DNA of 64,000 bases, from assembly GCA_017306865.1 (NCBI GenBank), contig JAFKHH010000015.1, positions 372,001-436,000 on the forward strand, written 5' to 3'. Source of the stretch: Filimonas sp. Lineage in GTDB: Bacteria; Bacteroidota; Bacteroidia; Chitinophagales; Chitinophagaceae. The first letter of the stretch is position 1, and the number at the start of each line of letters is the position of its first letter. The translations under genes were made by a program, and so were the position numbers. The notes beneath the pieces were generated by a model, which was not told the DNA's origin, did no database searches, and saw only the letters and a program-made list of their open reading frames with translations. Shown here in pieces: positions 1 to 64,000 of the stretch.

Positions 1-203
1 AAAATTTTACTACTATCCAATTCAAGCCCTACATGTCCGCCTAGCATGCCTCCGAACCATTTTGGCTCAGTCGCCGAATATTTCTTTTGAGGTTTGGAGC
101 CATAGAGGAAATGTACTTTGAGATAGTTGCTGTCTTGTGCAGATGCCGTCAACAAAAGTGTGGCGCAAAATAGCAGTAATGTTATACGGATTATGTAAGG
201 CAT
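1..203 (-). CDS. Secreted protein of unknown function, 5' part only
   Basis: The reading frame is open from an ATG at 203 to the window edge (67 codons seen). It starts with a clear signal peptide: M-P-Y, a hydrophobic run ITLLLFCATLLL, then TASAQ as the likely cleavage site. The mature part begins DSNYLKVHFLYGSKP and contains WFGGMLGGHVGLELDS. I do not recognise the family. An in-frame ATG at 218 would add MVYLK and weaken the signal peptide, so 203 is preferred. The gene continues beyond position 1. Two palindromic repeats separate it from the rhomboid gene upstream on the same strand, so it is probably a separate transcription unit. Confidence 0.7.
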   Translation of the reverse strand, partial: MPYIIRITLLLFCATLLLTASAQDSNYLKVHFLYGSKPQKKYSATEPKWFGGMLGGHVGLELDSSKI

Positions 204-284
204 TTTTAAATATACCATTCTTACTGTGCAACTATTTCTTGTGCTGTTTTTTTAACATTTTTTACAAGAACGACATCAAATAAA

Positions 285-317
285 AATCCTGACAGATCTT
301 AAAGACCTGTCAGGATT
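285..317. repeat. 33-nt dispersed palindrome (CCTGACAGG type)
   Basis: Two 16-nt arms flank a single central base at 301. The arms pair except for one A/C mismatch. The core AATCCTGACAG is shared with the copy at 10435-10471. It lies between two minus-strand genes and could serve as a transcription-stopping hairpin, but there is no T-run beyond it. Confidence 0.75.
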
Positions 318-332
318 AAGATGGCAAGAGCA

Positions 333-366
333 AAACCAATAAGGTTTCTAAAAACCTTATTGGTTT
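333..366. repeat. 34-nt dispersed palindrome (ACCWATAAGG type)
   Basis: The arms begin AAACCAATAAGG and end CCTTATTGGTTT, with about 15 paired bases and a short centre. It belongs with the copies at 36395, 36670 and 44363, where the variable base is T. It sits 9 bases past the rhomboid stop codon, so it may act as that gene's transcript end. Confidence 0.75.
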
Positions 367-374
367 GAGCGTAA

Positions 375-1202
375 CTAATTTTTTTCCGATAATTCTTTCA
401 GCCGGTCTTTTTCTTTTTTACTCAGGCTATTTATTCCTTTCTTGCTGATCTTGTCCAGCAGCTTGTCTAGTTCTTTTTGATTGCTGGTCCTTCGTTCATT
501 ATAGGCGTGATCAACGGAGTAATGATCTGTATGTTTTTTGAAATAAAAATTATCAATAAAGAGCAGATCCGGCCTTTTGATAATAATGAAGATAAATACC
601 ATCATCGGGATCATGATGATCAGGATAACGGGAAGGTTGGCCAGGAACGCTGCTGGGTTTAAAAGTAATGCCAGTACCATACCGATCAATGCGCCTCCCA
701 GGTGAGATTCGTGCCCTATATTGTCCCTGTTTGAACGTATGGCATAGATAGAGATACCTATGTATAGCGCGCCGAATAACCATGCAGGTATTGGCAGGAA
801 CAACAAACCAACACGCATGCCGGGAAACAATGCAATGGAGGCGAAGATGACACCGGAGATGGCACCAGATGCGCCTACTGAGCTAAAATCACCATGATTG
901 CGATGGATCAACAATGCGAGCAGATTACCTCCGATGAGACTTGCAAAATAAACGATACAGAAGCCTGCAATGCCAAGATACATTTCGAGGTTAAAGCTGA
1001 ATGCAAAAAGACTGAACATATTGAAAATAAGATGCATCCAATTTATATGCAGAAATCCTGACGTGAAGATGCGATAGTACTCTTTGTATATGAGAATTTT
1101 ATTGACCTCGAACTTGTATCGATCAAAAAAAGTGCTGTTATTAAAGCCTCTGTATGAGAAGAGGACGTTTGTTATAATGAGAATAAAACTAATTATGCCC
1201 AT
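375..1202 (-). CDS. Rhomboid family intramembrane serine protease
   Basis: This 275-residue polytopic membrane protein would cleave other membrane proteins within the bilayer. The rhomboid signatures are all visible. HINWMHLIFNMFSLF at about 52-66 carries the HxxxN element of the oxyanion site. GASG at 110-113 carries the nucleophile Ser112. HLGG at 167-170 carries the catalytic His167. Around these are roughly six to seven hydrophobic segments. The C-terminal 60 residues are charged (ERRTSNQKELDKLLDKISKKG) and probably cytoplasmic, a common feature of Bacteroidota rhomboids. It stands alone between intergenic repeats. Substrate unknown. Confidence 0.93.
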   Translation of the reverse strand: MGIISFILIITNVLFSYRGFNNSTFFDRYKFEVNKILIYKEYYRIFTSGFLHINWMHLIFNMFSLFAFSFNLEMYLGIAGFCIVYFASLIGGNLLALLIHRNHGDFSSVGASGAISGVIFASIALFPGMRVGLLFLPIPAWLFGALYIGISIYAIRSNRDNIGHESHLGGALIGMVLALLLNPAAFLANLPVILIIMIPMMVFIFIIIKRPDLLFIDNFYFKKHTDHYSVDHAYNERRTSNQKELDKLLDKISKKGINSLSKKEKDRLKELSEKN

Positions 1203-1337
1203 ATCTTAGGGTTGTTAATTATGACAATAAACTTAAGGCTTGCGCGGGAGTTTTCAAGGGGATGAGGAAAATTTTTTGTCCGTATAACCAGACTGAGGGT
1301 TATTTTTTAATTCTTCAACAGGTTATCCCGATGGAAT

Positions 1338-1362
1338 AAAAAAAGCCCGGTAGTTTCCGGGC
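1338..1362 (-). terminator. Rho-independent terminator of the fucose operon
   Basis: GCCCGG at 1345-1350 pairs with CCGGGC at 1357-1362 around a 6-nt loop. On the minus strand the stem is followed by seven T. It lies 29 bases beyond the fucosidase stop, the last gene of the operon. Confidence 0.85.
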
Positions 1363-1390
1363 AATATTATTTTGTTACAGGAATTAGTCA

Positions 1391-2893
1391 TTACAATTCC
1401 ACGGCAATTACATCTACCAGGGTTGTTCTTACGGATGCAGGTACAGTAACAGATAGCTGATTGCTACTGTAACTATACTGCAATGTTTTACCCTCCTGCC
1501 CCAACAGTTTTACTGATTTTGGTTTCGTATTTACCTGTAATGTTATAGTCGTATCTTTTGCGGGCAACATATCCGCATCATATTTTCCATCGCCTTTAAA
1601 TTCACGAACTGCAAACAAATAGCGATAATTACCATTCGCAGTTGCGGGCACAGAGGCTATCTCTCCTGCGGGCAATCGCGTTGCCTTTTCGATCGAACGC
1701 TTGTTTATCGTCATCCAGTCCTGTACCAGTTTCATATTGGTATATACCTGGTCAGGAAAAACACCATCTGCAGTAGGCCCGACACCCAGCAAATAATTTA
1801 CGCCCCAAGCTTTGCAGGCGGCCAATTGCGCTAATACAAAGCCTCCGGCGCGAAACGGAATGGTATTGCTGTTTGCCCAACTGGTGGTCCATGTGTTGCA
1901 AAACTCTGCCCATATATTACCCGGGTCCTGGGTTGGTGGATTTCGCTCAAACGTGATAAAATCGCCAGTGCCATGCATACGCGGATTCATGACTATGCCT
2001 GGTTGCATTTGCCTTATTTCTTCCTGTGTTATCACTGTTCCTCCATTTGGAATAGGCGCTTTGCCATCAAACCACAATAGGTCTATTTTGCCATAGCGGG
2101 TCATCAGCTCTTTTATTTGCCCTCTTACCATTTCACCATAAGCCTGCTGGTGTTTCTGCAATGCATCGCCACTTAGTTTTGTTGTACGTGGATTAAGGTC
2201 GCCGTCTACCTGCGGCAAGGATGGATTTTTCTGATAGGCTCTTCCATATATGAACGTCATATTATCCCTGTCGAAATACCAATTGGGCGGAGAATAATAT
2301 AGGCCCACTTTTAGCCCGTATTTGCGGCAGGCATCCACAAATGGTTTGATGAGGTCTTTACCTCCCATATAGTTCTTTGTACTGAAGTCGCCATATTCGC
2401 TCGGCCACATTGCAAAGCCTTCATGGTGCCTGGTGGTAAGTACTGCATATTTAAATCCAGCCTCTTTAGCCGCTTTTATCCATTTGTCAGGGTCATAGTG
2501 TTGGGGATTAAATGACTTTGCCATTGCCCAATATTCATTGGGTGTAATAGCTGGCGGTTTACCATTCAGGTTAAAATCTTTTTCGCGTACTACGCGTAAC
2601 AGTTCAGCAGAGTCCAATGCTTTATTTACCAATGCCCTGCCGGGGATCATAGGCCAGGAAATGTCCAGGTTCTTAACAGAGGACAAGCCCCAGTGTATAA
2701 ATAACCCAAATGAGGCCTCAGGATACCACTGTGCATCAGGGTTACTGGTGTGTACTCCTTTTTTCTCGTCTATGTTGATCATACCATGTTCGGCATTTAC
2801 ATCACGCGAGTCTTTGTTGGGCTTATTGGTTTGTGCAGTAGCAATGCCTGCAGATAGCAGGCTGCAGATGAGAAGGGATTTTATATGGCGCAT
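1391..2893 (-). CDS. Alpha-L-fucosidase, GH29, secreted
   Basis: The enzyme removes terminal alpha-L-fucose from glycans by the retaining mechanism. Numbering from the upstream ATG at 2926, FGLFIHWG is at 73-80, TTRHHEGFAMW at 164-174, and LLWFDG at 283-288 with Asp287 as the expected nucleophile. The catalytic barrel is followed by a beta-rich C-terminal domain. I prefer the ATG at 2893 (500 residues), which gives a clean signal peptide MRHIKSLLICSLLSAGIATAQ. The ATG at 2926 lies inside an intergenic repeat that also occurs in other spacers. It is the last gene of the fucose operon and supplies the sugar the rest of the operon uses. The terminator follows directly. Confidence 0.92.
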   Translation of the reverse strand: MRHIKSLLICSLLSAGIATAQTNKPNKDSRDVNAEHGMINIDEKKGVHTSNPDAQWYPEASFGLFIHWGLSSVKNLDISWPMIPGRALVNKALDSAELLRVVREKDFNLNGKPPAITPNEYWAMAKSFNPQHYDPDKWIKAAKEAGFKYAVLTTRHHEGFAMWPSEYGDFSTKNYMGGKDLIKPFVDACRKYGLKVGLYYSPPNWYFDRDNMTFIYGRAYQKNPSLPQVDGDLNPRTTKLSGDALQKHQQAYGEMVRGQIKELMTRYGKIDLLWFDGKAPIPNGGTVITQEEIRQMQPGIVMNPRMHGTGDFITFERNPPTQDPGNIWAEFCNTWTTSWANSNTIPFRAGGFVLAQLAACKAWGVNYLLGVGPTADGVFPDQVYTNMKLVQDWMTINKRSIEKATRLPAGEIASVPATANGNYRYLFAVREFKGDGKYDADMLPAKDTTITLQVNTKPKSVKLLGQEGKTLQYSYSSNQLSVTVPASVRTTLVDVIAVEL

Positions 2894-2927
2894 AAGTAGA
2901 GTTTTCGAAAACAAAAATGGCTGCATT

Positions 2928-2988
2928 GTTAAATTGTTTTATTGTTATACAACCATTTAACAATATAGCCATGCATCAATACAACCAT
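2928..2988. repeat. AT-rich imperfect inverted repeat in operon spacer
   Basis: The words TTAAATTGTT and ATTGTTATA on the left are answered on the right by AACAATAT and TACAACCATTTA. The same words recur in the spacers at 5541-5703, 8294-8377 and 14018-14065. It fills nearly the whole gap between the dehydrogenase and fucosidase genes. Confidence 0.45.
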
Positions 2989-3771
2989 TTATTTTATCGC
3001 CCTGTCTAAATGCACGTAGCCACCATCCACATGGATCAGTTGCCCCGTAGTATGGCTAGACTTGTCTGACAGGAGAAATACGACCATACTGGCAATTTCT
3101 TCGCTGGTAGTCATTCTTTTTTCCAATGGTATTTTAGATGTAATAGCCTGTAATTTTTCTTCTTTGTCAGGCTGTTGGTTCAGCCACCATTCGTATAGTG
3201 GTGTCCAGCATTCAGCAACGATCAGGGCATTTACACGAATACTATATGGCAGTAATTCTACAGCCCACTCACGGGTAAGTGCATTACGAGCGCCATTAGA
3301 TGCGGCGTAAGCGGATGTACCGCCTTGTCCTGTTTCTGCTGTTTTAGAACCAATATTTACGATAGACCCTTTTGATTTTTTTAATGCAGGTAAGGCATAG
3401 TGTGCCATCAGGTAATAATGCACTACGTTTTTATGTAGTGATGCCATGAAGGCTTCGTAAGTACCATTTTCAAGACTAACGCCATCGTTCACACCTGCAT
3501 TGTTTACAAGACCGTCTATACGACCAAATTCTGCCAGCACTTTGTTTACTGCGGCTTCACTGGCTGCGGGATCGGTCAACTCTGCTACTACAGTAAATAC
3601 TTTACCACCACTTTGTATTATTTTATCCGCAACTTTTTTGTTGTCGTTTTCATTCCTGCCAACAATTACAGGTATTGCTCCTTCGCTTGCCAATGCGGCT
3701 ACTATGCCTTCGCCAATACCTTTGGCACCGCCTGTTACAATGACAACTTTATCTTTTAAGTTTAAGTCCAT
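2989..3771 (-). CDS. L-fucose dehydrogenase (short-chain dehydrogenase), catalytic Lys replaced by Asn
   Basis: This 260-residue SDR would oxidise L-fucose to L-fuconolactone with NAD(P)+. The Rossmann motif TGGAKGIG is at 13-20 and NNAG at 90-93. Segments such as VNDG, HYYLMAHY, TGQGGTS, ALTREWAV, SHTTGQ and VDGGYVHLDRA match my memory of the characterised Burkholderia L-fucose dehydrogenase closely. Ser142 and Tyr155 are in place. The usual YxxxK lysine is Asn159 (Y-A-A-S-N, codon AAT). The rest of the protein is intact, so this is not decay. Its position beside the lactonase fits the first pathway step. An alternative is a reductase on a related 6-deoxy sugar. Confidence 0.85.
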   Translation of the reverse strand: MDLNLKDKVVIVTGGAKGIGEGIVAALASEGAIPVIVGRNENDNKKVADKIIQSGGKVFTVVAELTDPAASEAAVNKVLAEFGRIDGLVNNAGVNDGVSLENGTYEAFMASLHKNVVHYYLMAHYALPALKKSKGSIVNIGSKTAETGQGGTSAYAASNGARNALTREWAVELLPYSIRVNALIVAECWTPLYEWWLNQQPDKEEKLQAITSKIPLEKRMTTSEEIASMVVFLLSDKSSHTTGQLIHVDGGYVHLDRAIK

Positions 3772-3780
3772 AGATATATA

Positions 3781-3862
3781 ATTTGAAAATGAGATAATTT
3801 GAAAATGAAAAAATTAAGAGGTGTACTTATTTTCAAATTAGCACACTTTCAAATTTTCAAAT
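3781..3862. repeat. Four-copy inverted repeat ATTTGAAAAT / ATTTTCAAAT
   Basis: Two direct copies of ATTTGAAAAT (3781-3790, 3797-3806) are followed by two inverted copies ATTTTCAAAT (3829-3838, 3853-3862). The last abuts the lactonase stop codon. The arrangement can form a long AU-rich hairpin between two genes of the operon. Function unknown. Confidence 0.6.
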
Positions 3863-4693
3863 TCATAAATTATAAAACTGGCTGGCATTTCCACCCCAGA
3901 CTAATTGTTTTTCATAATCAGAAAATCCTGACAAATAATTATCAATAATCTCCGCTACTTGTGCATACGCACCTGCTACCAGGCATACTGGCCAGTCGCT
4001 GCCAAACATGATGCGTTTTGTACCAAAGGCATTAAACACTACATCCAGGTATGGCTTTATGTCTTCCTGCGTCCAATGCTGCCAGTCTGCTTCTGTTATA
4101 ATGCCGGATACTTTACAGGACACATTGTCAAATGCTGCTATTTTGCGGAGATCACTCTCCCATTCCCCGATCGCTTTGTTTTTAATATATGGCTTTGCCA
4201 GGTGATCAATTACAAAGGGTTGATTAGGGAAACGGTTTACAAACTTTGCTACATTCTCCAGGTGCCTTGGAAACACGAGTATGTCGTAGGTATAATTATA
4301 CTTAACCAGTTTATTGATGCCATTTAGAAAAGCAGGCTGCAACATATACGCATCATCAGCTTCTCCCTGTAAAATATGACGGAAGCCTTTCAGCTTTGTA
4401 TGCTGCTGCATACCGGCTAACTGGTCATCAATGTCCGCCGCTTTAAAATCAATCCAACCAATTACCGCTTTTATCCAGTCGTTCTCTCCGGCTAGTTGTA
4501 ACAGAAATTCATTTTCTGCTGCAGATTGGTCTGCCTGTACTGCCACGCAACCATCTATTGATTGCTGCTGTAGCAAGGGAAGCAGGTCTGCAGGCAAAAA
4601 ATCACGCCTGATCACAGACATTTCATCCGTGATCCAGGCATGATCTTTTGCGTTATATCTCCAGAAATGCTGATGCGCATCAATTCTTTGCAT
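3863..4693 (-). CDS. L-fuconolactonase (amidohydrolase family)
   Basis: The 276-residue TIM-barrel hydrolase should open L-fuconolactone to L-fuconate. Metal and catalytic positions are visible: DAHQHFW at 5-11 with His7 and His9, VIDHLAKP at 161-168 with His164, and MFGSDWPVC at 229-237 with Asp233. This is the COG3618 type, in which lactonases for sugar lactones cluster. Its ATG overlaps the stop of the preceding hydrolase gene by 14 bases (4680-4693), which suggests coupled translation. Substrate is inferred from the operon. A lactonase for another 6-deoxy-sugar lactone is the main alternative. Confidence 0.87.
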   Translation of the reverse strand: MQRIDAHQHFWRYNAKDHAWITDEMSVIRRDFLPADLLPLLQQQSIDGCVAVQADQSAAENEFLLQLAGENDWIKAVIGWIDFKAADIDDQLAGMQQHTKLKGFRHILQGEADDAYMLQPAFLNGINKLVKYNYTYDILVFPRHLENVAKFVNRFPNQPFVIDHLAKPYIKNKAIGEWESDLRKIAAFDNVSCKVSGIITEADWQHWTQEDIKPYLDVVFNAFGTKRIMFGSDWPVCLVAGAYAQVAEIIDNYLSGFSDYEKQLVWGGNASQFYNL

Positions 4694-5537
4694 ACGCTAC
4701 TACGTTTTGCTTTGCAGTGCCTAACCCATCAATGCCCAATTCTACTACATCACCCGGTTTCAGGTACACTTGCGGATTCATACCCAATCCTACACCATGT
4801 GGTGTGCCTGTAGAAACGATGTCTCCCGGCAACAGGGTCATGAAACGGCTGATGTAAGAAACAAGGAAAGGAATATTGAAAATAAAGTCATTCGTGTTAC
4901 CGTCCTGGTATTTGTTGCCATTTACAGATAACCATAACCGCAGGTTGTGTACATCACTTATCTCATCTTTTGTAGCAAGAAAAGGGCCTACCGGTGCAAA
5001 TGTGTCACAACCTTTTCCTTTATCCCATGTACCTCCTCTTTCTAATTGAAATTCTCTCTCAGATACATCATTGTGCAATGCATAACCTGCTACATAATCC
5101 AGCGCTTCCTCTTCTGACACATAGCTTGCTTTTTTGCCTATTACAAATGCGAGTTCTACTTCCCAGTCTGTTTTCACTGAATCTTTTGGAATAACGATTG
5201 TATCGTTTGGCCCTATAAGAGAAGTAGTTGATTTGAAAAATATGATCGGCTCTGCCGGAATCGCTGCATTGGTTTCTTTCGCGTGATTTGCATAGTTCAG
5301 GCCAATGCATACTATTTTAGATGGCCTTGCCACAGGAGTGCCGAGACGCACATCATCAGCTACTACGGGTAAGCTACCTTTGTTTACTGTAATGTATGCA
5401 GCCAGGCGTGCTAATCCGTCATTCTCAAAAAATGCTTCGTTGTAATCTTCGCCAAAAGCGCTTACATCATATCTCACATCATCTATAATAACTCCGGCTT
5501 TCTCTTTTCCGGCTGCTCCAAACCTGATCAGTTTCAT
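4680..5537 (-). CDS. 2,4-diketo-3-deoxy-L-fuconate hydrolase (FAH family)
   Basis: This 285-residue fumarylacetoacetate-hydrolase-fold enzyme should split 2,4-diketo-3-deoxy-L-fuconate into pyruvate and L-lactate, the last pathway step. It has an N-terminal linker domain (RFGAAGKEKAGVIIDD), then the FAH core. GLNYANHAKE is at 79-88. Metal ligands are expected in DWEVELAFVIGK (Glu126, Glu128) and HNDVSERE (Asp157). KGKGCDTFAPVGP is at 173-185, and STGTPHGVGLG near the end is typical. Automated pipelines often call this family ureidoglycolate lyase; the fucose context makes that unlikely here. It overlaps the lactonase gene by 14 bases. Confidence 0.86.
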   Translation of the reverse strand: MKLIRFGAAGKEKAGVIIDDVRYDVSAFGEDYNEAFFENDGLARLAAYITVNKGSLPVVADDVRLGTPVARPSKIVCIGLNYANHAKETNAAIPAEPIIFFKSTTSLIGPNDTIVIPKDSVKTDWEVELAFVIGKKASYVSEEEALDYVAGYALHNDVSEREFQLERGGTWDKGKGCDTFAPVGPFLATKDEISDVHNLRLWLSVNGNKYQDGNTNDFIFNIPFLVSYISRFMTLLPGDIVSTGTPHGVGLGMNPQVYLKPGDVVELGIDGLGTAKQNVVAYAKN

Positions 5538-5540
5538 ATA

Positions 5541-5703
5541 TTAAATTGTTGTATGGTTAAATTGATAAATTGTTTTATATCAGCTATCGTATTTCATGGC
5601 ATCTTTGTTGCGACGCTCCGTTCATCTTAAGGAGTGCTATTAAGCAAAGCTCTAAACGAATAAACGCACCACAACAATATAACAATGCAATAATTAAACA
5701 ATT
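5541..5703. repeat. AT-rich spacer with imperfect terminal inverted repeats
   Basis: TTAAATTGTTGTATGGTTAA at 5541-5560 is answered by AACAATATAACAATGCAATA and TTAAACAATT at the other end. About 100 bases of unrelated sequence lie between. The same words flank other gaps in this operon. Confidence 0.4.
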
Positions 5704-5706
5704 GCT

Positions 5707-6471
5707 CTAGTTATTCAACCTGATAAACCCGCCATCTATATGATAATCGCATCCTGTAACAAACCCTGCTTCATCTGAACAAAGGTATAATACCAGGCTG
5801 GCGATTTCGTCAGGCTTGCCCATGCGGCCTATTGGCTGGCTCTTGGATAATTTCTCAAATATTTCGGTTTCGTTACCCGGATAGTTTTTGGCAATGAATC
5901 CATCTACAAATGGCGTATGCACACGTGCCGGTGAAATGCAATTGCAACGGATATTATCATTAAGGTAATCACGTGCTACAGATAGCGTCATTGCTAGTAT
6001 AGCACCCTTACTCATAGAATAAGCAAAGCGGTCTGTAATGCCTACTACTGCTGCAATAGAAGATACGTTTAAGATTGCACCTCTGCCTTTGGCTTTCATT
6101 AATGGAACGGCTGCGTATAAGCAATTGTATGCACCTTTTACATTCACGTTGAATATGCGTTCAAAATCTTCCGTTGTTGTTTTCTCCAGGTTACCAACGT
6201 GCGCTATTCCGGCATTATTAACGAGGATATCTATATTTTTTATCTGGGAAAAAACGGCCAATACCTGCTCCTGGTTACTTACATCGCAGCTATGTGCAAA
6301 TGCTTTGCCCCCGCTGTTGTGTATTTCATCCACCACTTCCTGCGCACCAGCAGCATTTAATTCTATAATATGCACTTCTGCACCCTGCTTTGCAAACAAT
6401 AAGGAAATTGCTTTTCCTATTCCACTTCCTCCTCCTGTAATGGCGGCTGTTTTTCCTGTCAGACTAAACAT
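5707..6471 (-). CDS. 2-keto-3-deoxy-L-fuconate 4-dehydrogenase (SDR)
   Basis: The 254-residue classical SDR should oxidise 2-keto-3-deoxy-L-fuconate to the 2,4-diketo acid with NAD+. TGGGSGIG at 12-19 binds the cofactor, with an acidic residue after the second strand (IIELN) that favours NAD+. NNAG is at 85-88. The catalytic triad is complete: Ser138, Tyr151 and Lys155 (Y-S-M-S-K). HIDGGFIRLN closes the protein. This contrasts with the other SDR of the operon, which lacks the lysine. It lies between the dehydratase and the hydrolase, as the pathway order predicts. Confidence 0.85.
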   Translation of the reverse strand: MFSLTGKTAAITGGGSGIGKAISLLFAKQGAEVHIIELNAAGAQEVVDEIHNSGGKAFAHSCDVSNQEQVLAVFSQIKNIDILVNNAGIAHVGNLEKTTTEDFERIFNVNVKGAYNCLYAAVPLMKAKGRGAILNVSSIAAVVGITDRFAYSMSKGAILAMTLSVARDYLNDNIRCNCISPARVHTPFVDGFIAKNYPGNETEIFEKLSKSQPIGRMGKPDEIASLVLYLCSDEAGFVTGCDYHIDGGFIRLNN

Positions 6472-6592
6472 GTATTCGATTTGAGATTTGAGATTTTAAA
6501 TTGTTGAATGGCTATATGGTTTAATTGTTACTGGCTGGCCAGCTAACTGGCAACCTGTAACTCATATTACATCGTACATCTACCATTGTACA

Positions 6593-8254
6593 TTACAATG
6601 ATACACCTCTTTTCCATGGAATAAAATCATCCTGTCCAAGCGCTACAGATTTTGGCTGAGCCTCTCCGCTTGCTACTTGTATCACATATTCCAGTATGCG
6701 CTCGCCAGCTTGCTGAATGGTTTCTGTTCCTTCAATAATATTGCCACAGTTGATATCTATGATATCCGGCATGCGATTGAACAATTTTGTGTTGGTAGAC
6801 AGTTTGATCACTGGCGTAACAGGGTTACCTGTTGGCGTACCCAGGCCAGTGGTAAACAGTACAATATTTGCCCCGGATGCAACTTCTGCGGTAGTACTTT
6901 CCACATCATTACCCGGTGTGCAGAGTAGTGACAAACCGGGCTTTGTCACTTTTTCCGGGTAGTCAAGCACATCTACAATAGGTGATGTACCGCCTTTCTT
7001 TGCCGCTCCTGCGGACTTGATCGCATCGGTGATCAAGCCGTCGCGAACATTACCAGGCGAAGGGTTCGCATAAAAACCGGAACCTGTTTCTTCTGCTTTA
7101 CTGTTGTACACACGCATCAGGTGCATGAATCGTTCAGCAGTGGCTTCATCTACACACCTGTCGCTTAACTCTTGCTCAACACCGCATAATTCAGGAAACT
7201 CAGATAAAATAACAGAACCTCCCATAGCGATCAACAAATCAGATGTATAACCAACAGCAGGGTTAGCAGAGATACCGGAAAAGCCATCGCTTCCGCCGCA
7301 CTCCAGGCCTATACAAAGTTTTGATAGCGGTGCTGGTTCCCGTTGTATATTATTGGCCTGCATCAGCCCTGCAAATGTTTGCTTTAATGCCTTATTCAGC
7401 AATTTATTTTCTGTGCCTTCTTTTTGCTGCTCCAGCATGTATAATGGTTTGCTGAAGTTAGCATCCCGTTTTTTTATTTCTTCCTGCAACATGCCTGCTT
7501 GTGCATGCTGGCAACCAAGACTTAAAATTGTTGCTCCAGCAACATTCGGATGTGTGATGTAACCAGCGAGCAACCCGCAGAGCGCCTGCGCATCCTGCTT
7601 TGTACCGCCACAACCCATTTCATGAGTAAGGAACTTTATGCCATCTATGTTTGGAAATATGCGGTTCTGCGATTTGCTTTCTTCTGTTTCCTGCAAGTCT
7701 GCACCCAGTATCTCTTCCACCGATTTGCCTGTTTTATAAAGGTCAATCAACTCTTCTGCTTTGTTGTCGTAAGCCTGTGCTTTTTTATACCCCAGCTTTT
7801 CGGTAAGCGCTTGTTTTAATACATCTACATTCCTGTTCTCACAAAAAACAAGTGGAATCACCAACCAGTAATTGCTAGTACCTACAGAACCATCTGCGCG
7901 ATGATAGCCCATAAATATTCTTTCCGTCCATTTACTTACGTCTGGTTTTGCCCAGGTAGTTTTACGATCTCCAAGATTGAAATCGTTTGCAGCATGCTCC
8001 ACGTTAGATGTTGCAATCACACCGCCTTCGGGTATTGCTTTACTTGCTTTACCAACCAGTACGCCGTACATGATCACCTGTTCGCCTTCCTGCAAAGGAC
8101 TGATCGTAAATTTATGTTTTGCAGAAACATTATCGTTCAGCGTTATTTTCTTTCCTTTTATATCTACCTGTGTTCCTTTAGGTAAGTCTTGTAATGCAAC
8201 CAGCACATTGTCGTCTTCATGAATCTGTAAGTAAGTATGTATATCCGTAGCCAT
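6593..8254 (-). CDS. UxaA family dehydratase, probable L-fuconate dehydratase
   Basis: The 553-residue protein combines an N-terminal SAF domain (about 13-85) with the altronate/galactarate dehydratase catalytic region. Signatures are GYHRADGSVGTSNYW at 116-130, HEMGCGG at 211-217, GCQHAQAG around 248-255 and GLECGGSDGFSG at 316-327. The family removes water from sugar acids with an Fe2+ centre. By sequence it would be called altronate dehydratase. In this operon the only missing step is dehydration of L-fuconate, normally done by an enolase-superfamily enzyme, so I infer that role. No uronate genes are near. Family call is firm; substrate is inferred. Confidence 0.85.
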   Translation of the reverse strand: MATDIHTYLQIHEDDNVLVALQDLPKGTQVDIKGKKITLNDNVSAKHKFTISPLQEGEQVIMYGVLVGKASKAIPEGGVIATSNVEHAANDFNLGDRKTTWAKPDVSKWTERIFMGYHRADGSVGTSNYWLVIPLVFCENRNVDVLKQALTEKLGYKKAQAYDNKAEELIDLYKTGKSVEEILGADLQETEESKSQNRIFPNIDGIKFLTHEMGCGGTKQDAQALCGLLAGYITHPNVAGATILSLGCQHAQAGMLQEEIKKRDANFSKPLYMLEQQKEGTENKLLNKALKQTFAGLMQANNIQREPAPLSKLCIGLECGGSDGFSGISANPAVGYTSDLLIAMGGSVILSEFPELCGVEQELSDRCVDEATAERFMHLMRVYNSKAEETGSGFYANPSPGNVRDGLITDAIKSAGAAKKGGTSPIVDVLDYPEKVTKPGLSLLCTPGNDVESTTAEVASGANIVLFTTGLGTPTGNPVTPVIKLSTNTKLFNRMPDIIDINCGNIIEGTETIQQAGERILEYVIQVASGEAQPKSVALGQDDFIPWKRGVSL

Positions 8255-8293
8255 AATGTAGAATAAAGTTTAAAAAGGTGTGAGACTTGAATG

Positions 8294-8377
8294 AATTGTT
8301 GACTGGTGATACTGTCCAATTGTTATATTTTTATGTCTAAACCATATAACAATGCAACCATGCAGCAATTAAACTTT
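8294..8377. repeat. AT-rich imperfect inverted repeat in operon spacer
   Basis: AATTGTTGACTGGTGATACT and CCAATTGTTATA on the left pair imperfectly with ACCATATAACAATGCAACC and ATGCAGCAATTAAAC on the right. Same word family as the spacers at 2928 and 5541. Confidence 0.45.
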
Positions 8378-8387
8378 AATGCTCACT

Positions 8388-8717
8388 TTATAATTCAAAT
8401 ATTTTATCCATCAGCAACCATTTCTCTCCTGCTTTAGCCTGGGGCAAAGCCTGTTGATACTTCCACATGAGGGTTTCCCACTCCTGCACTTTGGGGTTGG
8501 CAGCGTCCATAGCTCCTTTCTTTTCAAAGCTAAAGTCGTCACTCACTTCCATGATCATAAAGAGGTGGTTGGCGAGGCGGTAGATCTGCATGTTTTGAAT
8601 GCCGGAATCAGTAATACTTGCTTTAATTTCCGGCCACACAGCTTCGTGGTATTTTTCGTACTCCGCAATAAGTTGATCGTCGTTTTTCAGATCAGTTGTT
8701 AGGCAATAACGTTTCAT
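8388..8717 (-). CDS. L-rhamnose mutarotase family protein, probable L-fucose mutarotase
   Basis: The 109-residue protein is of the RhaM/DUF718 family, dimeric ferredoxin-like enzymes that interconvert sugar anomers. MKRYCLTTDLKND opens it, YEKYHEAVWPEI at 20-31 carries the conserved His24, and MIMEVSDDFSF and WLLMDKIFEL are family-typical. Length is normal for the family. It lies between the permease and the dehydratase, so it would supply the anomer needed by the dehydrogenase. It is not related by sequence to FucU of enterobacteria, so I give no symbol. Confidence 0.85.
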   Translation of the reverse strand: MKRYCLTTDLKNDDQLIAEYEKYHEAVWPEIKASITDSGIQNMQIYRLANHLFMIMEVSDDFSFEKKGAMDAANPKVQEWETLMWKYQQALPQAKAGEKWLLMDKIFEL

Positions 8718-8761
8718 GCTATTCTAATGAACTGCACTGCAACAGCAAGGCTTGTTCTTTT

Positions 8762-10060
8762 TTAATGACTCACTAATATTTTTACATTTTTCTGTTCTTC
8801 TCCTGATGGCAATTCTACATCAGTCTGCTTGTATCCGCTGATGCCATACCAAGCTACCACTACAAAACAAACAAGGGCAACTACATATCCGTATTGAATA
8901 TTATTGGTAACATCTGCTATTTGTCCAAGCACAGGAGGCAATAAGGCGCCACCTACAATAGACATTACAATAAGGCTTGATGCAGGCTTTGTATCTACAC
9001 CAAGATTGCTGATGCCCAAAGAGAATATAGTCGGGAACATGATGCTCATAAAGAAGGCGATGCCTATCAGCGCATACACAGTTACTATACCGGAAGCAAA
9101 AATGGCAACGGCTGTCAGGCCAATATTAATAATAGCGTATGTGGCCAGCAGTTGAGTTGGTTTGAAATAACGCATTAGGAATGTACCAACAAATCTGCCT
9201 ATCATAAATGCAAGGCCGTATACGGATGCATACTTTGCCGCAGCACCTTCTGAAAGCCCGGCTGATTTAGTAACAATGAGTACGAAGAAGCTACCTACAC
9301 ATACCTGCGCGCCTACATAAAAGAATTGTGCTATAACGGCGCCGCGTAAATGTTTATACTTCAACGCATGAAATAATCCTTTGTGTTCTGCTGCCGCTTC
9401 TTCCTGGTCTTTAATATCCGGCAATTTTGTAAAATAGATCAATACTGCTACTATCAGGATAACAACACCTAAAATGAGATAAGGCGTTTTTACGCTTGCT
9501 GCTTCTGATTGCAGGTAAGTTGTTCGTGCAGCATCGGTCATTGCTGCAATCTGGTCTTTGGTTACTTCACCGCCTGAGCTAAAAAACCAATGTCCTGCTA
9601 TGGGCGCTACCGCCGCAGCAAGACCATTGAAGGACTGTGAGAAGTTTAAGCGTTGTGCGGCACTCTCTTCCGGCCCTAATATAGTTACGTACGGATTGGC
9701 TGCTGTTTCCAAAAAAGCAAGGCCACAGGCAATAATAAATAATGCGCCCAGGAAATAAACGTACTTAAACGTGTTTGCTGCAGGGATAAACAGAAATGAG
9801 CCGATGGCAAAAAACAACAGCCCAAGCAGGATACCTGATTTATAGCCATACTTACGCATAATTATACCTGCAGGAAGGGCCATAAGGAAATATGCAATAA
9901 ATATGGAGGAATCTACTAAGGAAGATTCAAGTACAGTAAGGTTAAATACTTTGCGTAAATGTGGAATTAATATCGGGTCAAGGTTGTGCACAAATCCCCA
10001 GAAAAAAAACAAAGAAGTTACCAAGATGAGTGGGAACAAATAACTGGTCTTTTTTTCCAT
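8762..10060 (-). CDS. fucP: L-fucose:H+ symporter FucP
   Basis: This 432-residue major facilitator has about 12 hydrophobic segments. It resembles the FucP subfamily: SLFFFWGFVHNLDPILIPHLRK near the start (the FucP Asp/Asn region), LALPAGIIMRKYGYKSGI as the loop between helices 2 and 3, and ETAANPYVTILGPEESAAQRLNFSQSFNG, a hallmark of FucP-like sugar transporters. It would import L-fucose released by the fucosidase. It is the first gene of the operon; 44 bases separate it from the mutarotase gene. Glucose/galactose GluP-type transporters are close relatives, but the operon supports fucose. Confidence 0.9.
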   Translation of the reverse strand: MEKKTSYLFPLILVTSLFFFWGFVHNLDPILIPHLRKVFNLTVLESSLVDSSIFIAYFLMALPAGIIMRKYGYKSGILLGLLFFAIGSFLFIPAANTFKYVYFLGALFIIACGLAFLETAANPYVTILGPEESAAQRLNFSQSFNGLAAAVAPIAGHWFFSSGGEVTKDQIAAMTDAARTTYLQSEAASVKTPYLILGVVILIVAVLIYFTKLPDIKDQEEAAAEHKGLFHALKYKHLRGAVIAQFFYVGAQVCVGSFFVLIVTKSAGLSEGAAAKYASVYGLAFMIGRFVGTFLMRYFKPTQLLATYAIINIGLTAVAIFASGIVTVYALIGIAFFMSIMFPTIFSLGISNLGVDTKPASSLIVMSIVGGALLPPVLGQIADVTNNIQYGYVVALVCFVVVAWYGISGYKQTDVELPSGEEQKNVKILVSH

Positions 10061-10383
10061 GCGTTTGCTTTTACTTTAATTGGGTTTATGCTATACACGA
10101 TTGAGGTTGCAGCACGTATGTATAAGCCATCGGTTTGTATTTAAACGCACTGGTTTTTCAGTGAACGATGTGACCATGATACGACAACAGAGATCCAATC
10201 CATACAGCGAATGCAATCGATCTATTGGACTGCAAGAAATGAATAAATAGGCAGTTATAAATGTAAAATATTAACCGATTATTCTCTTATTTTGGCATTT
10301 TGATGGTAAATGAGCATAGTTTTTTAACCAACACAAGGACATTTCACGCAAAGGCACGAGATACCGCAAAGGGTTCCTTGCCT

Positions 10384-10405
10384 TGGTTCGTGTCTTCACG
10401 AACCA
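10384..10405. repeat. REP-like hairpin, inverted partial copy of 36505-36559
   Basis: TGGTTCGTG pairs with CACGAACCA around the tetraloop TCTT. On the opposite strand the flanks GCCCCGGC and ACCAAGGC match the element at 36503-36562. This copy lacks about 22 bases of the first hairpin. Confidence 0.75.
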
Positions 10406-10434
10406 GCATACGTGCCGGGGCGGGTGCTTGCTGC

Positions 10435-10471
10435 AAAATCCTGACAGGTCTCGAAGACCTGTCAGGATTTT
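10435..10471. repeat. 37-nt dispersed palindrome (CCTGACAGG type)
   Basis: The arms AAAATCCTGACAGGTCT and AGACCTGTCAGGATTTT pair fully around a three-base centre at 52-54 of this hundred (C-G-A). It matches the copy at 285-317, which carries one substitution. Confidence 0.8.
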
Positions 10472-10572
10472 GTTCTTCGGCAGGTTAGCCAATATCGGCC
10501 GGGATGATCTTTATGTAAAATTTATTAATTTGACAACCCAACCGGTTTACAATTAAAACAGATTTGTACGTC

Positions 10573-10923
10573 ATGGAGAAACATAGAATATTCACCACTT
10601 CATTTGCCAGTGTTTATCCGCACTATGTACAAAAGGCGGAGAAGAAGGGACGCACAAAGGCTGAACTAGATACTATTATTTCCTGGCTGACGGGATATGA
10701 TGAAAAAGCATTGCAGGAGATAATAGACAACAAAACAGATTTTGAAACATTTTTTGCAAAGGCACCGCAACTGAATCCGAATGTGTCCAAGATCACAGGC
10801 ATGATCTGTGGCTGGCGTGTGGAAGATATAGAAGACCCGCTGATGCAAAAGATCCGCTATTTAGACAAGCTGGTTGACGAGCTGGCTAAAGGAAAGGCGA
10901 TGGAAAAGATTTTGAGGAAGTGA
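10573..10923 (+). CDS. DUF2200 family protein
   Basis: A soluble 116-residue protein beginning [27 protein letters not shown], which is the DUF2200 family signature; [13 protein letters not shown] and [19 protein letters not shown] also fit. The family has no assigned function that I know. A TTG at 10564 would add three residues; the ATG at 10573 is the natural start. It is the only plus-strand gene among minus-strand operons and has no partner, so the context says nothing about its role. Confidence 0.88.
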
Positions 10924-11049
10924 ATACCGAGCAAGGAACTTCCGTAAGAAAGTCGTGAATCGTGAGACGGTAATCGTGAATAGAGGCCTCAGCGAAACTC
11001 TCCGTTCTCTGCGGCTCTGCGGTGAGCTGTGTTCCTTGTTCGATATCCT

Positions 11050-12999
11050 CTACTTATCCAATATGGTGAACTCGGTTCTCCTGTTTTGCTGATGCTCTTC
11101 TTCCGTACACGTTACACCATTACTACATTTGTTTACCAATCGTGTTTCTCCATAACCTTTTGCACTTAACCTATCAGCGGCTATACCGTGATCTACCAGG
11201 TATTTAACAGTGGACTCAGCACGACGTTGAGAGAGTTTCATATTATAACTGTCACTGGCGCGCGAGTCCGTATGTGAAGACATTTCCACTTGCCAGGTTG
11301 GATTGTCTTGCAGTAGTTTAACAAGTGCGTCAAGATCTTTTGCTGCATCAGGCCGTATATTCCATTTGTCCAGGTCGAAGTAAATATTTTCCAGCTTAAC
11401 CGGTTTTTGCAATTCTATCTTAGATAGCACTATATCTTTTTTCAGTGTTTGCGAGGTTGTTAGTTCCGCAGTAGTTACACCAATGCCGGTAACCGTTGCA
11501 TAATCTGTTTTTACGGCTGAGAGTTGATATGTGGCAACACTATCCAGCTTGAACCGGAAGCGCCCATTTGCATCTGTAATGGCCTTTTCCGGTGTTTGTG
11601 TGGAAGTATTGAAAAGGGTAACAACAACATTACTTAGAGGTTCTTTTGTTTTACTATCCCTTATGGTACCTTCAAAAGTGAATTTAAGTATGCGTGCAAA
11701 ATTGAACCGGTAGATATCATCGCTTCCTTTTCCCTGCAGCCTGTTACTGGAGAAATATACTGTTTGATCCGATGCAAAGAATGGTGCAAAATCATCTTGC
11801 GGACTATTTACAGGGCATCCCATATTGGTAACAGTCCAACCGCCATTCCCATCTGGTATTGCTTTATAAATATCCAATCCCCCCATTCCTACCCTGCCAT
11901 CGCTGGCGAAGTAGAAATTACCTGCATTGTCAAAAAAAGGAGTCCGTTCATCACCCTCTGTGTTAATGGATGGCCCCATATTCGCAGGCTGCTGCCACTG
12001 TCCGTTTACATCGCGTTTCGCATAATAAATATCTGTGCCGCCGATATTGCCTGCGCCATAGTTTGCGGCGAAATATAATGTCTGCCCGTCTGGTGTAATC
12101 CATGGATCACCTACAGAATACTTAAATATTTCATTGTATGGAAAATCCAATGCTTGTCCCCACGCCTGCCTTGCTGTGTCCCATCCGCTTTTTTTTACTT
12201 CTATATTCAGCGTATATGGTTCTTCTTTACCCAAAAAACTTCTACCTTTTTTTTGTAAGAACGTGGCAGCATAGTACATTTCTTTTCCATCTGCCGTATA
12301 GGTAGCGCTGGCGCTATGATAATCTCCATTAAGACCTTTGTTTAGCAACACGGCGCTGGCGCTATCCTTTCCATTGCTTTCATATAGATGCAGGTAACCG
12401 TTACCTGTCATACCATAGTATTTTCGCTTAACGTTACTTGTACTAAAAAAAGGCTGCTTGCGCGATGAGTCGTAAGGCCTGTCAGATGCAAAAATGAATT
12501 TGTTCTGAAACATTGCTGTGCCCCAGTCGGAGTATTGTGTATTCAGTGCCTGCATATTTTCTATGCTTCCCGGCACAGGATGCGCAAGCCAGTCCTGTGC
12601 AGCATCGCAACCGGCGAGTAAGTTAGCAGCACGTTTGTCATCCCTTCTTTGCCCCAGGTAGCTTTGTAGCTGCTGCTTCGCTTCAGCATATTTACTGTTG
12701 TTCATCAGCACTTCTGCATAAGCTAGCTCATCCTCCGGGGTATGCCCTGGCATAGCTACCACTTTGGCGCACCATGACTCGGCAAACGCATAGTCTTTCG
12801 TTTCTGTATAGATCTGTGCCAACCCACGCGCAGCCTCTATGGTTTTTTTCTTTTTATACGCTTTAGCATAGAGTGGCTTCGCTTCTGTATAGTCATACAA
12901 GGCTGCCCGGTCATTTGCCATCTTCAACACATATTGGCTTTGTACAAGAGCTGCGTACAAAAAAGCAGGGATGAGTAATATGATGATTTTGCGTAGCAT
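11050..12999 (-). CDS. PorE-like OmpA family protein of the type IX secretion / adhesin module
   Basis: The 649-residue envelope protein has four parts: a signal peptide (LLIPAFLYAALVQSQ), a TPR-like helical region at about 25-150, PD40/WD40-like propeller repeats at about 160-430 (LYFAANYGAGNIGGTDIYYA, FYFASDGRVGMGGLDIY, VYFSSNRLQGKGSDDIYRF), a carboxypeptidase-regulatory-like domain at about 440-510, and a C-terminal OmpA peptidoglycan-binding domain (IYFDLDKWNIRPDA, LSQRRAESTVKYLVDHGI, RRTEFTIL). This order is that of PorE of Porphyromonas. It follows the PorP/SprF gene by 49 bases, so the two are probably cotranscribed with the adhesin. It likely anchors that machinery to peptidoglycan. 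A paralogue of the core PorE, dedicated to this adhesin, is as likely as the core protein itself. Confidence 0.88.
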   Translation of the reverse strand: MLRKIIILLIPAFLYAALVQSQYVLKMANDRAALYDYTEAKPLYAKAYKKKKTIEAARGLAQIYTETKDYAFAESWCAKVVAMPGHTPEDELAYAEVLMNNSKYAEAKQQLQSYLGQRRDDKRAANLLAGCDAAQDWLAHPVPGSIENMQALNTQYSDWGTAMFQNKFIFASDRPYDSSRKQPFFSTSNVKRKYYGMTGNGYLHLYESNGKDSASAVLLNKGLNGDYHSASATYTADGKEMYYAATFLQKKGRSFLGKEEPYTLNIEVKKSGWDTARQAWGQALDFPYNEIFKYSVGDPWITPDGQTLYFAANYGAGNIGGTDIYYAKRDVNGQWQQPANMGPSINTEGDERTPFFDNAGNFYFASDGRVGMGGLDIYKAIPDGNGGWTVTNMGCPVNSPQDDFAPFFASDQTVYFSSNRLQGKGSDDIYRFNFARILKFTFEGTIRDSKTKEPLSNVVVTLFNTSTQTPEKAITDANGRFRFKLDSVATYQLSAVKTDYATVTGIGVTTAELTTSQTLKKDIVLSKIELQKPVKLENIYFDLDKWNIRPDAAKDLDALVKLLQDNPTWQVEMSSHTDSRASDSYNMKLSQRRAESTVKYLVDHGIAADRLSAKGYGETRLVNKCSNGVTCTEEEHQQNRRTEFTILDK

Positions 13000-13048
13000 A
13001 ATTTTACATTATTGGTGATACCTGTAAGCCGGTTACACATCTGGTTTT

Positions 13049-14014
13049 TTAGAAATACCTTGGCGATAACATTTTTGCTTTAGGGTTGAGGAAGAAATAG
13101 CCGAGTGAAATTTCGTGTGTGGTATAGTTGTTCGCAGCAGTTCCGTTAATGGTTTGATCGTATGCATACCCCAATCTTAATTTATCGTTGACAAACACTT
13201 CTATCATTCCCACAATGGCTGAAGATTTCATCAGGTCGCTTTGCAGATTGTTTTTGCTGAATATGGCGGTACGATAAGAGGCCCCTACCCATATTTTTTT
13301 ATCGATCAGCAGGAAGCTGTTCAGGTCCAGGCTTGTAGGCCCGGCAAAATCTTCCTTCACCAGTATAGATGGTTTTAATAACAATGTGGTAGAAAGCGGC
13401 ACTAAACCACCCACAGTAAAGTACATGTGTGGTTTTAATGGCAGATAAGTCCTGTATATTTCATCTTTTTGAAACAAGTTGGTGATGAGGTTATCTGCTG
13501 ATACCCCTGCGTAGAAACGTTCGCTATTATAGAATACGCCAAACCTTGCATCCGGCATTAGTTTTGTTTTCTGTGCATTCATTAATAAAGGATCATTGTG
13601 ATCAATCGGATCGAGCGCATTCACATCTAACTGCTGTTGCACAAAGCCGCCACTAATACCTAGCGCGAGCGTTTTATCGCTGTATGCATCCAGCGGAATA
13701 CGATAAGCATAGGTCGCATAAAACGAGGTATTGTTCTGTGCCCCCAGCTTGTCATTCATTACCTGGAACCCTATGCCTACACGATCATTATTCGCAGAGC
13801 CATCTGCTGCTAATGAAAAGGTTTTGGGGGCACCGGGAAATCCTGTCCATTGTGTACGATAAAACATATTTACATTCCACTGTTGCCGGTAACCTGCATA
13901 GGCTGGATTTATATACAAGCCATTGAACATGTACTGGCTGAACTGAGCGTCCTGCTGGGCCTGCGTTTGCAGGAAAAGAAGCACTAGCCCGATTGATGTA
14001 ATTAGCTTTTTCAT
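13049..14014 (-). CDS. PorP/SprF family type IX secretion outer-membrane protein
   Basis: The 321-residue beta-barrel has a signal peptide (MKKLITSIGLVLLFLQTQAQ) followed by the family hallmark QDAQFSQYMFNGLYINPAYAG, then WTGFPGAPKTFSLAADG and later HEISLGYFF. In Flavobacterium SprF is encoded directly after the SprB adhesin and is required for its export; members of the family are thought to hold type B sorting-domain cargo at the surface. The gene sits 164 bases after the giant adhesin here, the same order. It is probably the dedicated partner of that adhesin. Confidence 0.93.
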   Translation of the reverse strand: MKKLITSIGLVLLFLQTQAQQDAQFSQYMFNGLYINPAYAGYRQQWNVNMFYRTQWTGFPGAPKTFSLAADGSANNDRVGIGFQVMNDKLGAQNNTSFYATYAYRIPLDAYSDKTLALGISGGFVQQQLDVNALDPIDHNDPLLMNAQKTKLMPDARFGVFYNSERFYAGVSADNLITNLFQKDEIYRTYLPLKPHMYFTVGGLVPLSTTLLLKPSILVKEDFAGPTSLDLNSFLLIDKKIWVGASYRTAIFSKNNLQSDLMKSSAIVGMIEVFVNDKLRLGYAYDQTINGTAANNYTTHEISLGYFFLNPKAKMLSPRYF

Positions 14015-14178
14015 AAATGTCCAATTGTTGTATGGTTAAACTGTCCTATTGTTATATGATTGTTTCATAAGTTTTCAGTTCCAATGTTTTAGTAGAAAAG
14101 CTGAAAAGTTTTGAAACAAACTATTGTTTCATTGTTATATCGAAAGTTTGAAACGCTGAAACTTGCAAACCTTTAAAA

Positions 14179-17100
14179 CTATTGCCCTCCCCTGTTCAGC
14201 AATACCCAACCTTTAAACTCTTTCTCATCACCGGATGGTAGCCTTAATTTTAATACATAATAATAAGTGCCTTCAGCCAGTCCGTTACCATCCCATTTAT
14301 TATCATAATTATTGCTCCTGTATACCTGGTTACCCCACCTGTTGAAGATGAGCATGGTTGAGTTGGGATATTTCTCTATACCTACCACAACTAGCTGATC
14401 GTTTTTGCCATCACCATTTGGCGTGATCATATTCGGTATAAATATTTCTTCCTGCCCGCGGACTACGACTGCCAGTGTATCACCGACATTGCAACCAGAA
14501 GCCATACCCATATTGATGATGTATTGCTGGTTGCTGCTGATGGTTGCAACCGGGTTTTGTATGGTTGCATTACTTAACCCTGTAGATGGCACCCACAGAT
14601 AACTGGTGTTGCCTATATTCCTTGCGTTTAATTGTGTTAATGCATTAGCTGTTGTGTTCACCGCTGGTAATGTCTGACCAGCCTGCGGCGCTTCTATGGC
14701 CAGTGTTTTGGATATACTATCTGCCAGTAATGGACATAGTTGTGGCATTACTTTTAGTCTCATCACTACATTGCCGGTTTGTGTATAAGTGATCACAGGT
14801 GATTGTACCGTGCTGGTGTTACCTACATTGTCTGCCCAGAGATAACTAACTGTGCCGCTATTGGTAATCGTAGACTTGTCGGTGTAGATAACGGGCACAT
14901 TGACGCAATAACTGCTAAAGTCAAAGTTGGCTGTTGGTTTTACCAGCGCTGTTATTTTAACATTGCCGGATTGCTGTACGCTACAACCAAACGCTGTAGT
15001 AGCAGATACGGTGTAAGTACCACCGCTTGTAGCGATCAGTTGTGCAGCCGTTGCACCGGCAATCATGTTACCATCCTGGTACCACTGATAAGTAGTGCCA
15101 CCTGTTGCAACAACCGGGATGCCCGATCCAGTGCAAAGTGTAGTACCCAGCGGTGCAGTAAGCGTGCCCACTGGTGTTGCATTTACTTTAATGCTTATTG
15201 TAGCCGGAGCGCTCATGGTACAACCGGCTGGCGTTATGGGGTCTATTGTTATGGTACCACCGATAGATTCTACATAAGGGTTCTTCGCTACAAATGAAGC
15301 AATGGTTCCTGTGCCACTGGCTGCCAATCCTATGTCAGTATTACTGTTGCGCCAGTTATATACCGTACCAACAACAGGCCCGGTTAACTGAATGGTATTG
15401 GTAGATTGTCCGGCACATAGCTCCTGGTTAGCTGGTGTTATGTTTAAAGACGGTGCCGGGTTTACCGTAACCGTTATGTTGTAAGAAGCAGCACAACCAT
15501 TATAGGATAATGTGTACACATAGGTAACATTGACCGGAGCGCTGGTTGTATTGATCAGTGTTTCATTTATGTTGTTTGTACCTGTTGCAGCAGCATTGCT
15601 GATGCCGGCTACTGCGGCACGAGCCCAGGTATATGTTATGCCTGCTACCGTACCTGTAGGAGTATATTGAAATACTCTGCCGGAGCATACAGAAGTAGGT
15701 GTTGTATTCCCTGTAAGTGCCAGTTTTGGATTCACCGTTACATTCACATTATATGTGTTATAGCATTTACCAGCACTTAATGTATAGGCGTAAATAATAC
15801 TAACCGGCACATTCGTATTGTTGTCTAGTATTTCGTCCGGGTTATCTTTTCCATAATTGGCTGTATTACTAATACCCGGCACGGCGACCCTGATCCAGGC
15901 AAATGATGTGCCCGGCGTATTGCTGGTTGGCGTATAACTGAATAATGTACTATCACAGATTGATTGCAAACTTACGTCACTCGTTAGCTTAGGGCGGGGG
16001 TTCACAGTCACAACCACGTTGTAGGTGCTACTGCTACATCCGTTTGCACTTAAAGTATAGACGTAAGTAACCTGCACTGGCAATGCGGTTGTGTTATCGA
16101 GCATCTCATTTGGATTGCCTGTACCTGTTGCAGCAGCATTGCTAATACCTGGTACTGCGGCACGAGCCCAGCTAAATGTAGTAGTGGCAATATTTGCAGA
16201 CGGCTCATAGTTAAAGATCGCACTATCACAAATAGCGTTTGGTGTAGTCGTACTGGTGAGCTGAGGTAGTGGATTTACGTTGAACGTAAAGCTTTGTGCA
16301 GTGCCAAAACATGTTGCTGTAAATGGTGCTACCATCACCGTTGCGGTGCTGGTAATATTACCAGTGTTAACGGTGGTAAAGGATGGTATGTCTCCCACAC
16401 CTGCCGAAGCCAGCCCGATGGAGCTGTTATTATTTAACCAGCGGAAGGTAGTGCCTGCAACATTGCCGGTAAAATGTATAGCAGTTGTTGCCTGCCCTGC
16501 ACATAGCTGTTGACTCGCAATAGCAGCTACAGTTGGTGTAGGATTTACGGTGATCGTAAATGTTTGCGCCGTACCGCTGCAGCCATTGCTGGTTGGCATA
16601 ACTGTTATTGTTGCTATGATTGGTACGCTGGTTGCATTTGTTGCGTTGAATGATAAGATATTGCCAACGCCACTTGCAGGTAATCCTATCTCCGGATGAT
16701 CGTTTGTCCAGTTGAATGTAGTGCTGGTAATACCGCCAACAAAGTTAATGTTGCGTGTATTGGTGCCATTGCACAATACCTGGTCTGTAGGTTTTACAAC
16801 TGTAGGTGTCGGGAACGCAACTACTGACTGTGTTAACTGTGCAATGTATCCTCTTGGGCCGGTTACAGTAAGTGCCACTACATACACACCAGGTGCAGAA
16901 TAACTATGGATTTGATTTATGGATGAGTCAAGCGCTGTACTGTCGCCAAAGTTCCAACTATACACTAACGTATTCAGGTTACGCGCAGTTGTGGTATTTG
17001 TAAAGGCAAAACTGTTGCCTGCAACACACTGTGTTGCGTTATTGATCGTGAAGCCCGGAACAATATTCGGGTTAATGGAAACAATTACTTTCTGTGTGAT

Positions 17101-20100
17101 CACATCTGTACAACCTAACGCACTTGTTACCAACAACTGCACGTTATACGTACTATCTGCGGCGTAAGTATGTTTGGGAGACATTTCCATGGAAGATGAG
17201 TTGTCTCCAAAATCCCATTGGTAACTGGTTAACAGGCCGGAACTGATAATGGATGTATTGGCGAACTGGTATGTATCATCACTGTTAGGCGATATAATGT
17301 CATAAGCAAAACCTGCAACCGGCGAAGAATTTACCTGCACTGTCTTATTGATTGTCGAACTGCAACCGGCTGCAGTTATGACCTTCAATGAAACATTATA
17401 CACACCTTCTGTTTGATATACATGTGTTACATCTTGCGATATAGCAGTAGTGCCATCATCCAGGTTCCATACGTAAGACAATGTGCCGCCGCCTATAGAA
17501 GAAGTATTGGTAAATACAAAATTATTTTTGGACAGGCATTGTATCGGTAGATTGATCGTAAAGTCTGCAACCGGTAATGGATTTACCACTACAGTCACGT
17601 TCTGCACCACACTTGTACAACCATTGGCGGTAAGTGTGTAGGCATAGGTTACGGTTACCGGTAAGTTGGTTGTGTTGATCAGCACTTCTTCCGGATTACC
17701 GGTGCCTGTTGCAGCCCCATTGCTGATACCGGCTACTGCTGCCCTGCTCCAACTGTATCCTGTACCCGGTGTTGCGCTTGTGGGTAAATAACTAAACGTA
17801 GTACCGCTACAGATAGCCGCTGGTGTAAGCGATGAAGACAACGTAGCCGCAGGGTTTACAACAACCTGTATAGTATAGGTAGCTGCACTATTGCAGGTGT
17901 TGGCATTTACGGTGTACACGTATGTAACGGTAATTGGCAATGCCGTTGTGTTGGTCAGCGTTTCATTGGGATCACCCACTCCTGTTGTGGCGGCTTCGCT
18001 GATACCTGCCACTACTGCCCTGCTCCAGGTAAATGTGGCACCGGCTGTTGTGCTTTGCGGTGTATAATGGAATGTCGTACCGCTACAGATTACACCACCG
18101 TCTGTACTACTTGTCATTACAGGGATAGGATTAACGGCAACAGTAAACGTTTGTGCGGCACCAGTACAACCGTTGGCAGTAGGCAGTACTGTTATCGTTG
18201 ATACGGCAGGTGCAATGCTATTGTTGATGCCTGTAGTAGCCGGAATAGTATTGTTGCCGCTGGCTGCTATACCGGTAGTGGTATTGTTGTTGATCCATGT
18301 ATAGGTAGCGCCGCTTACATTGCTGGTAAAGTTTACTGCAGCAATCGTACCACCTGCACAAAGAGACTGGTTTACATAACCACCAACTGTAGGTGTAGGA
18401 TTTACAATGATGCTAAATGTTTTTACATTACCGGTACATCCATTGGCTACCGGTGTTACAGATACGGTTGCTGTTACAGGTGTGTTACCTGCATTGTTTG
18501 CAGTGAAGGAAGGGATATTACCGGCACCTGCGGTTCCTCCTCCTATGTCAGTATTCATTGTCCAGTTAAAGCTAAGGCCCGGCTGTATCGGTTTAAAGAT
18601 AACCGGTGCTGTTGCTGACTGGTTACATACCGTTTGGTCAGCAGGCTGTACCATGTCCGGTGTGGCAAATACGATCACGGTGTTTGACACATCATCATTA
18701 AAGGTATTAGTACCATCTGTGCCGGTTACATGCAGTTTAACTACATAAGTGCCCGCAGTAGCATACGCATGCGTTGGGTTTTGCAGGTTACTGACAGGTG
18801 TGCCATCACCAAAATCCCAGGTATAGCCTGTAACGGTGATGCCGGCGGCTGTTGTGGTCGCATCTGTAAATGTAAAGTTGTTACCTCCGATACATTGTGC
18901 TGCATTGTTGATCGTAAAGCCTGCAATCACATTAGGATCTTTGTTCACGATTAATGTGGTACTGGTAGTTGCACTACAACCAAGTACACTGGTTACAGTA
19001 AGTGTAATGGTATAGGTGCCGGATGCAGTGTATGTATGTGTCGGGTTCTGCGTGGTGCTGGTGTTACCATCACCAAAGTTCCAGCTATAGGATGCCAATG
19101 CTCCTGAGCCGATAATAGACTGGTTGGTAAACTGGTATTGGTCATTGCTGTTGGGTGCTATGGTATTATAGATAAACTGTGCTACCGGTGATGGCTGTAC
19201 TAAAACAAGATGTTGAACGGTATTAGTACAACCGGCAGCAGAAGTAATGGTAAGCGATACCGGGTATAAACCATCAATCGTATAACTGTGTGATGGATTA
19301 GTACCGGTTGTTGTATTGCCATCACCAAAGTTCCATGCGTAGGTAGTTGCTCCGCTATTAGGGTTAAGTGAGAATACAAAATTATTACCATTGAGACACT
19401 GCGGCCCGTTGGAGGAAAAGTCGTCATCCGGGTCTGGGTTTACAACTACCTGCACGTTTTGTACACTGCCTGCACAACTGTTGGCACCTGTGGTGTACAC
19501 ATAGGTAACAGTGAGCGGCGCTGTGCCTACATTTTGCAATACTTCCAGCGGATTACCGGTGCCGCTTGCGGCGGCGTTATAGGCGTCTGCGGCACGTGCC
19601 CAGGTAAAGGTTGCGCCTGCTGTTGCGCTCGCAGGCACGTAACTAAAGCGTGTATTGTTACAGATGGCTGCTGGTGTTAAGGTAGATGATAAGCTTGCTG
19701 TAGGATATACAGTAACAGGTATAGTATAACTTGTAGTACTGTTACATCCGTTAGCAGTTAAACTATACACGTAGTTTACTACAACCGGTGCTGTAGTGGT
19801 ATTAATCAGCAGCTCACCCGGATCTCCTGTGCCGCTTGCGGCCGGGTTACTAATGCCTGCTACAACAGCCCTACTCCAGTTAAAGGCCACTCCTGTGACA
19901 CTACTTTGTGGTGTATAATGGAATGTGTTTCCGTTGCACAATGTAGTGGCTGCTACACTGCTGGTGAGTACGGGTAATGGCTTAACTGTAATGGTAAATG
20001 TTTGTGCCGTACCAGTGCATGCATTTGCTTGCGGGGTAACGGTTATAGTAGCTACAACCGGCACCGTTCCATTATTCAATGCTACAACAGATGGAAGGCT

Positions 20101-23100
20101 GGCCGAGCCACTAGCAGGAATACCTATTGTGCTGTTATCATTGCTCCAACTGAATGTAGTGCCGCTTACATCACTCATAAATGAAATCGGGAAGATGGAA
20201 TTGCCGGCACATGGCGCTAGGTTAGTATAACCACTTACGTTTGGTGTAGGGTTCACCGTAATAGTAAATGTTTGCGCAATACCATCACAACCATTTGCAT
20301 GAGGCATAACTGTTATCGTTGCTATTATTGGCACATTACCTGTATTGGTCGCTGTGAATGAGGCAATGTTACCTCCTGACCCACTGGCGGCAAGACCGAT
20401 CTGCGGATGATCATTTGTCCAGCTAAACGTAAGCCCCGGAACAATCGGTTTAAATCTTATAACAGGAGTAGCATTGCCATTACAAATAACAATGTCTGAC
20501 GGGTCTTCCATCTCAGGTGTAGCATACACCGTTACGGACTGGCTTATAATATCGGTATAACCGGTATTGCTGGTCACTTGTAACTGTACAACATAGTTGC
20601 CACCTGCTGTATAGGTATGAGCTGGCGGATTAATACTTGCAGAGGTAGTGCCATCACCAAAATCCCACAAATAACCTGTAATAGTAGCTCCATTACCTAT
20701 AGTAGAGGTATTGGCAAACAGGAAGCTATTACCTTGCAAACATTGCATATTATCATTGATAGTAAAGGCTGCAACAAGATTTGGATCTACAGTAACAGTA
20801 ACGGTTTGGGTGATAGAAGCGATACAACCGTTATTACTTGTTACTGTTAACACTACCGGGAATGTACCATTTGCTGTATAAGTATGTGCAGGGTTTTGCA
20901 AAGAGCTGGTTGCTCCATCACCAAAATCCCAGGCATAGGTAGTGATGCTTCCTGCACTTATGCTGGACAATGAAGTAAACTGGTACGTATTATTTGTATT
21001 GGGCGAGGTAATATTGTAAATAAATGATGCATTGGGCATCACATTCACTACTACATCTTTTGAAAAAGTAGCACTGGCACAAGTGCTGCCGGCAACTAAG
21101 GCATTTAATGTGACGGTATGCGTACCTGATACCAGATACACATGCGAAGGATTTTGTATGGAACTGGTGACGCCATCACCAAAATCCCATAAGTAATCCA
21201 CTCCACTGGCGGGTACTGTCTGGTTAGTAAATGTAAATACGTTGCCGGACAAACACTGTGGTGTGGTATTGATTGTAAAAGCTGGTATAACAACAGGATT
21301 TACAGTAATGCGGGATGTGGCAGCGATACCTGCACAACCATTTACTGAAGGTATTACCGTAACTGTCGCAGTCACCGGTGCATTACTGTTATTTATAGTT
21401 GTGAACAGCGGCAGATTACCAGTGCCGGACAACGGCAAACCAATATTCTTATCTACCGTCCAACTATACACTGTGCCGGCAGGGCCAACACTGCCGAAAG
21501 CTGGCATGGTTACCTGCGTTCCGGGGCAGACTGTTGTATCGTTCAGTTGACTTGCTGTTATAGTTGGATTGATGGTAATGGTAAAATCCTGCGGTGTGCT
21601 TACACATCCCAGCACTGGTGGCGTGGTTATCGTTAATGGCGTTCCCGGCAATAAAGCGAACTGCTGATAATTGGCTATTGCTGTCACAGAGATTGTTGCT
21701 GTAACAATTATATTGGATGCATTACCTGCAGTGAACGTTGGTATATTGCCGCTGCCATTTGCGTCGAGACCAATGCTTGTATTTGTATTATTCCACACGT
21801 AACTTACTCCCGCCACACTACTGTTGAAGTCAGCTATGCTTACCGGGCTGCCATTACATGCATTTATATCTGCAGGTGTGGTAACTGTTGGAACAGGATA
21901 TACCGTCGCGTACACTATATCATTATGTACACAGCCATCTTGTGAGGTAAGCGTGAAAACATAGTCAACTGTTATAGGCGATGCAGTTGTATTTGTAAGC
22001 ACCTCGTTAATGCCATTTGTACCACTGCTTGCAGATTGTGTTATACCTGCAACAGCGGCACGGCTCCACGCAAAAGATGTACCTACGGTGGATGCGGAAG
22101 GATTGTAACCAACTGAAGTGCCGGAGCAAATGCCGGATGCGGTAGTCGCACTGGTCAATGCAGGCGTAGGGTTTACAGCAATGGTAAAACTGTACTGGCT
22201 GCTGGCACAACGTGTATTTGCCTGTACCTGTATATTGGCTGTTTGTGTAGTACTACCAGTATTGATAGCATTGAAGGATGCAATATCTCCTGCCCCACCG
22301 GCTGCAAGACCAATGGATGTATTATCATTCGTCCACGTAAATGTGGCTCCGGCCACAGAACTGGTAAAGTGTTCTGTAGTTACAACATTGCCCGCACAGA
22401 CAGACTGGCTTACATAGCCTGTTACATCTGGTACCGGGTTAACGGTTATCGTAAAGGTTTTGCTACTGCCAATGCAACCGTTCTGTGCCGGTGTAACAAC
22501 AATAGTTGCGACAGCATCGGTTGTGCCGGTGTTGATAGCCCTAAAGGATGCAATATTACCAGTGCCACTTGCGGCCAGACCTATTGAGGTATTGCTATTT
22601 GTCCAGGTGTAAGTTGGGCTACCTATCGTACTGCTAAAAATCACACCACTTGTATTGCTGTTATGACATACTGCCGGGCTTATTGGTAATACTACATCAG
22701 GTATGGCATATACGTTGACTGATTGTGTAACCACATCTGTAAAGCCGGAGCTGCTGGTAACATTTAGCGTTACTGTATATGACCCTGCTGCTGTGTAACT
22801 ATGGGATGGTGATGCTGCCGTACTGGTAGCGCCATCACCAAACGTCCAACTGTACCCTGTAATGGTAGCTCCACCAGATGCAGTAGACGTATTGGTAAAT
22901 ACAAAATTGTTACCGGTCTGGCATTGTGCAGCATTGCTGATCGTGAAGCCTGCAATAAGGTTGGCTGTCTTTTTAATGGTGATCACTTGCGATGCACTTG
23001 CGGTACAGCCGTCAATAGTTGTTACCGTCAGCTTCACCGTAAAGTTGCCTTCCGTTGTATAAGTATGTGTTGGTGCTGCTGTGGTTGCGTATGTACCATC

Positions 23101-26100
23101 TCCAAAATCCCAGTAATAACTCATGCCTGCTATGCCGGCGGGTGACGTAGATGTGCTGGTAAAACTATACTGATCATTACTGTTGGGGCTGGTAATAAGA
23201 TAGGTAAAAGATGCTGTTGGTTGCGGCTTAACCGAAACAGTACTGGTAAGCGTCTTACTACAACCTTTATTAGATAACGCAGTTAACATATACGTATGAT
23301 CACCTGCCGTTGTAAAAGCATGCGACGCGTTCGTTGTAGTCAGTGTACCGCCATCGTCAAAACTCCATTGGTACGTCAATGGCGTATTACCCGGTATAGA
23401 TGAGGTATTGGTAAAAATAAAATTATTACCGCTCAGGCATTGCGTAGCCAGATTAACATCTGCCAGTGGCTGCGGGTATGGATTAAGTGTGTAGGTAAAT
23501 GTACCTGTTGGGCCTACACAGCCAGTGGCTATAGGCGTAACAGTTACGGTACTTGTTACAGCAGCACTACCTGCCGGTAGTATATAGGCAAATGCAGGAA
23601 TATCGCCTGTGCCGCTTTGCGTATAACCAACATTGTTGCTCATAGTCCAGTTGTACGATGCAGCAGGAATAGAGCCGCTAAAACTTACTTTGGCTGAACT
23701 GGTACTTCCTGTATTGTCCGCACAACTTTGCTGGCTTGTAATCGCATTAACTGTTGGTATTGCATTAACAGTGACAGGCGCAAACACTTTTGTAACACAA
23801 CTCCCTGCACCTGTAACGGTATAAGAAATGTTAGTAGTGCCCGGAGCTATGCCTGTTACTTTACCTCCTGCGTCTACAGTTGCAATAGATGTATTATCGC
23901 TTCCCCATACGCCGGAGGCAGTGGTATTATTTACATTAATAGAAGAGGCAACACAGAGTGCGCTATTGCCGGTAATCGGGTTCACGACAGGCAATGGATT
24001 TACTACAAGTGTTTGTACTGAGCGGTTGCCTCCGCACGCATTGTACACCTCATACATTAGCGTCTTGCCATTATCTGCAGTAGTGACAGGTGTCGTAGCA
24101 GGATCAAAATCTACACCACCTAAATACCATTTTGCTGATAATACGGGCAACCCGTTCTGTGTAATAGCAGGTGTATTAACGGTTAAGCGTGTACCGGCAC
24201 ATGTGGGCAATGCCAGTGGCCCTGTTGGCGTTAAAGTGGCCACATCATTTACAGTCATTACTACGCCATTGCTTGTAGCTGTGCCACACGCATTAGTGGC
24301 CTGGTACACTAGTGTCTTATCATTATCCGCATAAGGCACTGTTGTGGGGTCACAAGGAACACCATTTACATACCAGCCGGACGCCGTAACGGGCGAGCCA
24401 TTAGCATTAACTACAGGCGTGTTTAACCCACCATTGAAAAATAAATTGCCATTACCACATATAGCAGATGGTGTAATAATTGTTCCTACAGATGGCCTGG
24501 TAGCTACAGCTATTGTTACGGGTTGCACAATAGAACAACCATCGGATGAGAGGGCTTTAATATAATAAGTAGTTGTAGTGATGGGTGTAACTGTTGATGG
24601 ATTAGACACAGTAGTTGTAGCACCCGCATTTGTATAATAACTGAGTGATGCAATGTTACTACTACCGGCTGTTATAGCTGCGTTGGTCAGATCAGCACTG
24701 CTTCCTGTACAAATAGCCGCAGGATTGCTAATAATGAGATTGGGCTGAAGACCGGGCGAGAGCGTACGTGAATCAGTCACCGTACAGCCTGCACCGGATA
24801 CAACATTCACGTTATAACTACCACTCTTACTTACATCAAAATTTGTTATAACAATAGAATCAATATTGTTTACTGTACTACCATCGGGTAGTGTCCATAG
24901 TATACTTGTTATCGGCCCTATAGGTTTTATCCGCATTACCACCCTATTACCCGCGCAAGCAGCACCAGCATCGGTAGCACCGGACACAGTAAGAATAGAA
25001 TTTGCCGAAAGGCTTATCACCTGTACGGTTTGCACTACTATATTATTACAACCATCCTGTAATTGCACATCATAAAAACCAGGCGTAAGTCCCGGAAATA
25101 CATTGCCAGATTGCTGTGTACCAAATGACAGATCACCCTGCTTCCTGATGGCATATTTAAACGGAGGATAGCCATTCGCTACAACGGTAAGAGATCCTGT
25201 TGACTGGCCGGGGCATACCACGCCATATGTTTTATTTACATCTACAGAAGGTGTGCCGAATACAGGTACAGTAAGTTTAATCGTATCCCAATATGTGCAG
25301 GAAGAAGGGTTGCTTGTAAACTGCCCCAAATTGGGTGCAACAACAATAGTGTACACCCCGGGTGATACATTTGTAAATACATTCTGTTGTATGCCACTCG
25401 ATAAGTATTGTTGATAGATACCTGCAGGTGATAATACTTTTACGACGAAATTGCCGGTATTGTTAGGGATTGTTTTACCCAACGTATCCCTTACAGCTAT
25501 ACGTAGTCCAATATTGGCTTTATTGCCTGAACAACCTGCACTCCCAATAGTGTACCATACGCTATCCAGTTTGATAGAACTATATGCATATTTCTTTTGC
25601 AGGTAAATGGTAGATACATAACCAGTGTCATTTCTCGGGCAAGTCCACTGCGCTGCTATTTGCACTGTTGCATTATCCGGCAGTAATGGTATTTTCCAAA
25701 GATTGATCCAGTTGTTATTGTTAGGGTAAGAGGATATTACAACAGGTGGATAAATGCTCAGATCAGGTAACCCCGTAGCAGAAATCAGCTTTAGCGTTAC
25801 AGGATAGGGGCCGCCTTGTAAAAACGAGTTTCCTGCAACCATCAAATATTGGGAAGACAAACTGCAATCTGAGGGATCAGCCGATGCCGAATACGACAGT
25901 TTCTTAGGAGACGATGCTGTTATTACAACCGTTCGTTGCTCCTGGTATTCGTTTTTATCTGTCAAGGTAACCACATAAGCGCCTGATGTTACCGGCTGAT
26001 AAAAGACATTGTAAGAACTAAATCCACCAGAAAAAATTGTTGTGTCTTTTAGAATAGTTCCTGGATCTGTCGATTTTACTACAGTAAAACGAATAGGATA

Positions 26101-27156
26101 ACAATATACTGCTGTCGTGTTCAGAGGGCCATAAAGAGGAAAAGCAACAGTAATATATGGAATGATCGAATCACAACTATTTGCTACAATATATGGGGTG
26201 GACCAACCTGTTCCCATAGAATTATCGGGAAATGTAAAGACTCCTTTCTGCCATACACCAGTACAAGGGTTTTGTACCCATACATTAAACTGTGCATTGT
26301 TTATATCAGCCGGAGGTTTAGGCGAAGGGAAGGTGACTTTTAAAATAGTACTACTTACTGTATCCGTGAAATTTCCTGACCCCGCGGGAAACTCGGCATA
26401 CATACGTAATGGAGTGCCAATGCTACCGTTTGAAGCAGTTACATTCATATATATATCCAGTCCTTTACCACAGGTAGTAATAGAAGATGGTGTATATAAA
26501 CTTACGCTCATCTGAAATGTAGATGGATAAGTATTGGCTGTGCCAGCTACAGCTATTGTATTGGTCGATACAGTCGTATTACATGCATCCGTTAATGATA
26601 TTATATAATTCCCGGAAGACAACCCGGATATACTACCGGAAGAACTTCCTGCAGGCACAATTACGGGTGATGGTATAGTAGGGCCTGAAAGAACAGATAT
26701 TGTGTAGGGACCTTTACCGGAATATGACCAGGAAAGAGATACCCTGCCTGCTGTAATATTAGAAGTACATGTAAAAGGTAAGTCATTTTGTGCAGAACCC
26801 AAGGCGCTGCTGATATATAAGTTGCTATAGCTTGTACTCACAGCCTTGCTGCTAGTTAGCACAGGCACAGACGGATGATTGGCGTCATATACTGCAACAA
26901 TATACGTTGCAGGGGAAAGCCCGGTAAAGTTGCTATCCTGTTGGGCTGGCCTGATAACAGTACCTACACTGTTACGCAATTCAAAACTAATAGGCGCAAC
27001 AGCCCCTTTAGTGCCAGCCTGAATACTGGCATCTGACTGGCAAGTGCCATTTGTACCGGTAATAGTTACAGATAATTGCGCATTTGCTGTTGTACAGATG
27101 ATGGCAGCTCCAAGCAACAAGAATAAAAGGCTTTTTTTAAATCCCTTTTTTAGCAT
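14179..27156 (-). CDS. Giant PKD-repeat surface adhesin, SprB-like, with type B T9SS sorting domain
   Basis: The 4325-residue secreted protein starts with a signal peptide (KKSLLFLLLGAAIICTTANAQ). Residues to about 1230 are SprB-like and Ig-like beta domains with little repetition. From about 1234 to 3900 it is built of four super-repeats starting near residues 1234, 1965, 2582 and 3201, each beginning Q-C-L-x-x-N. Each has three PKD domains (motifs like WDFGDG), then PKD-like domains with IGLAASG, then domains with SRAAVAGIS. I count 12 PKD motifs. The last 90 residues (PNMITPNGDGKND, FNRWGNQVYRS, WDGNGLAEGTYYYVLKL) are the gliding-motility-associated type B sorting domain, which directs export by type IX secretion. 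It heads an operon with PorP/SprF and PorE-like genes. Likely role: adhesion or gliding. Confidence 0.92.
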   Translation of the reverse strand: MLKKGFKKSLLFLLLGAAIICTTANAQLSVTITGTNGTCQSDASIQAGTKGAVAPISFELRNSVGTVIRPAQQDSNFTGLSPATYIVAVYDANHPSVPVLTSSKAVSTSYSNLYISSALGSAQNDLPFTCTSNITAGRVSLSWSYSGKGPYTISVLSGPTIPSPVIVPAGSSSGSISGLSSGNYIISLTDACNTTVSTNTIAVAGTANTYPSTFQMSVSLYTPSSITTCGKGLDIYMNVTASNGSIGTPLRMYAEFPAGSGNFTDTVSSTILKVTFPSPKPPADINNAQFNVWVQNPCTGVWQKGVFTFPDNSMGTGWSTPYIVANSCDSIIPYITVAFPLYGPLNTTAVYCYPIRFTVVKSTDPGTILKDTTIFSGGFSSYNVFYQPVTSGAYVVTLTDKNEYQEQRTVVITASSPKKLSYSASADPSDCSLSSQYLMVAGNSFLQGGPYPVTLKLISATGLPDLSIYPPVVISSYPNNNNWINLWKIPLLPDNATVQIAAQWTCPRNDTGYVSTIYLQKKYAYSSIKLDSVWYTIGSAGCSGNKANIGLRIAVRDTLGKTIPNNTGNFVVKVLSPAGIYQQYLSSGIQQNVFTNVSPGVYTIVVAPNLGQFTSNPSSCTYWDTIKLTVPVFGTPSVDVNKTYGVVCPGQSTGSLTVVANGYPPFKYAIRKQGDLSFGTQQSGNVFPGLTPGFYDVQLQDGCNNIVVQTVQVISLSANSILTVSGATDAGAACAGNRVVMRIKPIGPITSILWTLPDGSTVNNIDSIVITNFDVSKSGSYNVNVVSGAGCTVTDSRTLSPGLQPNLIISNPAAICTGSSADLTNAAITAGSSNIASLSYYTNAGATTTVSNPSTVTPITTTTYYIKALSSDGCSIVQPVTIAVATRPSVGTIITPSAICGNGNLFFNGGLNTPVVNANGSPVTASGWYVNGVPCDPTTVPYADNDKTLVYQATNACGTATSNGVVMTVNDVATLTPTGPLALPTCAGTRLTVNTPAITQNGLPVLSAKWYLGGVDFDPATTPVTTADNGKTLMYEVYNACGGNRSVQTLVVNPLPVVNPITGNSALCVASSINVNNTTASGVWGSDNTSIATVDAGGKVTGIAPGTTNISYTVTGAGSCVTKVFAPVTVNAIPTVNAITSQQSCADNTGSTSSAKVSFSGSIPAASYNWTMSNNVGYTQSGTGDIPAFAYILPAGSAAVTSTVTVTPIATGCVGPTGTFTYTLNPYPQPLADVNLATQCLSGNNFIFTNTSSIPGNTPLTYQWSFDDGGTLTTTNASHAFTTAGDHTYMLTALSNKGCSKTLTSTVSVKPQPTASFTYLITSPNSNDQYSFTSTSTSPAGIAGMSYYWDFGDGTYATTAAPTHTYTTEGNFTVKLTVTTIDGCTASASQVITIKKTANLIAGFTISNAAQCQTGNNFVFTNTSTASGGATITGYSWTFGDGATSTAASPSHSYTAAGSYTVTLNVTSSSGFTDVVTQSVNVYAIPDVVLPISPAVCHNSNTSGVIFSSTIGSPTYTWTNSNTSIGLAASGTGNIASFRAINTGTTDAVATIVVTPAQNGCIGSSKTFTITVNPVPDVTGYVSQSVCAGNVVTTEHFTSSVAGATFTWTNDNTSIGLAAGGAGDIASFNAINTGSTTQTANIQVQANTRCASSQYSFTIAVNPTPALTSATTASGICSGTSVGYNPSASTVGTSFAWSRAAVAGITQSASSGTNGINEVLTNTTASPITVDYVFTLTSQDGCVHNDIVYATVYPVPTVTTPADINACNGSPVSIADFNSSVAGVSYVWNNTNTSIGLDANGSGNIPTFTAGNASNIIVTATISVTAIANYQQFALLPGTPLTITTPPVLGCVSTPQDFTITINPTITASQLNDTTVCPGTQVTMPAFGSVGPAGTVYSWTVDKNIGLPLSGTGNLPLFTTINNSNAPVTATVTVIPSVNGCAGIAATSRITVNPVVIPAFTINTTPQCLSGNVFTFTNQTVPASGVDYLWDFGDGVTSSIQNPSHVYLVSGTHTVTLNALVAGSTCASATFSKDVVVNVMPNASFIYNITSPNTNNTYQFTSLSSISAGSITTYAWDFGDGATSSLQNPAHTYTANGTFPVVLTVTSNNGCIASITQTVTVTVDPNLVAAFTINDNMQCLQGNSFLFANTSTIGNGATITGYLWDFGDGTTSASINPPAHTYTAGGNYVVQLQVTSNTGYTDIISQSVTVYATPEMEDPSDIVICNGNATPVIRFKPIVPGLTFSWTNDHPQIGLAASGSGGNIASFTATNTGNVPIIATITVMPHANGCDGIAQTFTITVNPTPNVSGYTNLAPCAGNSIFPISFMSDVSGTTFSWSNDNSTIGIPASGSASLPSVVALNNGTVPVVATITVTPQANACTGTAQTFTITVKPLPVLTSSVAATTLCNGNTFHYTPQSSVTGVAFNWSRAVVAGISNPAASGTGDPGELLINTTTAPVVVNYVYSLTANGCNSTTSYTIPVTVYPTASLSSTLTPAAICNNTRFSYVPASATAGATFTWARAADAYNAAASGTGNPLEVLQNVGTAPLTVTYVYTTGANSCAGSVQNVQVVVNPDPDDDFSSNGPQCLNGNNFVFSLNPNSGATTYAWNFGDGNTTTGTNPSHSYTIDGLYPVSLTITSAAGCTNTVQHLVLVQPSPVAQFIYNTIAPNSNDQYQFTNQSIIGSGALASYSWNFGDGNTSTTQNPTHTYTASGTYTITLTVTSVLGCSATTSTTLIVNKDPNVIAGFTINNAAQCIGGNNFTFTDATTTAAGITVTGYTWDFGDGTPVSNLQNPTHAYATAGTYVVKLHVTGTDGTNTFNDDVSNTVIVFATPDMVQPADQTVCNQSATAPVIFKPIQPGLSFNWTMNTDIGGGTAGAGNIPSFTANNAGNTPVTATVSVTPVANGCTGNVKTFSIIVNPTPTVGGYVNQSLCAGGTIAAVNFTSNVSGATYTWINNNTTTGIAASGNNTIPATTGINNSIAPAVSTITVLPTANGCTGAAQTFTVAVNPIPVMTSSTDGGVICSGTTFHYTPQSTTAGATFTWSRAVVAGISEAATTGVGDPNETLTNTTALPITVTYVYTVNANTCNSAATYTIQVVVNPAATLSSSLTPAAICSGTTFSYLPTSATPGTGYSWSRAAVAGISNGAATGTGNPEEVLINTTNLPVTVTYAYTLTANGCTSVVQNVTVVVNPLPVADFTINLPIQCLSKNNFVFTNTSSIGGGTLSYVWNLDDGTTAISQDVTHVYQTEGVYNVSLKVITAAGCSSTINKTVQVNSSPVAGFAYDIISPNSDDTYQFANTSIISSGLLTSYQWDFGDNSSSMEMSPKHTYAADSTYNVQLLVTSALGCTDVITQKVIVSINPNIVPGFTINNATQCVAGNSFAFTNTTTARNLNTLVYSWNFGDSTALDSSINQIHSYSAPGVYVVALTVTGPRGYIAQLTQSVVAFPTPTVVKPTDQVLCNGTNTRNINFVGGITSTTFNWTNDHPEIGLPASGVGNILSFNATNATSVPIIATITVMPTSNGCSGTAQTFTITVNPTPTVAAIASQQLCAGQATTAIHFTGNVAGTTFRWLNNNSSIGLASAGVGDIPSFTTVNTGNITSTATVMVAPFTATCFGTAQSFTFNVNPLPQLTSTTTPNAICDSAIFNYEPSANIATTTFSWARAAVPGISNAAATGTGNPNEMLDNTTALPVQVTYVYTLSANGCSSSTYNVVVTVNPRPKLTSDVSLQSICDSTLFSYTPTSNTPGTSFAWIRVAVPGISNTANYGKDNPDEILDNNTNVPVSIIYAYTLSAGKCYNTYNVNVTVNPKLALTGNTTPTSVCSGRVFQYTPTGTVAGITYTWARAAVAGISNAAATGTNNINETLINTTSAPVNVTYVYTLSYNGCAASYNITVTVNPAPSLNITPANQELCAGQSTNTIQLTGPVVGTVYNWRNSNTDIGLAASGTGTIASFVAKNPYVESIGGTITIDPITPAGCTMSAPATISIKVNATPVGTLTAPLGTTLCTGSGIPVVATGGTTYQWYQDGNMIAGATAAQLIATSGGTYTVSATTAFGCSVQQSGNVKITALVKPTANFDFSSYCVNVPVIYTDKSTITNSGTVSYLWADNVGNTSTVQSPVITYTQTGNVVMRLKVMPQLCPLLADSISKTLAIEAPQAGQTLPAVNTTANALTQLNARNIGNTSYLWVPSTGLSNATIQNPVATISSNQQYIINMGMASGCNVGDTLAVVVRGQEEIFIPNMITPNGDGKNDQLVVVGIEKYPNSTMLIFNRWGNQVYRSNNYDNKWDGNGLAEGTYYYVLKLRLPSGDEKEFKGWVLLNRGGQ

Positions 27157-27535
27157 TCTAAAAACGTTAGCATTTTCATTAAATAGTTCGAAGAGTGCGA
27201 TAGCGTAAAGACTATCACAAACACACTATTGTTTGCTCTTAGATAGTTGTACAGAAGCAGTATAAGTATTAGCAAGATGGTATAACGGTGATTTGAAGGG
27301 GGACAAACAAACCGTAAGCATTTAGCTTTGTAAAAGCTCTAACAGGCAAGATTTTTAAGAGTTCATAATAATCTGGAAATGTAAAAGAGATACCTCAAGA
27401 AGTATCTCTTTTTTTATATGCGTTTATATTGTTTGGAATAATTTTTTTTACTTATATCATTGATTTATAAATGAAAGAAGCAGCTCAAGTGAACATACTC
27501 TATTTAGAGATACTCAGAGATTAATTTCTAACGGC
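27157..27535. other. Intergenic region upstream of the adhesin
   Basis: This 379-base gap must carry the adhesin promoter. No convincing CAAAnnTA box is visible on the minus strand. It contains a short inverted repeat (CAAAC / GTTTG near 27219-27236) and the hairpin at 27383-27412. No gene-like frame is seen. Confidence 0.5.
27383..27412 (-). terminator. Hairpin terminator between the Ada-like gene and the adhesin
   Basis: AAAAGAGATAC pairs with GTATCTCTTTT around an 8-nt loop. A-rich on one side and T-rich on the other, so it can act in both directions. Since both flanking genes are on the minus strand, it most likely ends the AraC-Ada transcript. Confidence 0.7.
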
Positions 27536-28369
27536 CTAACTCGCCGCATTCTCCATTTGCCCTGCCTCCCATCCTATCATCGCCATCTTACGTGTAGTGC
27601 CCCAGCGATATTCACCAATAACGCCAACATTTTTAATGACGCGGTGACAAGGAATGATATAGCCTACAGGGTTGTTGCCAATGGCTGTGCCTACTGCGCG
27701 GGATGCCTGTGCTTTACCAATCTGCTTTGCAATACCGGAATAGTCAACCAATGCACCTTCTGGTATTTTCAACAAGGCCTCCCATACTTTTAGTTGAAAA
27801 TCTGTTCCTTTAAGATGCAATTTTATTTGTTCCGGCTTATTTCCCTGTTGAAAAAAAGATTGAATTGCTTCATGATAGGTATCCCCCTGTTGAATGAACG
27901 TAGCATTTGGCCATTCCTGTTTTAATTGCGCAATGGCTATGTTCTTATCGTCATAAAAAAATAAGGTGCAGATCCCTTTACTGGTAGAGGCCAGCAAGTA
28001 AGCGCCGAATGGGCTGTCATAGATATTATAATGAATCGTAAGTGCGGCACCGCCATTCTTGTAGTCTCCGGGCGTCATCCCTTCTATAGAAACAAAAAGA
28101 TCATGAAGCCTGCTGGTGCCGGATAGTCCGGCTTCAAAGCTGGCATCAAATACAGTTGCTTTGCTCTCTTTCAGAATATCTTTTGCATATGATACAGTGA
28201 GGTATTGTAAAAACTTCTTGGGGCTTACGCCGGCCCACTCCGTAAACATCCGTTGAAAATGAAACGGGCTTAAGTGCACATTCGCAGCTATATCGTCAAG
28301 TGACGGCTGTTCTTTAAAGTTTGTGCGGATATATTGGATCGCTTCTGCTATTCTCTGGTAGTTTGACAT
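27536..28369 (-). CDS. AraC-type regulator fused to O6-methylguanine-DNA methyltransferase (Ada-like)
   Basis: The 277-residue fusion has an AraC helix-turn-helix domain at about 5-100 (LDDIAANVHLSPFHFQRMFTEWAGVSP) and a C-terminal alkyltransferase domain at about 115-270. PCHRV at 240-244 holds the acceptor Cys241, with IGEYRWG after it. It would repair O6-alkylguanine and activate repair genes. The N-terminal zinc-cysteine domain of E. coli Ada, which senses methylphosphotriesters, is absent, so how it would sense damage is open; this short form is common in Bacteroidota. It is monocistronic, with a promoter candidate just upstream and a terminator after it. Confidence 0.92.
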   Translation of the reverse strand: MSNYQRIAEAIQYIRTNFKEQPSLDDIAANVHLSPFHFQRMFTEWAGVSPKKFLQYLTVSYAKDILKESKATVFDASFEAGLSGTSRLHDLFVSIEGMTPGDYKNGGAALTIHYNIYDSPFGAYLLASTSKGICTLFFYDDKNIAIAQLKQEWPNATFIQQGDTYHEAIQSFFQQGNKPEQIKLHLKGTDFQLKVWEALLKIPEGALVDYSGIAKQIGKAQASRAVGTAIGNNPVGYIIPCHRVIKNVGVIGEYRWGTTRKMAMIGWEAGQMENAAS

Positions 28370-28388
28370 AACATCTCTTTTTCTGATA

Positions 28389-28416
28389 CAAAAATAGAGA
28401 AGGCTACGGGGACAAA
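28389..28416 (-). promoter_or_regulatory. Candidate Bacteroidota-type promoter of the Ada-like gene
   Basis: On the minus strand TATTTTTG (28396-28389) fits the TAnnTTTG -7 box, and a TTTG lies 16 bases upstream of it. The start would fall about 14 bases before the ATG. Spacing is slightly short of the usual 17-23. Confidence 0.4.
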
Positions 28417-28433
28417 CAATCCGATTCTTGCGC

Positions 28434-28820
28434 TTAAGATTCCTGGCTTGTAATGTCGTAATAAATGAGCGTTAACTCAGTGATTTTACTGAATTGCTCA
28501 TCGGATGTAACAAGAGGGCAATTATAGGCGATTGCTGTAGCAGCGAGTAGACTATCGGGTAACAGCATTTTGTATTTGGCCTGTATAGCTGTGGTGATCT
28601 TTGTTAGCTCATCCGTGAGGCCAAGTACACTCAACTCCTTTAGTAAATGATGTATTACAGCATGGTCATGTGTATGTGTAGCTATATATTCCCGCAATTC
28701 CATTTCTGAAACCACAGACATGCAGAGTTCACTGTCATCACACAATTGTGACAATACTTCATCACCATTTAACAGCAACAGGATTATATGGGTATCAAGT
28801 AAGAACTTATTCCCATTCAT
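28434..28820 (-). CDS. PIN domain ribonuclease, VapC-like toxin
   Basis: The 128-residue protein has the PIN acidic set: Asp9 in LLDTHIILLLL, Glu39 in VVSEMEL, Asp89 in LLPDSLLAATAIA and Asp107 in LVTSDEQF. Such proteins cut RNA and are usually held in check by a cognate antitoxin. Its ATG lies inside the last codons of a short upstream frame (28807-28974), with a 14-base overlap, the layout of a type II antitoxin-toxin pair. RNA target unknown. Confidence 0.88.
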   Translation of the reverse strand: MNGNKFLLDTHIILLLLNGDEVLSQLCDDSELCMSVVSEMELREYIATHTHDHAVIHHLLKELSVLGLTDELTKITTAIQAKYKMLLPDSLLAATAIAYNCPLVTSDEQFSKITELTLIYYDITSQES

Positions 28821-28974
28821 TTCTTAATCTTTTCTGCCAGGAAAGTAAATCGATCGTCACGCGGATTTTTCCGCTATACTTTTCTGTACTTATCTTTTTG
28901 TTACAGACTGTATGCAGCTTTTGTTTAATAGACATGATTGCGTCAGGATGGGTTTTGGATTTCAATAAAAACAT
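28807..28974 (-). CDS. Short antitoxin candidate overlapping the PIN toxin
   Basis: A 55-codon frame from the ATG at 28974 (or 42 codons from the ATG at 28935) ends at a TAA inside the toxin gene. The product is basic at first (SIKQKLHTVCNKKISTEKY) and then has SGKIRVTIDLLSWQKRLRNEWE, a short strand followed by an amphipathic helix as in many PIN antitoxin C-termini. There is no recognisable DNA-binding domain in so short a protein. The evidence is mainly position, overlap and composition; I do not recognise the family. Confidence 0.6.
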   Translation of the reverse strand: MFLLKSKTHPDAIMSIKQKLHTVCNKKISTEKYSGKIRVTIDLLSWQKRLRNEWE

Positions 28975-29015
28975 ATTACTGTTTTTTACAAATCTAATAA
29001 AATATTAATATCATC

Positions 29016-29052
29016 CCGAATGCATTATACATTTTTCAAATAATACATTCGG
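29016..29052 (-). terminator. Hairpin just past the dipeptide epimerase gene
   Basis: CCGAATGCATTAT pairs with ATAATACATTCGG (one mismatch) around an 11-nt loop. It ends 6 bases from the epimerase stop. No strong T-run follows, so termination strength is uncertain. Confidence 0.55.
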
Positions 29053-29058
29053 AGGCCA

Positions 29059-30156
29059 TTATATTTTAAAACATTCGTGTTTATCCAGGTAAGCCTGATC
29101 TACATCCGCACCTATACCCGGGGCATCGTCAACTGCCAGATGCATTTGCTCATAACGCACACCGCCCAGCACCGGATCTGCTAACTGGCCTAACAGGCAG
29201 GTATCAAGATCATAAAAACGGATGTTAGTATTTGCCATAGCAAAATGCAGGTTTGCTGTTAATGCGAGCCTGCTTTCCAGCATACTCCCGATCATACATT
29301 GCATATTGTTTTCAGCAGCCACTTTGTTGATCAGTGTCGCCTCATGTATTCCTCCGCTCTTTGCAAACTTGATATTAATATAATCTGTTGCATTGCTTTT
29401 GATGATGCGTGCAGCATCATAATGAGTAAACACGCTTTCGTCTGCTGTCAACTTTATGGGCGAAAGGGCTTTTAATTCCGGCAATAAATAATCAAAATGT
29501 TTGCGCATTGGTTGCTCACAAAACTCAATGTTGTATGCAGCCATCTCTTCAAGCGCAATCTTTGCATCTTCAAAGCTCCAGCCCTGATTTGCATCCAGTC
29601 TCAGCACAAGTTCATTCCCTACAGCCTCACGAATGAGTCTCACACGCGCTATATCATCTTTTATTTTCTTACCCAGTTTTATTTTAATGATGCGCACACC
29701 CTGCTCTTTATATTTAATTGCAGTTTGCGCCATTCCTTCCGGAGTGTCTATCCCAATCGTCAGGTCTGTTTCTATGCTTCTCTTTTCACCCCCGAGAAAC
29801 TTATACAAAGGCAGGTTCGCGTGTTTGGCAGCAATATCATATAATGCAAGATCAAACGCACTTTTTATGGTATAGTTGCCTGCGGCATATAAATGCAGTT
29901 CATCCATCCTGGCTTGTATGTCAAGCGCCTCTTTATCTTTCCATATTTGGGCAAAATCTTTTGCCATCTCAAAACAGGTGGCCTGGGTCTCTCCTACGAT
30001 CATAGGAAATGCGGAGCATTCGCCTACACCAGAAATGCCCTCATCTGTATGTATCCTTATAAAAATGTTCTGCGAAAAATACATGGTGCCTGTTGCAATA
30101 ACAAAAGGTTCTATAGGGATGGGATATTTATATATTTCGAAAGATGTTAGCTTCAT
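29059..30156 (-). CDS. Dipeptide epimerase (enolase superfamily)
   Basis: The 365-residue enzyme belongs to the muconate-lactonising subgroup. Catalytic Lys residues are in IKIK at 157-160, metal ligands are Asp188 (LDANQGW), Glu214 (EQP) and Asp239 (ADES), and the second Lys is in NIKFAKSGG at 261-269. DLDT at 316-319 matches the DxD that binds the dipeptide amino group in L-Ala-D/L-Glu epimerases, which supports a dipeptide substrate such as a murein-derived peptide. Specificity cannot be read from sequence. It is not adjacent to the fucose operon and I do not take it as the fuconate dehydratase. Confidence 0.87.
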   Translation of the reverse strand: MKLTSFEIYKYPIPIEPFVIATGTMYFSQNIFIRIHTDEGISGVGECSAFPMIVGETQATCFEMAKDFAQIWKDKEALDIQARMDELHLYAAGNYTIKSAFDLALYDIAAKHANLPLYKFLGGEKRSIETDLTIGIDTPEGMAQTAIKYKEQGVRIIKIKLGKKIKDDIARVRLIREAVGNELVLRLDANQGWSFEDAKIALEEMAAYNIEFCEQPMRKHFDYLLPELKALSPIKLTADESVFTHYDAARIIKSNATDYINIKFAKSGGIHEATLINKVAAENNMQCMIGSMLESRLALTANLHFAMANTNIRFYDLDTCLLGQLADPVLGGVRYEQMHLAVDDAPGIGADVDQAYLDKHECFKI

Positions 30157-30494
30157 AAAATCAATTAAGTAAAAGTTGCGCTAATATAAATGCAATCGAT
30201 TTATGAAACTATTTTGAGAGGAAGAATTTAAAAAATCATCTATAATGCAATCGTTTGTCAAACATTGAAGATTTGAAATTTAAGATGAACGTAGTCTTTA
30301 TAGCATCTGAAAATGTTAACCACAAAGGGACACAAAGAAAACCCTTTGTACACTTTGTGTATTCTTCACGCTTTGTGACCGGATACTGAACTAAATAGTT
30401 CAATATAGTATGGCGGAGGCAAAACAATATTTTAGTATGATGGCATCATTGATGATGTAATATCTGCAATTTCAATTTTTATTTTTACATGCAG
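30157..30494. other. Intergenic region with CTTTGTG-type repeats
   Basis: No gene is supported here. Positions about 30313-30383 contain alternating CACAAAG and CTTTGTG words that can fold on each other, similar to 44623-44719. The rest is AT-rich. A 63-codon minus-strand frame (30236-30427) runs through the repeat and is not credited. Confidence 0.6.
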
Positions 30495-32441
30495 CTAACC
30501 TAATACAATGCCGCCCAATGGTGGTAAATGAACTGTAAGCTTATAAGTTTGTGAAGGCTTGTCAACCAATTCTGCTTCAATTGTAGGGTTGTACACATCA
30601 CCAGATCCCCAATATTCCTGTTTGTCACTATTAAATAACTCTTTCCACACGGCCTTACCTTTTACATATACTTGCCAGTTAAGTCTTGGCTCAGGCTTCA
30701 TATTCAGGATCACCAATACATCATCTTCCTGCTCACCAGAGCTGCGTTTATAAGATACTACAGCCTCTTGCCTGTGATCCAGGTCTACCCATTCAAAACC
30801 GCCTGCTTCAAATTGTTTTTTGTATAAGGCCGGATAAGTTGCATATAACGCGTTCAAATTTTGCACACAATATTTTAGCCCGTTGTGGCTGGCGTGTTGT
30901 AGTAACGGCCATTGCAATTCTGTTTTATAATCCCATTCCTTTGTTGCGCCAAATTCATTTCCCATGAAAAGTAATTTAGCTCCGGGATGGGTAAACATAT
31001 ACGTATATAATAACCTCAGGTTGGCAAATTTTTGCCAGTCATCACCCGGCATCTTATATAGCATGGGGCTTTTACCATGCACCACTTCATCATGACTCAA
31101 TGGCAAGAGAAAATTTTCGTCATAGAAGTACATCATACTAAAAGATAACCTGTCCTGGTATAATGACCTGAACTGTGGCTGCATTTTAAAATAATCAAGC
31201 GTATCATGCATCCACCCCATCATCCATTTCATACCAAAGCCCAGGCCGCTTGCAAACGTAGGGCGGCTAATACCGGGCCAGTCTGTTGCCTCTTCTGCTA
31301 TTATTTGTATATCGGGAAAATCTCTATACAGCGTCTCATTCAGATCCCTGATGAATGCAATTGCCTCTATGTTACCGTTCCCTCCATACTTATTAGGCTC
31401 CCACTCTCCTTCTTTCCTGCTGTAATCTAACCTGAGAATAGAGGATACAGCATCTACACGCAATCCATCTGCATGAAATACTTCGCACCAGAAACGGGCA
31501 TTGCTGATCAAAAAGCTTTTAACCTCACCTCTCGCATAGTTAAAGATGTAAGAGTTCCAATCCGGATGAAAACCTTTGCGACTATCTGCATACTCATATA
31601 CATGCGAACCATCAAACATATACAACCCGTGTGCATCGTATGGAAAATGTGAAGGCACCCAGTCCAGTATTACGCCAATGCCGGCTTCGTGCATTGCATT
31701 TACCAGTTGCATAAACTCCTGCGGATTACCGTAGCGGCTTGTGGGTGCGAAATAGCCTGTGCCCTGGTAGCCCCAGCTACCGTCAAACGGGTGTTCCATT
31801 ACAGGCATAAATTCCACATGCGTAAATCCCATTTCTTTTACATAGGGAACAAGCAGCGCAGCTAATTGTAAATAAGAATTGTAAGATTCTTCATCGTCCG
31901 GTACTGGCCTCATCCAGCTTCCGAGATGTACTTCGTATATAGAGACAGGCGCATCCAGTGCATTTTTTTCAGGGCGGCCTTTCATCCACTCCGCATCATT
32001 CCATGTAAATGTGGTGCCCCATGTAATAGACGCTGTTAACGGTCGCTTCTCCCAATAATGCGCAAACGGATCTCCTTTGTCCAGCAGCATACCGTTCGCA
32101 CCATGAATATGATATTTATATACTTCACCTTTTTGTACACCGGGTATAAAGCCTTCCCATATACCAGATGAATCCTGCCTTACGTGTAATGCGTGCAATG
32201 ATTTATTCCAGTCATTAAAATTACCGGTAACCGTAATTTTTAACGCATTCGGAGCCCATACCGCAAAATAAGTACCCGGTGTTCCCAACACATCCAGTTG
32301 TTTATTGCCAAAGACTTTATACAAACTGTAGTGTGTGCCGTTTTGAAAATTGCGTATGTCTTCGTCAGTGAAAAGTGAATAGTTCCAAACAGACTGCTCG
32401 CTGTTGATGAAATGTTGCTCTTCATATTTTTTTTCAGGCAT
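30495..32441 (-). CDS. glgB: 1,4-alpha-glucan branching enzyme
   Basis: The 648-residue GH13 enzyme makes alpha-1,6 branches in glycogen. An N-terminal CBM48 lies at about 40-130 (YFAVWAPNALKITVTGNFNDW), followed by the catalytic barrel. VHLGSW, GYQGTGYFAPTSRYG and DWVPSHFP are typical. DGLRVDAVSS puts the nucleophile at Asp330, IIAEEATDWPG puts the acid/base at Glu383 or Glu384, and LSHDEVVHGK carries the third carboxylate. Length fits the short GlgB type lacking the extra N-terminal domain. No other glycogen gene is next to it. It diverges from the barrel gene at 32602. Confidence 0.95.
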   Translation of the reverse strand: MPEKKYEEQHFINSEQSVWNYSLFTDEDIRNFQNGTHYSLYKVFGNKQLDVLGTPGTYFAVWAPNALKITVTGNFNDWNKSLHALHVRQDSSGIWEGFIPGVQKGEVYKYHIHGANGMLLDKGDPFAHYWEKRPLTASITWGTTFTWNDAEWMKGRPEKNALDAPVSIYEVHLGSWMRPVPDDEESYNSYLQLAALLVPYVKEMGFTHVEFMPVMEHPFDGSWGYQGTGYFAPTSRYGNPQEFMQLVNAMHEAGIGVILDWVPSHFPYDAHGLYMFDGSHVYEYADSRKGFHPDWNSYIFNYARGEVKSFLISNARFWCEVFHADGLRVDAVSSILRLDYSRKEGEWEPNKYGGNGNIEAIAFIRDLNETLYRDFPDIQIIAEEATDWPGISRPTFASGLGFGMKWMMGWMHDTLDYFKMQPQFRSLYQDRLSFSMMYFYDENFLLPLSHDEVVHGKSPMLYKMPGDDWQKFANLRLLYTYMFTHPGAKLLFMGNEFGATKEWDYKTELQWPLLQHASHNGLKYCVQNLNALYATYPALYKKQFEAGGFEWVDLDHRQEAVVSYKRSSGEQEDDVLVILNMKPEPRLNWQVYVKGKAVWKELFNSDKQEYWGSGDVYNPTIEAELVDKPSQTYKLTVHLPPLGGIVLG

Positions 32442-32601
32442 AGTCCTAAGGCTTTCGGTTCTAATACAGCAGGCAATCGAGTTACCGGAAATACATTAAA
32501 CTTTTGTTTAACGTAAAATTAGGATGGGCGGTAACAAAAAGATGAGACATTTTATGCAATTTGTCCCCGTTTGCATCAAAGACTTAAAACTAACAATTTA
32601 A

Positions 32602-35376
32602 ATGAGATTATCAGCCTTAGGCCTCTGCCTTTTATTTTTATTTTCCGCTTCTTACGGACAAAAGGCATCTATCAAAGGGGCAATTGCAGACACATCCAGT
32701 AAAACAACGTTAGCTAATACGGTTGTGTCAGTATTAAACGCGAAGGATTCGATTTTGTACAAATTTGCGCGTAGTAAACCTGATGGCAGGTTTGAGATCA
32801 GTGATATGAAGGCAGGTAAATACCTGCTGATGATCACCTATCCTACTTATGTGGATTATGTAGATCCATTCTCCCTGACGGATACGTCTAATCTGAATTT
32901 CGGCCACATCAGTATGATCACTAAAGCCAATTTGCTACAGGAAGTAATTGTACAGCAAAAAGTCGCTGCCATTCGTATGCGAGGCGATACAGTGGAGTTT
33001 AAAGCGGATAGTTTTAAAGTAAAAGAAGGTGCAACCGTAGAAGACCTGTTGAAAAAACTACCAGGGCTGACCGTAGATAAAGACGGAAAAATTACAGCCC
33101 AGGGCGAAAAAGTAGAAAAAGTATTGGTAGATGGGGAAGAATTTTTTGGTGACGACCCTACCGTTGCGACTAAAAACCTGTCTGCCGATGCCGTAGATAA
33201 AGTACAGGTATTTGACAAGAAAAGCGACCAGGCAACTTTCACAGGCATTGACGATGGGCAGAAATCGCGAACGATAAACCTGAAATTGAAAGATGATAAA
33301 AAGAAAGGATATTTCGGAAAGCTTGACCTAGGCGGCGGTAATAATGATATGTGGAATAATACCGCAATGATCAACCGCTTCAGGGCAAAACAGAAATTAT
33401 CTGCTTATGGCATCATGAGTAGTACAGGTAAAACGGGACTAAACTGGCAGGAAAACAATCAGTATGGCAGTGGTAATAACATGGAGTATAACGATGACTT
33501 TGGTGGTTTCGTTTCTTATGGTGACAATGATGATATGGGTGGTTCTAACTATTACGGGCAAGGTTTACCAAAAAGCTGGGCTGCTGGCGCAAACTACTCC
33601 AACAAGTTTAATGAAGATAAGCAAAACTTAAATGGTAGCTACCGTTACAATAAGTTGAATACAGAAGGCAGTGGCAATACAATCTCCCAGTCTATTTTGC
33701 CTGATACCACTTTCTTTACAAATGAAGCCCGCAATAGTGTAAGCAGCAAACAAAGGCATTCTTTGAATGGCACTTACGAGTATAATATAGACAGCTTTAC
33801 CTCTGTAAAAGTAACAGCCAACGGATATACTGGTACACAAAACACGTATTCTAAATACCTGAGCGAAACAAACAACGCAAAAGGTACATTGCTGAATAAA
33901 AGTTACCGTACACAAAGCAGTGATGGTAACAACCAGAACCTGAAAGCAAACGCGATCTTCCGCAAACGCTTCAAAAAAGTAGGTAGAACTATTTCTCTTA
34001 GCCTGGATGAACAATATAGTGCGAATAGCTCTACAGGTTACCTGTATGCAGACATCACTACATTTAACGCCGGCATACCGAAAGATAGTCTTACGGACCA
34101 GCGCAAAGTGATCGATACTAAGACCTCTGTATTTAACACGAAAGTGACCTACACAGAACCACTGAGCAAGAAAATATTTACTGAGATCAGCTATGCATTC
34201 AGAAGCAGTACCAGCAATTCTGAAAAATTATCTTACAACAAAACTCCGGATGGTAAATACGAATCACTGAGTGATACATTTAGCAATAAATACCGCTTTG
34301 ATGTATTTACCAATACTGCTGGTCTTGCATTTAAATACAATGGCAAGAAGATAACAGCAGGCATAGGTAGCGATATAGCTTTCCAGAACTTTAGCCAGAA
34401 AGACCTGTTGAGAGATACAGCGTTTGACAGAACTTACAAGAACTTTTTCCCTAAGGCAAATTTCATGTACAAGTTCAATGCTAACAGCCGTATCAATATA
34501 AACTATAACGGTAGCACCCGTCAACCATCTATTACGCAGATACAGCCTATTGCGGATAATACCAACCCATTGGTGATCTATGTAGGTAACCCGTTATTGA
34601 AACAAGAGTTCAGGCATAGCATCAACTTTAATTTCAACTCATATAAAGTAATGAGCCAACGTGGTTTCTACATCTATGGTAACTTCTCTACTACCTCTAA
34701 TGCTATTGTAACTAATCAGCAAACAGATTACAGTACAGGTAAAACGATCTACCAATATGTAAATACAAATGGAAACTACAATGGAAATACCGGCGGCGGT
34801 TACAATATGAAGTTTACAAAGATTGACATGTATTTCAATGCTGGTTACAATTTCAACATCAGCAAAATGAGCAACTTTGTAAACGGTTTGCAGAATACAA
34901 CGAATAACGTTGCGCCAGGCATCAACTTTAGTTTAGGAAAGAGCAAAGAGAAAAAATTCGATGTGTGGATGTGGTCTAGTGTAAATTATAATATGTCTAA
35001 ATCTACCGTTAACACCGGGCTGACAACCAACTATTGGACAGCAACCAGCAACCTGGAAGGAACAGTGTACCTGCCTTGGAAAATGGAAATAAACTCTGAA
35101 GTTAACGCCAACTTCCGCCAGAAGACTTCTACGTTCGACAGGAACAACAACGTTGTATTGTGGAATGCATATATCGGCAGAAAAATATTACCTAAAGACA
35201 AGGGCTTGATCAAGTTTAGCGCATATGACTTGCTGAACCAGAACAAGGGCTATAACCGTTATATCAACAGTACAGTAGTGCGTGAGGATAACTACCAGAC
35301 CATTACACGCTACTTCATGCTGAGCTTTGTGTGGAATTTCTCTAAAAACCCAATGGGAAATACACCGGCACAGTAA
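32602..35376 (+). CDS. Outer-membrane beta-barrel protein with carboxypeptidase-regulatory and plug-like domains
   Basis: A 924-residue secreted protein. The signal peptide (LSALGLCLLFLFSASYGQ) is followed by a CarboxypepD-regulatory-like domain (about 22-110), a plug-like segment (EVIVQQKVAAIRMRGDTVEF, LLKKLPGLTVDKDGKITAQG, VLVDGEEFFGDDPTVATKNL) and a large barrel rich in aromatic and Asn residues. This is the OMP_b-brl_3 type, related to TonB-dependent receptors. It is paired with a GLPGLI-family gene, a recurrent arrangement in Bacteroidota whose function is not known to me. Metal or peptide export or uptake has been suggested for some relatives; I cannot choose from sequence. Confidence 0.88.
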   Translation: MRLSALGLCLLFLFSASYGQKASIKGAIADTSSKTTLANTVVSVLNAKDSILYKFARSKPDGRFEISDMKAGKYLLMITYPTYVDYVDPFSLTDTSNLNFGHISMITKANLLQEVIVQQKVAAIRMRGDTVEFKADSFKVKEGATVEDLLKKLPGLTVDKDGKITAQGEKVEKVLVDGEEFFGDDPTVATKNLSADAVDKVQVFDKKSDQATFTGIDDGQKSRTINLKLKDDKKKGYFGKLDLGGGNNDMWNNTAMINRFRAKQKLSAYGIMSSTGKTGLNWQENNQYGSGNNMEYNDDFGGFVSYGDNDDMGGSNYYGQGLPKSWAAGANYSNKFNEDKQNLNGSYRYNKLNTEGSGNTISQSILPDTTFFTNEARNSVSSKQRHSLNGTYEYNIDSFTSVKVTANGYTGTQNTYSKYLSETNNAKGTLLNKSYRTQSSDGNNQNLKANAIFRKRFKKVGRTISLSLDEQYSANSSTGYLYADITTFNAGIPKDSLTDQRKVIDTKTSVFNTKVTYTEPLSKKIFTEISYAFRSSTSNSEKLSYNKTPDGKYESLSDTFSNKYRFDVFTNTAGLAFKYNGKKITAGIGSDIAFQNFSQKDLLRDTAFDRTYKNFFPKANFMYKFNANSRININYNGSTRQPSITQIQPIADNTNPLVIYVGNPLLKQEFRHSINFNFNSYKVMSQRGFYIYGNFSTTSNAIVTNQQTDYSTGKTIYQYVNTNGNYNGNTGGGYNMKFTKIDMYFNAGYNFNISKMSNFVNGLQNTTNNVAPGINFSLGKSKEKKFDVWMWSSVNYNMSKSTVNTGLTTNYWTATSNLEGTVYLPWKMEINSEVNANFRQKTSTFDRNNNVVLWNAYIGRKILPKDKGLIKFSAYDLLNQNKGYNRYINSTVVREDNYQTITRYFMLSFVWNFSKNPMGNTPAQ

Positions 35377-35483
35377 GGAATATAAAGATGTAGGATGTTA
35401 GATGAGGTACGAGGTACTAAGTACGAAGTACAGGGGGGTGAAAAATTTGATTTAGTAAGAATGAATTTTTAAAATATTGAATG

Positions 35484-35515
35484 ATAAGGCGTAGGCCTTA
35501 AAACTTACGCCTTAT
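35484..35515 (+). other. Intercistronic hairpin before the GLPGLI gene
   Basis: ATAAGGCGTA pairs with TACGCCTTAT around a 12-nt loop, 20 bases before the next ATG. No T-run follows, so it looks more like an mRNA processing or attenuation hairpin than a terminator. Confidence 0.5.
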
Positions 35516-35535
35516 ACTGTAAACCGCATTTATAA

Positions 35536-36297
35536 ATGAAAAAGTTATTCCTATACATACTGCCTGTTTTCTTTGCAGGCGCTGTTTCTGCCCAGCAAAC
35601 ATTTATTGCAAAGGGCAAGATAGAATTTGAAAAAAAGATCAGTATTCACAAAGCATTGGATGCAATAGTAGGTGACGATGAAGGTGAAGCAACATGGATA
35701 GCGCAATTAAAAAAATCGCTCCCTGCTTATAAGAACGTGTATTTTGACCTCTATTTCTCAGGTGATAAAACACTATATCAACCAGGACGCGAGGATAATG
35801 CACCGCAAAAAACACCGGACTGGGCACTGGGGCCGGCAAACGATAATATTATATACTCTGATCTGAGCAAAGGTGAAAGCATTAGCCAGAAAACAGTATA
35901 TGAAGCGACGTATCTGATACAGGATAGCATACGCAACATCAAATGGCGTATTACACCTGATACAAGAACCATTGCAGGACTTGAGTGCCGCAAAGCTGTT
36001 GGCGTTATCATGGATTCCGTATATGTGATCGCTTTCTACTCTGAGCAGATATTGACAACCGGCGGCCCGGAATCTTTCTCCGGTTTACCAGGTATGATCC
36101 TGGGCGTAGCTATTCCTCGTATAAATACAACCTGGTTTGCTACTAAACTGGAGTTACAGGAAGTAAAACCAGAACAACTGGTTGCACCTAAAAAGGGCAA
36201 AAAGACTGATAATAAAACGCTATTAACACAGTTGAATGCCTCTACAAAAGATTGGGGTAAAAATGGTAAGCGAAATGTCTGGTGTGTGATGTTGTAG
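35536..36297 (+). CDS. GLPGLI family secreted protein
   Basis: The 253-residue protein has a signal peptide (KKLFLYILPVFFAGAVSAQ) and the family-defining motif near residue 190 (SFSGLPGMILGVAIPR), where the GLPGMI variant replaces GLPGLI. ITPDTRTIAGLECRKAVG is also typical. The family is Bacteroidota-specific, periplasmic, and of unknown function; it regularly follows an outer-membrane barrel gene as here. A terminator follows, so the two genes likely form one operon. Confidence 0.92.
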   Translation: MKKLFLYILPVFFAGAVSAQQTFIAKGKIEFEKKISIHKALDAIVGDDEGEATWIAQLKKSLPAYKNVYFDLYFSGDKTLYQPGREDNAPQKTPDWALGPANDNIIYSDLSKGESISQKTVYEATYLIQDSIRNIKWRITPDTRTIAGLECRKAVGVIMDSVYVIAFYSEQILTTGGPESFSGLPGMILGVAIPRINTTWFATKLELQEVKPEQLVAPKKGKKTDNKTLLTQLNASTKDWGKNGKRNVWCVML

Positions 36298-36340
36298 CGC
36301 TATGAACGTGGTTCGTTGAACATTTTATTCTTGTTATATA

Positions 36341-36375
36341 AACCGGGATGTCTTTAGCAGGCTTCCCGGTTTTTA
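36341..36375 (+). terminator. Rho-independent terminator after the GLPGLI gene
   Basis: AACCGGGA pairs with TCCCGGTT around a 15-nt loop and runs into five T. Confidence 0.85.
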
Positions 36376-36394
36376 TTGGAAGTATTGAATAAAC

Positions 36395-36427
36395 AAACCT
36401 ATAAGGTTTTAAAAACCTTATAGGTTT
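36395..36427. repeat. 33-nt perfect palindrome, copy A
   Basis: Two perfect 16-nt arms, AAACCTATAAGGTTTT and its complement, flank one central A. Identical to copy B at 36670-36702. Confidence 0.9.
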
Positions 36428-36504
36428 ATGACGACCTCTTTCCCTGTTACCTTCCATGAGCATTGTTCATTGAACGTTGAATATTTAACATTTTCCCGCA
36501 TGCC

Positions 36505-36559
36505 CCGGCGTGTGTCCTCACACGCCGGTTCGTAACTGGTTCGTGAAGACACGAACCAG
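36505..36559. repeat. REP-like double hairpin
   Basis: CCGGCGTGTG/CACACGCCGG (tetraloop TCCT, 36505-36528) is followed after 7 bases by CTGGTTCGTG/CACGAACCAG (tetraloop AAGA, 36536-36559). Two 10-bp stems with tetraloops in tandem resemble a REPIN-type unit. A truncated inverted copy lies at 10384-10430. Confidence 0.8.
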
Positions 36560-36587
36560 GGCTAAAGTAAATCTCAAAGAATACGCC

Positions 36588-36653
36588 AGAGTGGGCCACT
36601 TTTCAAGTTCATCTATAACATAGAAAATATGCCGTTCGAAAGTGGCCCACTCT
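36588..36653. repeat. Long-loop inverted repeat AGAGTGGGCCACTTT
   Basis: Fifteen bases at 36588-36602 are perfectly complementary to 36639-36653, with a 36-nt loop. No coding potential between. Could be a small non-autonomous element or a structured RNA. Confidence 0.75.
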
Positions 36654-36669
36654 TTACCTCTATAAGAAC

Positions 36670-36702
36670 AAACCTATAAGGTTTTAAAAACCTTATAGGT
36701 TT
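36670..36702. repeat. 33-nt perfect palindrome, copy B
   Basis: Identical to copy A at 36395 and even shares the flanking ACA on the left and AT on the right. The two lie 275 bases apart. Confidence 0.9.
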
Positions 36703-37071
36703 ATAATCTGCTCAACCCAAAACCACAAGTAAAATGCAACAGCCATAGAAATACGGATAAGCCCTTCTGTGCCTCTGTGGCAAAAAATCCTACATGCAAA
36801 AACGTGACTGTATATTTCCTTTATGCTCCAACCAATATGTAGCACATAACTTTTTTTGAACATTCAGGTTTCCGCAGGTTTATCTTATTGTTACCATTTG
36901 CTTGTTTTTGCTGATTTACACCGACTAAGCGAGGCTTTTTGATGCTTTTCGGTGAAATACATATAAAAAATTAGCATTTAATTGGCGATTATCCTAACAT
37001 TGTGCCGCAATTGCAATAACTGTTGCAGGTTTTTGCAGTTCAGAAACTCCATTTTTAAACGAACGCCAGAT

Positions 37072-40000
37072 ATGAGAAAACAAGCCAACCGGCATTCTTC
37101 GCGAAGAATGCCGCTGCTAAGCATGCTTATGAGGCAGGCAATGATATTGCTTTTCCTCTTCCTTTCCGTCCTAGCAGCAAACGCACAATCAAAAAAATTT
37201 ACAGGTAAAGTAACCGGAGCAGACGGAACCACGCCATTGAGTGGTGTATCGGTTACGATCAAAGGCACCGCCAAAGGCGCAACGACCGATGGCGAAGGAC
37301 GCTATGCTATTAATGCAAATGCAGGCCAGACGCTTGTATTTAGCTATGTAGGTTTTGCTTCACAAGAAATTTTGTTGTCAGACGGACAATCGGTTAACGA
37401 TGTGTCTCTCAAAGCAGGGCAATCTACGCTGAACGAAGTTGTTGTTGTTGGTTATGGTACGCAAAAGAAAGGCAACCTGACCGGCGCAGTAGCTACTGTA
37501 GATGTAGCCCGCACTTTTGACAGCAAACCCCTCACTGACCCTGCTAAGGCATTGCAAGGCGTAGTGCCGGGTTTAACGATTACTTACGGCAACGGTGGCT
37601 TAACAGCAGGCAGCGACATTAAGATCCGCGGCATTGGTTCTGTTAGTGGCGCCAGCCGCCCGCTGATCCTGGTAGACAACGTTCAGACAGATGACATCAC
37701 ACTGGTAAATCCGAATGACATTGAGAGCATTTCTGTATTGAAAGATGCGGCATCCGCTTCTATCTATGGTGCAAGAGCTGCTTTTGGTGTAATCCTGATC
37801 AAAACGAAATCCGGCAAAAGAAACCAGAAATCAACTATCTCTTACTCAAACAACTTCTCCTGGAACACGCCTACTGTGCTTCCGGACTTTGCAGACCCGG
37901 TTCAGGAACTGCAAGGCATGTATGAGTCTGCGGTGCGTGCGCAAATCACACCAGAGATCTTCGGTATGCAATTGCAAACATTGCGCAACGGCATTATCAA
38001 ATGGAAAGAAAATTATGCCAGCAAAAATACAGGGCTGGAGATGATCAAAGGCGAAGACTGGAATATTGAAAATGATGGACGTACATACTTTTACAAAGTA
38101 TGGGACCCTAAGAAAGAGATGTTGAATAAGTACACTTTTTCTCAGATCCAGAACCTGACCTTCCAGGGCGGTAGTGAAAAAATAAACTACTATGTTTCCG
38201 GTAACTATAGCTATGATGGCGGTATATTCAAAATGAACCCGGATGCTGTTAAGAAGTATAACATTACAGCAGGGATCAATGCAAGCGTTACACCTTGGCT
38301 GGACCTGAGTGTAAAAACATTGTATCGTAACTACGAATATGATTATCCATTCAACTATCAATCTGCTGGTTACTGGTATTATTTCTGGCGTTGGGGTGCA
38401 TACTTCCCTTATGGTACTTACCAGGGCAATTATTTCAGAACAAACTCAGCATACCTGGCTGGCGCAAGCAAGTCGAGCCTTGTAGACAACTACAATCGTA
38501 TAGACCTTGGTGCGACCATCAAGATCAACAAAGATTTCAATATTCGCGCAGACTACACGATCGTAAGAGAGAATGCACTACGCCACGAAACAGGCGGTCC
38601 TATACAGGCATGGGATTTCTGGACTACAGGCCAGTTAAACCTGACCAACATTGCTACTGCTGCACAAGATGCGGTTACTTACACAGCAGGCAGATACCTC
38701 ATCAACACATTGAACGCTTATGCTACTTACCAGAAAACGCTGGCTAATGCGCATAACTTCAAAGTGATTGGTGGTGTGAACGTAGACAACAATGAGAACA
38801 TTAATTTCTTTGCAACAAGAAGAGGTTTGCTAGATCCATCACAAGGTGAATTAAACCTTGCTACAGGTGACCAGTTAGTTGGCGGCTCCAGCGGTGTTAC
38901 CTATGGCTATAGCAGAAACGGTCATGGTAAAAAAGCATACGCTGGTTACTTTGGTCGTTTAAACTATGACTACCAGGGCAAATACTTATTGGAACTGAAC
39001 GGCAGATATGATGGTTCTTCTTCATTCCCTGCACAAGACCGTTGGGCATTCTTTGGTTCCGCATCAGCAGGTTACCGTATTAGCCAGGAAAGTTTCTTCG
39101 AGCCATTGAAATCTACTATCAACGACTGGAAGCTACGTGCATCTTATGGTGAGATCGGCAACCAGGATCTGGGTGCTACAAACTTGTTCCTGCGCAATAT
39201 GACGGGCATACAGGCAAGTTGGATGAATGGTACTACATATGCACAGAGTATCGGGCAACCGCAAGCCGTAGCAAACTCATTGCAATGGGAACGCGTATCA
39301 ACACTTGACTTCGGCACAGATATTCGCTTCCTGAAAAACCACCTGGGCGTTTCATTTGACTGGTATGAGCGGAATACGAAAGGTATGATCCAGTCAGTAA
39401 CTGTTCCCGCAAGCTTTGGTGTATCCGGCCCGAACATCAACGCAGGTAATTTCCGCAACCGTGGTTATGAGATCAGCATAGACGGAAACTTTGAAGTAGC
39501 AAAAGACTTCAACATCTATGCGACTGTAACACTGGCTGATGGCAAAACCGTGTTTACTAAATGGAACAACCCGAACAACTCCATCTCTACAGCATTGAAC
39601 TATGTAGGCAAAACTTACGGTGAGATCTGGGGTTTTGAAACAGATGGTTATTTCACAGATAAAGACCAGGCAGCAGACTTTGCAAAACAAAAGACACTAC
39701 AGTCTGGCAACTTCGTATATGGACCTGGTGACGTCAAGTTTAAAGACCTGAATGGTGATGGCGTGATCAATGGTGGTAAAATGACATTAGACGATCATGG
39801 TGACCTGAAAGTGATCGGCAACACACAGCCACGTTATCAGTACAGTGCGCGTATTGGCGGCACATGGAAAGAACTGGATTTCGACATCTTCATCCAGGGT
39901 GTAGGCAAGCGTAATTACTGGGGCGTAGGTAACGTAATATTACCAATGTACCAGGGTACAGATATCCTGTACGCAAATCAGTTAGATTACTGGACGCCGA

Positions 40001-40347
40001 CTAATACAAATGCGTTTTACCCAAGACTATACTCTGGTAACGGCAGCGGTACCGTAGCAGGTTTAAGCGCAGGTGGCAACAACTTTTATCCACAGACAAA
40101 ATACTTGTTGAACCTTGCTTACTGCAGGCTGAAAAACGTAACGATCGGTTATAGCCTACCTAAAAAAATGTTGACAAAGTATGGCATCCAGAAACTGAGA
40201 GCGTATGTAAGTGGTCAAAACCTGCTTACGATCTCTAATGTAGGCGCACCAATTGATCCTGAAATTACAGATGGTGATAACGGGTTTACGGGAAGAACTT
40301 ATCCTTTTGCCCGTACTTACTCTTTTGGTTTACAGCTTACACTCTAA
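37072..40347 (+). CDS. SusC/RagA TonB-linked outer-membrane transporter (locus 1)
   Basis: Start at the ATG 37072 gives 1091 residues; a TTG at 36982 would add 30 implausible residues. After a twin basic start and a signal peptide (ILLFLFLSVLAANAQ) come a CarboxypepD-regulatory-like domain (KKFTGKVTGADG to SYVGFASQEI), the TonB-receptor plug with VVVVGYGTQKKGNLTGAVA, and a large barrel. It would import an oligomer bound by its SusD partner, which starts 29 bases downstream. The plug type (GYGTQKKGNLTGAV) differs from the SusC of loci 2 and 3, so this is not their recent duplicate. Substrate unknown; the downstream phosphoesterase is the only hint. Confidence 0.95.
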   Translation: MRKQANRHSSRRMPLLSMLMRQAMILLFLFLSVLAANAQSKKFTGKVTGADGTTPLSGVSVTIKGTAKGATTDGEGRYAINANAGQTLVFSYVGFASQEILLSDGQSVNDVSLKAGQSTLNEVVVVGYGTQKKGNLTGAVATVDVARTFDSKPLTDPAKALQGVVPGLTITYGNGGLTAGSDIKIRGIGSVSGASRPLILVDNVQTDDITLVNPNDIESISVLKDAASASIYGARAAFGVILIKTKSGKRNQKSTISYSNNFSWNTPTVLPDFADPVQELQGMYESAVRAQITPEIFGMQLQTLRNGIIKWKENYASKNTGLEMIKGEDWNIENDGRTYFYKVWDPKKEMLNKYTFSQIQNLTFQGGSEKINYYVSGNYSYDGGIFKMNPDAVKKYNITAGINASVTPWLDLSVKTLYRNYEYDYPFNYQSAGYWYYFWRWGAYFPYGTYQGNYFRTNSAYLAGASKSSLVDNYNRIDLGATIKINKDFNIRADYTIVRENALRHETGGPIQAWDFWTTGQLNLTNIATAAQDAVTYTAGRYLINTLNAYATYQKTLANAHNFKVIGGVNVDNNENINFFATRRGLLDPSQGELNLATGDQLVGGSSGVTYGYSRNGHGKKAYAGYFGRLNYDYQGKYLLELNGRYDGSSSFPAQDRWAFFGSASAGYRISQESFFEPLKSTINDWKLRASYGEIGNQDLGATNLFLRNMTGIQASWMNGTTYAQSIGQPQAVANSLQWERVSTLDFGTDIRFLKNHLGVSFDWYERNTKGMIQSVTVPASFGVSGPNINAGNFRNRGYEISIDGNFEVAKDFNIYATVTLADGKTVFTKWNNPNNSISTALNYVGKTYGEIWGFETDGYFTDKDQAADFAKQKTLQSGNFVYGPGDVKFKDLNGDGVINGGKMTLDDHGDLKVIGNTQPRYQYSARIGGTWKELDFDIFIQGVGKRNYWGVGNVILPMYQGTDILYANQLDYWTPTNTNAFYPRLYSGNGSGTVAGLSAGGNNFYPQTKYLLNLAYCRLKNVTIGYSLPKKMLTKYGIQKLRAYVSGQNLLTISNVGAPIDPEITDGDNGFTGRTYPFARTYSFGLQLTL

Positions 40348-40376
40348 TACATTTTTATACGCATAATGCTTCAGTT

Positions 40377-42002
40377 ATGAAACTAAATAAAATGATATTG
40401 CCTGTGATGCTTATTGCGATAAGTGTAACTACGGCATGTACAAAATATCTTGATAAAACAAATCCCGATACAGAGGTGGACCCTACCTATTGGAAAAATG
40501 AAAATAGCGTAAGGACATACAACTGGGAATTTTATAACCTGTTTACCGGCTTTGGTACAGGCGCGAGCGGTGATTTTTATTTTTCTACATTCAGTGATGA
40601 CCAGACGCCTTCCGGTTTCTCACAGTATCCACAAACTACAGCAGCAACCAATGGTTCCTGGTTTTTTGGATATGTAAGAAAAGCCAACATTATGCTTGAG
40701 CGTATAGATGGCGTACCTATGCCGGACGAGGCGAAGAAACACTGGAAAGGTGTAGCGCGATTCTTCAGGGCGTACCAGTATTTTACCCTGGTACAGACAT
40801 TTGGCGCAGTACCGTTTTACAACAGGTCTTATGATGTAACAGATACCACCATGCTATACAGGCCACGCGATCCACACATGACTGTAATGGATAGCGTATT
40901 ATCAGACATCAATTACGCGATAGATAATCTTCGTGCAAAGGATATAGACAACACGGTAAACAAAGATGTAGCGCTGGCATTGAAGTCAAGGATCTGCCTG
41001 TTTGAAGGTACTTACAGAAAGTACCATACAGAACTGAATGCTTCTGCAGCATCTATTGCAGACTACCTGACACAGGCAAAAGATGCCGCATCTAAACTAA
41101 TGACAGGTACTTACACGCTGGCAACAAGCTACCAGACATCTTATAACTCTATGGACCTCTCTTCTGACAAAGAGATGATCCTGTATAAAAAATACCTGAC
41201 AGGTTACCTGACACACTCCGTTATTGGCTATACAAACAGCAGTACACAAATGCACGGTTTAAGCAAGTCTGCTGTGGAGTCTTACCTGTGTACAGATGGA
41301 CAGCCGATTGGCCTCTCTCCTCTGTACCAGGGTGATAACACGATTACTACAGTAAGAGCAAACAGGGATAAGCGTTTGTTGCAAACTATTGATACATTCC
41401 TTTGTTACAATGGTACTTTGATCAATGGTTTGAACTCCAGTACAGGTTATCGTCCGGCTAAATTTTTACAACCGGCAGCCGCACAGCTTGCACCATACAA
41501 TGATACAGACGCGCCATTATTCTGGTTAGCGGAAATATTGTTGAACTATGCAGAGGCGTCTTACGAGTTGGGTGCTATTACACAGGCAGACCTGGACAAA
41601 TCCATCAACCTGCTGCGTGCAAGAGCTGGCGTAGCGCCGCTGTCTGTAATAGTTGCATTCAACGATCCTAAGAGGGATGCAGATGTGGCTCCGCTCCTAT
41701 GGGAAATACGCAGGGAAAGAAGAGTGGAGTTAATGATGGATGGCTTCCGCTTGCAAGACATCTACCGTTGGAAAAAAGGCAGCTATATGGATAGCAAATT
41801 AAATCCTGATTCTTTCCTTGGCGCAAAAGTGCTGGACAATGGTAAAGTATCAAGAAATGCGCAAGGTTATATTATGCCTTATCCAACCACTTCACAGCGC
41901 GTATTTGTAGATCCTAAAAACTACTTATCCGCAGTACCAACTAACCAGATCTTATTATACCCGGCGTATATGCAACCAACAATGCAGAACCCAGGATGGT
42001 AA
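40377..42002 (+). CDS. SusD/RagB substrate-binding lipoprotein (locus 1)
   Basis: A 541-residue surface lipoprotein: signal peptide with lipid-attachment Cys21 in TTACTKYLDKTNPD. The SusD fold shows in RFFRAYQYFTLVQTFGAVPFY, LLNYAEASYELG and WEIRRERRVELMMDGFRLQDIYRWKKG near the C-terminus, both standard for the family. It would cap the SusC barrel and bind the substrate. A strong terminator follows at 42019, so the phosphoesterase gene after it is probably transcribed separately or by readthrough. Confidence 0.95.
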   Translation: MKLNKMILPVMLIAISVTTACTKYLDKTNPDTEVDPTYWKNENSVRTYNWEFYNLFTGFGTGASGDFYFSTFSDDQTPSGFSQYPQTTAATNGSWFFGYVRKANIMLERIDGVPMPDEAKKHWKGVARFFRAYQYFTLVQTFGAVPFYNRSYDVTDTTMLYRPRDPHMTVMDSVLSDINYAIDNLRAKDIDNTVNKDVALALKSRICLFEGTYRKYHTELNASAASIADYLTQAKDAASKLMTGTYTLATSYQTSYNSMDLSSDKEMILYKKYLTGYLTHSVIGYTNSSTQMHGLSKSAVESYLCTDGQPIGLSPLYQGDNTITTVRANRDKRLLQTIDTFLCYNGTLINGLNSSTGYRPAKFLQPAAAQLAPYNDTDAPLFWLAEILLNYAEASYELGAITQADLDKSINLLRARAGVAPLSVIVAFNDPKRDADVAPLLWEIRRERRVELMMDGFRLQDIYRWKKGSYMDSKLNPDSFLGAKVLDNGKVSRNAQGYIMPYPTTSQRVFVDPKNYLSAVPTNQILLYPAYMQPTMQNPGW

Positions 42003-42018
42003 AAGACAATTCTAAACA

Positions 42019-42048
42019 AAAATCGGAAGCACTTGCTTCCGATTTTTG
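42019..42048 (+). terminator. Rho-independent terminator after SusD (locus 1)
   Basis: AAAAATCGGAAGC pairs perfectly with GCTTCCGATTTTT around the loop ACTT, a 13-bp stem ending in a T-run. Confidence 0.9.
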
Positions 42049-42476
42049 TTTACTATCTTTTGTTTATAAAAGAACATTATTGTCTGAGCAAAGTCAATAG
42101 CTAGTTGTATGTAAACGTTTCCAAAAAAAGATCGTAGATGTAAAAGAGTGGTTTCAAAATTGGGGATTTCCCCTATCAGCTTTTTTAAGAGAAACGTGCG
42201 GCCTCAGAAAAGCTGCGTTAAGAAAATTGGCATGAACGCCGGAAAAATCCATTGCTGTTTGAGCCATGCGTAACTTACTTACAAACGTTGTCAGCGGCGA
42301 GTTCAATGGATTTCGGCGGGCAGGACAATTTTTAGCCTGCTTTTCTGGAGCCTTGATTTTTTTGGTTACTTTTTGTATCAAGACAAAAAGTAACACCGTC
42401 GGTAGACAAATGAAAACTTACAATTGAATAAGCAAAAAAATTTTACTCAGACACGAATGACAACAAAATTTTCCTC
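42049..42476. other. Intergenic region with a gene-like repetitive element
   Basis: About 42140-42400 reads on the minus strand as an 80-codon frame with KVTKKIKAPEKQAKN. I recall similar short frames scattered through Bacteroidota intergenic DNA, so I treat it as a repeated element rather than a gene. The promoter of the phosphoesterase gene should lie in the last 70 bases, but no clear box is seen. Confidence 0.45.
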
Positions 42477-44324
42477 ATGAAAAAAATGTATTTTCTTTTA
42501 GGCTTGCTTGCATGCGGATTGACCAGCATAGCACAATCATCATTCAAGTTTGCCTTTGTTACAGACACACACGTAGGCAGTGAAACCGGTGCAGCAGACC
42601 TGAGCAGAACCGTACAGGATATTAACGCTGACCCGACTTTAAAATTTGTTGTACTCACCGGCGACATCACAGAGTTTGGTGCAGATAGCGAAATAAAACT
42701 AGCGAAGTCCATTTTAGACAGTCTCAATAAGCCGTGGTACATAATACCGGGCAACCATGATGCCAACTGGTCAGAAAGTGGCAGCAATACATTCAAGAAA
42801 ATATTTGGTGCAGAAACCTTTGCCTTCCAGTATGGCGGTTATGGTTTTGTAGCAACAGCGTGCGGCCCTAATATGCGCATGGGACCGGGACAAGTGCCAA
42901 GAGAAAATATTGTATGGCTGGATAGCATATTGAAAACGCCAGCCTATAAAAATATTCCCCTGGTGTTTCTGAATCACTACCCGCAAGACTCGGCATTAAA
43001 CAACTGGTACGATGTGCTGGATAGATTGAAACAGACAAATGTGCAGCTGATCTTATGCGGGCACGGGCATAACAACCACAACCTGAACTTTGAAAATATT
43101 CCTTCTGTAATGGGACGTTCTAACCTACGTGCAGGTAAGCCTGTAGGCGGTTACAACATTGTTTCCTTTGACAATGGCATGGCAACTTTTACTGAAAAAA
43201 CACCGGGCACAACTATTACGAAGCAATGGAACGAAGTAAAACTATATGATCATCATTTCAAAGCGGAAACAGCTACATACCCTCGTCCGTCTTATGCGCT
43301 TAATTCGACTTATAGCAACGTTAAAGAAGTATGGCAATACCAGGATGATAGTGATATAGGATCAGGTGTAGCTGTTACAGGCAACCTGGTGATCGGCTCC
43401 GATACAAACGGTTGGCTGTTTGCACTGGACAAGAAAACGGGCAAGAAAAAATGGGCATTCCGTACACAGGGAAAAATATACGCAACCCCTGCCGTATCCG
43501 GTGACTACGTAGTTATAGCCTCTTCTGACAACAATGTGTATTGTGTAAATGTAAACACAGGAAAGCAAGTGTGGCAATTTGCCACATTAAAGCCCGATAT
43601 AGCGTGTCCTGTTATAAAAAATGACATTGTATATGTTGGCGGCTCTGACGGCCATTTCAGGGCACTGGCATTAGCTACAGGAAAACTGAAATGGGACTTT
43701 GCAGAAGTCAAAGGTTTTGTAGTTACGAAACCACTCATTTACCAGGATAAAATTTACTTCGGTTGCTGGGCAAATGATTTCTATGCCTTAGATATAACAA
43801 CGGGTAAGCTTGCATGGAAATGGAATAACGGCGCCAGCAACAGGATGTTCTCCCCTGCTGCATGTTACCCGGCAGGAACCAATAACCGCATCTTTATTGT
43901 TGCACCAGACCGATATATGACTTCATTGAATGCGACTACAGGTGAGGTTATATGGCGCAAACAAATACCAACAGTACGTGTACGCGAGTCTATGGGATTG
44001 TCAAACGATAGCTCGCTTGTATATGTAAAAACAATGGAGGGTAATGTCTACGGCGTATCTACCACAGCGGACACAATGCAACTAAACTGGAAAGCCAATG
44101 TAGCATTAGGGTATGAAATATGCCCTACGGCTATAGTAGAGAAGGAAGGCGTAGTATATGTGCCGACTAATTCCGGACTTGTTGCCGCAATAGACAGCAA
44201 GACGGCAAACGTACTTTGGCAACACAAAATAAGCAATGCACTTGTAAGCAGTATTTACGCCTTAGGCAATAAAGCCTTGGTAGTAACAACTATGGATGGT
44301 AAGATCACGTATATCAATTTTTGA
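42477..44324 (+). CDS. Secreted metallophosphoesterase fused to a PQQ-type beta-propeller
   Basis: The 615-residue protein has a signal peptide (MYFLLGLLACGLTSIAQ), then a calcineurin-like phosphoesterase domain at about 23-250. Metal ligands are visible: FVTDTH with Asp30 and His32, LTGD at 60-63, GNHD at 92-95, LNHYP near 160 and CGHGHN near 190. From about 290 to the end are repeats such as GWLFALDKKTGKKKWAFRTQGKIYATPAV that form a BamB/PQQ-like propeller. It would hydrolyse a phosphate ester or diester outside the cytoplasm, with the propeller binding substrate or partner. It lies after SusC/SusD locus 1. The 3' end has a decayed duplicate downstream (44405-44590). Confidence 0.9.
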   Translation: MKKMYFLLGLLACGLTSIAQSSFKFAFVTDTHVGSETGAADLSRTVQDINADPTLKFVVLTGDITEFGADSEIKLAKSILDSLNKPWYIIPGNHDANWSESGSNTFKKIFGAETFAFQYGGYGFVATACGPNMRMGPGQVPRENIVWLDSILKTPAYKNIPLVFLNHYPQDSALNNWYDVLDRLKQTNVQLILCGHGHNNHNLNFENIPSVMGRSNLRAGKPVGGYNIVSFDNGMATFTEKTPGTTITKQWNEVKLYDHHFKAETATYPRPSYALNSTYSNVKEVWQYQDDSDIGSGVAVTGNLVIGSDTNGWLFALDKKTGKKKWAFRTQGKIYATPAVSGDYVVIASSDNNVYCVNVNTGKQVWQFATLKPDIACPVIKNDIVYVGGSDGHFRALALATGKLKWDFAEVKGFVVTKPLIYQDKIYFGCWANDFYALDITTGKLAWKWNNGASNRMFSPAACYPAGTNNRIFIVAPDRYMTSLNATTGEVIWRKQIPTVRVRESMGLSNDSSLVYVKTMEGNVYGVSTTADTMQLNWKANVALGYEICPTAIVEKEGVVYVPTNSGLVAAIDSKTANVLWQHKISNALVSSIYALGNKALVVTTMDGKITYINF

Positions 44325-44362
44325 TTTGAAATTTGTGATTTGAAATAAGCTGTTGCAGAATG

Positions 44363-44397
44363 AAGACCTATAAGGTTTCAGAAACCTTATAGGTCTT
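44363..44397. repeat. 35-nt perfect palindrome, copy C
   Basis: Two perfect 17-nt arms (AAGACCTATAAGGTTTC and complement) flank a central A, 38 bases past the phosphoesterase stop. Variant of copies A and B, intermediate towards the CCTGACAGG type (GACCT instead of AACCT). Confidence 0.88.
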
Positions 44398-44404
44398 TGC
44401 TTTT

Positions 44405-44590
44405 CTCGTAAGCAGTATTCATCCTATAGGCAATAAAGCATTAGTCGTTACGACGATGGATGGTAAGATCACGTATATTCTTTACTGGCGCAGGCCAGGA
44501 GGCCTGCGCTAGCGAGTCATGTATATCAATTTTTGATTTGAGATTTGCAATAAGTTGTTGCAGAATGAAGACCTGTAAGGCTTCTGAAAC
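44405..44590 (+). pseudogene. 3' remnant of a lost tandem paralogue of the phosphoesterase-propeller gene
   Basis: Positions 44405-44478 align with 44241-44314, the end of the intact gene. Decoded in that frame, the remnant gives VSSIHPIGNKALVVTTMDGK against VSSIYALGNKALVVTTMDGK. Most differences are synonymous third-base changes. After a 48-base interruption the match resumes at 44527 (CAATTTTTGATTTG) and runs through the 3' flank including GTTGCAGAATGAAGACCT, up to a degraded half of the palindrome. There is no start codon or upstream domain, so it is not functional. Confidence 0.8.
44479..44526. mobile_element. REP-like insertion with 6-bp direct repeats
   Basis: A 42-base insert carries GCGCAGGCC/GGCCTGCGC around the tetraloop AGGA (44488-44509). 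It is bounded by GTATAT on both sides (44473-44478 and 44521-44526), which looks like a target-site duplication. The uninterrupted sequence is present in the intact gene end at 44309-44318. The stem and tetraloop style matches the hairpins at 36505-36559. Confidence 0.65.
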
Positions 44591-44622
44591 ATAAGCGTTC
44601 GAAGCATCAAAAGTCTCATAGG

Positions 44623-44719
44623 GCAATGTCATTAAATTAACCACAAGGGCTTCTCTTGGTGTCCCTTGTGAAATGACTTTGCGCTCTTTGTGGTTAGCTT
44701 CTTAACTTAATGACATTGC
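44623..44719. repeat. Nested inverted repeat of the CTTTGTGG type, MITE-like
   Basis: Outer arms GCAATGTCATTAA and TTAATGACATTGC (13 bp, perfect) enclose TTAACCACAA/TTGTGGTTAG and an inner CACAAGGG/CCCTTGTG. Total 97 bases, no coding potential. Related words occur at 30313-30383. Confidence 0.8.
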
Positions 44720-44867
44720 ACAAAGATCGGTAGCTTAATTATTGCATACAAGCATTTGGGCTTTGGGAGAGTAACAGGATAAATAACCCTGGAATAACAA
44801 TAACATTTATGCATTTTAAAGTCAAGTTATCCGGCTAAAAATTCTCCCATTTTAACTAACCTTTTAT

Positions 44868-44896
44868 AAGCCTGCACTTTATTGTGCGGGCTTTTT
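44868..44896 (+). terminator. Orphan terminator, probably of the lost paralogue
   Basis: AAGCCTGCAC pairs with GTGCGGGCTT (one T-G pair) around TTTATT and is followed by a T-run. No intact gene lies within 540 bases upstream on this strand. Confidence 0.75.
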
Positions 44897-45178
44897 CAAT
44901 GGTTAAATATCGTTTTTTAGCGGTTTTCGTTTTTTACAGGTAGTCCAAAACAACCATTTATGCTCTTTTTTGCTGCTTTTAAAAACCTTTCCCGCAAAAA
45001 ATTTAAATTTTAATGCGGAAAACCGATTAAAACCGATATATTCGTTTCACGTGTGTGAAAACTAATTAAATCCGTAATCGAATTAACCCATTGCAGTCTT
45101 TTGCGTTTTTAATCCTGTTGCATATATACACGAACGGAACAATTCCAAACAAACTGTCTTAAATTCCAAACAACTGAT

Positions 45179-48100
45179 ATGAGAAAATTAGCATCCATTT
45201 TCCATGCAGTCATGCTTTTGCTGCTGCTTTTCTTTCCATTTCATTCGTTCTCACAAAGTTCAACGGTATCTGGTACTGTTAAAAGTGCCGATAAAAACGA
45301 ACCACTTACCGGGGCCACTGTCAAAGTAGATGGCGCACCTACGGTTGTGCAGACAAATGATAAAGGTAACTACCTTATTAAAGCTTCTGTAGGCCAGACG
45401 CTAACAGTAAGCTACATTGGTTACGCCACACAAAAAATCAAAGTAACAAGTAATGTCCTGAACATTACTATGGAACTGGCGGTGAACTCCGGTGATGAAG
45501 TAGTTGTAACCGCTTACGGTCAGAAAAGGTCTAAAAAAGAACTCTCTTACCAGGTACAGGAAATTAAAGGTGACGAAGTTGCCGATACCCGCAGGGAAAA
45601 CTTCCTGAATGCACTAGCAGGCCGCGTAGCGGGTGCAACCATCACTCCATCTTCTGGTATGCCCGGTGCATCTACACAGATCATGTTGCGTGGCGGTACC
45701 TCTATAGATGGTAACAACCAACCTTTGTTTGTAGTAGATGGTATCCCTTACGATAACCAGACACTAAACCAGGAAAACATTGTTGGCGGTGGTGCTAACA
45801 GGAACTCCGATTATGGTAACCGCGGTGCGGACATTAACCCGGAGGACATTGAAACGATCACTATCCTGAAAGGCCCTGAAGCTGCCGCGTTGTATGGCTC
45901 GGACGGTGCTGCAGGTGCAATCATTATTACTACAAGAAAAGGTACCAAAGGCAAAGCGAGTGTGTATTATGACAACTCATTTAGCTGGGCCAATGTGAAC
46001 CGTTTCCCTAAAATACAGACAGACTATGGCAGAGGTATTAACGGTATTTCCGATAACTCTTCTACCATTAACATGGCGTCTATCTCTTCTACATTATACC
46101 TTTCTTACTTTGGCGACAAAATAGCACCTGGTACACAAGTGTATAACAACATGAAGAATTTTTACCAGACCGGTACTACACAGAACCACAACCTGAGTGT
46201 AGAAGGTGGTTCTGACGCAGCTACTTATCGCCTTTCTGCAAACTACCTTACACAAACAGGTACAAACCCTGGAACCGGATTTGATAAGTTTTCTGCAAAG
46301 ATGTCCGGTACACTTAAAGTATCTTCTAAGATCAACATCTTATCCTCTCTTACTTATACAAAGACTAATACAGATAAAGTATCAAAAGGAACATTCGGCT
46401 CCTTCCTTACTTTACTTACATGGCCTTTCTACGACGATGTGACCAACTGGGTTAATGCAAACGGAACACGTAGATATGTACGTGGTACAAGTGCAGAATA
46501 TGACAACCCGCTTTGGGATGCCAATAAAAATCCGTGGTCAGATAAAATGGACAGGATCACAGGCAACGTAACAGCAAACATTCAATTGTTCCCTTGGTGG
46601 ACTGCTGCATTAACAACTGGCGTTGATTATTACACACAGATTGGTGACCGTTTGGTAAATCCGCTGTCAAGTGAATATGTAAGCGTTGGTGGTTACTATA
46701 GCATTTACGAACAAACAACACGTAACATCAGTAACCAGCTTTCTACTACGTTCAGAAAAAAAATCAACGATTTTGATAACAGGTTATCATTCGGTTTTGT
46801 AAACGATGACAACCGTACAGATATCCAGTCTCAGGACGGCACACAGTTGTACGAACCAGACTTCCGCTCTATCAACAATACATTGTTGGCAAGCAGAAAC
46901 TCTATGTACTCCATGAGCTCAACACGCAAGGTTCGTTTCTGGGGTAACTATAACTTATCATTCAGAAATGGACTGGCAAACTTCTCTCTGACAGGTTCAA
47001 GAGAAGGTAACTCTACTTTCATGTCACGTAAAATTGACAAAGATCCTTTCTACAACTTCGGTGCGGCATCATTAAACTTTGTATTGTCTGACCTGGAGGC
47101 TATTAAGAAGATAACATGGATCACCTACCTGAAACCAAGGGTATCTTATGGTACTACAGGTAAAGGTCCGGCAACTCCGTTCAACATTGACCCTAAATTT
47201 ACACCAGCAACTACTACAGGTGGTGGATACAGCCTGGGTACTACAGCAGCTAACTATAACCTGCAACCAGAACGTACATACAATATTGAATACGGTGCTG
47301 AAATGCAGTTCTTCAAGAACCGTTTCTCACTTGACTTTACCATTTACAACATGCGTAGTAAAAACCAGATCGTAGGTGCCCGCGTAAGCTACGGTACAGG
47401 TTCTGTAATACAATACATCAATGGTGGTGAAGTAACGAACAAAGGCATTGAGATCCTTGCGAACGTAGACGTAATTAAAAGCAAGAATTTCAACTGGCGC
47501 ACTACATTGAACTACTCACGTAACAGAGGTACTATTACGCAAATGCCATCAGGCTTGCCTACTTATTATAACTCTGACTCATGGGTGGCAGGTAACATCC
47601 GCTCTCAAATGTTTGTGGGTGCAGCTAATGGTAACCTGGCAGGCTTTATTTCAGCAAGAAATACCAATGGCCAATTGTTGATCAACCCGTCTACCGGTTT
47701 ACCTACTTACAACGCTGAAAGCTTTGTATCTATTGGCAACCGCGCTCCTGACTGGACTGGCGGTATAATCAACAGGTTCTCTTATAAAAACCTCACCTTA
47801 AGTTTTACACTTGACATTCGCAGAGGCGGACAGGTGTTTAACGGTAATGAATTTTTACTATATCACATCGGTCTAAGCACTCGTACAGTTGACAGGAACA
47901 AACTGGTAATATTTGATGGTGTGTTACAGGATGGTATGCAGAATACAACCAACCCAACAAAGAATACAGTTATGATCAACCCACTGACAATGTCAGACTA
48001 CTACTCTTCTGTTGCAGCAAATCCAGAATCTCAATTTATTGAAACAGTTAACTGGGTTCGTATGAGAGACTTGACGCTGAGTTACTCACTGCCTTCATCC

Positions 48101-48304
48101 TGGTTGAAAAAACAAAAAGTTGTATCAAGTGCATCTGTGTTTCTTGTGGCAACTGATCTGTTTATGTTGACCAACTATTCAGGTGCAGACCCAAGTGTTA
48201 GCGTAAACAATGCAAGTGCAAGAGGTTATGGCGGCGGCGGTATCGACTTCGGTTCCCTTGCAGCGCCTCGCGTATTTAGTGCAGGATGTAAAGTGAAATT
48301 TTAA
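45179..48304 (+). CDS. SusC/RagA TonB-linked outer-membrane transporter (locus 2)
   Basis: The 1041-residue protein has a signal peptide (MLLLLLFFPFHSFSQ), a CarboxypepD-regulatory-like domain (STVSGTVKSADKNEP to SYIGYATQKI), the plug (EVVVTAYGQKRSKKELSYQVQEIKG, PLFVVDGIPYDN, AALYGSDGAAGAIIITT) and a barrel ending in KVKF with the terminal Phe of barrel proteins. Its plug belongs to the same subtype as locus 3 (VQEIK), separate from locus 1. It opens a four-gene unit with SusD, a DUF4397-like lipoprotein and a FAS1 lipoprotein, spaced 21 to 23 bases apart. Substrate unknown. Confidence 0.95.
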   Translation: MRKLASIFHAVMLLLLLFFPFHSFSQSSTVSGTVKSADKNEPLTGATVKVDGAPTVVQTNDKGNYLIKASVGQTLTVSYIGYATQKIKVTSNVLNITMELAVNSGDEVVVTAYGQKRSKKELSYQVQEIKGDEVADTRRENFLNALAGRVAGATITPSSGMPGASTQIMLRGGTSIDGNNQPLFVVDGIPYDNQTLNQENIVGGGANRNSDYGNRGADINPEDIETITILKGPEAAALYGSDGAAGAIIITTRKGTKGKASVYYDNSFSWANVNRFPKIQTDYGRGINGISDNSSTINMASISSTLYLSYFGDKIAPGTQVYNNMKNFYQTGTTQNHNLSVEGGSDAATYRLSANYLTQTGTNPGTGFDKFSAKMSGTLKVSSKINILSSLTYTKTNTDKVSKGTFGSFLTLLTWPFYDDVTNWVNANGTRRYVRGTSAEYDNPLWDANKNPWSDKMDRITGNVTANIQLFPWWTAALTTGVDYYTQIGDRLVNPLSSEYVSVGGYYSIYEQTTRNISNQLSTTFRKKINDFDNRLSFGFVNDDNRTDIQSQDGTQLYEPDFRSINNTLLASRNSMYSMSSTRKVRFWGNYNLSFRNGLANFSLTGSREGNSTFMSRKIDKDPFYNFGAASLNFVLSDLEAIKKITWITYLKPRVSYGTTGKGPATPFNIDPKFTPATTTGGGYSLGTTAANYNLQPERTYNIEYGAEMQFFKNRFSLDFTIYNMRSKNQIVGARVSYGTGSVIQYINGGEVTNKGIEILANVDVIKSKNFNWRTTLNYSRNRGTITQMPSGLPTYYNSDSWVAGNIRSQMFVGAANGNLAGFISARNTNGQLLINPSTGLPTYNAESFVSIGNRAPDWTGGIINRFSYKNLTLSFTLDIRRGGQVFNGNEFLLYHIGLSTRTVDRNKLVIFDGVLQDGMQNTTNPTKNTVMINPLTMSDYYSSVAANPESQFIETVNWVRMRDLTLSYSLPSSWLKKQKVVSSASVFLVATDLFMLTNYSGADPSVSVNNASARGYGGGGIDFGSLAAPRVFSAGCKVKF

Positions 48305-48325
48305 TCAAACAAAACTGAAAAATTT

Positions 48326-49990
48326 ATGAGACTAAAATATACTGGTTTATTAGCTGCAGCTTGCTTTCTTGTCACAGGGTTGACAAGCTGTAAAAAATAC
48401 CTGGATGTGAACAGCAGCGAAGCTGCTCCGCAAGACCCAAGTGTTTCATCTGTTTTCCCTACACAGCTTGGTGCTATACCAAGAGGTTTACAATATGATT
48501 CAAGGTACATAGGCAAGTACATACAGAACTTTGGCGCAGCCAGCTCTATGCTGACCTGGGACAATATGGGTTACGATGCCTCTTCGGACAATGGCGGTGA
48601 TATCTGGCGTATGACTTATTATGGCCTCGGCAAGAACCTGAACTTTATCATTAATAAAGGCATTGCCAATGGCCAATACGATTATGTAGGCGCAGCGTAT
48701 GCACTGAAAGCATTAAGCTTTCAATATGTAGCGGACGAATGTGGCCCGGTTATTTTTACAGAAGCATTTCCTGCCGATGAAAACGTTGTTACATTCCACT
48801 ACGACGATCAGCCGGTAGTATATGCAGGCGTTGATTCACTTTGCCGTGTTGCATTGTCTTATTTAAGCAGAACGGACAACAACACGAACATGAAGCCGCT
48901 AAGCGCCGGTGATTATTCTTATGGTGGTAATACTACACTTTGGAAGAAAATGGTCTATGGCCTGATGGCTCGTAACTTTCACAGGACAACCAATAAATCT
49001 GACTACCAGGCTGACTCTGTAATTAAATATTGCGACCTGGCAATGCAGACAGTTGCGGAAGATTTTGTGATTCCGTTTGATGCGGCTAAAAATGATGACG
49101 CCAACTTTGCAGGCGTAGCAAGAAGTAACTATACCCTCTTCCGTCAGTCGGCTTACATCGTAAGCCTGCTGGATGGCACCATCCTTAGCGGCCAGAAAAG
49201 TATGGCAAACAGGGACCCAAGGATCAGGCACATGCTTACCTACTCCTTGGATACAAGCGGTACAGGCAATGGCGGTTACAGAGGTGTAGCTGCAGGTGTT
49301 GCAGACCCTAATTACACGCTATCCAATACCAATGCTAAAGCTATCCCATTCCTATGGTCAGATACTATTTCTGGTAGCGCAGCAAGTGTATTAATTTCTA
49401 GAATTGCTGCTGCGCAAGGCAAATACCTTTTCTCTAATAAAGCCGTATTACCTGTTATTACATCTGCAGAGATCCAGTTTATGAAAGCAGAAGCAGCCTT
49501 CCTGAAAGGTGACCAGGTTACAGCATTTAATGCATACAGGAATGGTATCAGCCTGCATTTTGATTTTATCAATTACACGGGCTGGCCAAAAGGCAATACA
49601 CCTTTATACTCTACAACAGGCATCACGCTTACTGAAAGAGCCAACTATCTCGCAAGCACAAATGTGAAACAAACTCCTTCGGCGTTGACAATAGGCGACA
49701 TTATGCTGCAAAAATATATTGCACTGTGGGGCTGGGGCTTTTTTGAAACATGGGTAGATATGCGCAGGTATCATTATATAGATCTTGACAGGGACCTTGC
49801 AAGCACAAACGTACAGGTGTATAAGAATTTTACATTACCTACTCTTGCCAGCACCAACGTGGGCAGGCCGGCATACAGAGTACGTCCGCGCTACAACTCT
49901 GAGTATGTATGGAACCTGGACGAGCTGCAAAGATGGGGCGGTGCAAATACCAACTATCATACGTATGAATGCTGGTTTAGTCAACAATAA
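48326..49990 (+). CDS. SusD/RagB substrate-binding lipoprotein (locus 2)
   Basis: A 554-residue lipoprotein with lipid-attachment Cys22 in GLTSCKKYLDVN. It belongs to the SusD/RagB subgroup called SusD-like 2 by its layout: long N-terminal helical part, QFMKAEAAFLKGDQVTAFNAYRNGI near the middle of the C-terminal half, and ALWGWGFFETWVDMRRYHYIDLD near the end. It starts 21 bases after susC and is followed 23 bases later by the DUF4397-like gene. Confidence 0.93.
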   Translation: MRLKYTGLLAAACFLVTGLTSCKKYLDVNSSEAAPQDPSVSSVFPTQLGAIPRGLQYDSRYIGKYIQNFGAASSMLTWDNMGYDASSDNGGDIWRMTYYGLGKNLNFIINKGIANGQYDYVGAAYALKALSFQYVADECGPVIFTEAFPADENVVTFHYDDQPVVYAGVDSLCRVALSYLSRTDNNTNMKPLSAGDYSYGGNTTLWKKMVYGLMARNFHRTTNKSDYQADSVIKYCDLAMQTVAEDFVIPFDAAKNDDANFAGVARSNYTLFRQSAYIVSLLDGTILSGQKSMANRDPRIRHMLTYSLDTSGTGNGGYRGVAAGVADPNYTLSNTNAKAIPFLWSDTISGSAASVLISRIAAAQGKYLFSNKAVLPVITSAEIQFMKAEAAFLKGDQVTAFNAYRNGISLHFDFINYTGWPKGNTPLYSTTGITLTERANYLASTNVKQTPSALTIGDIMLQKYIALWGWGFFETWVDMRRYHYIDLDRDLASTNVQVYKNFTLPTLASTNVGRPAYRVRPRYNSEYVWNLDELQRWGGANTNYHTYECWFSQQ

Positions 49991-50013
49991 TCTATCACCC
50001 AAAAAAGCGAAAA

Positions 50014-50850
50014 ATGAAATTATCTAAAATACTACTCGGACTGGCAGTCGTTTCGGTCTCCATCCTTGCATATAGCTGCAAAAAAAATGAATTCAGGACA
50101 AATGAATATTTGGACGCAACTGGGCTGGCACAGATAAAAGTGGTGTGTTTCAGCCCCGACTCAGCCAACCCTTCTGTACAGATTTATATCAATGATGAAA
50201 GGGTAAGTAACAACGTAGCGATCACCAACCAACCTTTTCCGGGTGGTGGTTACAATACCGGCGGTGATACCTACAACGGTTATCTGGCAATTGCACCAGG
50301 CAATGCAAAATTTAGATTTGTACAGGCTACATCTTACAGCTCTATCATTACAAAAGACCTCTTTACCACAAGCGTAAACCTGGAACCGAGTGCAAAACAG
50401 TTGGTGTTCCTGGCAGATACGGGTGTAAACAGGCAATTGTATGCAGTAAAGTGTGAAACCGACAGGCCGGATTCTGGCTATGCCAAAATTCAGTTTGTGA
50501 ATAATATGGCTAACACCGCTAATATTCCGATCAGTGTTGTATTCAATATCAAAAATACAGATACCCTGATGGCACACCAGTTGAAATTTAAAGATGTAAA
50601 AGACTTCGTAAAAGTGCCAACGTATTTTTCCGGTGCTACTGTAAAGCTCTTCCCATCTGACAGCCTGAAAGTAGGTAAAAGTGTATCCGGTAAAGATTCT
50701 GTATATGCACCCGCTACTGCACTATTGGGGCAATCTTATGTTTTCAATGGTTTAAGTAATAGAAAAGTGTATACCTGTGCTGCAAGAGGTATTTATAAAT
50801 CTACCAACACAGTGGCACTCCCTAAGGTTTCATTCATCATTGTACAATAA
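50014..50850 (+). CDS. DUF4397-like lipoprotein
   Basis: A 278-residue predicted lipoprotein (Cys22 in LAYSCKKNEFR). The body has phrases typical of DUF4397, such as GLAQIKVVCFSPDSANPSVQIYINDER and AKIQFVNNMANTANIPISVVF, suggesting two Ig-like beta domains in tandem at about 38-150 and 155-270. No catalytic motif is seen. It sits inside the SusC/SusD unit, so it is probably surface-exposed and involved in binding the imported substrate or in stabilising the complex. Family call is moderately sure; function is inference. Confidence 0.75.
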   Translation: MKLSKILLGLAVVSVSILAYSCKKNEFRTNEYLDATGLAQIKVVCFSPDSANPSVQIYINDERVSNNVAITNQPFPGGGYNTGGDTYNGYLAIAPGNAKFRFVQATSYSSIITKDLFTTSVNLEPSAKQLVFLADTGVNRQLYAVKCETDRPDSGYAKIQFVNNMANTANIPISVVFNIKNTDTLMAHQLKFKDVKDFVKVPTYFSGATVKLFPSDSLKVGKSVSGKDSVYAPATALLGQSYVFNGLSNRKVYTCAARGIYKSTNTVALPKVSFIIVQ

Positions 50851-50873
50851 TCATTTGCTGAAAACCATCTGAT

Positions 50874-51863
50874 ATGAAAAAGAATAACAACTATATAAAA
50901 ATATTAGTATGGGCTATGGCAAGTGCTATTGCCCTGAATCTCACGTCTTGTACTAAAGACGACAACAATGCCCCGCAGTTAGGTACAACACCCCTGCATG
51001 ACCTGATCAAACAGGACACATCATTAAGCATTTTCACTGCTATACTGGAGCGCTCACACCTGGACATATACACAAAAGGCCCTGGCCCTTTTACCGTATT
51101 TGCACCAACGAATAGCGCATACAGGCAACAAGGCATTAACACCGTGGCGGACGTTGCTACCCAAGACTCTACCTTTCTTTTGAACAAAACAGCATATATT
51201 ATTGCTACAGGTGCCAGGTCATCCTACTACCTGGTGGGTTTGAACGTACCTATCAGTACTGTGCTGTCTACACCGGTGTTCTCTGCAACAGCTACTGCTG
51301 ATTCAGTTTATTTCAACGGCTTTGGCGCTAAGAAAAAAGACATCATGGCAAGTAATGGTGTATTGCATATAATGGACATCTGTATGTTGCCAAATACAAA
51401 CACTACCTCCGTAACGCTCAGCCAATATCCGGGTACATTTAAATTGTTTTCCCAGGCTATAGCAAGAGCTACATCCGGAGCTACTGTAGTAAATACAGCA
51501 ACAACTACCGTATTTGCACCAACAAACGATGCAATGATCGCGGCCGGTTATGATTCCGTAGCTATATCAAAAGCTACAGCAGCCAACCTGGCTAACCTGG
51601 TAAGGTATCATACTACTTCCACCCGTTATTACAGGTTTGCACTGAAGAGCGGAGACTTAAAAATGGTCCTGGGAAGAACGGTTCTTATCAACAACACAGG
51701 TACGACTGTTACAGTTAAAGGTTCAGGAAATGCTACACCGGCAAATTTTGTAAGCTATGCATTACTTCCAACCCCTGTTACCACATTATCAATGGTTCCA
51801 AGTGTGAATATGACTTCCAGCAATGGAGCAATACATGCTATCGATAAAGTATTAGTACCATAG
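50874..51863 (+). CDS. Lipoprotein with two fasciclin (FAS1) domains
   Basis: The 329-residue protein has a lipoprotein signal (LNLTSCTKDDNN, Cys26). FAS1 domain one is at about 38-172: LSIFTAILERSHLD, GPFTVFAPTNSAYRQ, GVLHIMDICMLP. Domain two is at about 173-329: FKLFSQAIARA, TTTVFAPTNDAMIAAG, LVRYHTT, SSNGAIHAIDKVLVP. FAS1 domains mediate adhesion or protein contacts. Last gene of the locus 2 unit; a terminator follows at 51908. Its presence with SusC/SusD and DUF4397 recurs in Bacteroidota as I recall. Confidence 0.9.
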   Translation: MKKNNNYIKILVWAMASAIALNLTSCTKDDNNAPQLGTTPLHDLIKQDTSLSIFTAILERSHLDIYTKGPGPFTVFAPTNSAYRQQGINTVADVATQDSTFLLNKTAYIIATGARSSYYLVGLNVPISTVLSTPVFSATATADSVYFNGFGAKKKDIMASNGVLHIMDICMLPNTNTTSVTLSQYPGTFKLFSQAIARATSGATVVNTATTTVFAPTNDAMIAAGYDSVAISKATAANLANLVRYHTTSTRYYRFALKSGDLKMVLGRTVLINNTGTTVTVKGSGNATPANFVSYALLPTPVTTLSMVPSVNMTSSNGAIHAIDKVLVP

Positions 51864-51907
51864 TACGCAACTCGGTTACTTTTAGAATTATAATTGCGTG
51901 ATTTGTT

Positions 51908-51937
51908 AAGCCGTCGTTTTAGAACGACGGCTTTTTT
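51908..51937 (+). terminator. Rho-independent terminator ending locus 2
   Basis: AAGCCGTCGTT pairs perfectly with AACGACGGCTT around TTAG and runs into six T. Confidence 0.92.
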
Positions 51938-52026
51938 ATGCAATTTTTTGTGCAGGTTCTTGCAAGTATCAAATACGTTTTTTATATTGGTAAAACCACT
52001 TTTTTCACAAAAAATCAAAGGGTAAT

Positions 52027-52410
52027 ATGAAAAACAAAATCACTATTCTTTTGCTTGCCACTGTCGTTTTGCTGCTTAGTGCGGCTCAGTTTTCCCGCTC
52101 TTCCAACAGGCTACATGCCCAGACTAAGAAAACCACAGATGCCTATGTAAGCTTTGACGTTTCTGAGAACTCCCTCAACTCCAGCTTCCATTATTGGTTG
52201 TCTGTTTCTGAACCGTTATGCGAAGACATCACGGTGGATGGTTCGTTCACTGTAAACAATGGCAGGCACAGCTTTACGTACACTATTCCTGCAGGGCAAA
52301 CGCAGGTACAATTTGAAGAAGGTGGCTGCCCTCCGGCATTCAGCGCGGAAGGTATGCGCGTAGACAATGTGTCTACAAATAATGCTTGTGGTACAAACAT
52401 TTACTGGTAA
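52027..52410 (+). CDS. Small secreted protein of unknown function
   Basis: A 127-residue protein with a long hydrophobic N-terminus (ITILLLATVVLLLSAAQ) and no lipobox. The mature part is beta-rich and acidic, with three Cys (PLCED, GGCPP, NACGT), and ends NIYW. I do not recognise the family. A terminator lies 10 bases past the stop, so it is monocistronic. It lies between SusC/SusD loci 2 and 3 on the same strand. Confidence 0.75.
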   Translation: MKNKITILLLATVVLLLSAAQFSRSSNRLHAQTKKTTDAYVSFDVSENSLNSSFHYWLSVSEPLCEDITVDGSFTVNNGRHSFTYTIPAGQTQVQFEEGGCPPAFSAEGMRVDNVSTNNACGTNIYW

Positions 52411-52419
52411 AAATCTTCT

Positions 52420-52470
52420 AACGGGCAGGTTTTCAAAAGTCGATTTGTTTCAAACGCCTGCCCGTTCTTT
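52420..52470 (+). terminator. Hairpin terminator after the small secreted protein
   Basis: AACGGGCAGG pairs with CCTGCCCGTT; the 27-nt loop is long and only a short T-rich stretch follows (CTTT). Confidence 0.65.
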
Positions 52471-52657
52471 ATCCCCTCCTGCCGAAAAAATCGCGGTTAT
52501 TGGCATCTTTCTTTCCGCACAATGCAGCATTTATTTTGTTTAAGCCGTCATTTTAACTTAACTATGTGTTAACCTTTAAGGTATTTTGCGTGTTTATGCA
52601 AGTTATCTTATCGTTAAGGGCTATTTATTAAATAACCGTGAGCTAAATTAAACCACT

Positions 52658-55600
52658 ATGCGACTACTTGCTTTTAAAGCAATGCTCCTATCTGCATTGC
52701 TGCTATCTGCGTTATGGGCAGGTGCACAATCCAGTACCATATCCGGTACGATCACATCTGAGGATGGAACACCGCTCGAGGGTGTTTTAATTACCAACGT
52801 AAAGTCGAAGCAAAAAACATTAAGTACCGCTGCAGGTAAGTTTACCATTGCAGGTACAAATGCAGATGTTTTTGAATGTAGCTATGTCGGCTACACCACA
52901 AGCACCTTTACGGGTGAAGAAGCGAAAAATAGTGCAGTTAAAATGAAGGCGTCTAATGTAAAACTGGACGAAGTTGTTGTAACGGCTATGGGTATCAAAA
53001 AAGAAAAAAAGGCATTGGGCTATTCTGTACAAGAAATTAAGTCTGATGAACTTATGAAAAACAAAGATGCCAACGTAATCAATTCCCTGAATGGTAAAAT
53101 CGCTGGTGTTAACATTACGCAAAGTGGCGGTGCTCCGGGTGCAGGTAGCAACATCATTTTGCGAGGTGGTACATCATTACAACGAGACAACCAGCCTGTA
53201 TTTGTGATCGATGGTATTATTTATGACAATGGTACAAACGTAGGTGGTAATAGCGGATTTGATGGCGCTCAGCGTACCGCTACGACTTACGGTAATCGCG
53301 TTATGGACGTGAATCCTGAAGATGTAGAAAGTATATCAGTATTAAAAGGTCCTGCGGCCGCAGCATTGTACGGTTCCCGTGCGGCGGCTGGGGTTATCGT
53401 GATTACAACTAAAAAAGGACAGGAAGGTTCCGCACAAGTAAATGTAAGTTCTAAATACATGAATAACTGGGTAAACCGTTATCCTGAACAACAGGATATG
53501 TATAAAAGAGGGACTTACAACGCTGCAGGAGTATTTAGTGATTATACAACGCAATCCTGGGGCAACAAATTTGGCGCAAACGATACAATGTATAATAACA
53601 TAAAAGACTTCTTTCGCCATGGCAATATATGGGATAACAGTGTAAGTGTTTCCGGAGGTAGCAAGAATACTGTTTATTTCCTTTCGGCCAATGACTTTAG
53701 GCAGTCAGGTATTATTCCGGGTACAGACTATAATAAAGATGCGTTCCGGTTTAATGCCGAACAGAAATATGGCCGTTTATCTATTGGAGCAAATGTTGCT
53801 TATACATATTCCAAAACAAATAAAACATTAACCAGCGCCGGACTTTATAATTCTGGCGGCACAGGTGCATTGGTTTCTTTGTATACAGCATCCCGCAGCG
53901 ACGATCTCAGCCATTATCTTAACCCTGATGGATCAAGATATCGCATGTTTGCAGGCCTTCAACAACCACAAGATGATATAGACAATCCATATTGGATCAT
54001 TAATAAAGATCAACTGTATGATCAGAATAATCGCTTTACCGGTGGTTTAAATTTCAATTTTAAAGTAGCTGATTGGTTCAATATCATTTATAAAGCAGGG
54101 TTAGATCGTTATACAACGACATCTCATACCCTGATCTACCCTGGCTCTGGTGTTGTATTGCAGTATCAGAACGGTATGATGTCACAGGCTGATTTCACCT
54201 ACCGTTACTTAAGTTCAAACTTAATGTTGAATTTTCAGAAAAGAATCAAAGATTTTGATCTGAACCTACTGTTGGGTACCATGTCAGAAGATACTAAAAC
54301 ACAAGAAAATGACCAGCTAGGTTACAACTTCATTATTCCTAAATTCTTCAGCTTTGGCAACATTGCTGCTGCTAATAAACTGAGCAGGCAGGTAAACACA
54401 CAAAAAAGGTTAATGGGTGTGTACGGTGAATTCAGAGCATCTTATAAAAACATGTTGTATCTGACAGTTACTGATCGTAACGACTGGACATCGACGCTTC
54501 CATTAAACAGCCGTTCATACCAGTATCCTTCTGTAAGTGGATCGTTTGTATTCACAGAAGTGATACCTAAAAACAATATTTTGTCATTCGGTAAAGTACG
54601 CGCATCATGGGCAAAGGTTGGTAAAGATGCAGATCCATATGTTACAAATACGTACTTGTGGGATCCAAGAAATTATCTGGGAGGCATAGGTACTACAAAC
54701 TCTTGGACGCGTGGCAACCCATTCCTGGTTCCCGAGATGACTAAATCTACAGAGTTAGGGATGGAATTGCGTTTCTTCAATGGGCGCCTGGGTGTTGATT
54801 ATACATATTACACAAACAATAGTTTCAACCAATTGTTACAACCTCGCTTAAGCCAAACAACAGGCTATATCTTCATGACATTGAATGCTGGTGATATCAA
54901 GAACAAGGGTATGGAATTGTCTGTAACAGGTGTTCCTGTTAAAACAAAAAATTTCACCTGGAATTCTACCATCAACGTTTCCGGAAACCGTGGCAGAGTT
55001 GATAACCTAATCACAGGAGTAAATGTATTATATGTAACAGATGTGCAAGTTGGTAACGCCAAAGCTGCATCATTCAATGGCGGTAATTTTATGGGCATTT
55101 CCGGTTCACGCTGGACAAGAGATGCAACTACTGGCAAAGTAGTATTGGATTGGAATACGGGTATGCCAACTTATGATGGCGTAACGACTTATTCTATCGG
55201 TAATAGGGAACCTAAATTCTTTGGAGGTTTCAACAATAGTCTTCAATATAAAAACTGGAATCTGTCATTCTTGTTTGATTACCGCGTAGGTGGTGATATT
55301 TACAATGGTACCGACTATGCAATGACTATTGCTGGGATGAGTCCCCGTAGTATGAACCGGGATAAGATTACAATCTCTGGTGTAGCTAAAAACCCATCAA
55401 CAACTAAGCTGGAAGACAAAAGTTACACGTTCGAAGCTTCTAAATTCTATGACAGGGCTACCTCAGCCGAAGTGCCTGCGGGAACGGCTAACTCACAAAG
55501 TGGTAAGTACATCATTCAGCAATACTACCAGACGTACTACTCTTATGAGTCCGCCAATTATATGACTAACACAAACTGGTTACGTTTGCGTTCTTTGTCG

Positions 55601-55834
55601 GTGTCTTATGAAGTTCCCAAAACTTTCCTGAAAACAAAAACACATGACATCATTAAAGCATTGAGGGCTACCCTGACCGGTACTAATCTTTTATTGTGGA
55701 CAAATTATAAAGGAATGGATCCTGAAACATCTGCCGCAGGTTCTGGTGTTTCTGGCTCTAGCTCAGTGGGTATTGATTACGCGGGTGTACCGGCGACAGC
55801 AGGTGTATCTGTTGGTTTGAATGTAACATTTTAA
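52658..55834 (+). CDS. SusC/RagA TonB-linked outer-membrane transporter (locus 3)
   Basis: The 1058-residue protein has a signal peptide (MLLSALLLSALWAGAQ), a CarboxypepD-regulatory-like domain (STISGTITSEDGTPLEG to SYVGYTTSTF), the plug (EVVVTAMGIKKEKKALGYSVQEIKS, PVFVIDGIIYDN, AALYGSRAAAGVIVITT) and a barrel ending GLNVTF. The plug closely resembles that of locus 2, so the two loci are probably old paralogues. SusD begins 40 bases downstream. No enzyme gene accompanies the pair. Confidence 0.95.
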   Translation: MRLLAFKAMLLSALLLSALWAGAQSSTISGTITSEDGTPLEGVLITNVKSKQKTLSTAAGKFTIAGTNADVFECSYVGYTTSTFTGEEAKNSAVKMKASNVKLDEVVVTAMGIKKEKKALGYSVQEIKSDELMKNKDANVINSLNGKIAGVNITQSGGAPGAGSNIILRGGTSLQRDNQPVFVIDGIIYDNGTNVGGNSGFDGAQRTATTYGNRVMDVNPEDVESISVLKGPAAAALYGSRAAAGVIVITTKKGQEGSAQVNVSSKYMNNWVNRYPEQQDMYKRGTYNAAGVFSDYTTQSWGNKFGANDTMYNNIKDFFRHGNIWDNSVSVSGGSKNTVYFLSANDFRQSGIIPGTDYNKDAFRFNAEQKYGRLSIGANVAYTYSKTNKTLTSAGLYNSGGTGALVSLYTASRSDDLSHYLNPDGSRYRMFAGLQQPQDDIDNPYWIINKDQLYDQNNRFTGGLNFNFKVADWFNIIYKAGLDRYTTTSHTLIYPGSGVVLQYQNGMMSQADFTYRYLSSNLMLNFQKRIKDFDLNLLLGTMSEDTKTQENDQLGYNFIIPKFFSFGNIAAANKLSRQVNTQKRLMGVYGEFRASYKNMLYLTVTDRNDWTSTLPLNSRSYQYPSVSGSFVFTEVIPKNNILSFGKVRASWAKVGKDADPYVTNTYLWDPRNYLGGIGTTNSWTRGNPFLVPEMTKSTELGMELRFFNGRLGVDYTYYTNNSFNQLLQPRLSQTTGYIFMTLNAGDIKNKGMELSVTGVPVKTKNFTWNSTINVSGNRGRVDNLITGVNVLYVTDVQVGNAKAASFNGGNFMGISGSRWTRDATTGKVVLDWNTGMPTYDGVTTYSIGNREPKFFGGFNNSLQYKNWNLSFLFDYRVGGDIYNGTDYAMTIAGMSPRSMNRDKITISGVAKNPSTTKLEDKSYTFEASKFYDRATSAEVPAGTANSQSGKYIIQQYYQTYYSYESANYMTNTNWLRLRSLSVSYEVPKTFLKTKTHDIIKALRATLTGTNLLLWTNYKGMDPETSAAGSGVSGSSSVGIDYAGVPATAGVSVGLNVTF

Positions 55835-55874
55835 TCAGACTAAATTGTTTTAAACACAATTCAAAGTTTACAAT

Positions 55875-57680
55875 ATGAAAAAGATAGCATATATACTATT
55901 AGGCGCTACACTCCTCGGCGGGTTCAGCTCCTGTAAAAAATGGCTTGATGTTAATACGAACCCTGATACAGGCTCCAACACTGTTGCATCAGTAGATACA
56001 CGTCTTTCAGGCATGCAACACTATTTCTTGTATGGCTATGGTACTGCAGGCACTCGTTCTGCATTGATCACAGGTGCCCTCACCCGTTCTTATGCTCCGG
56101 CTAATACTCACAATCAGCTTGCAGCCTGGGATCCCATTATAGGTAGCGCCACTACACCTTATCAGTATTGGTTTGTAGGATGTGCACCAAACATCCAAGA
56201 TCTGATTGATAAAGCAACTGCAGAACAAGCATGGTACTATGTAGGCGCTGCAAAATTACTTAGGGCAATGGGCTTTATGTTGATGGTAGACTGGTATGGG
56301 GAAATGCCTTACACAGAAGCTTTAGGCAATATTCCAACTCCAAAATATGATCAGGGTAAAGATATATTCAATGGATGCCTAAAAGACCTGGACGATGCTA
56401 TTGCATCATTACAGAAGACGCAGCCGGCTACCGCAACACCATTAGCTAAAGGTGATGGCTGGAATGGTGGTGATGTATCTAAGTGGATCAAGCTAGCCTA
56501 TGGCTTAAAAGCTCGCTGGTTAAATAACTTATCTAAGAAATCTGCATTGTATAAACCAGATGATATTTTGGATGCTTTGACTAAAGCTGCACAAAGCAAT
56601 GCAGAAGGGACAATCATCACACATTTCAATCAAGCAAACGATAATGTTGGTGACGTACTATTAGCAGATCCACTATTAACATCTATTGCTTTTGATGGTA
56701 TTGGCCTGAACAACTACTTCTTCCCTACTAAATTCTACATGGATTTATTAACCAATACGTTTACCGGTGGTAGCGGTGTAGTAGATCCACGCACAGATAA
56801 ATTAATACCAGCAGCACAATACAATATCAGTGGAACAATCCAATTAAAGCGTTCGGCTCCGGTTGATATGATCACTAGTGATATTAGATTAAAAAATGGT
56901 CCGATTATTCCTACTTATAATGCAACAACACACAAATGGACCGTTAATACCACAGATCCTAACAGGATGGCAGATTCTTTATTTGTAAACCTTCAGTCTT
57001 ATGGGGCTATGAAAAATCGTCCAAGCGCAACAGACGATGACACCTATGTCGCAGATGATGGTCGCATTATGTCTACAGGTACGTTTTATACTCGTGGCGA
57101 TGCACCTACTCATTTGTTAGGATATCCAGAATTGTGCTTTATTAAAGCTGAAGTATTGTTTCGTAAGGGAGACAAAGGAGGAGCTTTAACTGCTTATCAA
57201 AGTGGCATCAGAGCGCACATGGAATTGATGAATATGAAGTTAGCAACGTACAAACAAGGTACAGCAAACACAAGCAAAAACATTATTCCTGCAGCAGACA
57301 TAACGACGTTCCTTCAGAGTGCTGCTGTTGCTCAGACAGCAGGCGACCTAACAATGGCGAAGATCATGCAACAAAAATTCATTGCATGCTCTTATTCACA
57401 AAATAACTGGAACGATATGAGACGTTTTAATTTCAGCGCAGGTAATGTTGGTGGTTTTGGTGTAGTATATCCAGACTTTGACAGACCAAAAGAATTTAGC
57501 AGCTCAGGCGCTACCAAACTAATCGGTGGCTCTAAAGCAGACCCACGCTATTGGTTCCGTCGTATTTGTCAACCAGCTATTGAAACACAGTACAATCAGG
57601 CAAATCTAAAAGCATCTAATCCGGAAGCATTATTGCCTAGTATTTGGTCAGTGCCTGTTTGGTGGGATATTGAAGAATAG
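55875..57680 (+). CDS. SusD/RagB substrate-binding lipoprotein (locus 3)
   Basis: A 601-residue lipoprotein, long for the family, with lipid-attachment Cys20 in GFSSCKKWLDVNTNPDT. SusD-like-2 features: AKLLRAMGFMLMVDWYGEMPYTEA, LCFIKAEVLFRKGDKGGALTAYQSGI and KFIACSYSQNNWNDMRRFNFSA. It ends close to a strong terminator. Like its SusC, it is nearer to locus 2 than to locus 1 in layout. Confidence 0.93.
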   Translation: MKKIAYILLGATLLGGFSSCKKWLDVNTNPDTGSNTVASVDTRLSGMQHYFLYGYGTAGTRSALITGALTRSYAPANTHNQLAAWDPIIGSATTPYQYWFVGCAPNIQDLIDKATAEQAWYYVGAAKLLRAMGFMLMVDWYGEMPYTEALGNIPTPKYDQGKDIFNGCLKDLDDAIASLQKTQPATATPLAKGDGWNGGDVSKWIKLAYGLKARWLNNLSKKSALYKPDDILDALTKAAQSNAEGTIITHFNQANDNVGDVLLADPLLTSIAFDGIGLNNYFFPTKFYMDLLTNTFTGGSGVVDPRTDKLIPAAQYNISGTIQLKRSAPVDMITSDIRLKNGPIIPTYNATTHKWTVNTTDPNRMADSLFVNLQSYGAMKNRPSATDDDTYVADDGRIMSTGTFYTRGDAPTHLLGYPELCFIKAEVLFRKGDKGGALTAYQSGIRAHMELMNMKLATYKQGTANTSKNIIPAADITTFLQSAAVAQTAGDLTMAKIMQQKFIACSYSQNNWNDMRRFNFSAGNVGGFGVVYPDFDRPKEFSSSGATKLIGGSKADPRYWFRRICQPAIETQYNQANLKASNPEALLPSIWSVPVWWDIEE

Positions 57681-57717
57681 TTTTTAAAATATTGCTTAAT
57701 CCAGGATTGATAAAAGA

Positions 57718-57747
57718 AAAAGCCGTTTGAAATCAAACGGCTTTTCC
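57718..57747 (+). terminator. Bidirectional terminator between SusD (locus 3) and the SpmAB-like gene
   Basis: AAAAGCCGTTTG pairs with CAAACGGCTTTT around AAAT, with A-rich and T-rich flanks on the two sides. It can end both the plus-strand SusD transcript and the minus-strand transcript from 59130. Confidence 0.85.
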
Positions 57748-57890
57748 TTTTATCCTACAACTAACTATAATAAAGTCCAACAATTTATCGAGATCATCCT
57801 CAAAGTAGGTTTTTCCATATTCAGTAACATTTAGTTTGCTCGGATTATATCTTGTCTATTTATATCGAACCTCAATTATATCTAATACAA
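57733..57890 (-). pseudogene. Possible decayed reading frame
   Basis: On the minus strand the frame VLDIIEVRYK, one stop, TRYNPSKLNVTEYGKTYFED then DLDKLLDFIIVS reads like protein-coding sequence, but it has an internal stop and no start. No family recognised. Short and uncertain. Confidence 0.25.
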
Positions 57891-57897
57891 TAAATAC

Positions 57898-59130
57898 TTA
57901 TTTAAAAAACGCGTATGCAATGAAAATAGCAGCTATCACCCCTATCAGGTCTGCTAACATGCCCGCCCAAATAGAGTAACGCACTTTTTTAATACCTACA
58001 CTGCCAAAATACAGCGCAATAATATAAAAAGTGGTATCTGCTGACCCCTGGAATGTGCAGGCCATTTTGCCTACAAAACTATCCGGGCCATACGTTTTCA
58101 TGGCATCAATCATTAACCCACGCGCGCCGCTTCCGCTAAAAGGCTTCATAATAGCAGTAGGCAATGCCGGCACAAAGTCTGAGTTAATGCCCGCAGCCCT
58201 GATCACATAACTAATACCATCTACCAGATATCCCAACGCACCGCTGTCGCGGAATACACGAATAGCTACCAGCATACCAACCAAATATGGAATGATCTTG
58301 ATCACTACATTGAACCCTTCCTTCGCTCCGTCAATAAATGCATCGAAAATGGCTACTTTCTTTACTACGCCTCCAACGATAATGGCAACGATGATCATCA
58401 TCAAGATCAAATTGCCGGAGATCGTACTAAAAGCTGCTTTCCCCGCAGGAGACATAAAGCTTACGCCTACCAGCAATGCTGCTACTATTGCTAAGAGACC
58501 TAGGATCCAGCCGGCAAGCACAAAATCCCACTTCAATTTCTGTTTTATACCCACCACTACTATCGCTGCCAGTGTAGTAATTACAGTACCCGCAACGCAA
58601 GGAATAAAAACGCTGGTTGCATCTGTAGAGCCGGCAGCCAAACGGTAGGTAAATATGGATAGAGGTATCAATACTAGCCCGCTGGTGTGCAACACCAAGA
58701 ACATGATCTGTGCATTTGTAGCCGTTTCCTTTTCCTTATTCAGGCTTTGTAGGCTTTCCATAGCCTTCAGACCAAAAGGGGTAGCCGCGTTGTCTAAACC
58801 CAGCATATTGGCGCTGAAATTCATCACCATTTGCCCCATAGCCGGGTGTCCGTCCGGCACCTCAGGGAACAGGCGCTTCATAAATGGGTTAAGCTTGCGC
58901 GCAAGCCAGTTGATAGCACCGGCTTTCTCAGCTATATTCATCAACCCAAGGAAAAAGACCATTGTGCCCGCTAATGGGAACGCCACATCTATTACCGAGC
59001 TTTTGGCAGAATCAAATATCCCGTCTACTAAAACTTTAAAAATGGAGGCATCCTGTAGAAATAAGAACTTACAACAAGCAATGAGGAATGCAATAAGGAA
59101 AAATGCAACCCATACAATATTCAATGCCAT
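57898..59130 (-). CDS. Nucleoside-recognition (Gate) domain membrane protein, SpmA-SpmB fusion type
   Basis: The 410-residue polytopic protein has about nine to ten hydrophobic segments in two Gate domains, matching spore maturation proteins A and B joined in one chain. The first half contains VIDVAFPLAGTMVFFLGLMNIAEKAG and MNFSANMLGLDNAATPFGLKAMESLQ, the SpmA signature. The second contains IKIIPYLVGMLVAIRVFRDSGAL and FSGSGARGLMIDAM, the SpmB signature. The organism type is not spore-forming; the fused form occurs in Bacteroidota and its substrate is unknown. It diverges from ychF. Confidence 0.87.
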   Translation of the reverse strand: MALNIVWVAFFLIAFLIACCKFLFLQDASIFKVLVDGIFDSAKSSVIDVAFPLAGTMVFFLGLMNIAEKAGAINWLARKLNPFMKRLFPEVPDGHPAMGQMVMNFSANMLGLDNAATPFGLKAMESLQSLNKEKETATNAQIMFLVLHTSGLVLIPLSIFTYRLAAGSTDATSVFIPCVAGTVITTLAAIVVVGIKQKLKWDFVLAGWILGLLAIVAALLVGVSFMSPAGKAAFSTISGNLILMMIIVAIIVGGVVKKVAIFDAFIDGAKEGFNVVIKIIPYLVGMLVAIRVFRDSGALGYLVDGISYVIRAAGINSDFVPALPTAIMKPFSGSGARGLMIDAMKTYGPDSFVGKMACTFQGSADTTFYIIALYFGSVGIKKVRYSIWAGMLADLIGVIAAIFIAYAFFK

Positions 59131-59242
59131 AGCGTTATTTTAGGAGTTATGCGTTAAAAATAAATCATTATTGCAGCTTTCCAACGAATTACTACTTTTG
59201 CCGCCGAAAATAACTGTTTCAAAAATTGTTTCAGCTTTTTAA

Positions 59243-59267
59243 AGTTTCAGCATGAAATGCTGAAACT
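59243..59267. repeat. Inverted repeat in the divergent SpmAB-ychF promoter region
   Basis: AGTTTCAGCAT pairs perfectly with ATGCTGAAACT around GAA. Words like CTGAAACTGCAAACTTTTGA nearby also occur at 14145-14175, so this is a dispersed repeat and perhaps not an operator. Confidence 0.6.
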
Positions 59268-59326
59268 GCAAACTTTTGAAACTTTGAAACACATTTGGTT
59301 TAGCACTTTCAAAAACTAAAATAAAT

Positions 59327-60427
59327 ATGGGTTTAAAGGCTGGTATTGTTGGTTTACCCAACGTAGGAAAATCTACCCTGTTCAATGCAGTAAGCATTAG
59401 CGCCAAAGCACAGGCTAGCAACTACCGTTTCTGTACGATAGAGCCGAATGTGGGCCTGGTAGATGTACCGGATGAAAGATTGACTAAATTGGCAGAATTA
59501 GTAAAGCCAAACCGTATAGTACCTACGCAGATTGAAATAGTGGACATTGCCGGCCTGGTTCGTGGGGCTAGCAAAGGTGAAGGCCTTGGCAACAAATTCC
59601 TTGCAAACATTCGTGAAGTGGATGCAATTGTGCACGTGATCCGCTGTTTTGAGGATGAAAATATTCTTCGCGATGAAGGCGCTATTAATCCGGTAAGCGA
59701 TAAAGAAATTATCGATACCGAATTACAGTTGAAAGACCTGGAAAGCGTAGATAAGAAATTGCAACGTACAGAAAAAATGGTTAAGACCGGCGACGCAAAA
59801 ATAAAAGCGGAGTATGAAGTATTGAAGCAATGTAAAGAACACCTGGAGCAAGGCAAAAACATTCGTGAGCTTGGCCTGGGCAAAGAAGATAAAGTAGCAA
59901 TTGCAGACCTGTTCCTGTTAACAGAAAAACCAGTATTGTATGTAGCGAATGTGGACGAGCCGTCTATGCACACTGGTAATAAATATTCTGAAGCATTAAA
60001 AGCGGCAGTAGCTAAGGAAAATGCACAGGTAATTGTGATGAACAACTCTATAGAAGCACAGATTGCTGAAATGGAAGATCCGGGAGATCGTGAACTGTTC
60101 ATGGAAGAATATAAAATGACTGAGCCGGCACTGAACAAGCTGATCCGCTCTACTTACAAATTGCTTCAGTTGCAAACATACTTTACTGCTGGTGTGCAGG
60201 AAGTACGCGCATGGACAATACATGAGGGATGGAAAGCGCCACAGGCTGCCAGTGTGATCCACACAGACTTTGAAAAAGGTTTCATTAAAGCGGAAGTAAT
60301 TGCCTACAATGATTTCGTTCAATACCAATCTGAAGCAGCTTGCCGCGATGCGGGCAAGCTACGCATAGAAGGTAAAGAATATGTAGTAGCAGATGGAGAT
60401 GTGATGCATTTCCGTTTCAACGTGTAA
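59327..60427 (+). CDS. ychF: Redox-regulated ATPase YchF
   Basis: The 366-residue cytosolic protein is of the Obg-related P-loop family. G1 GLPNVGKST is at 9-17, the switch region has DIAGLVRGASKGEGLGNKFLANIREVDAIVHVIRCF, and the C-terminal TGS-like domain ends EGKEYVVADGDVMHFRFNV, the invariant YchF ending. The NKxD base-recognition motif is replaced (NVDE), which gives the family its ATP preference. It binds ribosomes and affects stress responses in other bacteria. Length is standard (363 in E. coli). Confidence 0.96.
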   Translation: MGLKAGIVGLPNVGKSTLFNAVSISAKAQASNYRFCTIEPNVGLVDVPDERLTKLAELVKPNRIVPTQIEIVDIAGLVRGASKGEGLGNKFLANIREVDAIVHVIRCFEDENILRDEGAINPVSDKEIIDTELQLKDLESVDKKLQRTEKMVKTGDAKIKAEYEVLKQCKEHLEQGKNIRELGLGKEDKVAIADLFLLTEKPVLYVANVDEPSMHTGNKYSEALKAAVAKENAQVIVMNNSIEAQIAEMEDPGDRELFMEEYKMTEPALNKLIRSTYKLLQLQTYFTAGVQEVRAWTIHEGWKAPQAASVIHTDFEKGFIKAEVIAYNDFVQYQSEAACRDAGKLRIEGKEYVVADGDVMHFRFNV

Positions 60428-60507
60428 TAGTGAATGGAGAGTAGTCAGTTGTGAGTGATGTGGATGATATGGCTTAATTGTGCAACTGGTACATTGTTAT
60501 AAAAAAG

Positions 60508-60550
60508 AAAAACCGATCTTGAAAAATTTCAAGATCGGTTTCTCTTTTTA
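60508..60550 (+). terminator. Bidirectional terminator between ychF and the UpxY-like gene
   Basis: AAACCGATCTTGAAA pairs with TTTCAAGATCGGTTT, a 15-bp stem with A-rich and T-rich flanks on either side. Convergent genes flank it, so it can serve both. Confidence 0.88.
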
Positions 60551-60627
60551 TTCATGCATGTTTTGAAATTCGTTGCTCCTTGTTCGATATTCTCTGTACT
60601 CACGACTGTCAACTCACCACTCACCTT

Positions 60628-61146
60628 CTAATCTGCCAACTCCAGGTGATCAACAGAAAACTCAACTAACATTACCTGTCCCAGGCTTTCAAGGCTAACA
60701 TATACTTTACGCTTGCCAGCCACTTTTACCACCACCCCTTCTTTATCCATAAACACACCCTGGGTAATCCTGATACGTACATCTTTTTCTAAACTGTCAA
60801 TCGACTGTACTGTAATAGCGGCATCTTTTTGCGACAGGTAAGATTTGATCAGCTCTATCTCCTCACTACGAATGATGGCAGGTTTGGAGAGATAATATAC
60901 AAAATTCAATACCCCATCTGTTTGCAACACTTTCAACCGTTCTGCCTCTGCTATATGTACAAATACGTATGATTTAAACAACGGCTCTTCCACTATCTTT
61001 TTCCTGTCACTCCACTGGCGTTGCACTTTTTGCAAAGGGCACCAGCTATCTACGCCCTTTCTTTGCAGTACCGCATTTATCTTCTTCTCCCACCTGGGTT
61101 TGGTGTAAAGGGCATACCACTTCTTCTCGTTTACATCGGTCGTCAT
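60628..61146 (-). CDS. UpxY family transcription antiterminator (NusG-like)
   Basis: The 172-residue protein has an NGN domain (KKWYALYTKPRWEKKINAVLQRKG, SWCPLQKVQRQWSDRKKIVEEPLFKSYVFV) and a C-terminal KOW-like domain (VRIRITQGVFMDKEGVVVKVAGKRKVYVSLESLG). UpxY proteins normally promote transcription of the capsule locus directly downstream. Here the next gene in that direction is convergent ychF, so no target operon is visible in the window. It begins 68 bases after prc on the same strand and may be cotranscribed with it. Confidence 0.87.
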   Translation of the reverse strand: MTTDVNEKKWYALYTKPRWEKKINAVLQRKGVDSWCPLQKVQRQWSDRKKIVEEPLFKSYVFVHIAEAERLKVLQTDGVLNFVYYLSKPAIIRSEEIELIKSYLSQKDAAITVQSIDSLEKDVRIRITQGVFMDKEGVVVKVAGKRKVYVSLESLGQVMLVEFSVDHLELAD

Positions 61147-61214
61147 TTGTTATAAGGTTAAGGTCTCACAAAAGTATGCAGGGTAATTATTTTTCTATCA
61201 ACACATATAAAAAA

Positions 61215-63383
61215 TTAATTACCAGCTTTTTTAGCTGCCGCAAGGCTCTGCTGACTTACCATATCAGCCACTATTTTAGCCGTTTCATCTATATAAATAT
61301 CCGTACGTAATCTCTTCAGCCAATCCTGGTAACGGTCCCCTTTCGCCTTGTCCGGGTTATTAAAGAACTTGTCTTTATCCACCGCCAGGTTAGTTACGCT
61401 CAATGGTGCCGGCAATTTCAATACGCTCTCGTTTTGCTTAACAGTGTTACGTAATGCTTTTTGCTCTTCACGATATTTTTTCAGGTTCAAACTATACGAT
61501 TTATCTGCTTTCGTATTTAACCATTCAGTATTTGTACGGATGGTCTTGAATGCACTGTTTGTATCGATCCTGCTATTAGCAGATTTTATGATATTATTCC
61601 AGTCAATACCACTCTCCCATGGTGTATAGGTAGATTGTGGTATCTGGTCCCATTTCAGTGCTGATGGGTTATCTTTTTCGCGGAATTTCAAATACTCATA
61701 AGAGTCAGGCAATACGATATCCGGCGTCACACCCTTTAACTGAGTAGAACCACCGTTTACACGATAGAATTTTTCAAATGTCAGTTTCAACGCACCATAC
61801 TCTGTTGCCCCGCTGAAGAAATCCAACGGTTTACCCAACGGCAGACTTTTCTGCACAGTACCCTTACCGTACGTAGATGTACTACCTACAATAATACCGC
61901 GTTTGTAATCCTGTATAGCTGCCGCAAATATTTCAGAAGCGGATGCGCTCAATTCATTTACCATTACGGCAAAAGGTCCGTCGTATAAGAAATTACTGTC
62001 ATTATCGCTTAATACAGTTGGTTGCCCTTCACGGTCTTTCACCTGTACTACAGGGCCGTTTTTAATAAACAAGCCAACCATTTGTACCACTTCCATCAAT
62101 GAGCCACCGCCATTAGAGCGCAGGTCAAGGATAATGCCGTCTACTTTTTCAGCCTTTAGTTTAATGATCTCTGCTGCTACGTCTGCTGCACATCTTGAAC
62201 CATTTTGTTTTTCAAAATCTGCATAGAATTCCGGCAGATAGATATAACCAATTTTGTCCTTACCCTTTGTAACGATTGCACTTCTTGCAAAAGCTTCATC
62301 CTGTACAATCTCATCACGGATCAGGGAAACCACCTTTGTAGTACCGTCAGCTTTCTTCAGTGTCAGGCGTACTTCAGATCCCTTTGAACCACGTATCAGT
62401 TTTACGGCATCTTCTACACCCAAACCGCTTATATCCACCGGATCACCCGTACCCTGTGCTACTTTTACAATTATATCATTCACCTGTATTTGTCCGCTTT
62501 TCCATGCCGGGCTACCTGCTACAAGACTTACGATCTTCACTCCATTGTCTTCTTCGCGCAGTTGGGCACCAATGCCATAAAAGCGATTGCTCATTTCTTC
62601 ATCAAACGCTCTTTTCTCTATAGGAGGAAAATAATTTGTGTGTGGGTCCATTTCTGCAGTGATCGTATTCACAAACAGGTTATACTGTTCTTCTTCTGTT
62701 AGTCTCTTCTTTAAGCGGGTAAAGTTCCTGTCCATAGAAGTCAGCACTTTTGTACGTGCATCTTTCTCTAATTGTTCATCACTTTTCTTTGCTATAGAAT
62801 CTGTTGATTTTGCTTTTTCTTTTTGCTCAAGGCTTGAAGAGTAATTTTCCAGTACCATGAACTTCATTCTTTTTCTCCACACATCTTTACGATCGCTTTC
62901 ACTTACAGGGTAATTTGCAGAGTCTCTATCTAACTGCACACTTTCATCCGCAGTAAACGTAAATGGCTTGCTCAATGCTTCCTTGTAATCCTGCATAGCG
63001 CTTGCCACACGTTTGCTATAAATAGCACTTACTGCCGGGAAAAAACGGATCGGTTGATCGCCATGTATTTCATCATCGATCGTTGTTTCATATTTCTTCA
63101 GCTCATCAATATCGCTTTGAAGAAATATATTTTTATCAGGATCTAATGTCTCGAGGTATTTTTTGAAAATGACTTTAGAAAAGGAGTCATCAATTTTTTT
63201 GGGGCTGAAATGTCTTTGTTCGAGGATTACGCCTATTGTGGCCAGAAGTTTTTGTTGACGAACCAGTAAATTATCATCGTTACTCCTGGTTTTAAATGCC
63301 CAAAAACTAACACCAAATAAAACGACCAAAACCAGGGGTAGTACTTTTCTACTCAGCATGATACGCAAAATTTTTCTTGTCAT
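61215..63383 (-). CDS. prc: Carboxy-terminal processing (tail-specific) protease, S41A
   Basis: The 722-residue periplasmic protease has a signal anchor (VLPLVLVVLFGVSFWAF), a helical N-terminal domain to about 240, a PDZ domain at about 270-355 (VKIVSLVAGSPAWKSGQIQVND), the S41 catalytic domain, and a C-terminal Prc-type domain. GIILDLRSNGGGSL precedes NELSASASEIFAAAI, which holds the catalytic Ser (479-483), and STYGKGTVQ holds Lys507. It would degrade or trim envelope proteins from the C-terminus. The ATG at 63383 gives MTRKILRIM; the in-frame ATG at 63359 is equally possible and fits the promoter box at 63389 better. Confidence 0.94.
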   Translation of the reverse strand: MTRKILRIMLSRKVLPLVLVVLFGVSFWAFKTRSNDDNLLVRQQKLLATIGVILEQRHFSPKKIDDSFSKVIFKKYLETLDPDKNIFLQSDIDELKKYETTIDDEIHGDQPIRFFPAVSAIYSKRVASAMQDYKEALSKPFTFTADESVQLDRDSANYPVSESDRKDVWRKRMKFMVLENYSSSLEQKEKAKSTDSIAKKSDEQLEKDARTKVLTSMDRNFTRLKKRLTEEEQYNLFVNTITAEMDPHTNYFPPIEKRAFDEEMSNRFYGIGAQLREEDNGVKIVSLVAGSPAWKSGQIQVNDIIVKVAQGTGDPVDISGLGVEDAVKLIRGSKGSEVRLTLKKADGTTKVVSLIRDEIVQDEAFARSAIVTKGKDKIGYIYLPEFYADFEKQNGSRCAADVAAEIIKLKAEKVDGIILDLRSNGGGSLMEVVQMVGLFIKNGPVVQVKDREGQPTVLSDNDSNFLYDGPFAVMVNELSASASEIFAAAIQDYKRGIIVGSTSTYGKGTVQKSLPLGKPLDFFSGATEYGALKLTFEKFYRVNGGSTQLKGVTPDIVLPDSYEYLKFREKDNPSALKWDQIPQSTYTPWESGIDWNNIIKSANSRIDTNSAFKTIRTNTEWLNTKADKSYSLNLKKYREEQKALRNTVKQNESVLKLPAPLSVTNLAVDKDKFFNNPDKAKGDRYQDWLKRLRTDIYIDETAKIVADMVSQQSLAAAKKAGN

Positions 63384-63388
63384 TGCTT

Positions 63389-63396
63389 CAAAAATA
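63389..63396 (-). promoter_or_regulatory. Candidate -7 box of prc
   Basis: On the minus strand this reads TATTTTTG, a full match to TAnnTTTG. A weak TTG lies about 23 bases upstream. Transcription would start near 63383, which favours translation from the ATG at 63359. Confidence 0.4.
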
Positions 63397-63491
63397 ACGT
63401 AATTCTAATCGTAATAGCACAATAATTATCCCAATTAACAAAGGGTATTGAGCCATTATTTTTAAAAACATTAAAAATATCTCTGTCAACT

Positions 63492-63523
63492 TTTGTTCAT
63501 TATAATATTTTTTCTATTTTTGC
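63492..63523 (+). promoter_or_regulatory. Bacteroidota-type promoter of tRNA-His
   Basis: TTTTG at 63492-63496 (-33 element) is followed after 19 bases by TATTTTTG at 63516-63523 (-7 element). The spacing and boxes match the housekeeping consensus TTTG / TAnnTTTG, and the tRNA starts 15 bases downstream. Confidence 0.75.
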
Positions 63524-63537
63524 AACCCAACAAAACG

Positions 63538-63612
63538 GAGGTTGTAGCTCAGTCGGTTAGAGCGTCAGTTTGTGGCACTGAAGGCCGTGGGTTCGAGACC
63601 CATCATCCTCCC
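63538..63612 (+). tRNA. tRNA-His (anticodon GTG)
   Basis: All four arms fold. The anticodon stem TCAGT/ACTGA holds the loop TTGTGGC with anticodon GTG. The T arm is GTGGG-TTCGAGA-CCCAT and the D stem GCTC/GAGC. The extra G at 63538 pairs with C73 at 63612, the identity element of tRNA-His. The acceptor stem has one T5-T68 mismatch. CCA is not encoded. It has its own promoter and terminator. Confidence 0.96.
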
Positions 63613-63624
63613 GGAAAAATGAAA

Positions 63625-63655
63625 ACCTTGTAAACAATGTTTACGAGGTTTTTTG
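63625..63655 (+). terminator. Terminator of tRNA-His
   Basis: AACCTTGTAAAC pairs with GTTTACGAGGTT (one T-G pair) around AAT, followed by six T. Confidence 0.88.
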
Positions 63656-63701
63656 TTAAATAATGGTTCCGGTTTCCGGCCCACGATACAAAGAACAACA
63701 A

Positions 63702-64000
63702 ATGACTATTCCTGCTTTAATCGCCGTCCCTATTCTCACCGCCTTTACAGGATGGTTGATCATACAACTAATAGCACGCTTATTATTTTCCCCGGCAACG
63801 CCCAAAAAGATATTTGGCATCACTGTACAAGGTATTTTACCGGCTATTCAACCGCTAATTGCGGAAAAAGCCGGGCAAATGGCCAATGCCGCATTTTCCT
63901 TTAGTGATATAGAACAAAAGATCACCAGCCCGGAAGCTGTACAGCAGATTATGCCGATCGTTGAGGGGCATATAGATTTTTTTCTACGTGAAAAGCTGAA
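63702..64000 (+). CDS. DUF445 family membrane protein, 5' part only
   Basis: The frame is open to the window edge (99 codons seen). It starts MTIPALIAVPILTAFTGWLI, one hydrophobic segment, and continues LLFSPATPKKIFGITVQGIL, then IAEKAGQMANAAFS, DIEQKITSPEAVQQIMP and IVEGHIDFFLREKL. The pairing of a GW-containing membrane helix with K-K-I-F-G-I and a repeated helical region is typical of DUF445 (YheB-like). Function unknown in general. An in-frame ATG at 63663 would add 13 residues; I prefer 63702 because the membrane helix then begins at the N-terminus. Confidence 0.82.
   Translation, partial: MTIPALIAVPILTAFTGWLIIQLIARLLFSPATPKKIFGITVQGILPAIQPLIAEKAGQMANAAFSFSDIEQKITSPEAVQQIMPIVEGHIDFFLREKL

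Follow-up and report, generated by a model that had tools for sequence, protein, structure and literature searches.

Bacteroidota L-fucose dehydrogenases with asparagine in place of the YxxxK lysine and a coupled arginine one helix turn away

A minus-strand gene of the window (the whole 64,000-nucleotide stretch of Filimonas sp. DNA analyzed here) encodes an SDR of the L-fucose dehydrogenase family in which the lysine of the YxxxK element is replaced by asparagine (Asn159). This replacement is shared by a large set of Bacteroidota relatives and is invariably accompanied by an arginine three residues further on (Arg162), which every lysine-bearing member of our alignment lacks. We propose, at roughly even chances, that the protein functions as an NAD(P)-dependent L-fucose dehydrogenase in which the catalytic lysine has become asparagine and the cation has moved one helix turn, to Arg162.

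Results

The dehydrogenase gene and its product

The open reading frame at 2989..3771 (minus strand) translates without internal stops into a protein of 260 aa, which scores 419.8 bits over residues 1-259 against the NCBIfam model for L-fucose dehydrogenase (NF052481, cut-off 300). The protein has a predicted Rossmann fold and the TGxxxGxG and NNAG motifs of classical-fold SDRs, and we take its SDR site to comprise TGGAKGIG (13-20), NNAG (90-93), Asn115, Ser142 and Tyr155. Across a joint alignment of 209 family members, the catalytic Asn115 is found in 203 rows, and Ser142, Lys143, Tyr155 and Glu187 are present in every one. The catalytic serine and the adjacent, family-invariant lysine (Ser142 and Lys143) are encoded at 3343..3348 and the retained catalytic tyrosine (Tyr155, TAC) at 3307..3309, both on the minus strand.

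The catalytic lysine of the classical YxxxK element is absent. Read from the minus strand, the element is Y155-A-A-S-N159, with Asn159 encoded by AAT at 3295..3297, as a first-pass annotation of this DNA had reported. The candidate substitute cation, Arg162 (CGT, 3286..3288, minus strand), stands at Tyr+7, and the protein departs from the halohydrin dehalogenase pattern of arginine at Tyr+4, where it has asparagine. The PG motif that follows strand 6 in classical SDRs is also absent; the window protein reads Val185-Ala186 (Val185, GTT, 3217..3219, minus strand), and family members with lysine at position 159 (Lys types, as opposed to Asn types) mostly read Pro-Ala.

An AT-rich stretch (3772-3862) separates the lactonase gene from that of the dehydrogenase. 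Read by eye, it contains a word resembling TAATTTGAAAATGA twice in direct orientation, together with inverted copies of the core of that word, TTTTCAAATT. These repeats are possibly a regulatory or terminator-like element.

Asn159 is a lineage trait of part of the phylum

The joint alignment was built from 217 proteins, one of which (L210) was dropped as frameshifted; the remaining 216 collapsed to 207 distinct loci, and two PDB chains complete the 209 rows. Position 159 is asparagine in 157 of these distinct family members and lysine in the other 52. Such recurrence rules out a local mutation or a base-calling error in the Filimonas sequence, and orthologs are far from uniformly carrying lysine.

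Within the window genome, 29 matches to the window protein were found, 27 of them alignable at position 159. Lysine occupies that position in 25, including the overlapping loci L003 and L006, which are two separate genes; one has arginine and also lacks the tyrosine, and the only asparagine is that of the window protein itself. The genome contains a single member of the L-fucose dehydrogenase family; the SDR that matches next best shares 35% identity.

Of 395 genomes that sample the phylum evenly, 55 harbor a family member over the cut-off, at 61 places. Sixty of these places were read (G324:C19:12930 was left out of the count; G324 holds two family copies, of which one was read), and they divide into 30 Asn types and 30 Lys types. 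A further, family-level sample contributed part of its matches. The best 80 loci in a scan of named genomes are all Bacteroidota by title and all Asn types (78 distinct sequences and two duplicates), with Arsenicibacter, Pontibacter, Dyadobacter, Pedobacter, Spirosoma, Flavobacterium, Hymenobacter and Chitinophaga among the named genera; being the nearest relatives of the window protein, these loci give no estimate of how frequent asparagine is.

Matches were also present in 39 plasmid records, of which 16 were read. Four copies, on Bacteroidota plasmids, are Asn types, one from Microscilla is a frameshifted Lys type, and the 11 from Pseudomonadota and Acidobacteriota are Lys types. All Asn types thus come from Bacteroidota or from the phylum sample of the window, and the 13 rows from other phyla, which amount to those 11 plasmid loci and the two PDB chains, all carry lysine. 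The suggestion in the first-pass annotation that asparagine is a lineage trait is therefore borne out by both the phylum sample and the named sequences, with the refinement that it marks only part of the phylum, since half of the phylum-sample matches are Lys types.

Several of these copies have features of their own. The Bacteroidota plasmid genes of Asn type (L207, L211, L225 and L226, from Rufibacter, Hymenobacter and Spirosoma) have FucP nearby, and the Rufibacter plasmid is typed as mobilizable. The broken Lys-type copy (L210, 6001-6767) lies on plasmid pSD15 of Microscilla sp. PRE1. Five genomes (G170, G316, G222, G025 and G182) carry an Asn type and a Lys type at separate places, for instance L023 and L087, which leaves a division of labor between the two types possible.

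Arg162 is strictly coupled to Asn159

Arginine is found at position 162 in all 157 Asn types and in none of the 52 Lys types, which have Gln (20), Val (19), Ile (11) or Met (2) instead. Of the 260 columns, all but 159 and 162 have at least one residue common to both types. Arginine at 162 is also unusual among SDRs of the same genome, where the other 26 alignable loci have Val, Ile, Leu or Met. The first-pass annotation had supposed that another residue might supply the missing charge, and the alignment points to Arg162 as a specific candidate.

Position 185 follows the types as well: all 157 Asn types have Val there, and the Lys types have Pro in 36 rows, Ile in 14 and Val in 2. Residue 146 (Glu in the window protein, 3334-3336) is acidic in 151 of the 157 Asn types (Glu in 121, Asp in 30) versus 6 of the 52 Lys types, and it might pair with Arg162.

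A degenerate DNA pattern for Tyr-Ala-Ala-Ala/Ser-Asn-Gly-x-Arg matched 40 times, in 39 of the 395 phylum-sample genomes. Known fucose dehydrogenase places account for 29 of these matches, and the 11 elsewhere represent no excess over chance, because a backward-pattern control matched 20 times; among the six of these 11 that were read by eye, none was recognizable as an SDR.

Selection and descent

Lysine and asparagine codons differ only in their third base. Over the 157 Asn types, residue 159 is encoded by AAC in 80 and AAT in 77. Columns 159, 162 and 185 were masked to infer a quick tree of 148 rows, made up of an outgroup, 103 of the 157 Asn types and 44 of the 52 Lys types, the family rows having been thinned by identity. 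The 103 Asn rows (AAT 53, AAC 50) require at least 34 synonymous switches at codon 159, and no Lys row falls inside an Asn group. The codon for residue 162 changed at least 49 times, encoding arginine every time. With so many synonymous switches, no Lys row among the Asn groups and an unvarying Arg162, both residues are maintained and not drifting, in agreement with the earlier judgment that loss of function is unlikely.

Residue 159 has to switch twice between Asn and Lys on the quick tree, where branches with good support impose both switches, and likewise twice on a careful 69-row tree. The main Asn group comprises 100 rows (SH-aLRT 88 on the 148-row tree), and near it stands a Lys group drawn mostly from the same phylum, including one Acidobacteriota plasmid copy. 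A second Asn group, L097-L099, joins eight other Lys rows with SH-aLRT support of 98 on the quick tree and of 99 and 95 on the careful tree. We do not claim that asparagine arose twice by convergence, as the trees would have it, because an AU test (p 0.192) fails to reject a tree in which the Asn types arose only once. With only two state changes and a single origin admissible, shared ancestry alone could explain the coupling between positions 159 and 162.

The members of the second group (L097, 5001-5789; L098, 5001-5780; L099, 4998-5774) are divergent and have lost other family residues, but nonetheless retain Asn159, Arg162 and Val185. L097 and L098 adjoin genes for a GH116-like protein and a CobW-like GTPase (families named by eye).

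Predicted structure

An AlphaFold2 model computed from 41 sequences (the window protein and the named loci) has a mean pLDDT of 90.2 and a pTM of 0.89, and it places residues 155, 159 and 162 on one predicted helix, 153-172. Comparison of this model with solved structures by Foldseek and VIA-align returned as best match the L-fucose dehydrogenase of Burkholderia multivorans (4gkb_B; Z 36.0, 2.0 A over 252 residues), followed by FucX of Campylobacter jejuni (6ds1_A; Z 35.5). An Asn-type profile at E 1e-60 matched only these two enzymes among solved structures, and since both have lysine in the sequence alignments, no solved Asn-type structure was found.

We also built an ideal-helix model, a crude one that comprises neither cofactor nor neighboring residues, using 11 Lys rotamers. 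With arginine at Lys+3, a guanidinium nitrogen comes within 0.31 A of the modeled Lys NZ site at best (median 2.94 A). Median distances for arginine elsewhere are 3.32 A at Lys-3, 3.67 A at Lys-1 and 2.60 A at Lys+4, the last better than Lys+3; Lys+1 reaches 3.89 A at best, and Lys-2, Lys+2, Lys+5, Lys+6 and Lys+7 all stay at least 5 A away. In this model, helix geometry would let Arg162 reach the site of the lysine charge, a capacity that several other positions would share.

The fucose gene cluster

The dehydrogenase gene lies within a run of minus-strand genes whose predicted products fit oxidative breakdown of L-fucose. Upstream of it, starting with the most distant, are genes for the L-fucose:H+ symporter FucP (8762..10060; TIGR00885, 385.8 bits, above the cut-off of 280.4), a RhaM-family mutarotase that is probably an L-fucose mutarotase (8388..8717; PF05336), a protein of the altronate/galactarate-dehydratase family that is probably L-fuconate dehydratase (6593..8254; PF20629 and PF04295, with TIGR03248 far below its cut-off), a second SDR with a normal YSMSK motif that is probably 2-keto-3-deoxy-L-fuconate dehydrogenase (5707..6471), a protein of the FAA-hydrolase family that is probably 2,4-diketo-3-deoxy-L-fuconate hydrolase (4680..5537; PF01557, with NF053535 at 370.6 bits, below its cut-off of 500), and an L-fucono-1,5-lactonase-like amidohydrolase (3863..4693; PF04909, with NF052480 at 305.7 bits, below its cut-off of 400). 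Downstream follows a GH29 alpha-L-fucosidase gene (1391..2926; PF01120, 6.2e-60). All of these genes are on the minus strand. With FucP over its cut-off, the dehydrogenase gene is found among fucose catabolic genes, and the family model and the neighbors together uphold its earlier designation as an L-fucose dehydrogenase gene in an intact cluster.

The surroundings of 131 loci spanning no less than 7 kb (101 of Asn type and 30 of Lys type) were surveyed for five pathway genes: the lactonase, the FAA hydrolase, the second SDR, the altronate-type dehydratase and FucP. At least two of the five are nearby in 79 of the 101 Asn-type loci and in 25 of the 30 Lys-type loci; none is nearby in seven Asn-type loci (L097-L099 and four others) and one Lys-type locus. 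The Lys-type loci L105 and L079 are surrounded by most of the cluster genes of the window. Given this similar fucose gene context around both, the two types look interchangeable in one pathway.

Discussion

The closest solved fold to the window protein is that of the B. multivorans L-fucose dehydrogenase (PDB 4gkb, 4glo and 4gvx), 53-56% identical in structural alignments. The triad described for known members is Ser, Tyr and Lys, namely Ser140, Tyr153 and Lys157 in the B. multivorans enzyme's own numbering (PMC11293516). That enzyme and the window protein have Ser, Tyr and Lys143 in common, but the former retains the triad lysine and has Gln at the position of residue 162 and Pro at 185. FucX (Cj0485; PDB 6drr and 6ds1), 47% identical to the window protein, oxidizes L-fucose in vitro with a preference for NADP+ (PMC6946681), and likewise differs, with a YASAK element, Gln where the window protein has Arg162, and Pro at 185. 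Human HSD17B14, which oxidizes L-fucose with NAD+ (PMC11293516), shares the fold at 31-33% identity and has a normal Ser141-Tyr154-Lys158 triad; its K158A variant has been crystallized with NAD (6h0m), and our literature search found no paper on the activity of that variant. Closer to the window, Lys-type L-fucose dehydrogenases of the same phylum, such as L105, L079 and L087, share family and kind of cluster with the window protein but pair Lys159 with Ile, Val and Val, respectively, at 162.

We suggest that Ser142 and Tyr155 would bind L-fucose at its C1 hydroxyl and remove the proton there, with hydride transfer to the nicotinamide, and that Arg162 would reach back to provide the positive charge that lowers the pKa of Tyr155. 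Asn159, alone or with Arg162, would retain the hydrogen bonds to the nicotinamide ribose, and Val185, replacing the usual proline, may create room. Arginine is evidently able to fill the role of the lysine in SDR relatives, since halohydrin dehalogenases such as HheC use it in place of lysine, in the motif S-X12-Y-X3-R (PMC11976700). In these enzymes, however, the arginine sits exactly where the lysine would be and the motif for nucleotide binding has been replaced, whereas in the window protein the arginine stands three residues on and that motif is intact.

Among the other readings, the one that survives best, though we consider it unlikely, holds that the lysine is dispensable. Ordinary alcohols are less acidic than an anomeric hydroxyl, so that Tyr155 might need little help, with Asn159 merely keeping the ribose hydrogen bonds and Arg162 playing a structural part by filling space, forming a salt bridge (for which acidic residue 146 could be the partner) or making an interface contact. 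The substrate is indeed a lactol, as it is for other SDR sugar dehydrogenases (PMC12133307). Yet in one SDR that acts on an anomeric hydroxyl, sulfoquinovose dehydrogenase, both Tyr and Lys bind to the hydroxyls of the ribose, and the lysine has been proposed as a base assisting the tyrosine in substrate deprotonation (PMC12133307). Moreover, the Lys types of the family have kept their lysine, and a structural role by itself leaves the mutual exclusion of Arg162 and Lys159 unexplained.

That exclusion is equally unaccounted for if the charge in Asn types comes from Lys143, the neighbor of the catalytic Ser142, and Arg162 is secondary. The complete conservation of Lys143 speaks for this idea, but it extends equally to the Lys types and bears no relation to whether Lys159 was lost; because Lys143 is invariant in both, it probably serves a family-wide purpose, such as sugar binding, and we regard it as an improbable source of the charge.

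We find it somewhat less probable still that Asn types oxidize another sugar, or are weak enzymes with another role while a different dehydrogenase performs the fucose step. The five genomes with both types and the neighbors of L097 and L098 would fit such a role; the window genome, on the other hand, has only one family member, and its gene is set among those for FucP, the lactonase, the hydrolase and the dehydratase. Although the YxxxK lysine is regarded as essential in SDRs, a dead gene or a sequencing error as a general explanation is refuted by 157 distinct sequences that have asparagine, by the use of both of its codons and by a site that is not drifting.

Returning to a displaced cation at Arg162, we propose, a shade more tentatively than for the window protein itself, that these proteins constitute a "with-no-lysine" branch of classical SDRs: a large subfamily in which the cation would have moved from Tyr+4 to Tyr+7, asparagine occupies the old site and SDR chemistry would be kept, the two Asn groups being perhaps independent inventions. 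WNK kinases, with their relocated catalytic lysine, offer a parallel. The family, the fold and the pathway are known; for the Asn159/Arg162 variant we found no description, and a literature search, which had most subscription journals outside its scope, returned no SDR with asparagine for this lysine and a displaced arginine.

SDRs form one of the largest superfamilies of enzymes; the YxxxK lysine is their standard textbook feature, and its presence serves as a criterion for calling an SDR active. If the reading proposed here is true, a widespread and selected subfamily that lacks the lysine and carries a coupled arginine would mean that the charge of the SDR active site can move, and would caution against labeling lysine-less SDRs inactive. 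The two types, Lys with a residue other than arginine at 162 and Asn with Arg, form a natural pair in like gene clusters, in which the role of the lysine could be tested by swaps of two or three residues.
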